Notes under the pieces: model-generated | The model's input: the letters and a program-made list of their open reading frames with translations, nothing else | What the model was told of the DNA's origin: nothing | Database searches by the model: none | Position numbers and translations under genes: made by a program | Part shown: in pieces, positions 1 to 44,379 of the stretch | Position numbering within the stretch: the first letter of the stretch is position 1 | How the letters are laid out: every line of letters begins with the position of its first letter | From: a virus | Reading direction: 5' to 3' (one strand) | Virus record (IMG/VR): IMGVR_UViG_3300045051_000359 | Span: 1 to 44,379 of that record | DNA length: 44,379 nt

Positions 1-625
1 GGTGGAGGCCGAAGATCGGCCGGGGAGATGGCCACTCCGAGGTGAAGGGGTCTTTCCTGGAGGGGCGGTGCCAGGCGCCGTCGATCCATGTCCTGTGCAG
101 GAACAGCTTCTTCCGCTTGCCCTTGCTGTCGGTGCCGGGCATGTCGACGCGCTGGCGCCAGTAGAGCTGCTCACCGGCGGCGTCGGTGTAGAGCCACTGC
201 CGGACCGCCCCATCGAGCGCCGGCGGTGGCGCGTCGACCGGGGGCTTCTCGGGGGTCCTGGCGGGGCGCTTCGGTTTCCTGGGGGCCGGTGCCGGGGCTG
301 CTGCTGGCGCATGCCGGGACGGCGTGCCGGGGGTGATGCCCAGGTGCTGCTCGACGGCGCGGGCGGCTTCCTTGAACGTCCAGTTGCGCACGCGCATCAG
401 GAGGCCGATGCCGGTGCCGCCGCCGCCCTTGCCGTCGCGGCCGCCGCAATGCGAACAGAACCAGGAGCCGGGGCCGTCGTCGCCGTCCCACCTGTATCTG
501 TCCGTGCCCTGGCAGTTCGGACACGGCTGGTGGCGGTCCTCCAGCTGATCAGGACGCAGACCAGCGAGGTCCTGCAGGATCTGAGGCCAGCGGCCATCGG
601 CCGCTGACAGCGTGTCGGATGGCAT
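1..625 (-). CDS. Phage primase, zinc-ribbon N-terminal part (runs off left edge)
   Basis: A leftward reading frame opens at an ATG at 625 and stays open to the window edge, giving 208 residues of a longer protein. Residues 35-60 hold two CxxC pairs (CPNC at 35-38, CSHC at 57-60) followed by a Gly-rich stretch and a helix of the form WTFKEAARAVEQHLG. This is the zinc-ribbon layout of phage primases of the T7 gp4/P4 alpha type, which use the ribbon to read template DNA during primer synthesis. A Pro/Ala-rich linker (about 100-135) leads into a second domain containing WLYTDAAGEQLYWRQR, typical of these proteins before the catalytic region, which is not in the window. It starts 8 bases after the stop of the RHH gene, so the two probably share a transcript. 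The primase call is firm as a family; the exact enzymatic activities are unseen. Confidence 0.8.
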   Translation of the reverse strand, partial: MPSDTLSAADGRWPQILQDLAGLRPDQLEDRHQPCPNCQGTDRYRWDGDDGPGSWFCSHCGGRDGKGGGGTGIGLLMRVRNWTFKEAARAVEQHLGITPGTPSRHAPAAAPAPAPRKPKRPARTPEKPPVDAPPPALDGAVRQWLYTDAAGEQLYWRQRVDMPGTDSKGKRKKLFLHRTWIDGAWHRPSRKDPFTSEWPSPRPIFGLH

Positions 626-633
626 GGCGTGGG

Positions 634-810
634 TCAGCCCTGACCGTTGCCGGACTGCGAGGCCTTGAACGCCTCGACGACCAGCCCTTGCAGCACCTCG
701 TTCCTGGTCGTAAACCTCTGGCGGGCCTGATCGTCCAGAAACCGCACCAGGGTTCGGGGGAGCCGCAGTGGAACGGGCACCTTCCGATCTGCTGTCGTAT
801 GGGCGGCCAT
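634..810 (-). CDS. Small ribbon-helix-helix DNA-binding protein
   Basis: This 58-residue leftward protein has a basic N-terminus, a short beta-like stretch (RKVPVPLRLP), then two helices (RTLVRFLDDQARQR, TRNEVLQGLVVEAFKA). That is the Arc/CopG/MetJ-type ribbon-helix-helix pattern, in which dimers place the beta ribbon in the DNA major groove. I chose the ATG at 810. A TTG at 849 is also in frame but would put the start upstream of the TCTGGACT site at 821-834, which looks like a promoter or operator for this divergent region. The gene lies just ahead of primase and is divergent from the helicase at 854, so it is a natural candidate for a regulator of early genes through that shared site. That role is inference. 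Confidence 0.7.
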   Translation of the reverse strand: MAAHTTADRKVPVPLRLPRTLVRFLDDQARQRFTTRNEVLQGLVVEAFKASQSGNGQG

Positions 811-820
811 CCGGTCGTGA

Positions 821-834
821 TCTGGACTACGATC
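821..834 (+). promoter_or_regulatory. Early-class promoter/operator motif, copy 1
   Basis: TCTGGACTACGATC lies between the divergent RHH and helicase genes. The TACGAT (828-833) resembles a -10 box and sits 20 nt before the TTG at 854. The same 14-base pattern recurs at 3367 and 17663 with similar spacing. The core (A)TCTGGACT is close to a dyad (AGTC-TG-GACT), so it could also bind a repressor. Confidence 0.5.
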
Positions 835-853
835 GACAGCGTAGCGCAATCAG

Positions 854-2251
854 TTGGCATTGCCCCCACCTACGACCCTCCGCCCCCGGCAGAACCAGGC
901 CCTGGCCGACCTCCGCGCCAGCTACGCCGCCGGCCGCCGTGCGCCGATCCTGGTGGCCCCCACCGGCTTCGGGAAGACCGCCACCGCGGCCGAGATCGTC
1001 CGCCAGTCCGTCGCCAAGGGCCGCCGGGTGTGGTTCGTCGCGCACCTGAAGGAGATCCTCGACGACACCGCCGGCCGCCTGACGCATGCCGGAATCAGCT
1101 TCGGGCAGATCCGCGCCGGCCGCTCCTGCTCCCTGGCCAATCCGGTGCAGGTCGTTAGCGTGAAGACCGCCGTGCGCCGTTCGGGGCTGCTGCGGCCGGA
1201 CCTGGTGATCATCGACGAGTGCCACCTCGCCGTCGCCCGCAGCTATCAGCAGCTGGTCTCCGCCCTGGGACGCCCGGCGCTGATGGGTCTCACCGCCACA
1301 CCCCAGCGCCTCGATGGCCGTGGCCTCGGTGAGATGTTCGACGATCTGGTGCTGACCTGCAGCACTGCCGAGCTGATCGACGAGGGCTTGCTGGCGCCGA
1401 TCAGGCTGTTTGCGCCCCGGCTGGCGGACTTGCCCTCGCGCAGGGGCAAGGAGTTCAACCAGGAAGAGGACGGCGCGATCCTCTCGCGGCCGGCGATCAT
1501 CGGCGACGCCCTCAGCCACTGGAAGCGGCTCTGCGCAGGCCGCCGCGGCGTGGCGTTCTGCTGCAACGTCGCGCACGCCCAGGGGGTGGCAGAGCAGTGG
1601 CGCCGCGCCGGCTATCGGGCCATGGCGGTGCATGGCGGCAGTGATGACGCAGACCGCCGAGAGGCGATCGCCGGGCTGCGCGCTGGCCGCCTTGATCTGG
1701 TGACCTGCGCCGAGCTCTGGGTGGCAGGGGTCGACGTGCCGGAGATCGACGTGGTGATCTGGCTGCGCCGGACGGCAAGCGTCACCACCTGGCTGCAAGG
1801 CAACGGCCGCGGGATGCGCATCGCGCCGGGGAAGGGTGATCTGCTGATCATCGACCACACCGACAACAGCGACCCCTCGCGGCTGGATCACCCGTTGATC
1901 GAGCGCGAATGGACGCTGGAGGGAAAGGCGAAGAAGAAGGCCCAGCAGCGCATCAGCGTGAAGGTCTGCCCTCGGTGCTTCGCTGCGATCAACAGCCAGT
2001 CCAGCCGCTGCGGGGAGTGCGGGCACGTGTTCGCGGTGGAGAAGCGCCGGGAGCTGGTCCAGGTGGATGGCGAGCTCGTCGAGCGCAAGCTGGAGATGCG
2101 GCAGCGGCGAGCGCAGCAGGGCCGCGCGCAGACCCTCGAGGAGCTGATCGCGGTTGGCCACGCCAGGGGTATGCGCAACCCAAGGGCCTGGGCCCGGTAT
2201 GTGCTGGCGGCGCGGCAGACGAAGGGCCAGTTCGAGCGGGTGATGGCGTGA
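854..2251 (+). CDS. Phage SF2 DNA helicase (DEAD/ResIII type) with C-terminal zinc ribbon
   Basis: The 465-residue protein carries superfamily 2 helicase motifs in order: Walker A APTGFGKT (about residues 35-42), Walker B DECH, motif III TATPQR, and motif VI QGNGRGMR. A CPRC...CGEC zinc ribbon follows near residue 375, then a basic helical tail. Such helicases use ATP to move on or unwind DNA and are common in phage replication modules. Its position first in the early rightward operon and next to primase, VRR-NUC and SSB supports a role in replication or recombination. The start is TTG at 854 (TTG at 860 is an alternative), about 20 nt after the TACGAT of the upstream motif. The stop overlaps the next ATG (ATGA). 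Confidence 0.88.
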   Translation: MALPPPTTLRPRQNQALADLRASYAAGRRAPILVAPTGFGKTATAAEIVRQSVAKGRRVWFVAHLKEILDDTAGRLTHAGISFGQIRAGRSCSLANPVQVVSVKTAVRRSGLLRPDLVIIDECHLAVARSYQQLVSALGRPALMGLTATPQRLDGRGLGEMFDDLVLTCSTAELIDEGLLAPIRLFAPRLADLPSRRGKEFNQEEDGAILSRPAIIGDALSHWKRLCAGRRGVAFCCNVAHAQGVAEQWRRAGYRAMAVHGGSDDADRREAIAGLRAGRLDLVTCAELWVAGVDVPEIDVVIWLRRTASVTTWLQGNGRGMRIAPGKGDLLIIDHTDNSDPSRLDHPLIEREWTLEGKAKKKAQQRISVKVCPRCFAAINSQSSRCGECGHVFAVEKRRELVQVDGELVERKLEMRQRRAQQGRAQTLEELIAVGHARGMRNPRAWARYVLAARQTKGQFERVMA

Positions 2252-2556
2252 TGGCCAGCCGCACCTTCGACCCGCAGCTGCTCGAGGGCATGGTCACCCG
2301 TGCCCTCACCAGCTGGGGCATCCCGGAGCGGCACGTCGGCGATGAGTACGGCGTGAGCGGCGCCTGCATCGGGAACATCCGCCGCGGTGCCAACCACAAG
2401 ACGGTGCGCGCCGACCTGCCGCGGTGGACCCGCAGCTGCGAGACGTGCGGGCACTGGCAACAGGACGACTGCACGTTGGGATTCCCAGAGCCTGAGGAGG
2501 TCGGCCCGATCCAGGCCGCCTGCGAGTGCTCGGCGTGGCTGGAGGTGGCGCCGTGA
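2251..2556 (+). CDS. Small HTH and zinc-binding protein
   Basis: This 101-residue protein begins on the ATG that overlaps the helicase stop. A helix-turn-helix-like stretch (VGDEYGVSGACIGNIRRG, about residues 30-47) resembles the DNA-reading part of small phage regulators. It is followed by cysteines at CETCGHW and again at DDCTLGF and ACECSAW, which look like a metal site. I do not recognise the family. Translational coupling on both sides places it in the replication operon, so it may be a DNA-binding accessory factor. Confidence 0.7.
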   Translation: MASRTFDPQLLEGMVTRALTSWGIPERHVGDEYGVSGACIGNIRRGANHKTVRADLPRWTRSCETCGHWQQDDCTLGFPEPEEVGPIQAACECSAWLEVAP

Positions 2557-2945
2557 ACTGCCCACGATGCGAGAGCGCAGCACGTCGAGCCAACAAGCGC
2601 TGGGAGTGCACCGGCTGCGGGTATGCGTTCAAGGCTCGGCCTCCCCTGACTCTGGAGGAGCTGCAGCGGCGTGATGAACCGGCACGGCAGCCGGTAGCAG
2701 ACCGGCCCGCCCTAGCGCCTGATCTACCTCCGACCCGGCCCTTGCTGACCGAGGCGCCCCCACCGAACCGGATCCGCCGCGGGGACGTGTGGACGGACAT
2801 CCAGGGACGCCGCCACCGGGCGGACCCGTGCGTTGTCGAGGGGCTGCTGTTGATGGTGCCGATCGACCATCAGCTGGTGCCGCTGGCGATGGATGTCACC
2901 AAGCCCCACCCCTGGCAGCGGGTGGAGTGGGGTGGGCAGCCATGA
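2553..2945 (+). CDS. Small zinc-ribbon protein, function unknown
   Basis: A GTG at 2553 overlaps the stop of the preceding gene (GTGA) and gives 130 residues. The N-terminus has a classic zinc ribbon, CPRC...CTGC within the first 25 residues. It is followed by a Pro-rich linker and a compact C-terminal domain beginning RRGDVWTDIQGRRH, which may be a small beta fold. Stop and start codons overlap those of its neighbours, so it is an integral member of the helicase/VRR-NUC operon. No specific function can be assigned. Confidence 0.7.
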   Translation: MNCPRCESAARRANKRWECTGCGYAFKARPPLTLEELQRRDEPARQPVADRPALAPDLPPTRPLLTEAPPPNRIRRGDVWTDIQGRRHRADPCVVEGLLLMVPIDHQLVPLAMDVTKPHPWQRVEWGGQP

Positions 2946-3358
2946 GCGAGCAGGAGCTGCAGCAGAGGGCGCTGATCCAGCTGTCCCGGGGGCCGGTGCG
3001 GCTGTTCAGGAACAACGTGGCGCTGGGCTGGGTGGGGCAGTCCCAGGTGATTCGGCAGTGCTGCACGCTGCATCTCTACCCGGGTGACGTGGTGATCCGC
3101 AAGGGCCGGCCGCTGCACGCGGGGCTGGCGCCAGGGAGCGGCGACGCCGTGGGCTGGCGCACGGTGACGATCACCCCCGACATGGTGGGGCGGCCGGTCG
3201 CGGTCTTCGCCAGCATCGAGTTCAAGGCACCCAGGGGCCGCGTTTCCCCCGAGCAGCAGGCCTGGGATGCGACCGTCCGAGGGGCCGGCGGCCTGTCGGG
3301 CATCGCCCGGTCGATCGACGACGCGCGGGGGATCCTGGACTTAAACCAGCGCCCATAA
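2942..3358 (+). CDS. VRR-NUC domain nuclease
   Basis: The 138-residue protein ends with the pattern of VRR-NUC nucleases. Residues about 70-125 contain GSGDAVGW (metal-binding Asp), then FASIEFKAPRGRVSPEQQAWD (the E-x-K of the PD-(D/E)XK core), and a final helix region GGLSGIARSIDDA. Stand-alone phage VRR-NUC proteins cut branched DNA or flaps during replication and recombination. The gene starts at an ATG overlapping the previous stop and is the last gene before a new promoter-like motif at 3367. The family call is firm; the substrate is not visible from sequence. Confidence 0.85.
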   Translation: MSEQELQQRALIQLSRGPVRLFRNNVALGWVGQSQVIRQCCTLHLYPGDVVIRKGRPLHAGLAPGSGDAVGWRTVTITPDMVGRPVAVFASIEFKAPRGRVSPEQQAWDATVRGAGGLSGIARSIDDARGILDLNQRP

Positions 3359-3366
3359 AGTCGCAG

Positions 3367-3380
3367 TCTGGACTAAGATC
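3367..3380 (+). promoter_or_regulatory. Early-class promoter/operator motif, copy 2
   Basis: TCTGGACTAAGATC follows the VRR-NUC stop. TAAGAT (3374-3379) is a plausible -10 box 21 nt before the ssb start at 3401. With the preceding bases the core reads AGTCTGGACT, a 4-2-4 dyad. I see no convincing -35 box. Confidence 0.55.
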
Positions 3381-3400
3381 AGCAGGAACCGCGAGACCCC

Positions 3401-3877
3401 ATGACCACCGCCAACGACCTGATCTTCGTCATCCTCAGGTCCGCCCACTTCACGATCGAGGGCCGCGTCGGGCAGGATCCCGAGCTGCGCTACTTCCAGT
3501 CCGGCAGCTGCAAGGTCCAGCTGTCGATTGCCGTCAACCGGCTGGGTGTGAAGCGTGACGACCCGAACGCACCGCCGCCGGACTGGTTCAAGGCCGAGTT
3601 CTGGGGAGCGGATGCCGAGGAAGTGACGAACGTGATCCGCAAGGGTGATCTGCTGCGGGTGAGCGGCCGTGTCCGGACCGAGACCTGGACCGATCGGAAC
3701 CAGCAGCAGCGGACCGACGTGCTGATCCGCGTGGAGGACTGGTGGCAGATCGTCAACGGCCGCCCGGTCTACCGGGACGTGCCGGCGCCGGCTGAGGAGG
3801 CCGAGGGGCCGGTGCAGCGGCCGGCGGCGGTGGCTGCTGGCGTCGGGGCTGCAGGTGACGACGAGATTCCGTTCTGA
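3401..3877 (+). CDS. ssb: Single-stranded DNA-binding protein
   Basis: This 158-residue protein has the OB-fold pattern of bacterial SSB: FTIEGRVGQDPELRYFQSG near residue 20, VQLSIAVNR, WFKAEFWGADAEEV and KGDLLRVSGRV. A Pro/Ala-rich linker and an acidic tip ending DDEIPF match the SSB C-terminal tail that recruits partner proteins. It coats single-stranded DNA during phage replication. It has its own upstream motif at 3367 and is followed directly by a second helicase whose ATG overlaps its stop, suggesting co-transcription. Length is normal for a phage or bacterial SSB. Confidence 0.92.
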   Translation: MTTANDLIFVILRSAHFTIEGRVGQDPELRYFQSGSCKVQLSIAVNRLGVKRDDPNAPPPDWFKAEFWGADAEEVTNVIRKGDLLRVSGRVRTETWTDRNQQQRTDVLIRVEDWWQIVNGRPVYRDVPAPAEEAEGPVQRPAAVAAGVGAAGDDEIPF

Positions 3878-5265
3878 TGGCCAGCACTGATCTCCGTCGG
3901 TATCGAGACTTCATTGCATCGAAGGGCATCGCCGCCCAGTCGGCCGGATTCCCGATGGCGCAGCAGTGGCCCGACCTGTTCCCGCATCAGCGCACGACGC
4001 TGCAGTTCGCCTGCGAGCGGGGCCGGTCGGCTGCCTTCCTCGACACCGGCCTGGGCAAGAGCCGCATCGAAGCGTGCGCCGCTGAAGAGTTCAGGATCGC
4101 CAGCGGCAAGCCGTCGCTGATCCTCACTCCGCTGGCCGTCGCCCGGCAGATGCAACGGGAGTGCGAGTCGGCCGGCGTCGAGGCCCGGGTGATCCGTGAG
4201 GACGCCGAGGTGTGGCCCGGAGTGAACATCGCCAACTATGAGCGGCTGCCGAAGCTCGACACCACACGATTCGGTGGCGTGGTGCTGGATGAGAGCAGCA
4301 TCCTCAAGAGCTTCACCGGCCCCACGAAGCGGATGCTCTGCGATGCCTTCGCAGACACGCCCTACCGCCTGGCTGCCACCGCCACTCCGGCGCCGAATGA
4401 CCACATGGAGCTGGGTCAGCACGCCGAGTTCCTTGGCGTCATGCCTGGCCCGGAGATGCTCTCGCGCTGGTTCATCTCGGATCAGTCCACGATGGGCGGC
4501 TACCGGCTGAAGGGTCACGCCAGGGCCGATTTCTGGCGGTGGGTCGCCTCATGGTCCCGGGCCGCCACGCTCCCGTCCGACCTGGGCGGTGATGACTCCG
4601 GGTTCGTGCTGCCTCCGCTCCGGTATCACCTGCACACCGTGCAGGCTGATATCACCACCGACGTGCCCGTCGGGATGCTGTTCCGCATCCCCGACGGTTC
4701 CGCCACCACGATCCACCGCGAGAAGCGGCTTACCATCAACGAGCGGGTGGCCGTTGCCGCCGAGATCGCCAACACCGCCACCGGTGCAGTGATCGTGTGG
4801 TGCGAGACCAACGAGGAATCCACGGCGCTGGCCAAGGCAATCCCCGACGCCATCGAGGTGCATGGATCCATGACGCCTGAGGCCAAGGTGGAAGCTCTCG
4901 ATGCCTTCACCTTCGGCCAGCGCCGCGTGATCGTCTCGAAGCCGAAGCTCGCCGGCTTGGGCCTCAACTGGCAGCACGCCAGCACCGTCGTCTTCGCCAG
5001 CGTCAGCCACAGCTACGAGCAGCACTACCAGGCCGTCCGCCGCAGCTGGCGCTTCGGCCAGACGCAGCCGGTGGATTGCCACGTCGTGATCAGCGACACC
5101 GAGGCACCGATCTGGTCAAACGTGCAGCGCAAGGCCGCAGACCACAGCCGCATGAAGCGGGCCATGGCGCAGGCCATGAATCAGGACCAGTCCGAAGCAA
5201 CACTTCGCCGTGCCTATCACGGCACTCCGGTGATCACTCTTCCCAAGTTCCTGCAGCACACATGA
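3877..5265 (+). CDS. SNF2-like SF2 helicase paired with a methyltransferase
   Basis: The 462-residue protein shows helicase motifs: Walker A DTGLGKS (about residue 55), Walker B-like LDESS, motif III TATPAPND, and a C-terminal RecA domain with KLAGLGLNWQ and motif VI QAVRRSWRFGQTQPV. The latter resembles SNF2-family arginine-finger motifs. This helicase type is regularly followed in siphophage genomes by the kind of DNA methyltransferase encoded next. Start and stop overlap ssb and the methyltransferase, so the three are translationally coupled. It may act in replication, packaging preparation or anti-restriction, which the sequence does not settle. Confidence 0.85.
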   Translation: MASTDLRRYRDFIASKGIAAQSAGFPMAQQWPDLFPHQRTTLQFACERGRSAAFLDTGLGKSRIEACAAEEFRIASGKPSLILTPLAVARQMQRECESAGVEARVIREDAEVWPGVNIANYERLPKLDTTRFGGVVLDESSILKSFTGPTKRMLCDAFADTPYRLAATATPAPNDHMELGQHAEFLGVMPGPEMLSRWFISDQSTMGGYRLKGHARADFWRWVASWSRAATLPSDLGGDDSGFVLPPLRYHLHTVQADITTDVPVGMLFRIPDGSATTIHREKRLTINERVAVAAEIANTATGAVIVWCETNEESTALAKAIPDAIEVHGSMTPEAKVEALDAFTFGQRRVIVSKPKLAGLGLNWQHASTVVFASVSHSYEQHYQAVRRSWRFGQTQPVDCHVVISDTEAPIWSNVQRKAADHSRMKRAMAQAMNQDQSEATLRRAYHGTPVITLPKFLQHT

Positions 5266-6290
5266 AGCCATCTCACGAAGGCCACGGCTGGGCGCTCTAC
5301 AACGCTGATTGCGTCGAGATTCTCGCTGGCCTGCCTGACGACTGCATTGACGCCTCAGTCTTCAGCTCTCCCTTCAGCTCGCTCTACATCTATTCGGATT
5401 CTGAGCGCGACATGGGGAACGCCGCCTCTCACGATGAGTTCCTTGAGCACCATGCCTACATGGCGCGTGAGCTGTTCCGAGTCATGAAGCCAGGCACCGT
5501 GATCTGTGATCACGTCAAGGACACGGTGTTCTACGCCAACTCCAGCCAGACCGGCGAAAGCGGCCTGTATCCGTTCAGTGATGCCGCTCTCGCCAACTAC
5601 CAGAAGGCCGGCTTCGTGCTCCGTGCACGCACCACTATCTGGAGGTGCCCCGTTCGAGAGCGCAGCAAATCCAACCCCGAGCGGTTGCTCTACAAGAACA
5701 TCGGAGAGAACTCCAGGGTCTGCGCCCCGGGAATGCCTGAGTACATCCTCGTCATGCGGAAAGATGCCCAGGGGGTGAAGGTCGGTGATCCAGTCCGTCA
5801 CGCTGTAGCGAAGTGGACACCGGAGCGATACGAGCGCGATGCACGCGAGATTGGCCGTGAGCACGCGGAGCGGCTGATGCGTGCTGGCCTGATTCAGGGA
5901 TGGGATGAGGCGCTGGTCTCCCGGCTGGCAGAGGCTGCGAAGTTCCCACTGGATCAGTGGCAGGAATGGGCCTCCCCCGTGTGGATGGACACCCGGACCA
6001 CGGACGTGCTGAACGCCAGGTTCAAGGCCGACGGAGATGAGAAGCACATCTGCCCGATGCCACTCGACCTGATCGAACGCTGCCTCACCCTCTACAGCAA
6101 CCCTGGGGACCTGGTGCTGGATCCTTTCAACGGCATCGGCAGCACCGGCTATAAGGCGGTGGAGATGGGCCGGCGCTACATCGGTGTGGAGCTCAAGCCG
6201 GAGTACGCGAAGCAGGCGGCCAAGTTCCTGGAGTCGGCGGAACAGAGCAGCGGGCGGCTGTTCGATGCGCTGGAGGCGGCCGCCGCCTGA
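5262..6290 (+). CDS. Phage DNA methyltransferase (beta-type, N4-C or N6-A)
   Basis: The start at 5262 overlaps the helicase stop and gives 342 residues. The catalytic motif IV region reads SSPFSSLYIYSDSERDMGN (about residues 35-53), an SPPF-type site in place of DPPY. The SAM-binding motif (DPFNGIGSTGYKAVEMGRRYIGVEL) comes near the C-terminus, so the catalytic motif precedes the SAM motif as in beta-class amino-methyltransferases. The middle contains TIWRCPVRERSKSNPERLLYK, a target-recognition-like segment. It probably methylates phage DNA, protecting it from host restriction. The second Pro of the usual SPP is lost, which may affect activity and deserves checking. Confidence 0.87.
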   Translation: MKPSHEGHGWALYNADCVEILAGLPDDCIDASVFSSPFSSLYIYSDSERDMGNAASHDEFLEHHAYMARELFRVMKPGTVICDHVKDTVFYANSSQTGESGLYPFSDAALANYQKAGFVLRARTTIWRCPVRERSKSNPERLLYKNIGENSRVCAPGMPEYILVMRKDAQGVKVGDPVRHAVAKWTPERYERDAREIGREHAERLMRAGLIQGWDEALVSRLAEAAKFPLDQWQEWASPVWMDTRTTDVLNARFKADGDEKHICPMPLDLIERCLTLYSNPGDLVLDPFNGIGSTGYKAVEMGRRYIGVELKPEYAKQAAKFLESAEQSSGRLFDALEAAAA

Positions 6291-6769
6291 TGATCACCCC
6301 CGCCTATCTAGCCGGCCTGCGCCGCCAGCTGCGGGCTGAGCAGACGATGACGCTGGTGCAGATCGAGCAGCTGTGCCCGGGGTGGTGGCCGACGCTGAGC
6401 GACCTGGCGGAACAGCTGGGCACCGAGCGGGCGACGCTCAACCGCTGCATGGCCAAGCTGGAACGGCAGGGCCTTCTGCGCCGCGTCACCCGGGGCAACG
6501 GCGGGGGCACGTGGATCTGGTGGGTGAAGCGCTCCGCCGACGATCAACCGGACGACAGCGGCGCCCCGCGGTGGGTGCTGCGGGACGTGGTGTGCAACCG
6601 CCGGCGGGAGATCATCGTCGGTCAGGAGCGCGCGTTCGCTGCTGCGAAGGGCCTGTCGTATCACACGCTGCGGAACTTCCTGGCCGGCCACCGGCCGCTG
6701 CTCGCGCAGCGCTGGAGGCTGGTGAGCACGCCGCTGCAGCTCGAGGAGGCCGACGAGCTGGTGGCGTGA
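6290..6769 (+). CDS. Winged helix-turn-helix protein
   Basis: The 159-residue protein starts at an ATG overlapping the methyltransferase stop. Residues about 30-75 (WPTLSDLAEQLGTERATLNRCMAKLERQGLLRRV followed by a Gly-rich turn and WIWWVK) form a good winged helix of the MarR/IclR-like type. A second helical region (GLSYHTLRNFLAGHRPLL) could be another DNA-binding or dimer element. It is the last gene of the rightward early operon and converges with the leftward block, with only 9 nt between. A transcriptional regulator role is inferred. Confidence 0.7.
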   Translation: MITPAYLAGLRRQLRAEQTMTLVQIEQLCPGWWPTLSDLAEQLGTERATLNRCMAKLERQGLLRRVTRGNGGGTWIWWVKRSADDQPDDSGAPRWVLRDVVCNRRREIIVGQERAFAAAKGLSYHTLRNFLAGHRPLLAQRWRLVSTPLQLEEADELVA

Positions 6770-6778
6770 TCGGCTGGC

Positions 6779-6970
6779 TCACCACTCCCCCACACGCTCA
6801 CACCGCACCAGCCGCGCGCCGCGACCGGCCAGCTCGAGGGCTGACGCGATCGCGTGCGCAGCGGTGACGGCCATGACCTGGTGGGTGCCGTTGGTCGTCA
6901 CCACGTCCCACGGGCCCGCTGGCGTCGGCCAGGACGGGTGGCGCAGGCGCGGGGGCTGGCGGGTGGTCAC
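6779..6970 (-). CDS. Small phage protein, function unknown
   Basis: A GTG at 6970 overlaps the stop of the upstream leftward gene (GTGA) and gives 63 residues. The C-terminal half (WDVVTTNGTHQVMAVTAAHAIASALELAG) is a compact alpha/beta pattern seen in short cyanobacterial and cyanophage proteins. It is the last gene of the leftward block. Function is unknown; the coupled start is the main reason to accept it. Confidence 0.5.
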   Translation of the reverse strand: MTTRQPPRLRHPSWPTPAGPWDVVTTNGTHQVMAVTAAHAIASALELAGRGARLVRCERVGEW

Positions 6971-7140
6971 AGCTGCACTTCGGCCTCGACGACGTAGGTG
7001 ACGCCGCATCCCAAGCTGCCGATCGCGTCAATGTTCACGGCAGTGACCTTGAGGCCGGTGTCCGCTGAGAACTGCGCCAGCAGCTCCAAGACCGCCCGCT
7101 CCAGACCAGCCTTGGCGGCCTGCGCTTCCGTGATGTTCAT
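6967..7140 (-). CDS. Small phage protein, function unknown
   Basis: The ATG at 7140 is preceded by GGAGG at good spacing, which decides the start over the longer frame to 7239. The 57-residue product has an N-terminal helix (EAQAAKAGLERAVLELLAQFSADTG) followed by a beta-hairpin-like part (LKVTAVNIDAIGSLGCGVTYVVEAEVQL). The stop overlaps the next start. It resembles small helix-plus-sheet phage accessory proteins, without a recognisable function. Confidence 0.6.
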   Translation of the reverse strand: MNITEAQAAKAGLERAVLELLAQFSADTGLKVTAVNIDAIGSLGCGVTYVVEAEVQL

Positions 7141-7193
7141 GAGCCTCCGTGAGGGTGGTCTGGAGCGGGCACGGCTCCGGCGGGCCGTAAGGG

Positions 7194-7676
7194 TCACCTC
7201 TTCAGCGCCCGCTGCAGGGACGACCGGCTGACGCCACACAGGCTGGCAGCCAGGCGCTGTGAGCGCCGCTCGACGCGCACCAGGTGGATGGCGCGTGCCA
7301 TCGGGTCAGCAGGCCGCGCCGGCGGCGCCACGTTGGCGGGGGCGGCTGCGGCGGCCTGCGCCATCACCAGCAGCGCCACAGGCGCCGGGGCGGGCTGGAC
7401 CAGCTCGACGGTGATCTCCTCGACGGTGGCGCGCCGAGCCACGGGCTGGGGCACCCACAGCCGGACCCACAGCCGGGCCAGCTGGTCGTTCGTCCTGTGA
7501 ACCCAGCGGCCGGTGAACTCCCCGGCCAGGTACACGCCGACCGCGAAGGCCAGCACCCCATGCCAGACGATGTGACCGACCTCGGCCCAATCGATCTGAC
7601 TCTCGATCCAGACCAGCGTGCGCCAGACGCGGCCGGTGTAGTGGCCAGCAGTGCCGGCCCAGGTGGTGGTGGTCAT
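7194..7676 (-). CDS. Membrane-anchored protein with C-terminal helix-turn-helix
   Basis: The ATG at 7676 has a GGAGG ribosome site just upstream. The 160-residue product has one hydrophobic stretch (about residues 36-56, VGHIVWHGVLAFAVGVYLAG) likely to be a membrane helix. An Ala/Pro-rich linker follows, then a C-terminal segment SQRLAASLCGVSRSSLQRALKR that looks like the helix-turn-helix of resolvases and some regulators. A membrane anchor combined with a DNA-binding tail is unusual and could tether DNA to the membrane, but this is speculation. The gene is preceded by an inverted repeat (7746-7774) and a leftward early-class motif (7789-7802). Confidence 0.6.
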   Translation of the reverse strand: MTTTTWAGTAGHYTGRVWRTLVWIESQIDWAEVGHIVWHGVLAFAVGVYLAGEFTGRWVHRTNDQLARLWVRLWVPQPVARRATVEEITVELVQPAPAPVALLVMAQAAAAAPANVAPPARPADPMARAIHLVRVERRSQRLAASLCGVSRSSLQRALKR

Positions 7677-7745
7677 GATCCTGCCCTCCAGGGCGAAATG
7701 GTTTGGCAGCGGAGCCGTCCACGGCTGCAACGCTGCCACCGAATG

Positions 7746-7774
7746 ATACGGCAGCTGTTTAACGCCTGCCGTAT
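7746..7774. promoter_or_regulatory. Perfect 9-bp inverted repeat, probable operator or leader hairpin
   Basis: ATACGGCAG at 7746-7754 and CTGCCGTAT at 7766-7774 are exact reverse complements separated by 11 bases, so the half-site centres are 20 bp apart (two helical turns). The repeat lies between the leftward motif at 7789-7802 and the gene starting at 7676. It is placed to act as a repressor operator just downstream of a promoter, or as a hairpin in the mRNA leader. Confidence 0.55.
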
Positions 7775-7788
7775 GGATTGTTGCAGTC

Positions 7789-7802
7789 CGTCATAGTCCA
7801 GA
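7789..7802 (-). promoter_or_regulatory. Early-class promoter/operator motif, leftward copy
   Basis: On the minus strand this reads TCTGGACTATGACG, with AGTCTGGACT in full dyad form including upstream bases. TATGAC is a weak -10-like match. It points at the gene starting at 7676, leaving a leader of about 110 nt that contains the 9-bp inverted repeat. Confidence 0.5.
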
Positions 7803-7808
7803 CTGCGA

Positions 7809-8186
7809 TCACTGGCCGGCGGTGGCGCTGCGGCAGGTGGCCAGGGCCGGATAGAACGGCGCCCCCCGGCGCTGCTCCGCCTCGAGGCACATCCAGCTGG
7901 GCAGGGCCCGCATCTCGGCCAAGACCTCGCGCATGCCTTCCACATCACCGGCGGCCCGGGCTTCATCGAAGCTGGCCTGCAGGCCCTGGTGCTGGAGTTT
8001 CACGCTGGCGATCTCCCGGGCGTAGCGGTCGGCGTCGGGGCTCACCGTTGGGGCAGGCGCCGGCGGGGCTGGTGCTGGTGCAGGGGCTGCGGCCTGGACT
8101 GGCGGCTGCCGTGCGGTCGGGGCCGGTCCGCACCCCGCCATCACGGCCGCTGTCGCGGCGGCGATCACCACCAGCACCCTGCGCAT
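7809..8186 (-). CDS. Predicted prophage lipoprotein
   Basis: The 125-residue product starts with a signal peptide of the lipoprotein kind: MRRVL, a hydrophobic run (VVIAAATAAV), and the lipobox MAGC with Cys at residue 19. A Pro/Ala linker (about 25-50) leads to a helical domain (DRYAREIASVKLQHQGLQASFDEARAAG) with two further Cys residues near the end. The mature protein would be lipid-anchored in a membrane facing the periplasm. Candidate roles are superinfection exclusion or lysis (Rz1-like proteins are also small Pro-rich lipoproteins), but it lies far from the lysis cassette. Function is not assignable. Confidence 0.65.
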   Translation of the reverse strand: MRRVLVVIAAATAAVMAGCGPAPTARQPPVQAAAPAPAPAPPAPAPTVSPDADRYAREIASVKLQHQGLQASFDEARAAGDVEGMREVLAEMRALPSWMCLEAEQRRGAPFYPALATCRSATAGQ

Positions 8187-8211
8187 CGTCCACTGCCCTG
8201 GGCAGATCAGG

Positions 8212-8475
8212 CTACGCCGGCCCCACCCTGGTGATCAGGTAGCCGGGGGCACCGTTGTGGCCGCTCTTGTAGTCGAGCAGCTCATAGCGCCTGAGCCTCG
8301 CCAGCCGATTGGTCAGGCACTGCTGGCTGGTGGCATTCAGCGCTTCCATCAGCTGGGTGGCGGAGATCCGATGCTCTGGCGACGGGGCCAGCCGCGCCAG
8401 CGCCAGGCAGTCGATGATCGTCTGGTTCTGGATCCGGTGGCGCTCCGCCAGCAGGTGGTCGATCAGCTCCGTCAC
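8212..8475 (-). CDS. Small winged-helix-like protein
   Basis: The GTG at 8475 overlaps the upstream stop (GTGA) and yields 87 residues. The pattern HRISATQLMEALNATSQQCLTNRLARLRRYELLDYKSGHNGAPGYLITRVG is helix-turn-helix followed by a two-stranded wing, as in small winged-helix regulators. It is part of the leftward accessory operon and is a candidate regulator. Family not identified. Confidence 0.6.
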   Translation of the reverse strand: MTELIDHLLAERHRIQNQTIIDCLALARLAPSPEHRISATQLMEALNATSQQCLTNRLARLRRYELLDYKSGHNGAPGYLITRVGPA

Positions 8476-8735
8476 GACGCCACCCCCTGGGGGAGGTGCA
8501 GCGCCGCCCACTCGAACAGCTGGTGCTTGGTGCCCTCGAACGTGCGGCCATCACCGAGGTTCACCCGGTACTGGCGCTCGTTACCACGACCGGAGCCGAA
8601 GTGCGTCATGCCAGTGGTGTTGCCCGTCGCCCGGTCGTAGCGGTAGGGGTAGTCCATGGCGTAGGCCGGCCCCGGGACGCCGATCTCTCGCGCCACGGCC
8701 CGGGCCACGTCCATCACGGTGGTGTAGGTCGTCAC
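8472..8735 (-). CDS. Small phage protein, function unknown
   Basis: This 87-residue protein has overlapping start and stop codons on both sides, consistent with tight coupling in the leftward operon. The middle is rich in Gly, Tyr and Asn (YPYRYDRATGNTTGMTHFGSG) followed by RQYRVNLGDGRTFEGTKHQLFEWAALHLP, which suggests a small beta domain plus a terminal helix. I do not recognise it. Confidence 0.55.
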   Translation of the reverse strand: MTTYTTVMDVARAVAREIGVPGPAYAMDYPYRYDRATGNTTGMTHFGSGRGNERQYRVNLGDGRTFEGTKHQLFEWAALHLPQGVAS

Positions 8736-9106
8736 GGCTGGCCTCCCAGCAGTTGCAGCTGGCCGTTGCCGCGCTCGATCGCTGCCAGCCGCGCCCGCTC
8801 CATCCGCTCAGGGTCCAGCAGGGCTCGGAACTCATCGAGCTCCACCGTGTCCCAGTCGCCTCGCCCGGTGGGCATGATCAGCCAGAAGTCGCAGGCTGTC
8901 CGCTTGGTGAGGTTCACGGCGGTGTCGAACGGCTCGACGCGGGCCATGGCTTCAAGGCCTTCAGATTCCGCGTCGATCGCATCGAACTCCACCTCGCGCT
9001 TTGCCGCCCTCTCGGCCTCTTGGCGGTCGGTGGCCCACACCAAGGCCTCGGCTTCCGCAATCAGCGTCTCTGTGACGGTGACCCGAAACAGCTGCAGCTC
9101 GCTCAT
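8732..9106 (-). CDS. Small phage protein, function unknown
   Basis: The ATG at 9106 gives 124 residues beginning MSELQLFRVTVTETL. The N-terminal 60 residues (FRVTVTETLIAEAEALVWATDRQEAERAAKREVEFDAIDAESE) have the beta-alpha-beta look of small phage proteins that describe a value-transforming or scaffold fold, followed by acidic helices. The start overlaps the upstream gene's stop. No function is assigned. Confidence 0.55.
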   Translation of the reverse strand: MSELQLFRVTVTETLIAEAEALVWATDRQEAERAAKREVEFDAIDAESEGLEAMARVEPFDTAVNLTKRTACDFWLIMPTGRGDWDTVELDEFRALLDPERMERARLAAIERGNGQLQLLGGQP

Positions 9107-9375
9107 GGCTGGCCTCCCAGCTGCTCGGCAGCAGGCCAGGGGTGGCCGGTGAGAGTGGCGGCGGCGGCCAGCTCGCGCCAGTAGCGGCGGCGGGCGCCCT
9201 CCCACACACTGCAGCGGCTGATCAGGGTGTGGCGCTCAGCGGGGCCTGCGTCGGGCTCGCAGGTGTCGGCGAAGGCCTCATGGGCCTTGTCCTTGGCGGC
9301 CATGGATTCGGCCCCGGCGAGGTGGGCCCGTGCGGTGGCGCAGCGGGCGAGTTCGGCGAACAGCGGGCTGGCCAT
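9103..9375 (-). CDS. Small helical phage protein, function unknown
   Basis: The ATG at 9375 overlaps the upstream stop (TGATG) and gives 90 residues, mostly predicted helix (FAELARCATARAHLAGAESMAAKDKAHEAFADTC). Two Cys-containing stretches are present but no clear metal site. It is a member of the leftward run of coupled accessory genes. Confidence 0.5.
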   Translation of the reverse strand: MASPLFAELARCATARAHLAGAESMAAKDKAHEAFADTCEPDAGPAERHTLISRCSVWEGARRRYWRELAAAATLTGHPWPAAEQLGGQP

Positions 9376-9560
9376 CAGCAGACCCTCCGCTGAAACTCCC
9401 CCGTCGCGCGGCCGCACACGATCCTGTGCACCTCAGCCGCCGCGGTGGTGACCGCCTGCTGCTGTGGCAGCCAGCCGAGGCCGGTGGCGTGCTGCTGGTG
9501 AAGCTGGAGCCCGGCGGCGATGAGCAGCCCGGGCAGGAGGAACAGTCCGAGCCGCTTCAT
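9375..9560 (-). CDS. Small exported or membrane protein
   Basis: GGAGG lies just before the ATG at 9560. The 61-residue product starts MKRLGLFLLPGLLIAAGLQ, which is either an uncleaved membrane helix or a signal peptide, followed by a Gln/His-rich soluble tail. Like the lipoprotein at 7809 it would act at the cell envelope. Unknown function. Confidence 0.5.
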   Translation of the reverse strand: MKRLGLFLLPGLLIAAGLQLHQQHATGLGWLPQQQAVTTAAAEVHRIVCGRATGEFQRRVC

Positions 9561-9763
9561 GCCGCCCTCCACGCACGTTCGAGCACCCGCCGGCGGCGGT
9601 GCAGGTCGTCACCGGCGGCGGCCACCCTCACCTGCAGGTTGTGGGCGCACACCGGCGCCATGCCCTGCAGCAGGGCCCGCAGCTCCTCCTCCTGCAGATC
9701 GGCCTCGGCTTCGAGCCGCGCCTGTCGTTCGTCCTCCGCCAGGTAGCGGTCCAGATCAATCAT
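9557..9763 (-). CDS. Small acidic coiled-coil-like protein, first gene of leftward block
   Basis: The product MIDLDRYLAEDERQARLEAEADLQEEELRALLQG... is 68 residues from the ATG at 9763; an ATG at 9775 would add four residues. It is a charged helix followed by VCAHNLQVRVAAAGDDLHRRRRVLERAWRAA. It is the first gene after a candidate leftward promoter at 9803-9831. Function unknown. Confidence 0.5.
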   Translation of the reverse strand: MIDLDRYLAEDERQARLEAEADLQEEELRALLQGMAPVCAHNLQVRVAAAGDDLHRRRRVLERAWRAA

Positions 9764-9782
9764 CACGGGGCCCATAGGGCGG

Positions 9783-9847
9783 TCTGAATCAAGATCAAGA
9801 CTACACTATTCCAGGCGCACGGCTTACACAAGCGCTGGACTGTGATC
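9783..9847 (+). promoter_or_regulatory. Two degenerate early-class motifs ahead of the ParB-like gene
   Basis: TCTGAATCAAGATC (9783-9796) and GCTGGACTGTGATC (9834-9847) both match the TCTGGACTAAGATC pattern at 11 of 14 positions. They point rightward, toward the gene at 9894. The second contains a -10-like TGTGAT. A leftward promoter lies between them, so this gap probably controls both directions. Confidence 0.4.
9803..9831 (-). promoter_or_regulatory. Candidate sigma-70 promoter for the leftward block
   Basis: On the minus strand TTGTGT and TAGTGT are separated by exactly 17 bases, a fair housekeeping -35/-10 pair, about 40 nt before the ATG at 9763. It overlaps the divergent control region of the ParB-like gene. 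Confidence 0.45.
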
Positions 9848-9893
9848 CCGACTCAGACTGCCGTAACCTGCGGGCACTCCCGGCGTCGCATCC

Positions 9894-10508
9894 ATGACCA
9901 CCCTGGCCCTGGCCGATCTGCGGCCGGACCCCCGCAACGCGCGCCGCCGCACCGTCCGATCCAGAGCCCTGCTGGATCAGTCGATCAGCCAGTACGGTGC
10001 CGCCCGCTCGATCGTCATCGACGAGACCGGCACGATCCTGGCCGGCAACGGCACCGTCGAGGCGGCGGCCGCCGCCGGCATCACGAAGGTGCAGGTGGTC
10101 GATGCCGACGGCGACACCCTCATCGCGGTGCGCCGCTCCGACCTATCCGCCGACGAGAAGATCGGCCTAGCCCTGGCCGACAACCGCACCGCCGATCTGG
10201 CGGAGTGGGACGTGCCGCAGCTGGAGGCCATCGGCGCGGACGTGCCGGACATCCTGGGGCAGTGGTTCACCGCGGCCGACATGGCCGAGCTGGCTGGTGA
10301 CGGCGATGAACCCGACGACCGCGACGACGACCCGGACGAACCGGACGACGACGACCCGACAATGGGCCAGCCCCTGGCGATCGTCCTCAGCCCCCAGGAG
10401 TTCCGGCTCTGGCGCCAGGCGAAGGATCAGCTCGGCTACAGCACCGACCGCTCCGCCCTGCTGAAGCTCGCCCAGGACTTCCTCGATCAGGTGCAGGCCC
10501 GTGGGTGA
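9894..10508 (+). CDS. ParB-like nuclease-fold (ParB/Srx) protein
   Basis: The 204-residue protein opens with ADLRPDPRNARRR, then GAARSIVIDETGTILAGNGTVEAAAAAG (about 35-62), the ParB N-terminal domain pattern in which the usual GERR box is replaced by GNGT. A very acidic linker (DDRDDDPDEPDDDDP, about 140-155) joins a C-terminal helical domain. In phages this fold occurs near DNA methyltransferases and base-modification enzymes, and it may act as a nuclease, nucleotide-binding or DNA-modifying subunit rather than in partition. Its stop overlaps the start of the radical SAM gene by 8 nt, so the two are probably partners. Confidence 0.8.
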   Translation: MTTLALADLRPDPRNARRRTVRSRALLDQSISQYGAARSIVIDETGTILAGNGTVEAAAAAGITKVQVVDADGDTLIAVRRSDLSADEKIGLALADNRTADLAEWDVPQLEAIGADVPDILGQWFTAADMAELAGDGDEPDDRDDDPDEPDDDDPTMGQPLAIVLSPQEFRLWRQAKDQLGYSTDRSALLKLAQDFLDQVQARG

Positions 10509-11754
10509 TGGGATCCGCCTCTACGCCGGGGAGTTCCTCACCCATCCGGCGGGCCTGGAGCTGTCGATGAACTGGTGTACTCACGCCTGTAATTATTGTT
10601 TCAGCAATGCAATGAAGCCCGATCGCCGGGCTGACCTGTCGCAGATCGTCGGGCTGATCTCCAACTTCCGCCACCGCACCACCCGCGAGGCGCGGCTGCT
10701 GCAGGCCCAGGTGCCGCTGCTGGTGTCGAACCACGTCGACCCGTTCGCCGGCAGCAATGCGCGGCAGTTCGAGCCGATCTGGGAGCTGCTGCTCTCCCAG
10801 CAGGTGCCGATCACCTGGCAGACCCGTGGCGCGCATAAGCCGCAGCGGCCGTTCCTCAATCGGGTCATCCGCGAGACGCCGCGATCGGTCTGGTACATCT
10901 CGATCCCGATGCTGGACAATGCCATCCGGCGGCAGGTTGAGCCGCAGGCGCCATCGATCGATTCACGCCTGGCCCTGGTGGACGACCTGATCGCTGCCGG
11001 CCACGTCGTCACCGTGGGGATCAACCCGCTGAGCGCCGAGTGGCTGCCACGCTTCGAGCCGCTGATCGATCGCCTCGCGGCGGCCGGGGTGTGGGGCGTG
11101 TGGGCGGAGGTGCCCTACTTCTCGAAGAGCTTCAAGGGCAACCTCCGCCCCGACCAGGTGGCGGCCCTGGATCCGGCGTTCATCGCGGCCTGCGGCGAGA
11201 AGGGCCGCGCCGAGGATCGCGCGCATGCCACCGCGGCGCTGGCCTATGCCACCTCGCTGGGGATGCAGGTGTTCTCCACCTCGATGGAGGAGCCGAGCCG
11301 ATACTTCGACCCCTACCACGAGCTCTATCCCCGGGTGATGCCCTACTGGCACCAGGTGATCAACGCGGCCGACGCCACCCTGGAGCCGGGCGACGACGAG
11401 AGCCTGGCGGTGATCACCATGGCCGAGGCCCTGCAGGTGGTCGAGCCGCTCCCCGAGCTGGACTGGTCGGAGCCGCTGCGGCACAAGCGGGCCCGGCGTT
11501 ACCGCGAGCTCACCCAGCCCTACCCCGGCGGGCCGCTGCCGAAGCAGGACGCCGCGGGGTTCTGGCAGATGGTCTGGGACGACGAGATCTTCGCCAAGAG
11601 CCTGGGCTTGCTCAGCTACACCAGGATGGCCTTCGCCGCGGTGATCGACGGCGAGGAGATCACCCCGCTGCTGGATGACCAGGGGCACCGGATCGTGGTC
11701 TACCGCCGCGAGCCGTTCAAGCACCTGTACGCGCACACCCCGGAGCTTGCCTGA
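10501..11754 (+). CDS. Radical SAM protein, phage-encoded
   Basis: The 417-residue protein starts at GTG 10501 inside the end of the ParB-like gene. CTHACNYC (C26, C30, C33) is the CxxxCxxC site that holds a 4Fe-4S cluster and SAM. The following LLVSNHVDPFAGSN resembles the spore photoproduct lyase/Elp3-like branch. Radical SAM enzymes generate a 5'-deoxyadenosyl radical to modify DNA, RNA, protein or small molecules; the substrate here is unknown. Pairing with ParB and presence of a DNA methyltransferase make nucleic acid a reasonable guess. The codons around the cluster motif (about 10573-10612) are strikingly AT-rich (TGT, TAT, AAT) compared with the rest of the gene. A CGGAAAACTGG site follows the stop. 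Confidence 0.82.
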   Translation: MGDGIRLYAGEFLTHPAGLELSMNWCTHACNYCFSNAMKPDRRADLSQIVGLISNFRHRTTREARLLQAQVPLLVSNHVDPFAGSNARQFEPIWELLLSQQVPITWQTRGAHKPQRPFLNRVIRETPRSVWYISIPMLDNAIRRQVEPQAPSIDSRLALVDDLIAAGHVVTVGINPLSAEWLPRFEPLIDRLAAAGVWGVWAEVPYFSKSFKGNLRPDQVAALDPAFIAACGEKGRAEDRAHATAALAYATSLGMQVFSTSMEEPSRYFDPYHELYPRVMPYWHQVINAADATLEPGDDESLAVITMAEALQVVEPLPELDWSEPLRHKRARRYRELTQPYPGGPLPKQDAAGFWQMVWDDEIFAKSLGLLSYTRMAFAAVIDGEEITPLLDDQGHRIVVYRREPFKHLYAHTPELA

Positions 11755-11761
11755 TCCCCCC

Positions 11762-11771
11762 GGAAAACTGG
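11762..11771 (+). promoter_or_regulatory. Late-class start-associated motif, copy 1
   Basis: GGAAAACTGG is the leftmost copy of the late motif, lying 7 nt after the radical SAM stop and 23 nt before the ATG at 11795. The bases that follow (GTAGGGCACAGGGC) resemble the degenerate second block seen after other copies. Confidence 0.6.
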
Positions 11772-11794
11772 GGCGTAGGGCACAGGGCGGGCTC

Positions 11795-12025
11795 ATGGCG
11801 GGTTACGGCAGCGGCAGGGGCGGCGGCAGCCGTGGTCGTGGCGGCAGTGGAGCCGGCCGCGTCATCCCCGGCCGCCGGGGGCAGGTGACGGCGGGCGCGC
11901 GGGGCAGGGCTCCCATTCAGGTGGTGAACACGGTCAGCCAGAGTCGTCGAACCGGGCGCACTGGCGAAAACACCTTCAGCTCGCGGTTCGGTGGCGTCAT
12001 GACCGGACCCCGCCTGGTGAACTGA
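11795..12025 (+). CDS. Small Gly/Arg-rich protein
   Basis: The ATG at 11795 follows a late motif by 23 nt and gives 76 residues. The first 40 are almost entirely Gly, Arg, Ser and Ala (GYGSGRGGGSRGRGGSGAGR), a low-complexity, strongly basic RGG-like segment that could bind nucleic acid. The rest (IQVVNTVSQSRRTGRTGENTFSSRFGGVMTG) is more ordinary. It could be a small virion or nucleic-acid-associated protein; no family is recognised. Confidence 0.5.
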   Translation: MAGYGSGRGGGSRGRGGSGAGRVIPGRRGQVTAGARGRAPIQVVNTVSQSRRTGRTGENTFSSRFGGVMTGPRLVN

Positions 12026-12095
12026 CGCCCCCGCAACCCCAACACCTCCCACCCCGCCAGGCATCTCCCCCGGCGTGGTGACGCGCCGTGCGGAT

Positions 12096-12115
12096 TCGTA
12101 ACCCTGCCGTTACGA
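12096..12115. promoter_or_regulatory. 7-bp inverted repeat upstream of terminase
   Basis: TCGTAAC (12096-12102) and GTTACGA (12109-12115) are perfect reverse complements with a 6-base spacer, 25 nt before the terminase small-subunit ATG. It is a candidate operator or leader hairpin at the start of the morphogenesis operon. Confidence 0.4.
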
Positions 12116-12140
12116 TGGCGTCACCTCAGTCTCAGTCGGG

Positions 12141-12722
12141 ATGGAGACCACCGCCGCGCCCAAGCCGTGGGAGCAGCAGCCCGGCGAGAAGGACCGCGAC
12201 TTCGAGGCGTTTCGACTGTTCCTCTCCGGGTGCACGAAGCAGGCCGTCGCCAACGAAGACGGCCGCACCAGGCCCAGGATCCACGCGATCGCCAAGCGCT
12301 GGAACTGGGAGAGGCGCGCCGCCGCGTACCGCTTCGAGGCGGCTCCGCCCCCCCAGGACCTGCTGCCGCCTCAGGACACCGCCACGGTTCTGATCGAGAA
12401 CGTGCTGAGCGATGCGCAGGTGTCGCACCTGCAGAAGATCTCCGACTACCAGGCCCGGGCCGAACGGCTGGGCAACGCCCAGATCTCCATCGCCGGCCAG
12501 CTGCTGCAGATCGTCCAGCAGCGCATCACTGACCACCGATTGCAGAAGACCCGGCAGCTGAACGTGGAGCCGCTCATCCGCGCCGCCACCACCGCAGCAA
12601 CCACCGGCCACAAGCTCATGGGTGACGCCCTGGGCATCGAGGAGCTGTTCCTCACGATGCAGCAGCACCTGGAGCAGAACGACCCGCTTCGGCTGCCGCC
12701 GGCGCCGGCCACCACCACCTGA
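12141..12722 (+). CDS. Terminase small subunit
   Basis: The 193-residue protein has an N-terminal helix-turn-helix typical of phage TerS: KDRDFEAFRLFLSGCTKQAVA, then RIHAIAKRWNWERRAAAYRFE, where the W-x-W-x-x-R pattern is common. The remainder is helical (oligomerisation region). TerS recognises packaging DNA and regulates the large subunit. It is directly followed by TerL, whose ATG overlaps its stop (TGATG). Length is normal. No late motif precedes it; the 7-bp inverted repeat does. Confidence 0.8.
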   Translation: METTAAPKPWEQQPGEKDRDFEAFRLFLSGCTKQAVANEDGRTRPRIHAIAKRWNWERRAAAYRFEAAPPPQDLLPPQDTATVLIENVLSDAQVSHLQKISDYQARAERLGNAQISIAGQLLQIVQQRITDHRLQKTRQLNVEPLIRAATTAATTGHKLMGDALGIEELFLTMQQHLEQNDPLRLPPAPATTT

Positions 12723-14317
12723 TGGCCGTCCGGGACCTGGCGAAGCGATCCCTGCAGCGCGGCCTGGCCCGGAACTACGGCCATCAGGCCACCATCGCCG
12801 CGCTGGAGCTCAGGATTCAGGCCACATCCAACCGTCAGGCAGTCGCCACGGCGCCAGAGCGATTCCGAGATTTCATTGTCCGGGTGAAGCCGGACTACGC
12901 CTTCAACCGTTGGAGCGAGCTGCTGATCGAGTTGCTGCAGCAGGTGGCTGACGGATCCCTGAAGCGATTGATCGTCACAGTGCCGCCGCAGCACGGGAAG
13001 ACCGAGCTCGCCTCCCGTCTGTTCCCGGCCTACTACCTGACCAGGTTCCCCAACCGGTACGCCGGCCTCACCACCTACGACGGCGGGATCAGCTACGGCC
13101 TCTCCCGTGAGGCCCGCCGTTACTACAAGGCCGCAGGCGGCCAGATGGCGCCAGACAGTCAGAACGTCGGCATGTGGAACACCAGCGGCGGCGGCGGCCT
13201 CTGGGCCGCGGGCGTCGGCGGCGCGGTGACTTCCAGGCCGGCCCACCTGCTGGTAGGCGATGACTGGATCAAGGGTCAGCGGGAGGCCGATTCGCCGGCG
13301 GTGCGGAAGGACGTGCAGACCTTCTACAGCCCGACATGGAGATCCCGACTGCAGAAAGACGGCGCCATCTTCCTGATCGGCACCAGGTGGCACGCCATGG
13401 ACCTGATCGGCTACGTGCTGAAGCTGGAGGAATCCAATGGCCGGCCGGAGCACTGGACGGTGCTGGACCTGCCGGCCATCGCCGAGCCGGCGAACGAGCG
13501 GATCGTCTACCCTCCCACCTGCACGGTGCTCCGCGATTGGCGAGAGATCGGCGAAGCCCTGTGCCCGGAGCGGTACGAGCTGAAGGACCTGCTCGATCTG
13601 CAGGCATCGATGCAGCCCCGGCAGTGGGATGCCGTCTACCAGTGCCGACCGTCGGCGGCCGAGGGCAGCATATTCCGGCGCGATTGGCTGAACTGGTACG
13701 ACGCCAGTCAGCCGCTGCCGGCGTTTGATCGTGTCGTCGTCTCGCTAGATGCCACCTTCAAGGATCGGGCGACGAGCGACTTCTGTGGATTCACGGTTTG
13801 GGGACAGCAGGACCGCAACTTCTACCTGCTCGACGTGGTGAACGAGCGTGCGGATTTCAACCGAACGCTGGTGCTGCAGCAGGGGCTGATGGAGCGCTGG
13901 AAGACGGGCCTCGGGCTGGTGGAGGATGCGGCCAACGGCCCGGCGATCGTGTCGGTGCTGATCCAGCGGTTCCCAGGGATCGTCGCTGTTCGTCCCGATG
14001 GCGGCAAAGAGGCCAGGGCGTTCAGCACCCAGCCCCTGTTCGTGCAAGGCCGCGTTCACCTGCCCACCCATGCGCCATGGCTGTCCATGTACCTGGACCA
14101 GCTGCTGGCGTTCCCCGCTGGCGAGAATGATGACCTGGTGGACAGCACGACCCAGGGACTGAGGTGGCTGGCGCGCATCGGCCCTGCTCAAGTCACCGAG
14201 GTGAGCTTCGGCTATGGCGCCCCGGTGCAGCAGTTCGACATGGCGCAGGTGGAGGCCGCCGGCATGGGCTGGCCCGATGCCGTTCTCGAAGACCCCGACG
14301 CCTACTTCCCCATGTAG
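12722..14317 (+). CDS. Terminase large subunit
   Basis: The 531-residue protein shows the packaging ATPase motif VPPQHGKTELASR (Walker A deviant, about residue 87), a Walker B-like HLLVGDDWIKG, and a C-terminal RNase H-like nuclease with VVSLDATFKDRATSDFCGFTVWG (first catalytic Asp) and a later NDDLVDSTTQGLRWL (last catalytic Asp region). It powers DNA translocation into proheads and cuts concatemers. Length and gene order after TerS are typical. Confidence is high on fold and role. Confidence 0.93.
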   Translation: MAVRDLAKRSLQRGLARNYGHQATIAALELRIQATSNRQAVATAPERFRDFIVRVKPDYAFNRWSELLIELLQQVADGSLKRLIVTVPPQHGKTELASRLFPAYYLTRFPNRYAGLTTYDGGISYGLSREARRYYKAAGGQMAPDSQNVGMWNTSGGGGLWAAGVGGAVTSRPAHLLVGDDWIKGQREADSPAVRKDVQTFYSPTWRSRLQKDGAIFLIGTRWHAMDLIGYVLKLEESNGRPEHWTVLDLPAIAEPANERIVYPPTCTVLRDWREIGEALCPERYELKDLLDLQASMQPRQWDAVYQCRPSAAEGSIFRRDWLNWYDASQPLPAFDRVVVSLDATFKDRATSDFCGFTVWGQQDRNFYLLDVVNERADFNRTLVLQQGLMERWKTGLGLVEDAANGPAIVSVLIQRFPGIVAVRPDGGKEARAFSTQPLFVQGRVHLPTHAPWLSMYLDQLLAFPAGENDDLVDSTTQGLRWLARIGPAQVTEVSFGYGAPVQQFDMAQVEAAGMGWPDAVLEDPDAYFPM

Positions 14318-14330
14318 GACCTCCTCACCC

Positions 14331-15110
14331 ATGGCCACCACCACCCGCCGCCGCACCCGCCGGCCCCCTGCCACAGCTGCTGATCAGTCGAAGCTCGGGA
14401 CGTTCCCACCACCGACCGACATCTCGGAGGATCTGGCCGTGGCCAACCTCCGACTGGCATCCGATCGAGCGAGGAAGTTCGCCGCCAAGGCCAAGATGGA
14501 CGGCATCGTGGCCGACCTCGAGGCGGTGGCCTGGACCGGGCTGCTCAACGCCTGCCGGCGCTACAGCCCCGACCGGCTCAACCCGGCAACGGGCAAGCCC
14601 TACGCCATCAGCACGGTGGCGGTGCCGTTCATCGATGGCGCCATGCGCCGGTACCTGCGCGACAAGGGGCACCCGATCAAGTTCCCGAACGAGTGGCGGG
14701 AGAAGGCGCCGCGGGCCCGGCGCGAGCTGCTCAGCGGCAAGCGGACGATCGAGGAGGCGGCCGAGATCGTCGGCATGGATCCCCTCGACCTGGGGGAGAT
14801 GCTCCACAGCATGGGCCCCACCGGCGAGATCCAGGAGGAGCAGTTCCAATCCCCGGGGCCTGATGCCGAGGTGCCGGATGAGGAGGGCCAGGCGGCGCTG
14901 GCGGCCGAGCTGCAGCTGGCCGAGGCCGCGCTCGCCAGGCTGGGCGATGACCGGGCGCTGCTGGAGGAGTGGTGGGACAACCCGAAGCGCCGCGCTGCAC
15001 CGAGCGGCCCGCTGCAGCAGTTCCAGCGCCGCGCCAGGAAGATCCGCGCCAACGATGCCCAGCCGGAGAGCTATGCGCAGGGGAAGCTGGGCGTGCTGCC
15101 GGAAAACTGA
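14331..15110 (+). CDS. Sigma-70-like factor encoded in the late operon
   Basis: The 259-residue protein has a clear sigma-70 region 2 at about residues 33-112: DLAVANLRLASDRARKFA, then ADLEAVAWTGLLNACRRYSP, then YAISTVAVPFIDGAMRRYLRDKG. This matches the core-binding and -10-reading helices of group 3 sigma factors. HPIKFPNEWREKAPRARREL and IEEAAEIVGMDPLDLGEML (113-160) look like region 3. The C-terminus is acidic, then basic, and I see no region 4 (-35 reader). It lies between terminase and portal, and its last codons and stop (PEN, TGA) are themselves a GGAAAACTGA motif. I infer a phage sigma factor directing host polymerase to that motif, by analogy with T4 gp55, which also lacks a typical region 4. 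A structural or DNA-binding role is the alternative. Confidence 0.7.
   Translation: MATTTRRRTRRPPATAADQSKLGTFPPPTDISEDLAVANLRLASDRARKFAAKAKMDGIVADLEAVAWTGLLNACRRYSPDRLNPATGKPYAISTVAVPFIDGAMRRYLRDKGHPIKFPNEWREKAPRARRELLSGKRTIEEAAEIVGMDPLDLGEMLHSMGPTGEIQEEQFQSPGPDAEVPDEEGQAALAAELQLAEAALARLGDDRALLEEWWDNPKRRAAPSGPLQQFQRRARKIRANDAQPESYAQGKLGVLPEN
15101..15110 (+). promoter_or_regulatory. Late-class start-associated motif, copy 2
   Basis: GGAAAACTGA forms the last codons and stop of the sigma-like gene and lies 23 nt before the portal ATG at 15134. Confidence 0.65.
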
Positions 15111-15133
15111 GGGAGAGACGCAACTGACAGGCG

Positions 15134-16603
15134 ATGGCCCTGGTTCGCCTGAATCACCCCAGCAACAACCAGGACCTGCCCTCGTTCGTTCATCCGGTGC
15201 TGGCGGATGTTGCTGAGGATCTGGAGATCGTCCTCGATTGCTGGAACGGTCTGAAGGGCGCGAAGGAGAAGTATCTGCCGAAGGAAGTCCGCGAGCCGAA
15301 GCGCGCCTATGAGGCGCGGCTGATGCGGACGTGCTTCAACTCGTTCTTCCGCGATGCGATCAACGCCTTCACCGGCGTGCTCAGTCGCTACCAGCTGGTG
15401 AATCCGCCGGCCTCGCTACTGGCGGCGGCCAACAACATCGACGGCGCGGGCAACAGCCTGCGGTCGTTCCTGGCCAAGGCCGACGCCTGGACGCTGCGCG
15501 ATGGCGGGTGCCTGCTGATGGCCGACATGCCACCGGCGCCGGGTGATGACGCCACCTTGGCCGACACCAGAGAGCGGCGGCCGCACTATTCGCTGATCGA
15601 CCGGCGGAACCTGCTGAACTGGATCCCCGACGACTCCGGCGCGCCGGGGCTGGCGAAGGCGCTCACCGTGCTGGAGATGCACGAGGTGCCCGTGGGCCTC
15701 TACGGCGTGGAGTTCAAGCCCCGCTACCGCACGATGGTGGACGGCGGGTGGGCGGTGTTCGAGCTGGTGGGGCAGGGCACCAACTGGCAGGCGCAGCTGG
15801 TGACCCGGCCGGACGGGAACCCCATGGCCGGCGTGTTCCGCGACGCCAACGGCGACGAGATGGCCCGGCCCCCGGTGCGGTGGTACCCGGCCAACGGTGA
15901 GGGCTTCGGCCAGGGGGATCCGCCCCTGCTGCCGCTGGCCCGCTACGCCCTGGATCATTTCCGCGAGTACAGCGACCTGAAGGAGCTGCTGCACCGCACC
16001 GCCCTGCCGGTGGCGGTGCGGACGGGGATGCCACCGGGGCCTGACGGCAAGCCGCCGCCGATGGTGCTCGGGCCCAACAGCGCCCTCGACCTGCCGGCCG
16101 GCGCATCGTTCGCGTGGGCGGAGGTTCAGGGTGGAGCTCTCTCTGCTCACCGAGATCACCTGATCCACATCGAGAACCTGATCGACCGCAAGACCCTGGC
16201 CTTCCTGTTCTCTGGCGCGCAGAAGACCGCCACCCAGGCCAACCTGGAGAGCGTGCAGATGCAGGCCACCCTGCAGGGGATCGGCGAGGCGAAGACCTCC
16301 GTCGTGCAGTCGATGATGGAGCTCTGGACAGAGTTCTCCGGCGAGACCCTGGCGGCTGATGCCGGCATCGAGCTGGACGAGGGGATCTTCGATGAGCCGA
16401 TGACCGCCGAGAAGCTGGCCATCGCCGAGCGGCTCTACAACAACGACCTGCTCAGCCGCCGCACCCTGCTCTACCTGGAGAAGAAGGTCGGATTCCTGCC
16501 GCCCGGGCAGACCATCGAGCAGGAGCAGGAGGCCATCAACAACGAGGAGCCCGAGCCGCCGCCCGCTCCGTCGGTGGGCGTGAATGATCTCGAGAACGCA
16601 TGA
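15134..16603 (+). CDS. Portal protein (DUF4055 type)
   Basis: The 489-residue protein follows terminase and precedes a Mu gpF-like head protein, the usual place of a portal. Its sequence has the DUF4055 pattern: RMRTCFNSFFRDAINAFTG-type start, a central beta region (YSLIDRRNLLNWIPDD), FREYSDLKELLHRTALPVAV, then the long helical part (NLIDRKTLAFLFSGAQKTATQANLES) common to portals. The portal ring forms the DNA channel and the head-tail vertex. It starts 23 nt after a late motif, and its stop overlaps the next start. Confidence 0.85.
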   Translation: MALVRLNHPSNNQDLPSFVHPVLADVAEDLEIVLDCWNGLKGAKEKYLPKEVREPKRAYEARLMRTCFNSFFRDAINAFTGVLSRYQLVNPPASLLAAANNIDGAGNSLRSFLAKADAWTLRDGGCLLMADMPPAPGDDATLADTRERRPHYSLIDRRNLLNWIPDDSGAPGLAKALTVLEMHEVPVGLYGVEFKPRYRTMVDGGWAVFELVGQGTNWQAQLVTRPDGNPMAGVFRDANGDEMARPPVRWYPANGEGFGQGDPPLLPLARYALDHFREYSDLKELLHRTALPVAVRTGMPPGPDGKPPPMVLGPNSALDLPAGASFAWAEVQGGALSAHRDHLIHIENLIDRKTLAFLFSGAQKTATQANLESVQMQATLQGIGEAKTSVVQSMMELWTEFSGETLAADAGIELDEGIFDEPMTAEKLAIAERLYNNDLLSRRTLLYLEKKVGFLPPGQTIEQEQEAINNEEPEPPPAPSVGVNDLENA

Positions 16604-17649
16604 AGCGGATCGGCGACGAGGTGGTGGCGCTGGTCGAGGACTACGCCACCGCGATCGACGCCCTGGGGGACCGCGCCGCGGCGAACACCGTGGCGGCCGC
16701 GCGGAAGTCGCTCGACGGCCTGCTGGGGAAGCTGCGCCGGTCCTACAACACGTTCCTCGATGAGACCCAGCCCGACCGGCCATCAGGCCGCCGGCCGCTG
16801 GAATACACCATCGCGGAGACCACGGCGCGCTACCGGGACCTGACCGCCATCGCGGCCGAGTTCCTGCCGGAGGCCGAGATCCAGGCGCTGCAGCGCCGCT
16901 ACCAGAAGGACCTGGCCGAGGCGATCGGCAAGGGCGGAGAGCTGCAGGCGCAGCTGGTGAAGCTGATCGATCCCCGCCGCGCCACGCCGTTCGCCGGGCC
17001 CGATCCGGCGGTGGTGAAGGCGGCCGCCGAGCGCACGTCGGCGTTCATCCGCGGCGAGGCCATGGCGTTCCGTGATGGGCTGACCCGCATCGCTCTCGAT
17101 GGGGTGGCCAAGGGGTCGGGCTACAAGACGATCCTCAAGGAGGTGAAGACCCTGCTCCGGGGCGCCGCCGACCCGCAGGGCCTGACCCGCAGCATGGGGC
17201 TGGAGCAGCGCGCCGAGCTGATCGCCCGGTCGGAGATCTCCAACGCCTACGTCGAGGCGCAGCGGCGCTACGCCCAGGCCGGCGGCTACCGCTACGTCCG
17301 GTGGATCGCGGTCGGTGATGAGCGCACCTGCCTCACCTGCGGCAGCCGATCGGGCAGGGTGTTCCGGGTCGACGAGATCACCGCGCCGGCACACCCGAGG
17401 TGCAGGTGCAGCCTGTCGGCGGTGCCGAACGAGGCCGTCGAGGAGCAGGACCCCGAGCTGCGCCGCCAGTTGCTGGACGAGGACTTCTGGGAGCAGCAGC
17501 GGGAGGAGGGGCGGAAGGTGCTGGCCGAGGCCAACGGCTGGGACCTGGGGCAGATGGAGGCGAAGATCCGGGCCAACCTGCAGAAGCCCACCAGCTCGGA
17601 GCGGCGGCTCTACCCGGACCTGAAGGGGTCGGCGCAGGCGGTGGACTGA
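16600..17649 (+). CDS. Minor head protein, Mu gpF/SPP1 gp7-like
   Basis: The 349-residue protein ends with the hallmark of the phage Mu gpF/SPP1 gp7 head morphogenesis family: AELIARSEISNAYVEAQRRYAQAGG, then RWIAVGDERTCLTCGSRSGRVF and APAHPRCRCSLSAVP (about 205-275). The Cys/His set is a probable zinc site. The protein is ejected with, or assembled near, the portal in related phages. The N-terminal two thirds is helical. Start overlaps the portal stop (ATGA), so they are co-translated. Confidence 0.87.
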   Translation: MKRIGDEVVALVEDYATAIDALGDRAAANTVAAARKSLDGLLGKLRRSYNTFLDETQPDRPSGRRPLEYTIAETTARYRDLTAIAAEFLPEAEIQALQRRYQKDLAEAIGKGGELQAQLVKLIDPRRATPFAGPDPAVVKAAAERTSAFIRGEAMAFRDGLTRIALDGVAKGSGYKTILKEVKTLLRGAADPQGLTRSMGLEQRAELIARSEISNAYVEAQRRYAQAGGYRYVRWIAVGDERTCLTCGSRSGRVFRVDEITAPAHPRCRCSLSAVPNEAVEEQDPELRRQLLDEDFWEQQREEGRKVLAEANGWDLGQMEAKIRANLQKPTSSERRLYPDLKGSAQAVD

Positions 17650-17662
17650 TCGACGGTGCTGA

Positions 17663-17676
17663 TCTGGACTAAGATC
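17663..17676 (+). promoter_or_regulatory. Early-class promoter/operator motif inside the late operon
   Basis: TCTGGACTAAGATC is identical to the copy before ssb. TAAGAT (17670-17675) is 24 nt before the GTG at 17700. It lies in the middle of the morphogenesis genes and would give the following two-gene HNH cassette its own early expression. Confidence 0.55.
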
Positions 17677-17699
17677 AACGCACGCTCGCCGGGTGAATC

Positions 17700-17912
17700 G
17701 TGCTGCTGTTTCTGGCGATGCTCCTCTGCATCGAGACCCGCAACGCACCGGCCACCCGCTATGGCCTCCGCCAGCTCGCGCTGGAGCACGAGGAGCGCGA
17801 CGCCATCCGCCTGGTGCAGTGCCTCGTCACCGCCAGCGACCCGCCCGCCCGGTACTGGCTGCGGAACTTGCTGGGGGAACGGCCTGAGGTGATGGTGCGG
17901 GCTGATGGGTGA
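17700..17912 (+). CDS. Small protein of the HNH cassette
   Basis: GTG at 17700 gives 70 residues starting MLLFLAMLLCIETRN, a short hydrophobic segment, then a helical domain (YGLRQLALEHEERDAIRLVQCLVTASDPPARYWLRNLLGE). It overlaps the HNH start by 8 nt and has its own upstream motif, so it belongs with the HNH gene as an inserted unit. Function unknown. Confidence 0.5.
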   Translation: MLLFLAMLLCIETRNAPATRYGLRQLALEHEERDAIRLVQCLVTASDPPARYWLRNLLGERPEVMVRADG

Positions 17913-18465
17913 GGCTCACCGGCGCCCGCGCAAGCCTTGGACTGACGAAGATCAGCGCCCATTCGACACTGAAAAGATTGCACTGTGGAGGCAAGAAAAT
18001 CAAGCAAGACTTGATGCTTACCTTGCCGCAAATGGTGACCCAGCAGCCGAGCAAAGAGAAAGAAGCCGGACCTACTCAAAGAATTGGAGGAAATCCAATC
18101 CCGAAAGGTTCAAAGAAAACTCTCGGCGGTGGGACTCCGTCCGCAGGAGAAGGGCAAAACCGTTGCTTCGCATCACAAACGAACAAAAGGCATTGCGATT
18201 TGCCGTCTTTAAAAATACTTGTGCGTATTGCGGCGAGGGAACTGGCCTCACAATAGATCACGTTTTGCCTCTACATGAAGGAGGGGTTGACGAACTGACG
18301 AACATTGTGCCTGCCTGCAAAAGTTGCAACTGCAGTAAGCAGTCCAGCGCTGTGGAGCAGTGGTACCGCCGGCAGCCGTTCTTCACCGAGGCCCGGTGGC
18401 GCAAAATCCAGCGCCACTGCCCTGCTGCGGTGGCCGGTCAACTGCCCCTAGCGCTGGCGGCGTGA
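17905..18465 (+). CDS. HNH endonuclease, probable homing type
   Basis: The 186-residue protein has a basic helical N-terminus (RSRTYSKNWRKSNPERFKENSRRW), the DNA-binding part of many phage HNH enzymes, then a zinc-backed HNH core: CAYC (106-109), TIDHVLPLHEGG (116-127), LTNIVPACKSCNCSK (131-145). Such proteins nick or cut DNA and are frequent freestanding homing endonucleases in phages. The stretch 17940-18330 is much richer in A and T than its neighbours, with AAA, AAT and TTT codons, a sign of recent arrival. It sits between the head protein and head-tail joining genes. Confidence 0.88.
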   Translation: MGEAHRRPRKPWTDEDQRPFDTEKIALWRQENQARLDAYLAANGDPAAEQRERSRTYSKNWRKSNPERFKENSRRWDSVRRRRAKPLLRITNEQKALRFAVFKNTCAYCGEGTGLTIDHVLPLHEGGVDELTNIVPACKSCNCSKQSSAVEQWYRRQPFFTEARWRKIQRHCPAAVAGQLPLALAA

Positions 18466-18477
18466 CCCGGGAAAAAG

Positions 18478-18487
18478 GGAAAACTCA
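18478..18487 (+). promoter_or_regulatory. Late-class start-associated motif, variant
   Basis: GGAAAACTCA differs by one base from the consensus and lies 32 nt before the ATG at 18520. The following GTGCACACGCCCG resembles the weak second block of other copies. It would restart late expression after the HNH cassette. Confidence 0.45.
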
Positions 18488-18519
18488 GGTGCACACGCCC
18501 GTGCGATGCCGGCCACCCC

Positions 18520-19008
18520 ATGAGCGTTTCCCCTGTCGATCCCCTCTGGCGGGCCACTGACCGCGAGCTGATCCGGCAGTACGCCGACTGGCCGGCCACG
18601 GAGGCTAGCCTGGAGATGATCACTGAGCAGATGAACGTCGTCGCCCGGCACAGCCCGCCGACCGTCACCAGCGTGCAGGAGTGGATCGATGAGGTCGAGG
18701 AGCTGGAGGAGGGCCAGGCTGGCGCCATCGCAGACGGCACGGCGTTCCTCGGTGATGTGCAGGAGTATGAGGGACTGCGGCCGGGCATGAAGCCCACCCG
18801 CAAGGACATGCTCTCCGCCGCCGACTCCCTGAAGTGGGACGTGGAGACCCTCACGAAGGTGCGCATCAAGACCGGCCCCGCCGGCGGGCAGGGCACCCAG
18901 TCCGGGATGATCGCGGCCCGGATCGGCACGCTGAAGCGCCGGATCCTCAACGCCCTGGTGATCCTCACCGACAGCGGCTACGGCACCACGATGATCGAGC
19001 GCAGCTGA
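18520..19008 (+). CDS. Probable head-tail connector protein
   Basis: The 162-residue protein is mostly helical (DRELIRQYADWPATEASLEMITEQMNVVARH) with a C-terminal segment MIAARIGTLKRRILNALVIL. By position, after the Mu gpF-like protein and before two head-completion-type genes, it is a candidate head-tail adaptor. No family is recognised from sequence. Its stop overlaps the next start. Confidence 0.55.
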   Translation: MSVSPVDPLWRATDRELIRQYADWPATEASLEMITEQMNVVARHSPPTVTSVQEWIDEVEELEEGQAGAIADGTAFLGDVQEYEGLRPGMKPTRKDMLSAADSLKWDVETLTKVRIKTGPAGGQGTQSGMIAARIGTLKRRILNALVILTDSGYGTTMIERS

Positions 19009-19532
19009 TGGCCTCCCCGTTTGAGGACTTCCCCAACGTCCGCCTGGCCTGGCAGCGGCCGACCGGCACCCCGGCCGATCTGCGCGAGGGGCTGGCGGCA
19101 CCGACTGAGACCGTGGCGATCGAGGGCTACCTGACCGGCGACGGGATCCTCTCCGGTGCCAGCACGATCGGCGCGGCGCCGATCACTGCCCGCGCCATGG
19201 GCCTGCCGAACGTCGTGGCCGCCGGCAGCCGCTCCGCACGGGTCTACGTGATCCGCTGGGCCCTGGTGCCCACCGGCGACGAGTGGCTGGACGTGGGCAC
19301 CAGCTGGTCCTGGACCGCCACCGGGCTGCGGCCTGATGGGCTCACCGCCAGCGAGCAGGAGCTGCAGCTCTACCTCGGCCCCCTGGTGGCCCTGCCCACG
19401 CCCGGCCCTGGCACCGTGGGGACGGCGGTGATCGACCAGGTGAACGGCCCCAGCGGCGACGGCGGCGTGGGCGCCCTGCTGCGCGAGGAAGTGGGTGATC
19501 AGCTGTTCATCACGCTCAGGCTGCCGAGATGA
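19008..19532 (+). CDS. Probable head-tail joining or minor structural protein
   Basis: ATG at 19008 overlaps the upstream stop; the product has 174 residues, is rich in beta-strand-forming segments (ARVYVIRWALVPTGDEWLDVG, SWTATGL), and ends FITLRLPR. Its place in a chain of three overlapping genes between head and tail modules suggests a completion or stopper protein. This is inferred from context; sequence alone does not identify it. Confidence 0.55.
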   Translation: MASPFEDFPNVRLAWQRPTGTPADLREGLAAPTETVAIEGYLTGDGILSGASTIGAAPITARAMGLPNVVAAGSRSARVYVIRWALVPTGDEWLDVGTSWSWTATGLRPDGLTASEQELQLYLGPLVALPTPGPGTVGTAVIDQVNGPSGDGGVGALLREEVGDQLFITLRLPR

Positions 19533-19960
19533 GAGTTCGGTTTGAGGCTGACTTCCAAGGCAAGGCGCGCGCGGCATCGGAGGCGGCGGCGAAGGCTGTG
19601 TTTCTGCAGCTGAACAACCGGTTTCAATCAGCAATTCGCAGCCCGGTCTATTCATGGCCTGGCGAAACTATCAGGAGCAACGGGCAGGTTGCGGGAACGA
19701 AGCGCAACATCGTGGACAGCGCAGCATTGTTTCAGAGCAACACTGGCCCGGAGATTGATGGACTGCGCGTTCGCTATTCGTGGCGCGTCGGATATGCTGC
19801 CGCCGTGCATGAAGGGGCGGTGCTGCAAAATGGAACCGTTTTACCTGCGAGGCCGTGGACGAGCGCCGTTTTAGGAACTGAGTCCGTTGATGGAATCGAG
19901 GTTTACGATTATAGGAAGGCGTTTAAGGATGTTTGGCTGCAGAAGTTCAAGGGCCGTTGA
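19529..19960 (+). CDS. HK97 gp10-like tail-completion protein
   Basis: The 143-residue protein matches the layout of HK97 gp10/tail-completion proteins: an N-terminal helix with many Ala/Lys, a central RNIVDSAALFQSN, then VRYSWRVGYAAAVHEGA and LPARPWTSAVLG, the last giving the common PARPW motif. It would join the tail tube to the head. GC content is lower than in adjacent genes, with codons such as TTT, AAA and CAT, suggesting exchange. A hairpin follows its stop. Confidence 0.72.
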   Translation: MRVRFEADFQGKARAASEAAAKAVFLQLNNRFQSAIRSPVYSWPGETIRSNGQVAGTKRNIVDSAALFQSNTGPEIDGLRVRYSWRVGYAAAVHEGAVLQNGTVLPARPWTSAVLGTESVDGIEVYDYRKAFKDVWLQKFKGR

Positions 19961-19969
19961 CATAAAGAA

Positions 19970-19987
19970 GCGCCCCCGAAGGAGCGC
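19970..19987 (+). terminator. Hairpin after the head-tail joining genes
   Basis: GCGCCCCCGAAGGAGCGC folds with a CGAA tetraloop and one C-A mismatch, just after the stop at 19960. There is no strong T run. It opens a non-coding block and probably ends or slows rightward transcription. Confidence 0.45.
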
Positions 19988-19990
19988 CTC

Positions 19991-20360
19991 TTGCCTTGGC
20001 TAGCCACACCTGAACAGGCCGCACCCCGCCTAGCCGCACCACACCGCGCCGTAGCCAACCGAGCCGGAGCTAGCCCAGTCTGGATTCCGAAGAACCCAGC
20101 AGGGAAGGCCGAAGCCCTCCGTGCTGAGATCGTCAGCCCTTGCCTTGCCCAGCCGCGCCGCGCCCTGCCAGGCGGCACCCCGCCGTGCCTAGGCGAACCT
20201 GGCCCCGTCTGCCCTCCTGAGAGAGCAGCAGGGAAGGCCCGGAGGCCCTCCTTGCTGCCGTCTGCAGCCCTTGCCTCGCCTAGGCACGCCTGGCCGCGCA
20301 CAGCCTCGCTTCTCCATGCCACGCCACGCCACGACGAAACCCGCCCGGCCCAGCCTCATC
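19991..20360. repeat. Three period-5 repeat arrays separated by two long hairpins
   Basis: Between convergent genes lie three arrays of degenerate pentamers of the form NNNCC on the plus strand: 19991-20080 (18 units), 20140-20214 (15 units) and 20271-20360 (about 18 units). Each starts TTGCC. Between them are hairpins at 20097-20126 (stem CAGCAGGGAAGGC, CGAA loop) and 20226-20257 (14-bp stem with two wobble pairs). The minus strand reads GGNNN repeatedly, a two-tier G-quadruplex pattern (20316-20330 is GGCGT/GGCAT repeats). I see no credible gene here. It may act as a bidirectional transcription barrier or a structured element; its origin is unknown. Confidence 0.65.
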
Positions 20361-20392
20361 TGGACTTACACCGTCACCGGATGCCAGCGGCA

Positions 20393-21025
20393 TCATCCAA
20401 CCTCCGCCAGCTGGCGGTTCAGGGTCTCGACCACCGGCACCACTTCGGCATCGAAGCGGCCATGCTTCGGGCGCCAGTCACCCAGCCCCACCAGCTTGCC
20501 GGCATCGGTCGCGATCTCAGAGATGTCCCGCAGGTTGAGCACGTCCGGGTCGTACTGGCAGACGGCGGCGATGCTCCAGTTGCGGAAGATCGGGCGGGTC
20601 CGCATGACCTTGGACATGCCCACCTTCACGCCGATGGTGTGGGTGAACTGGCCGGTGGCGAACATCTCCGCCAGCGTTTCGTCGGTGATCTCGGCAGGCT
20701 TGCCCTCGAACTGCAGTGAAGCGTGCTCGGTGAAGAACAGTCCGCACTTGGCCTGGGGCCCGCGCTTCGACTTCTTGGCACCGCCGATCATTGTGCTTTC
20801 GATCACGTAGTCGGGGATCACCAGGTCACCGTCGATGCGATACAGGCCGGCCAGCCATTCGAGCCGGGCCATTTCGTCATAGTCGGCGTCGGTCTTGTTC
20901 CGCTTACCCGAAACGGCTTTCATTGCTTTGCTGTAGGTATTTCTCGGATCGGCGGTTTGCCCGTTGTGGCACAACAGCGGGCTCACGCCCTGAAACAGAA
21001 TCTGAACAGTCGGAAGGTTGGACAC
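20393..21025 (-). CDS. Conserved phage protein, unknown function
   Basis: The GTG at 21025 is preceded by CGGAGAC, a good ribosome site, and gives 210 residues. The pattern PTVQILFQGVSPLLCHN, then DPRNTYSKAMKAVSGKRNKTDADYDEMARLEWLAGLY, RTRPIFRNWSIAAV and a closing GKLVGLGDWRPKHGRF is one I recognise from many siphophages as a conserved hypothetical. No function is established to my knowledge. It reads against the morphogenesis operon and is downstream of an HNH gene, whose frame overlaps its first 122 nt. Confidence 0.75.
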   Translation of the reverse strand: MSNLPTVQILFQGVSPLLCHNGQTADPRNTYSKAMKAVSGKRNKTDADYDEMARLEWLAGLYRIDGDLVIPDYVIESTMIGGAKKSKRGPQAKCGLFFTEHASLQFEGKPAEITDETLAEMFATGQFTHTIGVKVGMSKVMRTRPIFRNWSIAAVCQYDPDVLNLRDISEIATDAGKLVGLGDWRPKHGRFDAEVVPVVETLNRQLAEVG

Positions 21026-21380
21026 GTTGTCTCCGTGGGGTGATTGAAGTGGTCAGTGATGGAGCGGCGACATGAACGGCCTCGACTTGCTTCTTGGGGT
21101 CAAGCCTGAAACGCTGTTTGCGCACCGAGTTCGTGATTCCTTCATGGCAAGACGGGCAGAGAGTCAGAAGGTCTGACAGCTGCTCGCGGCCGAATGATGG
21201 GTATTTGTAACTTGGTGGGCCTGCGTTTTTGTGGTGAACTTGCAATCGAGGCCAGCCCAACTGCTCAAGCTGTGAGGCAGTGATGCCGCAGCCTTGGCAG
21301 GTGTGGTTGTCGTGGTTCAGTCGCTGTTGGCGCCTGGCGGCCCAAGCGGCGGAGCGGTAGTAGGAATCCTCCGTTCGCAC
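20904..21380 (-). CDS. HNH endonuclease (leftward)
   Basis: The first 110 residues form a convincing HNH protein: YYRSAAWAARRQQRLNHDNHTCQGCG, LQVHHKNAGPPSYKYPSFGREQLSDLLTLCPSCHEGIT, with two CxxC pairs around the VHHKN core. The last 40 residues overlap the start of the next gene in another frame and have no family features, so the original C-terminus may have been replaced or shifted. The start codon at 21380 lies about 50 nt downstream of a candidate TTGACG/TATGGT promoter. Probable homing-type enzyme. Confidence 0.78.
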   Translation of the reverse strand: MRTEDSYYRSAAWAARRQQRLNHDNHTCQGCGITASQLEQLGWPRLQVHHKNAGPPSYKYPSFGREQLSDLLTLCPSCHEGITNSVRKQRFRLDPKKQVEAVHVAAPSLTTSITPRRQRVQPSDCSDSVSGREPAVVPQRANRRSEKYLQQSNESRFG

Positions 21381-21427
21381 TATGTTGGATGCAGATCAGC
21401 GGGCCGTTGCCTCTGATCCTGATCACG

Positions 21428-21466
21428 ACCATAGTAGTCCCGACACCGATCGTCAACAGTCCCGAC
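21428..21466. promoter_or_regulatory. Divergent control region with direct repeats
   Basis: On the minus strand TTGACG (21451-21456) and TATGGT (21428-21433) are spaced 17 bp, a good promoter for the HNH gene. Overlapping it, AGTCCCGAC occurs twice (21436-21444 and 21458-21466), 22 bp apart, the second ending one base before the RHH start at 21468. This is the arrangement expected for repression by an RHH dimer. Confidence 0.5.
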
Positions 21467-21467
21467 C

Positions 21468-21626
21468 ATGGCCGAAGGTATCCGAGTGCAAGTGGTCCTC
21501 CCGCCGAGCCTGGCTGAGGCGCTGAGGGCCCGTGCTGCAGCTGAGCGGCGATCGGTCAGCAGCCTCGGCGTCTACCTCATCGAGAACGGCCTGCGGGAGC
21601 TGCCGTCCCTGGCCAGCAAGCCGTAG
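21468..21626 (+). CDS. Small ribbon-helix-helix protein
   Basis: This 52-residue protein reads AEGIRVQVVLPPSLAEALRA, then RSVSSLGVYLIENGLREL: beta strand, helix, helix, the CopG-like pattern. It is divergent from the HNH gene, and two AGTCCCGAC direct repeats lie directly before its ATG, so it may control itself and the divergent promoter. An antitoxin is a possibility for such small RHH proteins, but no toxin partner is evident. Confidence 0.68.
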   Translation: MAEGIRVQVVLPPSLAEALRARAAAERRSVSSLGVYLIENGLRELPSLASKP

Positions 21627-21663
21627 ACCACCGCCCCAACCCATCCCACCCCTCCGCCTTCCC

Positions 21664-22374
21664 ATGCCCCGCCTGCTCCCGTTCGAGACCACCCCGGCGC
21701 CGCTGACCGAGGAGATCGGCACGCCGGAGACGGGGATCCTGCGGTTCCGCAAGGTCGGCGCCATCTCGATCCCGGAGCGCCTGGCGGTGCGGGAGATCGA
21801 CGTGAGCGACGACATCTTCCGCCAGTGCGCCGCGCTGGTGGCCATGATCCACGCCAAGGACGGCGAGACGCGCAGCAGGGCCGAGATCTACGCCGAGCTG
21901 CAGGCTGCCCTCGGTGGCATGCCCAACGAGCTCAGCCTGGCCATGCCCGATGAGGTGTCCGAGCTGCGCCAGCAGAAGGAGGCCAACGCCCAGTCGGTGA
22001 TCATCCGCAAGGCCACCACGATGATCCAGAACCGCCTGCAGGGCTGCGCCGACTGGACTGATGAGGACACCACCCAGCTGGACAGCGAGGCCCTGATCCT
22101 GGCCATCGCCTCCTTCTACGACCACGAGATGCTGGGCATCGCCGGCACTGCTGCCCTGGCCGATGCGCAGAAGCAGCTGAGGGAGCTGGAGGAGGCCCTG
22201 GGAAAGCTGCAGCCGGAACCTGGCAGCCCGCCGCCGACCCCGACTGGGGAGACCTCTACTGGCGATGCCGAGCCGCCTATCCCGGCGCCGCTGAGTTTGA
22301 GCCAGAGCGGTTTGGCCGCCTCCCAATCCCCTACATCCTTGACGCCGCAGCGGCAGCTCAAGAGCGCGAGCTGA
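21664..22374 (+). CDS. Tail assembly chaperone (lambda G-like)
   Basis: The 236-residue product begins MPRLLPFETTPAPLTEEIGTPETGILRFRKVGAISIPERLAVREID and continues as an acidic, helical protein. It lies upstream of the tail tube and tape measure genes, where siphophages encode chaperones that coat the tape measure. After residue 181 (LGK) the zero-frame tail becomes Pro/Ser-rich and low in complexity, as expected for a region also read in another frame. The short form would be made most of the time and the longer form by frameshift at 22200. Confidence 0.75.
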   Translation: MPRLLPFETTPAPLTEEIGTPETGILRFRKVGAISIPERLAVREIDVSDDIFRQCAALVAMIHAKDGETRSRAEIYAELQAALGGMPNELSLAMPDEVSELRQQKEANAQSVIIRKATTMIQNRLQGCADWTDEDTTQLDSEALILAIASFYDHEMLGIAGTAALADAQKQLRELEEALGKLQPEPGSPPPTPTGETSTGDAEPPIPAPLSLSQSGLAASQSPTSLTPQRQLKSAS

Positions 22375-22853
22375 AGCGCCTCCACGACGACGAGCAGGCC
22401 ATTGCGCTGCAGACCTCGCTGATGGTGGAGATGCAGCGGGACCGGAAGAAACGGCCCAAGCCGTTCACCGCGGCGGACTTCTACTGCTGGCGAGCGGCCG
22501 ATGCCGCCGCCGGGGAGCCGCCGGCCGCCGGTGCCGCGATGCTCGAGCTGGTGCGCACCGACCGCCTGCCCACCTTCGCGCTGGGCCCTTGGTTCGATGA
22601 CCTCAAGACCGCCGGCACCGATCAGCCCCTGCCGCCGCGGCTGGCCTGGTGGTCGGAGGAGATCATCCTGCTGGCCCCCACCCGCTCGCCGGAGGGCTGG
22701 AGCGGCTACCTGATCGCCATGGCCGAGGCCGCCGGCACCGTGCAGCAGTGCATCAACGAGCGCGGCGATTCTGTCGAGCTGATCGTGCCGCAAGAGATCG
22801 GAAGCGAAGCAGCAGTCGAAGCCGTGGCAGACGCTCTGCTTCCCATCGCCTGA
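21664..22853 (+). CDS. Frameshifted tail chaperone fusion (lambda GT-like)
   Basis: A -1 slip at 22200-22206 would join residues 1-181 to a 215-residue extension read in the other frame (22206-22850). The extension starts AAAGTWQPAADPDWGDLYWRCRAAYPGAAEFEPERFG and continues KKRPKPFTAADFYCWRAADAAAG; both look like normal protein, with aromatic and charged residues, and it has no good start codon of its own until 22422. In lambda the T-domain links the chaperone to the tail tube subunit. Total length would be 396 residues. The frame's protein-like character far upstream of 22422 is the main evidence. Confidence 0.72.
22200..22206 (+). other. Programmed -1 frameshift site GGGAAAG
   Basis: G GGA AAG sits in the zero frame exactly as an X XXY YYZ slippery heptamer and is identical to the lambda G/GT site. 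Slippage moves decoding into the open frame that continues to 22853. Confidence 0.8.
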
Positions 22854-23013
22854 TCTCCCCATACGCCCAGTTCACCCGGCCCTCCGCCTCGCTGATCGAA
22901 TCGAAGTAGCCCAGGCTGAGCTGCTGCCCGCAGAACCACACCCGCGCCTGCCACGGCCTCGCCCGGTTCTGCGGCCGGTGGGCGACACCACGTGGCAGCC
23001 AACTGCCCTCCAC
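22753..23013 (-). CDS. AP2-domain DNA-binding protein (leftward)
   Basis: GTG at 23013 gives 86 residues: LPRGVAHRPQNRARPWQARVWFCGQQLSLGYFDSISEAEGRVNWAYGEIRR, a close match to the AP2/ERF fold (W-x-A-x-V strand, GQQLSLGYF strand, EAE...AY helix). Bacterial and phage AP2 domains bind DNA and are usually attached to homing endonucleases; here it stands alone. The last 30 residues are basic and overlap the end of the tail chaperone extension by about 100 bp in convergent orientation. A late-type motif in the correct leftward orientation precedes its start by 19 nt. Confidence 0.68.
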   Translation of the reverse strand: MEGSWLPRGVAHRPQNRARPWQARVWFCGQQLSLGYFDSISEAEGRVNWAYGEIRRWEAERLPRLRLLLRFRSLAARSARQNRRAR

Positions 23014-23032
23014 CTGCCGACCGCTGCTACGG

Positions 23033-23042
23033 CAAGTTTTCC
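23033..23042 (-). promoter_or_regulatory. Late-class motif, leftward copy for the AP2 gene
   Basis: The minus strand reads CCGGAAAACTTG, then GTAGCAGCGGTCGGC, 19 nt before the GTG at 23013. Orientation follows the gene, showing that the motif is tied to start codons rather than to one strand. Confidence 0.5.
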
Positions 23043-23059
23043 GGCAGGTTACGGGCGCG

Positions 23060-23069
23060 GGGGAACTGA
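23060..23069 (+). promoter_or_regulatory. Late-class motif, degenerate copy for the tail tube gene
   Basis: GGGGAACTGA matches the consensus at 8 of 10 bases and lies 21 nt before the ATG at 23091. With the leftward copy at 23033-23042 it forms a divergent pair 17 bp apart. Confidence 0.4.
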
Positions 23070-23090
23070 GCTGACATCTGCTATGGCCCC

Positions 23091-23942
23091 ATGGCCCGCG
23101 GTTTTGGATTCCGGGTCTACCTGCAGCCCATCCTTCCCCAGTTCATCGACCTGGCGACGGTCGCCGCCGCCCAGGAAGCGCGCACTGCCGTGGGCGCCGG
23201 CGTCAGCAACTGGATGGACATCACCACCCTGCAGCCGGCCAGCGCGACCATCAGGGAGTTCGGCCTCGGCGTCGGCCAGAGCTTCTACCTCTCGGTGAAC
23301 CCCACCGCGTTCGCCATCACCAACGCGGCTCTGGCCTCCAACGTGGCCACGCTGACGATCGGCACCCACACGATGCTGGTGGGCAACCGGGTGAAGGTGG
23401 CGAACCTGCCCAGCCCGTTCGCCAGCCTCAACGGCACGTTCGTCATCACCGCTGTGGCGTCGACCACGGTCAGCTACGCCCTGGTGGGTGCCAACATCAC
23501 CAGCGCATCCGTGGCGGCCGGCACGGCAACGATCGGCACCGACCTGAAGCTGGACGGCACCGACGCCCCGTTCCGCCTGCTGGGCATCGAGGACGGCCCC
23601 TACACCTCCGAGACCGGCACCGAGGAGTCGCCCACCTGGGACGACGAGTCGCAGGGCTTCAGCCGCTCCGAGCCCACCACGAAGTCCGGCAGCATCGCGT
23701 TCTCCGGCCTCGCCAAGTACACCGACAGCGCCTACAACATGCTGCTGCTGGGTGAGGGCGCGAACGTGTCGCGCAGCATCGGCTTCAAGCTGGCGCGGAT
23801 CGGCCCTGCTGGCTTCAACGAGTGCCGCTTCGGCTACGGCCGCTTCGACACCATCGACGAGAGCAACGCCGCCGGCGCGATCGTGAAGTGGAGCAGCACC
23901 TTCGGCTTCGATGGCCCGGTCGGCCTGGTGCGTCACCAGTAG
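23091..23942 (+). CDS. Major tail (tube) protein with inserted beta domain
   Basis: The 283-residue protein lies between the tail chaperones and tape measure, the expected place for the tube subunit. Residues about 65-145 (ITNAALASNVATLTIG, MLVGNRVKVANLP, LNGTFVITAV, TTVSYA, NITSAS) form a domain that is clearly repeated in the capsid decoration protein at 35293. The flanking parts (GFRVYLQPILPQFIDLATV; KSGSIAFSGLAKYTDSAYNMLLLG) would be the tube fold. It is followed by a strong terminator, which suits a highly expressed gene. Confidence 0.78.
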   Translation: MARGFGFRVYLQPILPQFIDLATVAAAQEARTAVGAGVSNWMDITTLQPASATIREFGLGVGQSFYLSVNPTAFAITNAALASNVATLTIGTHTMLVGNRVKVANLPSPFASLNGTFVITAVASTTVSYALVGANITSASVAAGTATIGTDLKLDGTDAPFRLLGIEDGPYTSETGTEESPTWDDESQGFSRSEPTTKSGSIAFSGLAKYTDSAYNMLLLGEGANVSRSIGFKLARIGPAGFNECRFGYGRFDTIDESNAAGAIVKWSSTFGFDGPVGLVRHQ

Positions 23943-23966
23943 GCGCATCAGCACATGGGAGCCTCT

Positions 23967-23991
23967 GCCCCGGCTTCGGCTGGGGCTTTTT
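23967..23991 (+). terminator. Rho-independent terminator after the tail tube gene
   Basis: GCCCCGGC, TTCG loop, GCTGGGGC then TTTTT: an 8-bp stem with one wobble pair and a T run, 24 nt after the stop. A late motif follows immediately, so transcription would need to restart. Confidence 0.85.
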
Positions 23992-24000
23992 CATGCTGGC

Positions 24001-24010
24001 GGAAAACTGA
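24001..24010 (+). promoter_or_regulatory. Late-class start-associated motif, copy after terminator
   Basis: GGAAAACTGA starts 9 nt past the T run of the terminator and ends 26 nt before the ATG at 24037. The second block reads CCACCCGGC. Its place right after a terminator is the best single argument that the motif starts transcription. Confidence 0.65.
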
Positions 24011-24036
24011 ACCAACCACCCGGCGCGCACCCTCCG

Positions 24037-24273
24037 ATGGCTGATGCGATTGCCCTTTCCATGGCGGCGGAGTTCGAGACCGAACGCATCGGCCGCCTGA
24101 TCGACGCGACCGATGACCCGGGCCAGCTGCGGAAGATCTGCCGGATGATGCTCCAGGGCTGGATGACGCAGCGGGCGGCCAGCGAGTGGGCAATCCGGCA
24201 GGCCGCCGCGCCGCTGCAGGCGCCGGGCAGGGCCGCCGACCTGATGCCGCCCTGGGACGACCCGCTGCGATGA
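24037..24273 (+). CDS. Small cyanophage/cyanobacterial-type protein, unknown
   Basis: The 78-residue protein MADAIALSMAAEFETERIGRLIDATDDPGQLRKICRMMLQGWMTQRAASEWAIRQ is an almost all-helical protein of a type I associate with small conserved picocyanobacterial proteins. The opening LSMAAEFETERI also faintly recalls NblA, the phycobilisome degradation adaptor, but the lengths and core residues do not settle it. It follows a late motif and overlaps the next gene (ATGA). In tail context it may be a minor tail or a host-directed protein. Confidence 0.55.
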   Translation: MADAIALSMAAEFETERIGRLIDATDDPGQLRKICRMMLQGWMTQRAASEWAIRQAAAPLQAPGRAADLMPPWDDPLR

Positions 24274-24701
24274 CCACCGCCGAGCTCTACGACCTCCTGG
24301 CCGGTGACACCGCCCTGGGTGCCCTGCTGGGGACGTTCACGTTCCGCGATGGCACCACGGCGCCGGCGCTGAGCAGGCTGTGGCCGAACGAACCGCGGGA
24401 CCATCACACACGCTGCAGCGGGGTGGAGGTGTCGATCGGCCGGCTGCCGGCGACGCCATCGCGGGGCCTGCTGACCGGCGAGACGATGGGCAGCACGATC
24501 ATCCGGATGTTCGTCACCCAGTGGGCGGTGCCGGCCGGTGATGCCCACCACCTCGATGCCGCCGTGGAGCGGATCCTGGTGCTGCTGCAAGGCCAGGCCG
24601 AGGCGATCCCGGCGGGGCTGCCCGATGGCCTGACCGGTCTGGGGCAGGTGGTGATCCGCTACGTCGGCGCGGAGGAGCAGCTGGCGGGGCCGGAAAACTG
24701 A
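24270..24701 (+). CDS. Minor tail protein candidate
   Basis: The 143-residue protein TTAELYDLLAGDTALGALLGTFTF... with IIRMFVTQWAVPAGDAHHLDAAVERILVLLQGQAEA has the alternating helix-sheet layout of tail terminator/completion proteins (lambda U-like), a family of similar size found near the tube gene. The evidence is mainly length, layout and position. It ends AGPEN, where the stop codon is the TGA of a late motif. Confidence 0.5.
   Translation: MTTAELYDLLAGDTALGALLGTFTFRDGTTAPALSRLWPNEPRDHHTRCSGVEVSIGRLPATPSRGLLTGETMGSTIIRMFVTQWAVPAGDAHHLDAAVERILVLLQGQAEAIPAGLPDGLTGLGQVVIRYVGAEEQLAGPEN
24692..24701 (+). promoter_or_regulatory. Late-class start-associated motif, before tape measure
   Basis: GGAAAACTGA contains the stop codon of the preceding gene and lies 20 nt before the TTG at 24722. 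The second block CATAGCACCCGGC is the clearest example. Confidence 0.65.
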
Positions 24702-24721
24702 CATAGCACCCGGCGGCGGCC

Positions 24722-27700
24722 TTGGCAGATTTCGTCATCGAGGGTGGATTTGACGACCGGGGCATCCTCGAAGGCTTCAAGCGGCTGGTCGACGAGGGCA
24801 CCAAGGCCGGCCGGCAGGTCGGGGCGGGCTTTGAGGATGAGCTGAACCGCTTCGGCAAGCGGTCCGTCGCCAGCCTGCAGCAAGAGCTGTCGCGGCTGCA
24901 GAGCCGCCAGCTGCGGGTGAACGTCGACTCGACTGCGTTCACCAAGACCGGGGAGAAGATCAAGGAGATCCAGGCGCTGATCGATCAGGCGAACAGGAAG
25001 AAGCTGTCGCTGCAGTTCGACTCCGCCTCGATCAACGGCCTCACCAGCAGGCTGCAGCAGCTGCAGGCGCAGAGCCTGAACCTGAAGGTCGGCACCGAGG
25101 AATACCAGAGAGCCCAGCTCCAGGTCGATGCCCTGCAACGGAAGATCCAGGATCTCAGCCGGATCCCTGTGGCGGCCGGCAGCATCTCGGGACTGCAACA
25201 GGAACTCCAGCGCCTCCAGCAGCGCCAGGTCCGGCTCAGCGTCGACAGCACGGCGTTCGATCGCGTCACCCGCCGGATCCAGCAGGTTGAGGCGCAGATC
25301 GAGGAGGTGAACCGGAAGAGGGTCAGCCTTCAGTTCGATCCGGCATCGATCAACGGCCTGAACGCCCGCCTGCAACAGATCCAGGCCCGGGCGTTGGATC
25401 TGAAGGTGGACACCGACGACTACCGCCGGGCCCAGCTCCAGGTGGAGGCGCTGCAGGATCGCATCCAACGGCTGGGGCGTGTGCCGGTGGCGGCCGGCAG
25501 TCTGGACGCCCTGAACCGCCAGCTGCAGGATCTCCAGCAGCGCCAGACCCGCCTGCGGGTGGACTCCTCAGCGTTCGCCCGCACAGAGGCGCAGATCCAG
25601 GAGGTGCAGGAGCGGATCGATGCGGTGAACCGCCAGCGGCTGCTGATCAACGCCGACCCCCGCAGCATCGCCGCAGCGCAGGCCCGGCTGCAGGACCTGA
25701 ACGCACAGCTGCAGCGGGTGGCGGTGGGGAGCCGGGCGTTCAACACCCTGCAGCGGGAAGCCCGGGAAGCCGAGCAGGCCATCGCTCGGGTCACCGGGGC
25801 GTCGCAGGGGCTGGGCTCTGATCTGGTGGATGCGTTGCTCCCCGCCGCCGGCGCGCTCGGCGTGCTGCTGGCGATCGGTCGGGCCCTGCAGTTCGTGGCC
25901 GCCCAGGCCACACAGGTCAACAGCGCCTCGGCCGCCCTGCGCACCCTAGGGGCCGACTCGGCCCTGCTGGAAACCCGGCTGCTGGCGGTGAGCCGGGCGA
26001 CCGGTAGCGCCGTCTCCCAGGGTGAGCTGCTCCGCGCGGCCTATGACGTGGCGTCCGCTGGCTTCACCCAGGCAGCCGACGCGGCGGCGATCCTCGAGGC
26101 CGCCAACCTCGGCGCGGTCGGTGGCTTCTCCGACATCGACACGGTGGCCAACGCCACCACCTCGGTGCTCAACGCCTACGGGCTGGCGGCGGACCAGGCG
26201 GGCCGGCTGGTGGATGGCTTCATCCAGACTCAGAACGACGGCAAGATCATCGTCGCCGAATACGCCCAGCAGATTGGCAAGCTGGCCCCGATCGCGGCAT
26301 CGGCCGGGGTCTCGATCGAGGAGCTCAACGCTGCCATCGCGGTGGCCACCGTTGCCGGCGTGCGACCCGAAGCGGCGGTTACGGGGCTGCGGCAGGCCAT
26401 CGCAGCCATCATCAAGCCGACCGACGAGGCCACCGCGCTCGCATCGAAGCTGGGGATTGGCTTCAGCGCATCGGCCCTCAAGGCCAAGGGCCTCCAGGGT
26501 GTGCTGGCGGAAGTCGCTGGAGCGACGAAGGGCGCGACCGGGCTGAACCTGCAGCTGTTCGGCAGCGTCGAAGCACTGGCCGCCGTGCAACCTTCTCTCA
26601 CCGAAAACCTGGAGAAGTACAACAAGGCCCTCGACAACCAGCGCAACGCTGCTGGCGTAGCGGCCAAGGCCAACGACGAGATCGCGCAGACCATCGAGGG
26701 CGCTACCAAGCGGGTACAGGGTGCCATTTCCAACCTGGCCGCGTTCATCGGCCAGTCGTTCGCCCCGGCGGCGATCCCAGCGCTGAACTTCGTGGCCAAA
26801 TCGATCGAGGATCTGCAGACGGTGGCCGAAGCCACCAATCTGCAGGAGGGTTTTGGCTTCTCCACTCAGGAGGCGCTGCAGCTGGCCGGCACGCTGCGCA
26901 CGGTGCAGGAGCGCTACAACCTGACCGCCCAAGAGGCGAAGAACCTGCTCAGCAACGCCGTGGCCAACAGCGGCGCGGCGAAAGACTGGTTCGGCAACCT
27001 GCGCGCCGGCGGCGAGAACTTCGGCCGGGTGCAGGAGGGGCTGATCGAGCAGGCGCAGCGGTGGAATGCCCAGCGGATTGCAGGCGCGAAGGCAGCCGGC
27101 GCCGCCGAGGGAGAGAACACCCTCTCACTCCAAGAGCAGGTCAACATCCTCCGGCAGATCGGCGCGACCCGAGAGGCGCTGACGAAGATCCAGGAACGCG
27201 GCCCCCTGGAGGCCATCATCGGCCAGCAGCAGGTGGCCCAGCAGGTGCTGGGGATCTCCACGGCTCTGGCGAATCTGGAGCAGTCACGCTTCGACGTGCT
27301 CCGGGCCCGCAACCAGTTCGAGATCGACAATGCGGAGCGGCTGGGGCTGACTCAGCAGCAGATCGCCAACCGCGAAGCGGCGAATGCACAGCTGCAGCAA
27401 GAGGCGCTGATCGCCCGATTCGAGGCCACTGTGCGGCAGCAGGCATTGGAGCAGGCGGCTCTGCAGCTGAAGCAGGAGCAGCTGGCTATCGAGGCGCAGC
27501 TCGCTGTTCTGGAGCAGAAGCGTGTCGTGACCACCGCGCAACGCAACCTGCTGGCAGCTGAGGCCAGCCTCGATCCTCAGCGAATTGCCGACGCAAAGAA
27601 CCAGCTGCAACTGGAACAGGTCAGCCTGCAGTACGCCCAGCAGAAGGTGGCCATCCTCGGCCAGATCGCACCGCTTGAGGCTCAGATTGCCCAGGCCAAC

Positions 27701-28498
27701 GCGGAGACCGCCCGCAACCAGTTGCTCGCTCAGGGCGCATCGCTGGGCATCGAGAAGGAACTGCGGAGCATCACGCCGCAGGTTGAGACGCAGGGCAAGG
27801 CGTGGCGGGCGATCCTGCAGGATTCCTCCAAGCTGCCCGGTGCCATCGATCAGCTGGCCGGCTCCACCGGCGAGGCGGCGAAGGACGTCGAAAATGTGGC
27901 CAGCGGCTTCATCCAGGCGGGCAACAGCATCAAGACCTTCTCCAGTGGCCGCTTCAGCGATGCCGTGGGAGATGCCGCGGGCAATGCGCGGTCTTTCGCT
28001 GGATCGATGAGCGATTCGGCGGCCAGTGCGGACCAGCTGCTGCGCAGCCTGCAGTCCGCCGCCGGCCTGGCGCCGTCGCGGTTCACCGGTGGGCCGGTGC
28101 AGGCGGGGCAGCAGTACCGGATCAACGACGGCCCGGGCGGCCGCAGTCTGGGACAGGAATCGTTCCTGTCGAAGGCCGGCGATCTGTCGCTGATCCGCAA
28201 CCCGATGAATAGCCTATGGACGGCGCCGAGCCAGGGCATCGTGCTGCCGGCGGTGCTCACCAAGCAGCTGAAGGCCGAGGGCGCGTTCGATGCTCCCCGC
28301 GGCGCTGGTCGTGTGGCGGCGGTGTCTGGTGCCCTCCGGCCGCCGGCCAGTGCTGCGTCAACCGCACGCCTCGAGCTGGCGGTGACGAACCTGGCGGCGC
28401 AGGTGCAGGCCCTGAACCGCAAGCAGTGGACCGTGCAGAACCGGATCACCAACTCGGCCGGCAGCACCCAGATCCGCGCGATGAACGCGATCCTCTGA
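24722..28498 (+). CDS. Tape measure protein
   Basis: The 1258-residue protein is the longest gene in the window. It starts at TTG 24722 (MADFVIEGGFDDRGILEGFKRLVDEGTKAGRQ), a normal tape-measure opening. Residues about 54-360 hold three tandem repeats of 106 residues, each with Q-rich coiled coil, a VDSTAF-type block (68, 174, 280) and LSLQFDxASINGL. A hydrophobic stretch (about 370-395, LLPAAGALGVLLAIGRAL) precedes a TP901-type core (AAILEAANLGAVGGFSDIDTVANATTSVLNAYG). The rest is long coiled coil and an Ala/Ser-rich end. It sets tail length and leaves the virion with the DNA. Confidence 0.9.
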   Translation: MADFVIEGGFDDRGILEGFKRLVDEGTKAGRQVGAGFEDELNRFGKRSVASLQQELSRLQSRQLRVNVDSTAFTKTGEKIKEIQALIDQANRKKLSLQFDSASINGLTSRLQQLQAQSLNLKVGTEEYQRAQLQVDALQRKIQDLSRIPVAAGSISGLQQELQRLQQRQVRLSVDSTAFDRVTRRIQQVEAQIEEVNRKRVSLQFDPASINGLNARLQQIQARALDLKVDTDDYRRAQLQVEALQDRIQRLGRVPVAAGSLDALNRQLQDLQQRQTRLRVDSSAFARTEAQIQEVQERIDAVNRQRLLINADPRSIAAAQARLQDLNAQLQRVAVGSRAFNTLQREAREAEQAIARVTGASQGLGSDLVDALLPAAGALGVLLAIGRALQFVAAQATQVNSASAALRTLGADSALLETRLLAVSRATGSAVSQGELLRAAYDVASAGFTQAADAAAILEAANLGAVGGFSDIDTVANATTSVLNAYGLAADQAGRLVDGFIQTQNDGKIIVAEYAQQIGKLAPIAASAGVSIEELNAAIAVATVAGVRPEAAVTGLRQAIAAIIKPTDEATALASKLGIGFSASALKAKGLQGVLAEVAGATKGATGLNLQLFGSVEALAAVQPSLTENLEKYNKALDNQRNAAGVAAKANDEIAQTIEGATKRVQGAISNLAAFIGQSFAPAAIPALNFVAKSIEDLQTVAEATNLQEGFGFSTQEALQLAGTLRTVQERYNLTAQEAKNLLSNAVANSGAAKDWFGNLRAGGENFGRVQEGLIEQAQRWNAQRIAGAKAAGAAEGENTLSLQEQVNILRQIGATREALTKIQERGPLEAIIGQQQVAQQVLGISTALANLEQSRFDVLRARNQFEIDNAERLGLTQQQIANREAANAQLQQEALIARFEATVRQQALEQAALQLKQEQLAIEAQLAVLEQKRVVTTAQRNLLAAEASLDPQRIADAKNQLQLEQVSLQYAQQKVAILGQIAPLEAQIAQANAETARNQLLAQGASLGIEKELRSITPQVETQGKAWRAILQDSSKLPGAIDQLAGSTGEAAKDVENVASGFIQAGNSIKTFSSGRFSDAVGDAAGNARSFAGSMSDSAASADQLLRSLQSAAGLAPSRFTGGPVQAGQQYRINDGPGGRSLGQESFLSKAGDLSLIRNPMNSLWTAPSQGIVLPAVLTKQLKAEGAFDAPRGAGRVAAVSGALRPPASAASTARLELAVTNLAAQVQALNRKQWTVQNRITNSAGSTQIRAMNAIL

Positions 28499-28502
28499 CC
28501 CC

Positions 28503-29261
28503 ATGGCAGTCACCATCGGCACGCTGACGATCGACAAGCTCCAGGCACGGTCCGTGGCCTACGACGAGCTCGACACCCGGCAGGGCCTGGCCGTGCGCGC
28601 CTGGGACATCGAGGGGCTGCTCGGTCCTGTTGATGCAGCCGCGATCTCCAACGCCTTCGAAGACTGGACTGCCACCCGCGATGGTGAGCCAGACAGCCTG
28701 CTGGCCGGCAGTGTCGGCACCACGGTCCTGTTCACCGGCAGCGATGGCGTGCGGACCTGGACGGACGTTCCCTGCTGGTGGGACACGGCACCGGCGATCG
28801 AGCGCCGTGGCACCCGCCTGCGGGTCTCGTTCCGGCTCATCGATGCAGCTGCCTCCCTGGCGGCCCTGCTGCTCAGCGAGGAGCGCAACCGTGAGCGCGG
28901 CGATGCGCTGGCGCCGACCTTCAGCAGCATCACCGTGGGCGGCGTGGCCCTGACGATCATCAGCGAACCGGAGGGCCGAGCGGACGGCCCGAGCGTCACC
29001 ACGGCGGCCACCGGTACCGACCTGATCGAGGGCCCGCTACGGGCGGTGCGGATCAGGAACATCGTCGGCTATGGCCCCAACCCTGGCCGCACCGACTTCG
29101 ACACGCTCCTCGACTGGTATGACGACATCGTGACGACCCGCCCCACCGCTGGCAGCTGGTACCCGACCAGCCAGCCGACTGCTGAGCCCCAGGGGCTGGT
29201 GATCGCCGGCGCCAAGACCACCCGCTGGGTGATCAGCCTGCAGCTGAGGCTCATCGCATGA
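28503..29261 (+). CDS. Minor tail protein, possible distal tail component
   Basis: The 252-residue protein starts 4 nt after the tape measure stop. It is beta-rich (MAVTIGTLTIDKLQARSVAYDEL; VLFTGSDGVRTWTDVPCWWDT; LRVSFRLIDAAASLAALL). Immediately after the tape measure, siphophages usually encode the distal tail protein, which this could be; sequence alone does not confirm it. Its stop overlaps the next start. Confidence 0.6.
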   Translation: MAVTIGTLTIDKLQARSVAYDELDTRQGLAVRAWDIEGLLGPVDAAAISNAFEDWTATRDGEPDSLLAGSVGTTVLFTGSDGVRTWTDVPCWWDTAPAIERRGTRLRVSFRLIDAAASLAALLLSEERNRERGDALAPTFSSITVGGVALTIISEPEGRADGPSVTTAATGTDLIEGPLRAVRIRNIVGYGPNPGRTDFDTLLDWYDDIVTTRPTAGSWYPTSQPTAEPQGLVIAGAKTTRWVISLQLRLIA

Positions 29262-31729
29262 CGGTCGACGCACGCTGCCTCATCGCCACCGACCTGGGGA
29301 TTCTCAAGGACGGCGCCGGGCTGTCGGAGGATCACGCCCAGGGCCTCGGGCTGATCACCTACCGCGGCACATTTCCTTTCGATGGGGTTTTCGCTCCGGC
29401 TCGTGGTCGCGTGATTCAGTTGGCCTACGCCCGCCCCCAGTACGGGGCCTCAGGCCTGCTCACCCGGTTCTACCCGCGCCTCCACGTCATCAGCAGCTCG
29501 GCGGATCCTTTCGCCAACCAGACCACCGTGGAGGTCGGCTGCCAGCTCGAGCTGATGCGCAACCGCAAGGATTCTGTCGTCTTCCGTGCCGTCGACAATC
29601 CTCCGGCATGGTGGACGGCCTTGAACCCTGGCGTTCAGCCACGGGTGCCGCCGGTCATCGAGATGCAGAAGGTCGTCCAGTTCTGCCTGGATGCCCTGGG
29701 GATCCCGCTGGCAAGCGGGAGTGTCACCACGGCGGATGTGAAGGTCATGGAGGAGTTCGACCTGTCTGGAGGCTACGTGCAGGCCCTGGACGACATCCTC
29801 CGGTCCTCGCTGCTGATCGGGCACATGACCCCGCAGGGCCAGCTGCTGGTGAGATCGGTCGACTTGGCGCCAGCGCCTGGCCCGGTGCTGCGCCGCGGGA
29901 ACCTGCTCAGCCTGCAACCGATCAACGATCGCGGCGGCGCCGAGCAGGTCGTCGTCGAGTTTGATGCGATCGAGGCGCCTGCCGGCCTGGCGCCGGACGA
30001 TGGCACCGACACGCCTGCCGAGATCGGCACGGTCGACACCACCGATCCTGAGGAGCAGGAGCAGCAGGCCCTGCGCGAGTGGGAGTTCGAGCGGACCATC
30101 AGCCCGCCAACAACTTTCGAGATCTTTGTGCGGGGGCGCAGGTTCCAGATCGGGATCGGTCCTGGTGAGCCGCTTGAGCCCAATGAGCCTATCCGGATTG
30201 AGGTGGAGGCCATCCAGACGTCCGAATCACGCACCACATACAAGACCTACGAGTGGCGAGACGAAGACGGAAGGCAGCAGAAACAGGATCTGGCGATCAA
30301 GCGTGAATCGCGGACACGATCATCGCTGAAGATGAGCACGGCGCTATTTTTCGCCATGAATGAAAGCCTGTACGTGATGCAGCCGTCTGGCAACATTCCG
30401 CACGACACGGATCAGGTCACCGAGTACGAATACATCATCGAGCCCGGAGGCCCCAGGCTGGCGAAGGAGGTCACCCGAGATTTCCACTCCAAGGCCAAGT
30501 TCGTTACGGCGTTGCCGATCATCAACTACGACTACGAGGCGGCATTCGCAGCCCTTCCGTTCGATGCTGTCGAGGTGGCTCGCTCCGAGGTCATCAACGA
30601 GGTGGACGAAGTATCGGGACTGACGAAACGCAAGACCACCCGTTGGGCTGCATCAGGCAAGACCCAGAACGGTGCTGTCGCCGCGGTCATCGGCTCGGAA
30701 GACATGGCCAACGCCACCGACTTCAATGCCGTCGTCAAGGCCGCCCAGCCGCTGGTCTGCCTGGGCACCGAGGTGCAAATCGGCATCGGCCGGCAGTTCG
30801 GGATGCAGTCTCGGCCATCGCCGCAGGCGCGACTGGTTGAGTCGCTTCTCACCAAGCCGAAGGACGACAAGAGCCTGACCAGCAGCGGCACGGTCGGCAG
30901 CAGCGCCGGTCAGGGGGAGCCACAGGTGGTGACCAGCTCCTACCAGTTCGGCGGCGCGGGCACCGAGGGGTGGAACACGAACAACCTGCAGCTGCCCTAT
31001 GCCCCTGACGACTTCATCAGCGGCGTGAACGGCTCGGCCAGTGGCCAGATCGATCTGTTCCTCACCCGAGGCAGGGCACGCCAGCGGGCCCTCGAGTACG
31101 GGCGAATCCAGAACGCCCTGGACTTCGGCCATGCCAACGGCATCGAGATCACCACGGCGCCGTGGGAGCTTCCCAGCCCGCCGCTGGCGGCGGTCTACAT
31201 CGAGGAGTCCGGTGTTTCGACGGCGTTCAGGGTCAACGGCCGGAACTGGGAGTTTCGCAATGGATCAGCGATCGTCACCGCAGACCTGTGCCTGGTGGGT
31301 TCCGCTGGTCAGCTGATCGGGGAGACGCCCGTGAACTGGACGCCGCAGCCGGCCGATCCGACGGATCTGCCCGAGCTGGGGGCCCCCAGCGGCAGCGGAG
31401 AGCTGCTGCCGGCGAACACGATCACGCTGCCTGGCGGGTTCAATCCAGCAGCACCCGGCGCGGTCTGGAGCAGCCTGCCAACCACCGGCAGCGACACCTT
31501 CGGGCCCAGCCGTTCACCGTCTTCGATCGCACCGCCCTACATCCAGACCGTGAAGTCACTGGCCGTGAGCCGTGCCCTGGCGATCACCACTGAGCTGCTC
31601 TACAGCCTGACGCCGATCACCGAGGACATCACGGCGGTGAGCCGGGCGGTTGCGGAGACAAAGCTGCAGGCCGCCACCGAGAACATCGTGGCCGTCAGCC
31701 GGGCGCTGGCCTTCACCGAGGAGATCTGA
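29258..31729 (+). CDS. Large tail-tip (tail-associated) protein
   Basis: The 823-residue protein occupies the tail-tip/hub position after the presumed distal tail protein. The N-terminal part (FDGVFAPARGRVIQLAYARPQYG...) and DLSGGYVQALDDILRSSLLIGHMTPQGQLLVRSVDL are hub-like. The middle, about 30080-30660, is lower in GC. The C-terminus has three loose repeats of VSRALA/VSRAVA with TE (SLAVSRALAITTELL; ITAVSRAVAETKL; IVAVSRALAFTEEI), perhaps a trimerising or attachment tail. It probably forms the tip that contacts the cell or fibres. Confidence 0.7.
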   Translation: MTVDARCLIATDLGILKDGAGLSEDHAQGLGLITYRGTFPFDGVFAPARGRVIQLAYARPQYGASGLLTRFYPRLHVISSSADPFANQTTVEVGCQLELMRNRKDSVVFRAVDNPPAWWTALNPGVQPRVPPVIEMQKVVQFCLDALGIPLASGSVTTADVKVMEEFDLSGGYVQALDDILRSSLLIGHMTPQGQLLVRSVDLAPAPGPVLRRGNLLSLQPINDRGGAEQVVVEFDAIEAPAGLAPDDGTDTPAEIGTVDTTDPEEQEQQALREWEFERTISPPTTFEIFVRGRRFQIGIGPGEPLEPNEPIRIEVEAIQTSESRTTYKTYEWRDEDGRQQKQDLAIKRESRTRSSLKMSTALFFAMNESLYVMQPSGNIPHDTDQVTEYEYIIEPGGPRLAKEVTRDFHSKAKFVTALPIINYDYEAAFAALPFDAVEVARSEVINEVDEVSGLTKRKTTRWAASGKTQNGAVAAVIGSEDMANATDFNAVVKAAQPLVCLGTEVQIGIGRQFGMQSRPSPQARLVESLLTKPKDDKSLTSSGTVGSSAGQGEPQVVTSSYQFGGAGTEGWNTNNLQLPYAPDDFISGVNGSASGQIDLFLTRGRARQRALEYGRIQNALDFGHANGIEITTAPWELPSPPLAAVYIEESGVSTAFRVNGRNWEFRNGSAIVTADLCLVGSAGQLIGETPVNWTPQPADPTDLPELGAPSGSGELLPANTITLPGGFNPAAPGAVWSSLPTTGSDTFGPSRSPSSIAPPYIQTVKSLAVSRALAITTELLYSLTPITEDITAVSRAVAETKLQAATENIVAVSRALAFTEEI

Positions 31730-31737
31730 ACCTCGCC

Positions 31738-31747
31738 GGAAAACTGA
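31738..31747 (+). promoter_or_regulatory. Late-class start-associated motif
   Basis: GGAAAACTGA, 8 nt after the tail-tip stop and 21 nt before the GTG at 31769, followed by GTAGGCGCCCGGC. Confidence 0.65.
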
Positions 31748-31768
31748 GGTAGGCGCCCGGCTGCTTCT

Positions 31769-32173
31769 GTGACCCTGACCGCAACCGTTCCTCAGCGTGA
31801 GCTGGCGTTCCAGGCTGACCAGCTGTATGAGGGCGAGACCTACAAGCTGTTCCTGGCCCTGAATCCAGGCACCCTGGGTGCCGAGGATGACCTGGCCGAC
31901 TGGGAAGCGGAGGAGGTCAGCGGCGGCGGTTACGCGGCGGCGACCGGGACGATCGGCACCGGCGCGTGGAACGGCACGACAGGCAGATACGAGCCTCCGG
32001 TGCTGACGATCAGCGTCACGGCCACAGGCGCTGGCTTCTCGTTCGACGCCATCGTCTGCAAGGTCGGCACGGTGCGGACGAACGTCCAGTCCATCACGTT
32101 CCTACCTGGCGTGGTGGCCCTGGCCGCCGGCGAGTCGCGCACGTATCAGCATCAGCTGGCGCAGGACAACTGA
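31769..32173 (+). CDS. Small beta-rich tail protein, unknown
   Basis: GTG at 31769 gives 134 residues with Ig-like or jelly-roll-like alternation (LTISVTATGAGFSFDAIVCKVGTVRTNVQSITFLPGVVAL). It sits between the tail tip and a gene with a GC-shifted C-terminus, so it is probably a fibre or receptor-binding accessory subunit. The family is not recognised. The next gene's GTG follows after 2 nt. Confidence 0.55.
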   Translation: MTLTATVPQRELAFQADQLYEGETYKLFLALNPGTLGAEDDLADWEAEEVSGGGYAAATGTIGTGAWNGTTGRYEPPVLTISVTATGAGFSFDAIVCKVGTVRTNVQSITFLPGVVALAAGESRTYQHQLAQDN

Positions 32174-32175
32174 TC

Positions 32176-33219
32176 GTGAGCCTGCTGATCGAAACGGCCA
32201 TCGCTGCCGAATCCATCGTGCAGGCAGCATGGGCACGTGCCATCGCAAACCGTGAGCGGCTGCGCCTTCGGCAGGATCTGCAGGCCGTCCGCGAGGCGAC
32301 CGACAAGCGGCTGCAGCGGCTGCCGGGCTGGGAGGATGCGTTCACCAACCCGATCATCACGAACTACCGCCCGGATGAACCGATTGCGGTGCCGGCATTG
32401 GCAGGCGGGGCTGACCCGGCCGGGTTTTTTCATATCAATAATTTCGATGTTCCAACAGGATCTATCTATGTGTTTTCTGGCGACAGAAGCGCTTACAGAC
32501 TTGGCGTAAATGATGGGGGGTTTGCTGCTTTTGCTGTTCCCCTCATGCTGCCAATCAGTGAAAGACTGGGTCTTCTTGCGACAGCGACCTATGAACCGAG
32601 CCCTTCTCTTGGGCCATACACGTACCTATACTCCAATATCTTCGTCGTTGGGGTTAGGACTGTTCGACAGCTGGACAGGGAGCTGCCAACCTCGCTGAGG
32701 ACTTTCTTTGATTTTGCCGTCGACTATGCACGCGATGCGATTCTGGGCGGGTTTACCGACATCAGCACACTCTCCGCTTACGGCCTCTATAACGCCGGTG
32801 CCCCCACGCCATTCGGCGGGTCTCCAACTTCATACCAGATGATAAGGGACGGGTTCCCTTTCATTGGCACCAACTACGACGTTACAGATGTTCAAGCCTG
32901 GAGTGAGCTGGATCTATCCGTAGCGCCGAGTTTCGAGTTTGACGAGCTTGGCGAGTTGTTCCTTAATCTGGGAACTGTTCGGCTAAGCGTGCGTCAATAT
33001 CCAGGGCTCATCACTCCGGCCATGCTGGAGACTCCCGAGATTGCTGTGACGGTGCCGCCTGTTTACAGATTCGGGCCGAGCGTGCCGGTTGCGTCACCAT
33101 TCTTTGATGACAGGCAGGTTCAGTCGTTCGCATATTTCTTTACGGACCTCGGCCTGCCGTCCTACTGCCGCGAGCAGCTCCTTGCCATGGGATTCACCGA
33201 GGAGGACTTGCAACCATGA
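32176..33219 (+). CDS. Tail-tip protein with a foreign-looking C-terminal domain
   Basis: The 347-residue product starts at GTG 32176. The first 85 residues are helical and GC-rich (AAWARAIANRERLRLRQDLQAV), a probable attachment part. From about 32430 the DNA becomes AT-rich and the protein changes to a beta-rich, aromatic domain (FHINNFDVPTGSIYVFSGDRSAYRLG...) through residue 325. This sharp change suggests a swapped receptor-binding domain. The protein's end (SFAYFFTDLGLPSYCREQLLAMGFTEEDLQP) returns to GC-rich codons. It is likely a host-recognition protein, on inference from position and mosaic composition. Confidence 0.6.
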   Translation: MSLLIETAIAAESIVQAAWARAIANRERLRLRQDLQAVREATDKRLQRLPGWEDAFTNPIITNYRPDEPIAVPALAGGADPAGFFHINNFDVPTGSIYVFSGDRSAYRLGVNDGGFAAFAVPLMLPISERLGLLATATYEPSPSLGPYTYLYSNIFVVGVRTVRQLDRELPTSLRTFFDFAVDYARDAILGGFTDISTLSAYGLYNAGAPTPFGGSPTSYQMIRDGFPFIGTNYDVTDVQAWSELDLSVAPSFEFDELGELFLNLGTVRLSVRQYPGLITPAMLETPEIAVTVPPVYRFGPSVPVASPFFDDRQVQSFAYFFTDLGLPSYCREQLLAMGFTEEDLQP

Positions 33220-33353
33220 CCACCACGTCAGACGAAGGCATCCAGGCCGCGATCGAAGCCGCGCAGCTGCGGGCCGCCGCCAACCAGCTGCGGCTGAAGC
33301 TCAGGCTGAAGTTCCTGGCGGTCAATCCTCAGAGTCCTCGGCCCCAGCGCTGA
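33216..33353 (+). CDS. Small helical protein
   Basis: ATG at 33216 overlaps the previous stop (ATGA) and has GAGGAGG 7-13 nt upstream, a strong ribosome site. The 45-residue product (TTTSDEGIQAAIEAAQLRAAANQ, then basic) is a single helix-like peptide. The coupling and ribosome site support that it is made. Function unknown. Confidence 0.55.
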   Translation: MTTTSDEGIQAAIEAAQLRAAANQLRLKLRLKFLAVNPQSPRPQR

Positions 33354-33360
33354 GCCGGCC

Positions 33361-33370
33361 GGAAAACTGA
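33361..33370 (+). promoter_or_regulatory. Late-class start-associated motif, before scaffold
   Basis: GGAAAACTGA, 18 nt before the ATG at 33389 and 7 nt after the preceding stop. Confidence 0.65.
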
Positions 33371-33388
33371 GCTTGCACACATGGCGCG

Positions 33389-34213
33389 ATGCCGACTGCA
33401 ATGACCGATTTCCTCAAGGCCATCTACGGCCGGGTGCCCTGCCGCCCTGTTTTCTGCTACGTCTCCGCTGATCCTGATGGCGAGGGCGAAGGCGGTGGTG
33501 GCACCGACGACAGCACCGACGACAGCACCACCGACGACAACGACGCCCCGCTGGGTCCCCAAGGCGAGAAGGCGCTGAAGGCCGCCCGGGACGAGGCCAA
33601 GGCCGCCGCCCGCAAGGCCACCGCCCTGGAGAGGCAGCTGGCCGCTCTCAAGGGATCTGTCTCCCCGGAGGACTTCCAGGCCGCGAAGGACGCCGCCGAG
33701 CGGGCTCAGCAGGAGGCTGAGGCCAAGGGCCGCGAGCTGGCCGAGGAGCGGCAGCGCCTCAGCCGGAAGCACCAGGCCGAGCTCAAGGCCGCCAACGAGC
33801 GCGCCACCGCCGCCGAGCAGCGCGCCACCACCAAGACCATTGAGTTCCTCACCAAGGAATCCTTCTACGCCGCCGGTGGTGACAACTCCGTTGACGAGGA
33901 CGGCACCTCCTCCTTCCAGGCCTTCATGCTCCTCAAGGGCCGCAAGCACCTCCGCCTCCGCGATGACGAATCGGTCTACGTCGTCGATGCCTCCGGCGAT
34001 GAACTGCTGGACGAAAAAGGCAAGCCGGTCGACGTGCAGACCTGGATCACCAAGCAGGCCGACTCCTCCCCGGTAATCGCCCGGCTGTTCAAGCCGCGCA
34101 AGGGCGAAGGTTCCGGCTCGATGTCGTCCAACGGCATCCGCGGCGTGCGTGGGCCTGATCTCCACAACCTCAGCTATCAGCAGCGGCTGGCGGCCGCCTG
34201 GCCGGATAGCTGA
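33389..34213 (+). CDS. Capsid scaffold protein
   Basis: The 274-residue protein has an acidic Asp/Thr-rich segment (about 34-52), then a long charged coiled coil with many Ala, Glu and Lys (GEKALKAARDEAKAAARKATALERQLAALKG... to about 150), and a C-terminal basic region. Acidic start, central coiled coil and position just before the major capsid gene are standard for phage scaffolds, which guide prohead assembly and then leave. An in-frame later ATG at 33401 is possible. The C-terminal folded part (residues about 155-235) is more than a simple scaffold needs. Confidence 0.8.
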   Translation: MPTAMTDFLKAIYGRVPCRPVFCYVSADPDGEGEGGGGTDDSTDDSTTDDNDAPLGPQGEKALKAARDEAKAAARKATALERQLAALKGSVSPEDFQAAKDAAERAQQEAEAKGRELAEERQRLSRKHQAELKAANERATAAEQRATTKTIEFLTKESFYAAGGDNSVDEDGTSSFQAFMLLKGRKHLRLRDDESVYVVDASGDELLDEKGKPVDVQTWITKQADSSPVIARLFKPRKGEGSGSMSSNGIRGVRGPDLHNLSYQQRLAAAWPDS

Positions 34214-34221
34214 AGACCCAG

Positions 34222-34231
34222 GGAAAACTGT
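34222..34231 (+). promoter_or_regulatory. Late-class start-associated motif, before capsid gene
   Basis: GGAAAACTGT, 8 nt after the scaffold stop but 83 nt before the capsid ATG. This is the only copy with a long leader, and that leader contains a hairpin. Confidence 0.55.
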
Positions 34232-34255
34232 CGGTGACGACCGCTGAGCGCGATG

Positions 34256-34288
34256 CGAGGCGGGGCAATCAGTAGGCGCGACGCCTCG
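34256..34288 (+). promoter_or_regulatory. Leader hairpin upstream of the major capsid gene
   Basis: CGAGGCG (34256-34262) pairs exactly with CGCCTCG (34282-34288) across a 19-base loop. It lies in the only long leader among the late motif genes and could stabilise the abundant capsid mRNA or regulate its translation. Confidence 0.4.
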
Positions 34289-34314
34289 TAACCCCCTTCC
34301 CCAATCCTCCGTCC

Positions 34315-35256
34315 ATGACTGCCCTCACTCTCTTCGAGCAGCAAGCGCTCGTCTCCGACGCCCGGACCCTCGCGGTCATGGGTGGCCTGATGACCTCCGA
34401 GCTCACCCGCGTCATCCCTTTCAAGAATGTCGACGGTGGTGCGCACGTCTTCGTGCAAGACGACGAACTGCCGACCGCCGACTTCCGTGCGTTCGATGAG
34501 TCCAACGAGGACTCGATCGGCAGCTCCAAGCCCCAGGCCGAGACCGTCAAGATCTTCGGCAAGGACATCAAGACCGACAGTTCCAAGCTGGCCATGTTCG
34601 GCCCCGGCGCCCACCGCCGCGCCGTCGACCAGGCCATCCGTGCCATGCGGCTGCGGATCGAGGATCTGTTCATCAACGGCAACTTCACCGCTCCCAACCC
34701 CCGCCACTTTGACGGTCTGAAGAAGCGGCTGCCGACCGGCTCCAGCCAGTGCGTCCTCAACCACCCCTCTGCCGGCGCGCCTTCCCTGGCCGCCTTCGAC
34801 GAGGTGCTCGATGCCGTCGATGCCGCCCCCGGCGACAAGATGCTGATCGTCCCCAAGTCGATCCGCCGGCAGCTCTCCGCTGCGATGCGGTCCCCCACCC
34901 TGGCCGGGAACATCAATCTGCGGCCCGATGAGTTCGGGAAGCAGACGATGTACTACGGCGAAGCCCGGGTGATCGTCACCGACGTGAACAACCGGAAGCA
35001 GGTGATCCAGGACTACACCGACGCCAACTCCACCACGTCGATCTACGCGGTTGCTTTCGGCGACGGCATGCTCTGTGGCATCCAGGGTCGATCCCGCCTT
35101 GGTGGCCCCTATGGCGTCGAGTCCTACGACGTCGGCGAGATGCACGTCACCCCCACCTTCCTCACCCGGATCGTGTGGCACCTCTCGATGGTGATGGAGA
35201 ACGAGCGGGCCGCTGCCCGTCTGGCGAACATCACGAACGCCGCCATCGTCGCCTGA
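34315..35256 (+). CDS. Major capsid protein
   Basis: The 313-residue protein follows the scaffold and precedes a decoration-like gene. Its sequence has an HK97-like layout: a helical N-arm, an E-loop region (DDELPTADFRAFDESNEDSIGSS), spine helix (GAHRRAVDQAIRAMRLRIEDLFING), then a P/A-domain with MLIVPKSIRRQLSAAM and VIVTDVNNRKQVIQDY. Length is at the small end of the normal range. Capsid genes usually come before the tail genes in siphophages; here scaffold and capsid come after the whole tail module. Confidence 0.82.
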   Translation: MTALTLFEQQALVSDARTLAVMGGLMTSELTRVIPFKNVDGGAHVFVQDDELPTADFRAFDESNEDSIGSSKPQAETVKIFGKDIKTDSSKLAMFGPGAHRRAVDQAIRAMRLRIEDLFINGNFTAPNPRHFDGLKKRLPTGSSQCVLNHPSAGAPSLAAFDEVLDAVDAAPGDKMLIVPKSIRRQLSAAMRSPTLAGNINLRPDEFGKQTMYYGEARVIVTDVNNRKQVIQDYTDANSTTSIYAVAFGDGMLCGIQGRSRLGGPYGVESYDVGEMHVTPTFLTRIVWHLSMVMENERAAARLANITNAAIVA

Positions 35257-35292
35257 TCCCTCTCCCTATCCCTATCCCATCGCTTCTCTGTC

Positions 35293-35967
35293 ATGTCCCG
35301 CGCTTTTGGTCTTCCCGCACGTCGCGCCAATGCGATCGAGCTCGAAGGCATCCTCCTCGGCGCTGTCCGGGCTGGTGACGGCACTCCCGCCGAAACCCGC
35401 ACCGGTGCCGCCCGCATCCTGAGCCGCAAGCTCAACTCCAACGTCGGATTCAAGGTCCTGCTGGTCGGCGCCACCTCCGGCGCCACCGGCGGCTACGTGG
35501 TCGAGGTCGACCATGTGGCCCGCGGGGCCACCACCGCCAACGGCACCTGGGTGCCCCTCGGCACCATCGCTGCCACCGGCACCGATGAAGTCGAGGCCAT
35601 CTTCTCCGGCAAGGATGCCGGCGTGAAGGTCGCCGCTGCTGCTGCCGTGGCCGATCCGATCGTGTCCGCCATCCGGCTGGTGGCCGGCTCGGGGAACATC
35701 GCCATCACCAACGTGGCGCTCACCTCGAACGTGGCCACCATCACCGTGTCGGCCCACACCTTCGTGGTGGGGGACAACATCAGTGTCCAGGGCTGCAGCA
35801 ACACCGTGTTCAACGGCAACTACCGGGTCACCGGTATCACCGCCACCACGATCAGCTACGCCCGCACCAACTCGAACATCACCAGCGCCTCCGCGACTGG
35901 CAACGTGACGAACGGTGCTGCGGTGCCCTCCAACGTGGGCACGGTGTGGCTTGCGCCGCTGATGTGA
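35293..35967 (+). CDS. Capsid decoration-like protein sharing a domain with the tail tube
   Basis: The 224-residue protein follows the capsid gene and is beta-rich with a Gly/Ala-rich core, as head decoration proteins often are. Residues about 135-205 (IAITNVALTSNVATITV, VGDNISVQG, FNGNYRVTGI, TTISYA, NITSAS) are recognisably the same domain as in the tail tube protein at 23091. A terminator follows. It probably coats the capsid and shares an exposed Ig-like or adhesin-like domain with the tail. Confidence 0.72.
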   Translation: MSRAFGLPARRANAIELEGILLGAVRAGDGTPAETRTGAARILSRKLNSNVGFKVLLVGATSGATGGYVVEVDHVARGATTANGTWVPLGTIAATGTDEVEAIFSGKDAGVKVAAAAAVADPIVSAIRLVAGSGNIAITNVALTSNVATITVSAHTFVVGDNISVQGCSNTVFNGNYRVTGITATTISYARTNSNITSASATGNVTNGAAVPSNVGTVWLAPLM

Positions 35968-35987
35968 TCGGTGTCCTGACCACGACC

Positions 35988-36006
35988 AGGGCCCTTCGGG
36001 GCCCTT
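35988..36006 (+). terminator. Hairpin terminator after the decoration gene
   Basis: AGGGCCC, TTCG loop, GGGCCCT, then T: a 7-bp perfect stem 20 nt after the stop. The T run is short, so it may attenuate rather than fully stop. Confidence 0.65.
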
Positions 36007-36025
36007 CACCATTTCTCGCAGGGTC

Positions 36026-36184
36026 ATGATCTTCGCCGGCATCACCAACCCGCCCGAACCGGCGCCGGAGCCGGCGCCGCCAGCGGCCGAGGCCAAGGGC
36101 CGCCGCCGCGCACGGACCGCTGAGGGGCAGTTCCAGGCGGACGACCCGGCGACGCCGGACAAGGACGAAGCATGGGTCGAGTGA
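36026..36184 (+). CDS. Small virion-associated protein after decoration gene
   Basis: The 52-residue product has a Pro/Ala/Glu-rich start (EPAPEPAPPAAEAKGRRRAR) and ends QFQADDPATPDKDEAWVE, an ending I recognise from short proteins encoded just after phage capsid genes. It overlaps the next start by 13 nt. It may be a head-fibre or connector peptide. Confidence rests on the recognisable ending and overlap. Confidence 0.55.
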   Translation: MIFAGITNPPEPAPEPAPPAAEAKGRRRARTAEGQFQADDPATPDKDEAWVE

Positions 36185-37821
36185 TCGACTGCACCCTGCA
36201 CCTCCCCGGGCTGTTCCACACCCAGGAGACCGAAGCCTTCGACCACTGCGCCTTCACCGGCAAGGTGCGGCGGTTCGTCCCGATGATGCGTGCCCTCGGC
36301 TGGCGGGTCATCCTCTACAGCAACGAGGGCACCACCGTCGATGCGACGGAACACGTCCCGATGCTGAGCCGTGAGCAGTTCGCAGAGCTCTACGGGGCCA
36401 AGGCCGCCACCGCCTTCCATGGTGATCACGCCACGATCGGATCAGCAGGCCATGCCGCCTTCGAGGCGGCGCTGATCCCGGCGCTGCGGGCGCGGGTGCA
36501 GCCGGGCGACATCATCCTGCATCCCTTCGGGCACGCGCATCAGGTGCTGCTGTCCGAGTTCCCGCAGCAGGTTCACGTCGAGTCGGGCATCGGCTACCCG
36601 ATCGTGATGGACGGCACCTTCAAGGTGTTCGAGTCCTACGCCTGGATGCACTACCACCAGGGCAAGGCCGACCGCTGGGGGGCGAACTACGAGTGGGTGG
36701 TGCCCAATTACTTCGACCCCGCCGACTGGTCGCTGGGCGAGGGCACTGGCGGGTACCTGGCGTTCCTGGGCCGGATCTGCAAGGAGAAGGGCCTGGACGT
36801 GATCCGGGCGATCGCTGATCACTCGCCGCTGCCGATCGTGCTGCATGGCCAGGGCGATGCCTCGCAATGGCAGCACCCGATGATCCGGTACGCGGGGCCC
36901 ATTGTGGGGCGTGAGCGGGCGCGGTTCCTAGGCGGCGCCATGGCGGCGCTGATGCCCACCCAGTTCGTCGAGCCGTTCGGGGGGTCCGGTGTCGAGGCCC
37001 TGCTGTGCGGCACACCGCTGATTGCCTCCGACTGGGGGGCGTTCACCGAGACCGTGATGCCCGGTGTGAATGGCTTCCGGCCGCGGACGCTGCAGGGCTG
37101 GCTGGATGCGATCGACGGGGCCCAGATCCTGGATCGTTCGGCGATTGCTGCGGCGGCCCGCGCCCGGTACTGCCTGGCGACGGTGGGCGAGCAGTACGAC
37201 CGGATCTTCCGCGACCTGCTGGACCTGCGCGGGGCGGGCTGGTACACGCTGCGGGACCAGCCTGCGACAGAGATCAGCTACGAGCGGATCGATGCGGAGG
37301 AGGGCCCGTTCGCTGAGCGGCTGGCGCAGTGGATCGCGGAGACTGTCGGGCCGGCCACGGCGCTGGACATCGGCTGCGGCCCCGGCACCTACGTCAGAGC
37401 CCTTCGCCGCCACGGGATCGCCGCTGAGGGCATCGATGCAGACCCTCGCGTGGAGGGCGTCGAGCACCTTCACCAGTGGTCGCTGCTGGATGACCCTGGC
37501 ATTGAGTCCGAGCTGGTGCTGTGCCTGGAGGTGGCCGAACACATCGAGCCCGCCCTGGGGCCGGACGTGGCCGCCGCGGTGGCTGCTGCGGTGCTGCCCG
37601 GCGGCATGCTGATCTGGACTGCAGCAGCGCCCGGGCAGGGCGGCAGCGGCCACATCAACTGCCAGCCACGGGAGCACTGGCTGGCGCTGCTGGAGGCCCA
37701 GGGCCTCGTCCATTGCCCGGCTGCGGAGGACAGCCTGCGGGCCTTCGCCCGCAACGGCTACCACCTCGGCTGGTTCCCCCAGAACCTGATCGTGCTGCGG
37801 AGGCCGGCGCCGGAAAACTGA
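36172..37821 (+). CDS. Glycosyltransferase-methyltransferase fusion
   Basis: The 549-residue protein has two enzyme domains. Residues about 1-340 are a GT-B glycosyltransferase (LGRICKEKGLDVIRAI, LHGQGD, and the E-x7-E region EPFGGSGVEALLCGTPLIASDWGAFTE near residue 267). Residues about 375-545 are a class I SAM methyltransferase (ALDIGCGPGTYVRAL near 395, LCLEVAEHI, VLPGGMLIWTAA). Such a fusion would add and methylate a sugar. Its place between capsid/decoration and fibre genes points to glycosylation of a virion protein, which is inferred. It ends PAPEN with the TGA of a late motif. Confidence 0.83.
   Translation: MGRVIDCTLHLPGLFHTQETEAFDHCAFTGKVRRFVPMMRALGWRVILYSNEGTTVDATEHVPMLSREQFAELYGAKAATAFHGDHATIGSAGHAAFEAALIPALRARVQPGDIILHPFGHAHQVLLSEFPQQVHVESGIGYPIVMDGTFKVFESYAWMHYHQGKADRWGANYEWVVPNYFDPADWSLGEGTGGYLAFLGRICKEKGLDVIRAIADHSPLPIVLHGQGDASQWQHPMIRYAGPIVGRERARFLGGAMAALMPTQFVEPFGGSGVEALLCGTPLIASDWGAFTETVMPGVNGFRPRTLQGWLDAIDGAQILDRSAIAAAARARYCLATVGEQYDRIFRDLLDLRGAGWYTLRDQPATEISYERIDAEEGPFAERLAQWIAETVGPATALDIGCGPGTYVRALRRHGIAAEGIDADPRVEGVEHLHQWSLLDDPGIESELVLCLEVAEHIEPALGPDVAAAVAAAVLPGGMLIWTAAAPGQGGSGHINCQPREHWLALLEAQGLVHCPAAEDSLRAFARNGYHLGWFPQNLIVLRRPAPEN
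37812..37821 (+). promoter_or_regulatory. Late-class start-associated motif, directly before a start codon
   Basis: GGAAAACTGA holds the previous gene's stop and is only 3 nt from the ATG at 37825, much closer than other copies. This one does not fit a simple promoter unless the transcript is leaderless or starts inside the gene. Confidence 0.55.
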
Positions 37822-37824
37822 GGC

Positions 37825-38154
37825 ATGGCCACCCCGATCAGACACAAAAGGGGCGACACGTTCGACCGGCTGCTGGTGATCCCGGCCGACTTCGCCGATG
37901 GCTACTGGGTCGGCTGGACGGTCACGGCGCAGATCCGGACGGCGCGCGGCAAGCTCATCTCCGACCTGGTGGCTTCCTGGGCGGATCCTGCATCGACCAC
38001 GCGGACGCTGCGGCTGTTCGATGCCACCACCCAGGACTGGCCGATTGCTGACGATCTCGAGATCGATGTGCAGTTCGTCAGGGATTCCGATGGCACGAAG
38101 CGCTCCACCGAGACGCTGATCGTCACCGTGGTGCGGGACGTGACGCAGCCATGA
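37825..38154 (+). CDS. Small beta-rich fibre-adaptor candidate
   Basis: The 109-residue protein ([80 protein letters not shown]) has the strand-rich pattern of small domains that attach fibres to baseplates in siphophages. Its stop overlaps the collagen-like fibre start (ATGA), so the pair is probably one structural unit. Confidence 0.58.
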
Positions 38155-40574
38155 GCGAGCCGATCCCCGTCGAGTTCCTGCCGGACGATCAGGCACCGAT
38201 CGGGCTGCTGGGTGCTGCGCTGCGCGGCGCACCTGGCGCGACCGGGGCGACGGGTGCCGCTGGCCTAGGGGTGACCGGCGCTACCGGCGTTGCGGGATCC
38301 GCTGGCGCTACGGGCGCCACGGGCCCCGCCGGCATCGGAACGACCGGCCCGACCGGTTCGGCTGGCCCTGCAGGGGCCACTGGAGCGACGGGCGCCGCCG
38401 GGGTGGGTGTGACTGGCGCTACGGGCGCCGCAGGTGCTGTCGGTGCGACTGGGCCCGCCGGCGCGACCGGTGTTGGCACGACTGGTGCCACGGGCGTCGG
38501 GGCCACCGGTGCCACGGGCGTGGCCGGGTCCGTTGGCGTCACCGGCGCGACCGGGGCAGCAGGGGCGGCAGGCCCCACGGGCGCGACTGGAGCCGCGGGA
38601 AGCGCAGGCCCGACCGGCGCGACAGGTGTTGGCACGACAGGCGCCACTGGCGTCGCCGGCCCTGCGGGAGTCACAGGGGCAACGGGGGCCGCCGGTTCGG
38701 CCGGCGCCACGGGCGCCACTGGAGTGGCAGGCGCAGTCGGTGTTACTGGAGCGACCGGCGTGGCAGGAGGGGCGGGCCCGACCGGCGCGACGGGTGTTGC
38801 TGGAGCGGTCGGAGTCACAGGTGCCACGGGTGCTGCCGGGACCGCGGGGCCGACCGGTGCAACGGGCGTCGCAGGCAGCGTCGGAGTGACCGGCGCGACT
38901 GGTGTAGGTGCAACAGGGGCGACAGGACCTCAAGGGGCAACGGGCGCCGGCGGCACACCTGCCGATGGCTCGATCACGCTGGCCAAGTTGGCCGACCTGA
39001 CCACCCAGCGGGTGATCGGGCGAAACAGCGCAGGTACTGGCGTACCTCAGGAAGTGAGCCTGTCGCAGCTGCTGGACTGGGCCAGCAACACGCAGGGCGC
39101 GATTTTGACCCGTGGCGCTAGCGGCTGGGTGGCGCTGGCACCGCCAGCCAATGATTCCTATCTGTCAATCAGTGGTGGTGGGACATCTAACCCGGTCTGG
39201 GTAGATGAAACCACACTGCTACTCAAGTCTCCAGACACAACCACATCTGCTGAGTTTAGAAGCCTGCTGAGCGACGAAACCGGCACGGGTTCCGCTTACT
39301 TCCAAGGTGGTGAGCTAGGCACCCCCAGCGGCGGCACGCTGACGAGCTGCACGGGCCTCCCACCTGGCGGCATCACGATGGCGACGGCTCGCCTGCTGGG
39401 GCGCACGACGGCCGGCAGCGGAGCGGCCCAAGAGATCACCGTCGGCAGTGGTCTGAGCCTGACCGGCGGCACGCTGTCGGCAACCGGCGGCGGCTCCATC
39501 ACCGTCCAAGACGAAGGCGCTGAACTGTCAACGTCAGTCACGACTCTAAATTTCACCGGCGCGGGCGTCACTGCCACCGGAACCACGACGGTAACCGTCA
39601 ACGTCCCAGGTGGCAGCGCCAGCGCAGGCGGCAGCGCCACGCAGGTTCAATACAACTCGGCAGGTGCCCTGGCTGGTGCGGCAAACGTCGAGATCAACGC
39701 CGAAAACCTGCAGCTAACGGCGCCAAGCACCGCCCCTGGAGCAGCCGACGCTAGCAGCCTCCTGGTTTATCCGGTGGGCATGGCTGACCGGTTCATGCTG
39801 GCCATGCGTGGACCGATCGGTGCCGCTTCGCTGATTCAACCGTCGCTGTTCACGAATAACGTTTCAATCTTCAACCCGCAGACCGGCACGACCGGCACGG
39901 GTAGCAATGCCTTCCATGCCGCGTGGACTTCCAACGGCACTGTCACGCATCCGAACCCTGATTCGGTCACGCTGGCTGGACGGTTCAGGAGAACCCGCTA
40001 CGCCAACGTTGTGACGACCGCTAACCAGCAGCTTGGGCCACGGATGAACGCTACTTCTGACATGGCCTACTGGCGAGGCAATGCAGCAAATGCGGGCGGC
40101 TTCTTCTTCTATACCCGGTTCTTCGTTACCTACCCCGCTTCGACCGTGCGTATCTTTGCTGGGCTGCAGGGTACTGGCGCCACAACTTCCATCTGCACTT
40201 CGGACACGGTGGGGAATAACACCTGCGGCTTGTGGCATGACACCACAGATCCATCGTCTGGATCTGGCGCATTTAACATTGTGACAAGGAACGGCACGAC
40301 AACGACCAAAACGCCTATCAACCTAGCCAATGCGATTGCCACGGCTACGGTCTACGACTTTATGATGTTCCACGAGCCGAACGGCTCCACGTTGTTCTAC
40401 CGGCTTGATGATGTAAGCAACTCGGTAACCTACACAGGAAGCACTACATCTACGCTGCCGGTCAACACTGTGTTTATGTCGCCGCAAGTGCAGATGTCTA
40501 ATGGAACGGCCAACTTAACCGCAGATACCAGCGCCATGAATGTGGTCCGTATCTATGTGGAGTCACCGTACTGA
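38151..40574 (+). CDS. Collagen-like tail fibre
   Basis: The 807-residue protein starts with a short adaptor (residues 1-24), then a continuous G-x-y collagen-like region from about 25 to 267, rich in GAT, GVT and GAA triplets. A linker ([21 protein letters not shown]) then leads to a beta-rich shaft ([18 protein letters not shown]) and a C-terminal head (about 540-807, [17 protein letters not shown] to [10 protein letters not shown]). The last part is AT-richer than the collagen part. It would form a trimeric fibre with the receptor-binding end at the C-terminus. Confidence 0.88.
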
Positions 40575-40864
40575 TGGCTACTAACTACGCTACGTTCTGG
40601 TCTGCCTTTAAGGCATCGGAGTCATGGTCTGGCCTGATGGCTATGGCCAGGTTTGCACCAGAGGTGGAGCTGCGCGTACTGCGACTGCGGGTCGAGCTGA
40701 CCGACGCCATGGCGGGCCACGCTAACCAAGCCGACATTCAGGAGGCCATTTGGCGTTTGATGGAGATGGTCGGCAGCCAGTCGGATCCGTCCCAGGTTGG
40801 CGAACTGGTGGGGCTGATGCAGACGCATGGGCTGGCAGAGCTCTACAGCCTGATCCCGCCATGA
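40574..40864 (+). CDS. Small helical protein after the fibre
   Basis: ATG overlaps the fibre stop (TGATG). The 96-residue product (FWSAFKASESWSGLMAMARFAPEVELRVLRLRVELTDAMAGHAN) is helical and could be a fibre assembly chaperone, which phages often encode directly after fibre genes. That role is from position only. Confidence 0.55.
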   Translation: MATNYATFWSAFKASESWSGLMAMARFAPEVELRVLRLRVELTDAMAGHANQADIQEAIWRLMEMVGSQSDPSQVGELVGLMQTHGLAELYSLIPP

Positions 40865-40882
40865 CCAGTATCGGATCCAGCG

Positions 40883-40892
40883 GGAAAACTGG
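40883..40892 (+). promoter_or_regulatory. Late-class start-associated motif, before lysis cassette
   Basis: GGAAAACTGG, 29 nt before the ATG at 40922 and 18 nt after the previous stop. Confidence 0.6.
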
Positions 40893-40921
40893 TTACAGAA
40901 CGGAATGACCCCGGGGCGGCG

Positions 40922-41287
40922 ATGCCGATGAACGAGCCCACCCACGGGGACATCCTCGAGAAGCTGGGTGAGCTGAAGGGACAGGTGACCACCTTGATCA
41001 CCCTGGTCGCCGAGAAAAGAGAGGACATCACCAACCTCTACGGCCGGGTGAGCACGCTGGAAAAGACAGCCACCAGCCGCGACGAGCTCGGGGAAATGGA
41101 GAAGCGAATCAGCGGCCTCGAGAAGGAGGTGGCCAAGGAGCTCGGCAAATGGGCCGGCATCACCCTGGTCGGGGCGATGGTGCTTTCGCTGGTGGCCCCA
41201 AGGATCCAGGAGGGGCTGGGGATTGTGGAGCAAGATGTCCGCCACCAGCTGCATCTGCCTCCACCGCAGACCATCCCGAGGCCCTGA
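40922..41287 (+). CDS. XhlA-like membrane-anchored lysis protein
   Basis: The 121-residue protein has a coiled coil (HGDILEKLGELKGQVTTLITLVAEKREDITNLYGRVSTLEKTA), then one hydrophobic segment near residues 77-95 (WAGITLVGAMVLSLVAPRI). This is the order seen in XhlA/hemolysin-type phage proteins that work with holins. It precedes a holin and endolysin. A Met at residue 3 is an alternative start. Confidence 0.7.
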   Translation: MPMNEPTHGDILEKLGELKGQVTTLITLVAEKREDITNLYGRVSTLEKTATSRDELGEMEKRISGLEKEVAKELGKWAGITLVGAMVLSLVAPRIQEGLGIVEQDVRHQLHLPPPQTIPRP

Positions 41288-41296
41288 GCAGCCGCT

Positions 41297-41626
41297 TCAT
41301 TCGCCAGGAGCACAAGTAAGACCCTCCCACAGCTGCAGCCGCACCAGGTAGGAGATGAACGACTCGTTGAGCGCAACGGCGTGCTGCTGCAGCAAGTCGC
41401 AGTCCGTGCCATCGGCAGCCATAACCTCTGAGCGCGGATCTGCCGCTGCCACCATCTCCGGCACGTCACCATCCCGCAGCACCGCCGGCCGGAAAATCCG
41501 CCCGCGCATGATCTGGTCTGCCTCGAACATCGACCCGGTGGGCAGGATGTCAAACAGGCAGTAGAGCACCGGCTCCCCGTTGTAGTCGCCGAGCTGGGGC
41601 GCGCTCAGGGCAATCGCTGGGACCAT
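41297..41626 (-). CDS. Leftward small protein in the lysis region
   Basis: ATG at 41626 gives 109 residues: VPAIALSAPQLGDYNGEPVLYCLFDILPTGSMFEADQIMRGRIFRPAVLRDGDVPEMVAAADPR, then DLLQQHAVALNESFISYLVRLQLWEGL. The frame also extends further upstream, but the start at 41626 is 19 nt after a leftward late motif. The sequence is protein-like, with no family recognised. It reads against its neighbours and converges with the XhlA-like gene. Confidence 0.55.
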   Translation of the reverse strand: MVPAIALSAPQLGDYNGEPVLYCLFDILPTGSMFEADQIMRGRIFRPAVLRDGDVPEMVAAADPRSEVMAADGTDCDLLQQHAVALNESFISYLVRLQLWEGLTCAPGE

Positions 41627-41645
41627 CGCGGCAGCTGCTGCTGCC

Positions 41646-41667
41646 TCAGTTTCCCGGGGAAAACTGA
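41646..41667. promoter_or_regulatory. Divergent late-class motif pair forming a palindrome
   Basis: On the plus strand GGAAAACTGA occupies 41658-41667, 23 nt before the holin ATG. On the minus strand GGGAAACTGA runs 41655-41646, 19 nt before the leftward gene start at 41626. Together they make an almost perfect 22-bp palindrome centred on CCCGGG, one motif per divergent gene. Confidence 0.65.
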
Positions 41668-41690
41668 ACCGGACACCGCTACGGCCCGCG

Positions 41691-41984
41691 ATGACCAGCC
41701 GCAGATTCGCCGGCACCGTCGCCGCCGGCTCGGTCGTCACCGCCCTCAGCGCCGCAATCGTGGCGGCATGGTCGGTGGTCGACTGCGTTCGCTTCCAGGC
41801 GGGGCCCGGGCAGTGCGACGAGACGATCGGCGCGAACGTGCCGACCCTTGTGGCCGGAGCTGCTGCAGTCGTCACAGCGATCTCCAGCTGGTGGGTGGGA
41901 TACGAGACCCTCAACCCTGCACTGCGGAAGACCCGGCGCCGTCGCGGCCCTGACGGCCGATTCCTCCCCTCTGGTGATCAATGA
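41691..41984 (+). CDS. Holin-like protein with two membrane segments
   Basis: The 97-residue protein has two hydrophobic segments (about 7-29, GTVAAGSVVTALSAAIVAAWSVV; about 49-68, VPTLVAGAAAVVTAISSWWV) and a basic tail (RKTRRRRGPDGRF), the layout of class II holins. It lies directly before the endolysin, whose ATG overlaps its stop. Holins open the inner membrane to release or activate endolysin. Confidence 0.72.
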   Translation: MTSRRFAGTVAAGSVVTALSAAIVAAWSVVDCVRFQAGPGQCDETIGANVPTLVAGAAAVVTAISSWWVGYETLNPALRKTRRRRGPDGRFLPSGDQ

Positions 41985-43168
41985 GCAACCCCGCGGCCAT
42001 CACCCTCGAACAGCTGTTCAGGTTCTACCGAGGCCTGCCCCACCAGGCGGCGGCGATCAGCGAGCTGGAGGCCGACATCCGCCAGAGCGGCTACTCAGTA
42101 GCGATGCGCCGCGATCGGCCGTGGTTCAAGACGTGGAGCGTGGATGGGAAGCTGCACGATCCTGTCAGCTTGGCCAAGCCCCTGGTGCAGTCGTTCGAGA
42201 GCTGCGAGCTCACCGCCTACCCAGACCCGGGCACTGGCGGCGAGCCGTGGACGATCGGCTGGGGCAGCACCACCTATGCCAGCGGGAAGCCCGTCCGGCC
42301 GGGCGACACCATCACCCAGCAGATGGCCGATGAGCTGCTCGACATGCGACTGCGGAACGACCAGCTCCACCTGGCCAAGGTGATCCCCAGTTGGGCCTCG
42401 CTGTCGTCGCATCAGCAGGCGGCCCTGCTGTCGTTCTCCTACAACGTCGGCAGAAATTTCTATGGCGGCGAGGGGTTCGCCACGATCACAGCCAGGATCC
42501 GCGACGGGCTGCTCGATCAGGTGGATGAGGCCATGAAGCTCTACATCAACCCGGGCACCGCTGTCGAGGCCGGCCTGAAGCGCCGCCGCGAGGCAGAGGG
42601 CCGCCTGTGGCGCGGCGAGGGGCTGTCGGCCGCCAGCCCCTCCACAGCCCCGTCCAAGCTCCCCCCGCACCTCAGCCTCACCCGCACGAAGCGGAAGGAC
42701 GCCAACGGCCTCGAGCCGCTGATCCTCCGGCGGATCCGCGACGGCATCCCGATGGGCGAGATCACCGTGGTCTCCGGTGCGCCAGGGAAGCAGGTGTTCG
42801 CCACCGGCGCGCGCTCGAGGGCCGGCAGCCTGACGCCGCTGCCCGAGGGTCGCTACCGCCTGGGTCCGGTCGAATGGAAGGGCGGCGAGGGCGACTGGAA
42901 AACCCACTGGGATGGCCCCCGCAGCGGCCTGGGGCCGGTGTGGATCGACCTGATCTACGACGGCCCGGGCCGCACTGCGCGATCGGCCATCGGATTCCAC
43001 CTGGACGCCAACGCCCCTGTGGCGCCCGGTTCGGCCGGCTGCGTCGTGTTCCGCAGCAGGGCGGACCTCGAGACCCTGCTCGGCTGGATCAAGTCCGACG
43101 GCCCGGCACTCCGCCACCTGTTCGTGAACTGGGGGATGGGCACCTGCCCGACGCCGAAGCCGGGCTGA
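41981..43168 (+). CDS. Bimodular endolysin: GH24 lysozyme plus L,D-transpeptidase-like domain
   Basis: The 395-residue protein has a T4/P22-type lysozyme from about residue 60 to 210: FESCELTAYPDP with E73 and D82, TIGWGSTT, then LSFSYNVG and GLKRRREAEGRLW. After a Pro/Ser linker, residues about 225-390 contain ANAPVAPGSAGCVVFRS, with the His before it (GFHLD) making the H...S-x-G-C pattern of YkuD/L,D-transpeptidase folds. The first domain cuts glycan strands. The second may cut or exchange peptide cross-links. No signal peptide is seen, consistent with holin-dependent release. Confidence 0.85.
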   Translation: MSNPAAITLEQLFRFYRGLPHQAAAISELEADIRQSGYSVAMRRDRPWFKTWSVDGKLHDPVSLAKPLVQSFESCELTAYPDPGTGGEPWTIGWGSTTYASGKPVRPGDTITQQMADELLDMRLRNDQLHLAKVIPSWASLSSHQQAALLSFSYNVGRNFYGGEGFATITARIRDGLLDQVDEAMKLYINPGTAVEAGLKRRREAEGRLWRGEGLSAASPSTAPSKLPPHLSLTRTKRKDANGLEPLILRRIRDGIPMGEITVVSGAPGKQVFATGARSRAGSLTPLPEGRYRLGPVEWKGGEGDWKTHWDGPRSGLGPVWIDLIYDGPGRTARSAIGFHLDANAPVAPGSAGCVVFRSRADLETLLGWIKSDGPALRHLFVNWGMGTCPTPKPG

Positions 43169-43362
43169 TGGTCTGGTGCGTCGGCGACGACGGCGTGGAG
43201 GGTGAAGTCCCCAGGGAGCAGCTGGTCAGGATCTGGGGCTGGAACGGCAGCCGGCTGATCAGCCGCCTGGCCATGCGGGACGTGCAGGAGCAGATCATCG
43301 AGGACTGGCGGGCCGATGGGTGGCACGCCTGGGCGACGGGGCCGCTGGTGTTCCGGAAATGA
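43168..43362 (+). CDS. Small protein after endolysin
   Basis: ATG overlaps the endolysin stop and gives 64 residues (VWCVGDDGVEGEVPREQLVRIWGWNGSRLISRLAMRDVQEQIIEDWRADGWHAW). It is compact, with many Trp. It is coupled to the lysis operon, with a bidirectional hairpin right after the stop. Function unknown; not spanin-like, as no membrane segment is seen. Confidence 0.55.
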   Translation: MVWCVGDDGVEGEVPREQLVRIWGWNGSRLISRLAMRDVQEQIIEDWRADGWHAWATGPLVFRK

Positions 43363-43382
43363 AAAAGGGCCCCGAAGGGCCC
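43362..43382 (-). terminator. Terminator between convergent genes
   Basis: On the minus strand GGGCCC, TTCG, GGGCCC then TTTTTC: a perfect 6-bp stem with a T run, 24 nt beyond the stop of the coiled-coil gene at 43407. It can also act on rightward transcripts of the lysis operon. Confidence 0.82.
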
Positions 43383-43406
43383 GGTGCTGCTGACGTGGCC
43401 GCCGGA

Positions 43407-43703
43407 TCACTCGGCGGGGATCTCCGCCTCGAACGGCGCCAGGGCTTCACCGATGGCGGCATCCTCGGCGGCATCCTCATCGGCCAGGGCCTGCAGGGGA
43501 GCGATCTGGGCGGCGGCTTCATCGGCGCGGGCGCGGGCTTCGGCGGCATCGGCCTGGGCAGCGGCGATCGCCTCGGCGTCGGCGGCGTCGTTCGCCAGCG
43601 CCTCCTCGAGCTGGGCCTTGGTGTCGGCCAGCTTGGCCAGCAGCATGGCGCGCTCACCAGCCAGGTAGCTCAGCACCTTGGTGACGCGATTCAGGATGGT
43701 CAT
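43407..43703 (-). CDS. Ala/Glu-rich coiled-coil protein
   Basis: From ATG 43703 the product is 98 residues: TILNRVTKVLSYLAGERAMLLAKLADTKAQLEEALANDAADAEAIAAAQADAAEARARADEAAAQ, nearly all heptad-like helix, ending acidic. A GTG at 43751 would add 16 residues. It reads leftward at the edge of the prophage and ends in a strong terminator. Such proteins occur as small membrane-proximal or lysogeny-associated products, but no function can be named. Confidence 0.55.
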   Translation of the reverse strand: MTILNRVTKVLSYLAGERAMLLAKLADTKAQLEEALANDAADAEAIAAAQADAAEARARADEAAAQIAPLQALADEDAAEDAAIGEALAPFEAEIPAE

Positions 43704-43781
43704 GGCGGTTCGTTCCAGTCGTTGGAGAAACTTGAAGAAGGCGAAGTCCACAGAGGGAACCCGTGGGCCGGAGCCACTGTA

Positions 43782-43795
43782 TCTGGACTGAGACC
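43782..43795 (+). promoter_or_regulatory. Early-class motif at the right end of the prophage
   Basis: TCTGGACTGAGACC matches the early motif core TCTGGACT, with a poor -10-like part. It lies between the coiled-coil gene and host-side sequence and may be a repressor-binding copy rather than a promoter. Confidence 0.35.
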
Positions 43796-43960
43796 TCTGG
43801 GGATGTCAGTCAGGATGCAGACTCAACGGCCCGATCGGTGCGCGGTTGATGAACCGCCTCTGAGATCCCTCGCCAGCACTGGACTGGAACTACGACATCC
43901 GTGAGGTGCCCGAGGAGCTCTACCTGGCGGTTCTGGCCGCCCGGCGCGCCCTGGCCTGAG
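43796..43960 (+). other. Prophage/host boundary zone with a gene-end-like fragment
   Basis: No complete gene is convincing here. A rightward frame ending at 43958 encodes LDWNYDIREVPEELYLAVLAARRALA and stop, which looks like a real protein end, but an in-frame stop lies about 15 nt upstream of it. It may be the 3' remnant of a gene cut by integration. A short ATG frame at 43803 (33 codons) is in a different register. I could not identify attachment-site repeats, as the other end of the element is outside the window. Confidence 0.3.
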
Positions 43961-43965
43961 CCATG

Positions 43966-43989
43966 AAAAAGCCCCGGCACTGCCGGGGC
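43966..43989 (-). terminator. Terminator downstream of petJ
   Basis: On the minus strand GCCCCGGC, short loop, GCCGGGGC, then TTTTTC. The strong stem and T run lie 65 nt beyond the petJ stop and end its leftward transcript. Confidence 0.85.
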
Positions 43990-44053
43990 TCTGGACGGCT
44001 GGGGTCGCCGTCAAGGAATAGAAGGGTGCAGAGGGACGAGGCCCAGCGCTGGA

Positions 44054-44379
44054 TCAGGCCCAGCCCTTGGAGGCCATGTCCTCGACGTAGGCCGCCACGT
44101 CGGCGATGTCGCCCTCGCTGAGCTTGCCGCCGAAGGCAGGCATGGCGTTCTTGCCGTTGGTCACCTGGTAGGCGATGGCGGCCTCGTGGCCGGCGTCGTA
44201 GTTGGCCAGGTAGGAGGCCAGGGCATCGGCCTTGAGGGTGCGTTCGGCGTTCACCACGTTGCCGCCGCCCATGTGGCAGGCGGCGCAGTTGGCGGAGAAG
44301 ATCTGGCCGCCGTGGGCCGCATCGGCGGCGAAGCTCGGGGCGGCACCCAGCACCAGCGCCAGGCAGAGAGCGAAGAGAG
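44054..44379 (-). CDS. petJ: Cytochrome c6 (start beyond right edge)
   Basis: The leftward frame is open to the window edge. It shows the end of a signal peptide ([15 protein letters not shown]), then mature cytochrome c6: [20 protein letters not shown] with the CAACH haem site, [32 protein letters not shown] with the axial Met, and a C-terminal helix [17 protein letters not shown]. In cyanobacteria it carries electrons in the thylakoid lumen from cytochrome b6f to photosystem I. All key residues are present. It is a host gene and marks the host as cyanobacterial. No phage photosynthesis features surround it, so I read it as chromosomal flank. Confidence 0.93.

Follow-up and report, generated by a model that had tools for sequence, protein, structure and literature searches.

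In phage T4 the late sigma protein gp55 carries a C-terminal epitope for the sliding clamp behind a divergent linker (PMC2988020), and the promoters that it serves have no −35 element (PMC7892883). Bacterial clamp-binding proteins display QL(S/D)LF at their C terminus (PMC9690074). In the cyanophages, ORF003 of P-SS2 was reported as a group 3 sigma factor whose regulon is unknown (Sullivan et al. 2009, PMC2784084). The sigma factor described here is encoded by a 44,379-base IMG/VR virus record that was analysed over its whole length and is called the window below. It belongs to the same family as P-SS2 ORF003 and the annotated homologs in S-CBS2 and S-CRES1-3, with which it shares the place after TerL and the presence of the signal GGNANNCTR ahead of late genes. 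P-SS2 ORF003 itself has no C-terminal QxxLF tail, and neither the motif, nor the loss of region 4.2, nor the tail is described in PMC2784084. We consider it quite likely, from sequence data alone, that these proteins are late sigma factors reading promoters composed of a −10 element only; in most relatives of the window protein they would in addition be tethered to the sliding clamp.

The gene set of the window is siphophage-like and includes TerS/TerL, portal, scaffold, capsid, tape measure, collagen-like fibre and endolysin genes; its TerL and capsid are closest to those of cyanophages P-SS2, S-CBS2 and S-CRES. The sigma gene (14,331–15,110, plus strand) is a real ORF coding for 259 amino acids. 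It lies between TerL and portal, and the TerS-TerL-sigma order (TerS at 12,141–12,722 and TerL at 12,722–14,317, plus strand) is kept in S-CRES1, S-CRES3, S-CBS2 and P-SS2. Two PHROG sigma-factor families match residues 33–158 of the protein (1.7e-16 and 2.3e-15). The lone sequence was too divergent for a Pfam search, which returned no match, and Sigma70_r2 (PF04542) was only weakly detected on it (E = 0.0074 at 14,463–14,666). Aligned relatives were the remedy: five out of six matched PF04542 (best 9e-10) and their profile retrieved SigF (1l0o_C; 1.4e-11) and SigB (1.4e-10) among solved structures. As judged from its sequence, the product belongs to the group-3 (SigF/SigB-like) sigma factors and possesses region 2 as well as a region 3 helix-turn-helix. 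The bacterial SigF/SigB group-3 factors (1l0o, 8x6g) are its closest solved sequences and have the same order of regions 2 and 3, but they retain region 4 as well as a −35 element, unlike the cyanophage protein. Relatives were collected from IMG/VR and one MAG, giving 63 dereplicated sequences; counts of C-terminal tails rest on 61 complete relatives. A search of genome contigs yielded a single relative, in that MAG labelled Proteobacteria. TerL also adjoins a much shorter sigma gene in distant contigs; such proteins of 171–182 amino acids, without the C-terminal domain, follow TerL in L053, L060 and L070 (G013–G015) and in G023.

Region 2 of the window protein (residues 33–111; 14,427–14,663, plus strand) coincides with the PF04542 and SigF profile matches and was modelled by AlphaFold2 with a pLDDT of about 90. 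It is followed on the same strand by region 3.0/3.1-like helices (residues 112–160; 14,664–14,810), also confidently modelled, where the alignment to residues 80–181 of SigF (1l0o) extends through region 3 and agrees with helices predicted at residues 120–134, 140–147 and 151–160, which meets the criterion for a region 3 helix-turn-helix. Beyond them the model has a loop of low confidence, then three helices that form a domain in the place of sigma-4 (residues 184–242; 14,880–15,056), and finally a disordered tail (15,066–15,107; pLDDT below 50 over residues 246–259). Sigma factors were returned by Foldseek with alignments that cover nearly the whole query; their low global TM-scores most likely reflect the free placement of the domains with respect to one another. 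Searching the sigma genes of the phages examined with Pfam Sigma70_r4 (PF04545) gave nothing over the cut-off and one weak match. On its own this result carries little weight: the search has limited sensitivity and also missed a recognisable-looking helix-turn-helix in the early sigma of these phages. The alignment of the larger family profile with SigF extends to residue 218 of 243, reaching region 4.1 but not 4.2. Sequence and model together support the loss of the −35-reading 4.2 helix-turn-helix, with a degenerate sigma-4-like helical relic left in its place. As the criterion for region 4.2 is not met, the protein is filed as a sigma-70 family member that lost 4.2 and not as a typical group-3 sigma factor. 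The original prediction, made by eye from the letters, had placed region 2 at about residues 33–112 followed by a region-3-like helix-turn-helix. Both hold, and the sigma-70 match that it called for is significant through PHROG and the relatives, if weak for Sigma70_r2 on the window sequence alone. Its statement that region 4 is missing stands for a recognisable −35-reading 4.2 helix-turn-helix and not for the helical relic, and for this reason we avoid the wording “no region 4”.

The same prediction had drawn attention to a late motif, which proved real. The form found in the window, GGAAAACTG, is that of one lineage for the conserved signal GGNANNCTR; it occurs in 10 copies, all on the plus strand and none on the other, where 0.12 were expected and none of 100 shuffles reached this number. 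Eight copies are found 28–39 nt before a start codon. They are located at 11,762–11,770 (33 nt before ATG 11,795 of a small gene ahead of TerS), 15,101–15,109 (33 nt before the portal ATG 15,134; conserved in contigs L009 and L029), 24,001–24,009 (36 nt before ATG 24,037), 24,692–24,700 (30 nt before the tape-measure TTG 24,722), 31,738–31,746 (31 nt before GTG 31,769), 33,361–33,369 (28 nt before the scaffold ATG 33,389), 40,883–40,891 (39 nt before ATG 40,922) and 41,658–41,666 (33 nt before ATG 41,691, upstream of the endolysin). The two others are at 34,222–34,230, 93 nt before the major capsid ATG 34,315, and at 37,812–37,820, 13 nt before the doubtful start ATG 37,825, the true start being possibly further downstream. 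A variant copy, GGAAAACTC, is present at 18,478–18,486 (plus strand), 42 nt before ATG 18,520. The predicted intrinsic terminator directly ahead of the copy at 24,001 was confirmed at 23,967–23,986 (plus strand). The motif and the A that follows it contain the TGA that terminates the preceding ORF at 15,101–15,110, 24,692–24,701, 33,361–33,370 and 37,812–37,821, so that the ends of these proteins are shaped by the promoter (the sigma factor ends with PEN). At 41,646–41,667 two copies are arranged head-to-head in an inverted repeat (TCAGTTTCCCGGGGAAAACTGA) and are perhaps a divergent pair. An operator or ParB site was also considered for the motif and rejected, since it is non-palindromic and strand-biased. 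Scanning the collection for the exact motif of the window followed by ATG gave 22 contigs, with L009 and L029 as the only relatives; the remaining ones look like chance single copies.

GGNANNCTR was first recognised by inspecting the sequences that precede structural genes in the relatives. It is present in all 11 phages examined that have a full-size sigma gene (the window, S-CRES1, S-CRES3, S-CBS2, P-SS2 and six IMG/VR contigs), 28–33 nt before start codons. The four annotated cyanophages carry it between −45 and −20 in 23–26 genes each, with a peak at −28 to −33. Five cyanophages that lack a TerL-linked sigma gene (S-CBS1, S-CBS3, S-CBS4, MinS1 and S-ESS1) either do not have it or show no enrichment, including S-CBS1 and S-CBS3 whose sole sigma factor is RpoD-like. 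The predicted co-occurrence of gene and motif was therefore observed. The motif was not found in G013 and G014, the two short-sigma phages examined, whose very short sigma factors may read a different element. A de novo search returned GGNANNCTR as the top motif in 10 of the 11 phages with full-size sigma (the window, S-CRES1, S-CRES3, S-CBS2, G003, G009, G010, G011, G017 and G020); the top motif of P-SS2 is TTGACA, a host-type −35 sequence that defines a separate promoter class. GGNANNCTR was not the top motif in the controls S-ESS1, MinS1 and S-CBS4. Gene starts matter for this search: in the window the motif came out on top with hand-picked starts and only degenerately with automatic gene calls, and a codon-model gene caller was used for the IMG/VR contigs as a crude ORF-based one hid the motif on GC-rich contigs. 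Over the 63 contigs and the window, GGNANNCTR was counted 88 times at −42 to −24 compared to 10–28 times for six control patterns. In 21 of the 63 relatives a GGNANNCTG copy, usually GGTA(G/A)ACTG, precedes the sigma gene itself, from which we infer that autoregulation is possible.

Several properties of the motif are those of a promoter. It precedes 62 of 142 late/packaging genes versus seven of 85 genes of the replication module (p = 6e-9). Motif sites are found behind T-run terminators more often (13/96) than other gene starts (17/369; p = 0.004). The distance from the fixed A to the fixed T is four bases, a spacing that is also the one of TATAAT and is known from −10 recognition. There is almost no constraint on positions 3, 5 and 6, a pattern shared with −10 elements. 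At position 15, seven bases beyond the T, 79% of the sites have a purine (p = 3e-8), with pyrimidines next. Upstream of the GG no −35 partner is conserved across 97 sites, where only a weak preference for T two bases before the GG was seen, in line with the earlier remark that no fixed −35/−10 pair was visible. The sequence data fit a −10 element without a −35 partner.

From the computed features (sigma homology, domain loss, the motif with its position, co-occurrence and late-gene bias, and the terminal peptide) the following mechanism can be proposed. With region 2 as its contact, the sigma factor would associate with the core RNA polymerase of the cyanobacterial host and guide this enzyme to late promoters that consist of a −10 element only, −14 G G N A N N C T R −6, which in the window reads GGAAAACTG. 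Region 2 would read A(−11) and T(−7) as flipped-out bases, and region 3.0 would make an extended −10 contact with the GG; several SigF/SigB group-3 sigma factors use −10 elements that start with GG. Transcription would begin about 7 nt after the T, leaving leaders of about 14–19 nt. Because the −35-reading helix-turn-helix is lost, the holoenzyme would need another anchoring. In most relatives the C-terminal QxxLF may tether it to the sliding clamp, either that of the host or, in one relative, the phage's own, coupling late transcription to replication in the manner of T4 gp55. The reading of GGNANNCTR by the sigma factor, the start site and the clamp step are inferences for which there are no transcript start or binding data.

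GGNANNCTR could be a promoter element and yet be read by the host sigma factor or by a phage RpoD-like one, the TerL-linked sigma doing something else. The marine phages and P-SS2 do encode a second, RpoD-like sigma factor, S-CRES1, S-CRES3, S-CBS2 and P-SS2 carrying two sigma genes each, which counts against the late-sigma model, and the copies ahead of the sigma gene (GGTAGACTG) resemble a TAnnnT −10 element. However, S-CBS1 and S-CBS3 have only the RpoD-like factor and lack the motif, no second sigma gene was found in the window (a record that may be a fragment), P-SS2 has its separate TTGACA-type promoter class, and the motif tracks the TerL-linked sigma even though the hosts are related. 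We hold this reading to be improbable, while noting that the choice between the two phage sigma factors is inferred and rests on co-occurrence. The close and tight spacing of 28–33 nt to start codons, also a point against the late-sigma model, would suit an RNA-level element unrelated to the sigma factor, such as a translation enhancer or a processing site, and Shine-Dalgarno-like sites are indeed less frequent in genes with the motif (18/96) than in the others (110/369; p = 0.03). Against such an element speak the sites that follow terminators, favour late genes and track the presence of the sigma gene, the −10-like A/T spacing, the purine at the expected +1 and the nearly free positions 3, 5 and 6; moreover, the capsid copy of the window is 93 nt away from its start codon. 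It appears very improbable, and reading of a −10-only promoter by the TerL-linked sigma factor remains the preferred interpretation.

Its clamp step depends on the QxxLF peptide, found at the C terminus of 38 of the 61 complete relatives (QGSLF, QASLF, QPSLF and similar) and in only three of the 667 other proteins annotated in eight phages. The conservation of Q, L and F within the selected tail set is partly due to the way the set was built, and the fraction over a whole clade was therefore used: 35 of the 38 members whose core has 70% or more identity to that of S-CRES1 have the peptide. One of the three exceptions is the S-CBS2 sigma, which has a QGSLF ending in another frame behind its annotated stop codon (L011:20300–20760), an early stop that is either a sequence error or a real frameshift. 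In a quick tree of the sigma core, which has some long branches, QxxLF is distributed on two deep branches with few losses. The tail is absent from P-SS2 and two further clades. More distant relatives on the side of the window have EQLGLF, EQLALF or EQMGF near their end. The window protein itself ends with AQGKLGVLPEN, and that of L029 with EALGLLPEN; its tail is a degenerate candidate without a canonical clamp peptide, and its clamp step is uncertain. No clamp gene was found within the 44-kb window record. The relative G003 (contig IMGVR_UViG_3300031787_000115) encodes a full-length DnaN-type clamp of 388 amino acids (L150:11487–12653, minus strand; G003:C1) along with the late sigma. It is conceivable, if rather unlikely, that the sigma factor reads the motif but that QxxLF is not a clamp peptide; instead, the sigma-4-like relic would hold on to the beta flap, or another phage protein would provide the anchoring. 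The clades without a tail and the presence of a helical relic at the sigma-4 place speak for this possibility. Against it, a QxxLF that closes the protein after a variable linker is similar to the clamp motif published for bacteria (PMC9690074) and repeats the anatomy of T4 gp55, and QLGLF and QLALF occur in distant relatives. A sliding-clamp-binding peptide in many relatives is the reading we retain; it is well supported by the sequences, with tethering itself inferred. The clamp step is not universal, since QxxLF is missing from P-SS2 and about ten relatives that do have the motif.

With the T4 gp55/gp45/gp33 system the cyanophage proteins have in common a region-2 sigma, predicted late promoters reduced to the −10 element and no reading of a −35 sequence and, for most relatives, a variable linker followed by a C-terminal candidate clamp peptide. 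They differ by being SigF/SigB-like with a region 3, the homology with gp55 being limited to sigma region 2. The clamp would be of the bacterial DnaN type instead of gp45. The late −10 element of T4, TATAAATA, is unlike GGNANNCTR. No gp55 appeared among the listed structure-sequence or fold matches of the cyanophage sigma, and a scan of the tails of annotated proteins pointed to no further protein, comparable to gp33, whose C terminus forms a convincing clamp peptide. The cyanophage system resembles T4 late transcription in outline and is not a member of that family. The parallel with gp55 in the original prediction is supported for the −10-only promoters; it had not seen the strongest likeness, the clamp tail, which is degenerate in the window. 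We lean, without much assurance, towards a second, independently assembled clamp-tethered late system, in which a SigF-like factor has acquired a clamp tail of the bacterial type and no longer has its −35 reader, and late genes fire best on DNA with loaded DnaN. Set beside T4, the sigma factor may combine gp55 and a gp33-like flap-binding relic in one natural fusion. A literature search found no description of the motif or of the tail, with subscription papers mostly outside its scope, as was the S-CBS genome paper. The system announced as undescribed is so, within that search, for these two features, while the class of the sigma gene was already reported for P-SS2 (PMC2784084). Cyanosiphophages would gain a defined late regulon and promoter, and the question of what the P-SS2 group-3 sigma reads would have an answer. 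Being short and predictive, the promoter allows candidate late genes to be listed for any genome that has the sigma gene.

The second, RpoD-like sigma genes are positioned beside ssb in S-CRES1 (L010:4757–5533), S-CBS2 (L011:10931–11716) and P-SS2 (L024:26981–27835). Such an early factor together with the late one suggests a two-step sigma cascade. Directly 5′ of the tape measure gene of the window, ORFs 24,037–24,273 and 24,186–24,701 overlap in different frames and look like tail assembly chaperones produced by programmed frameshift.
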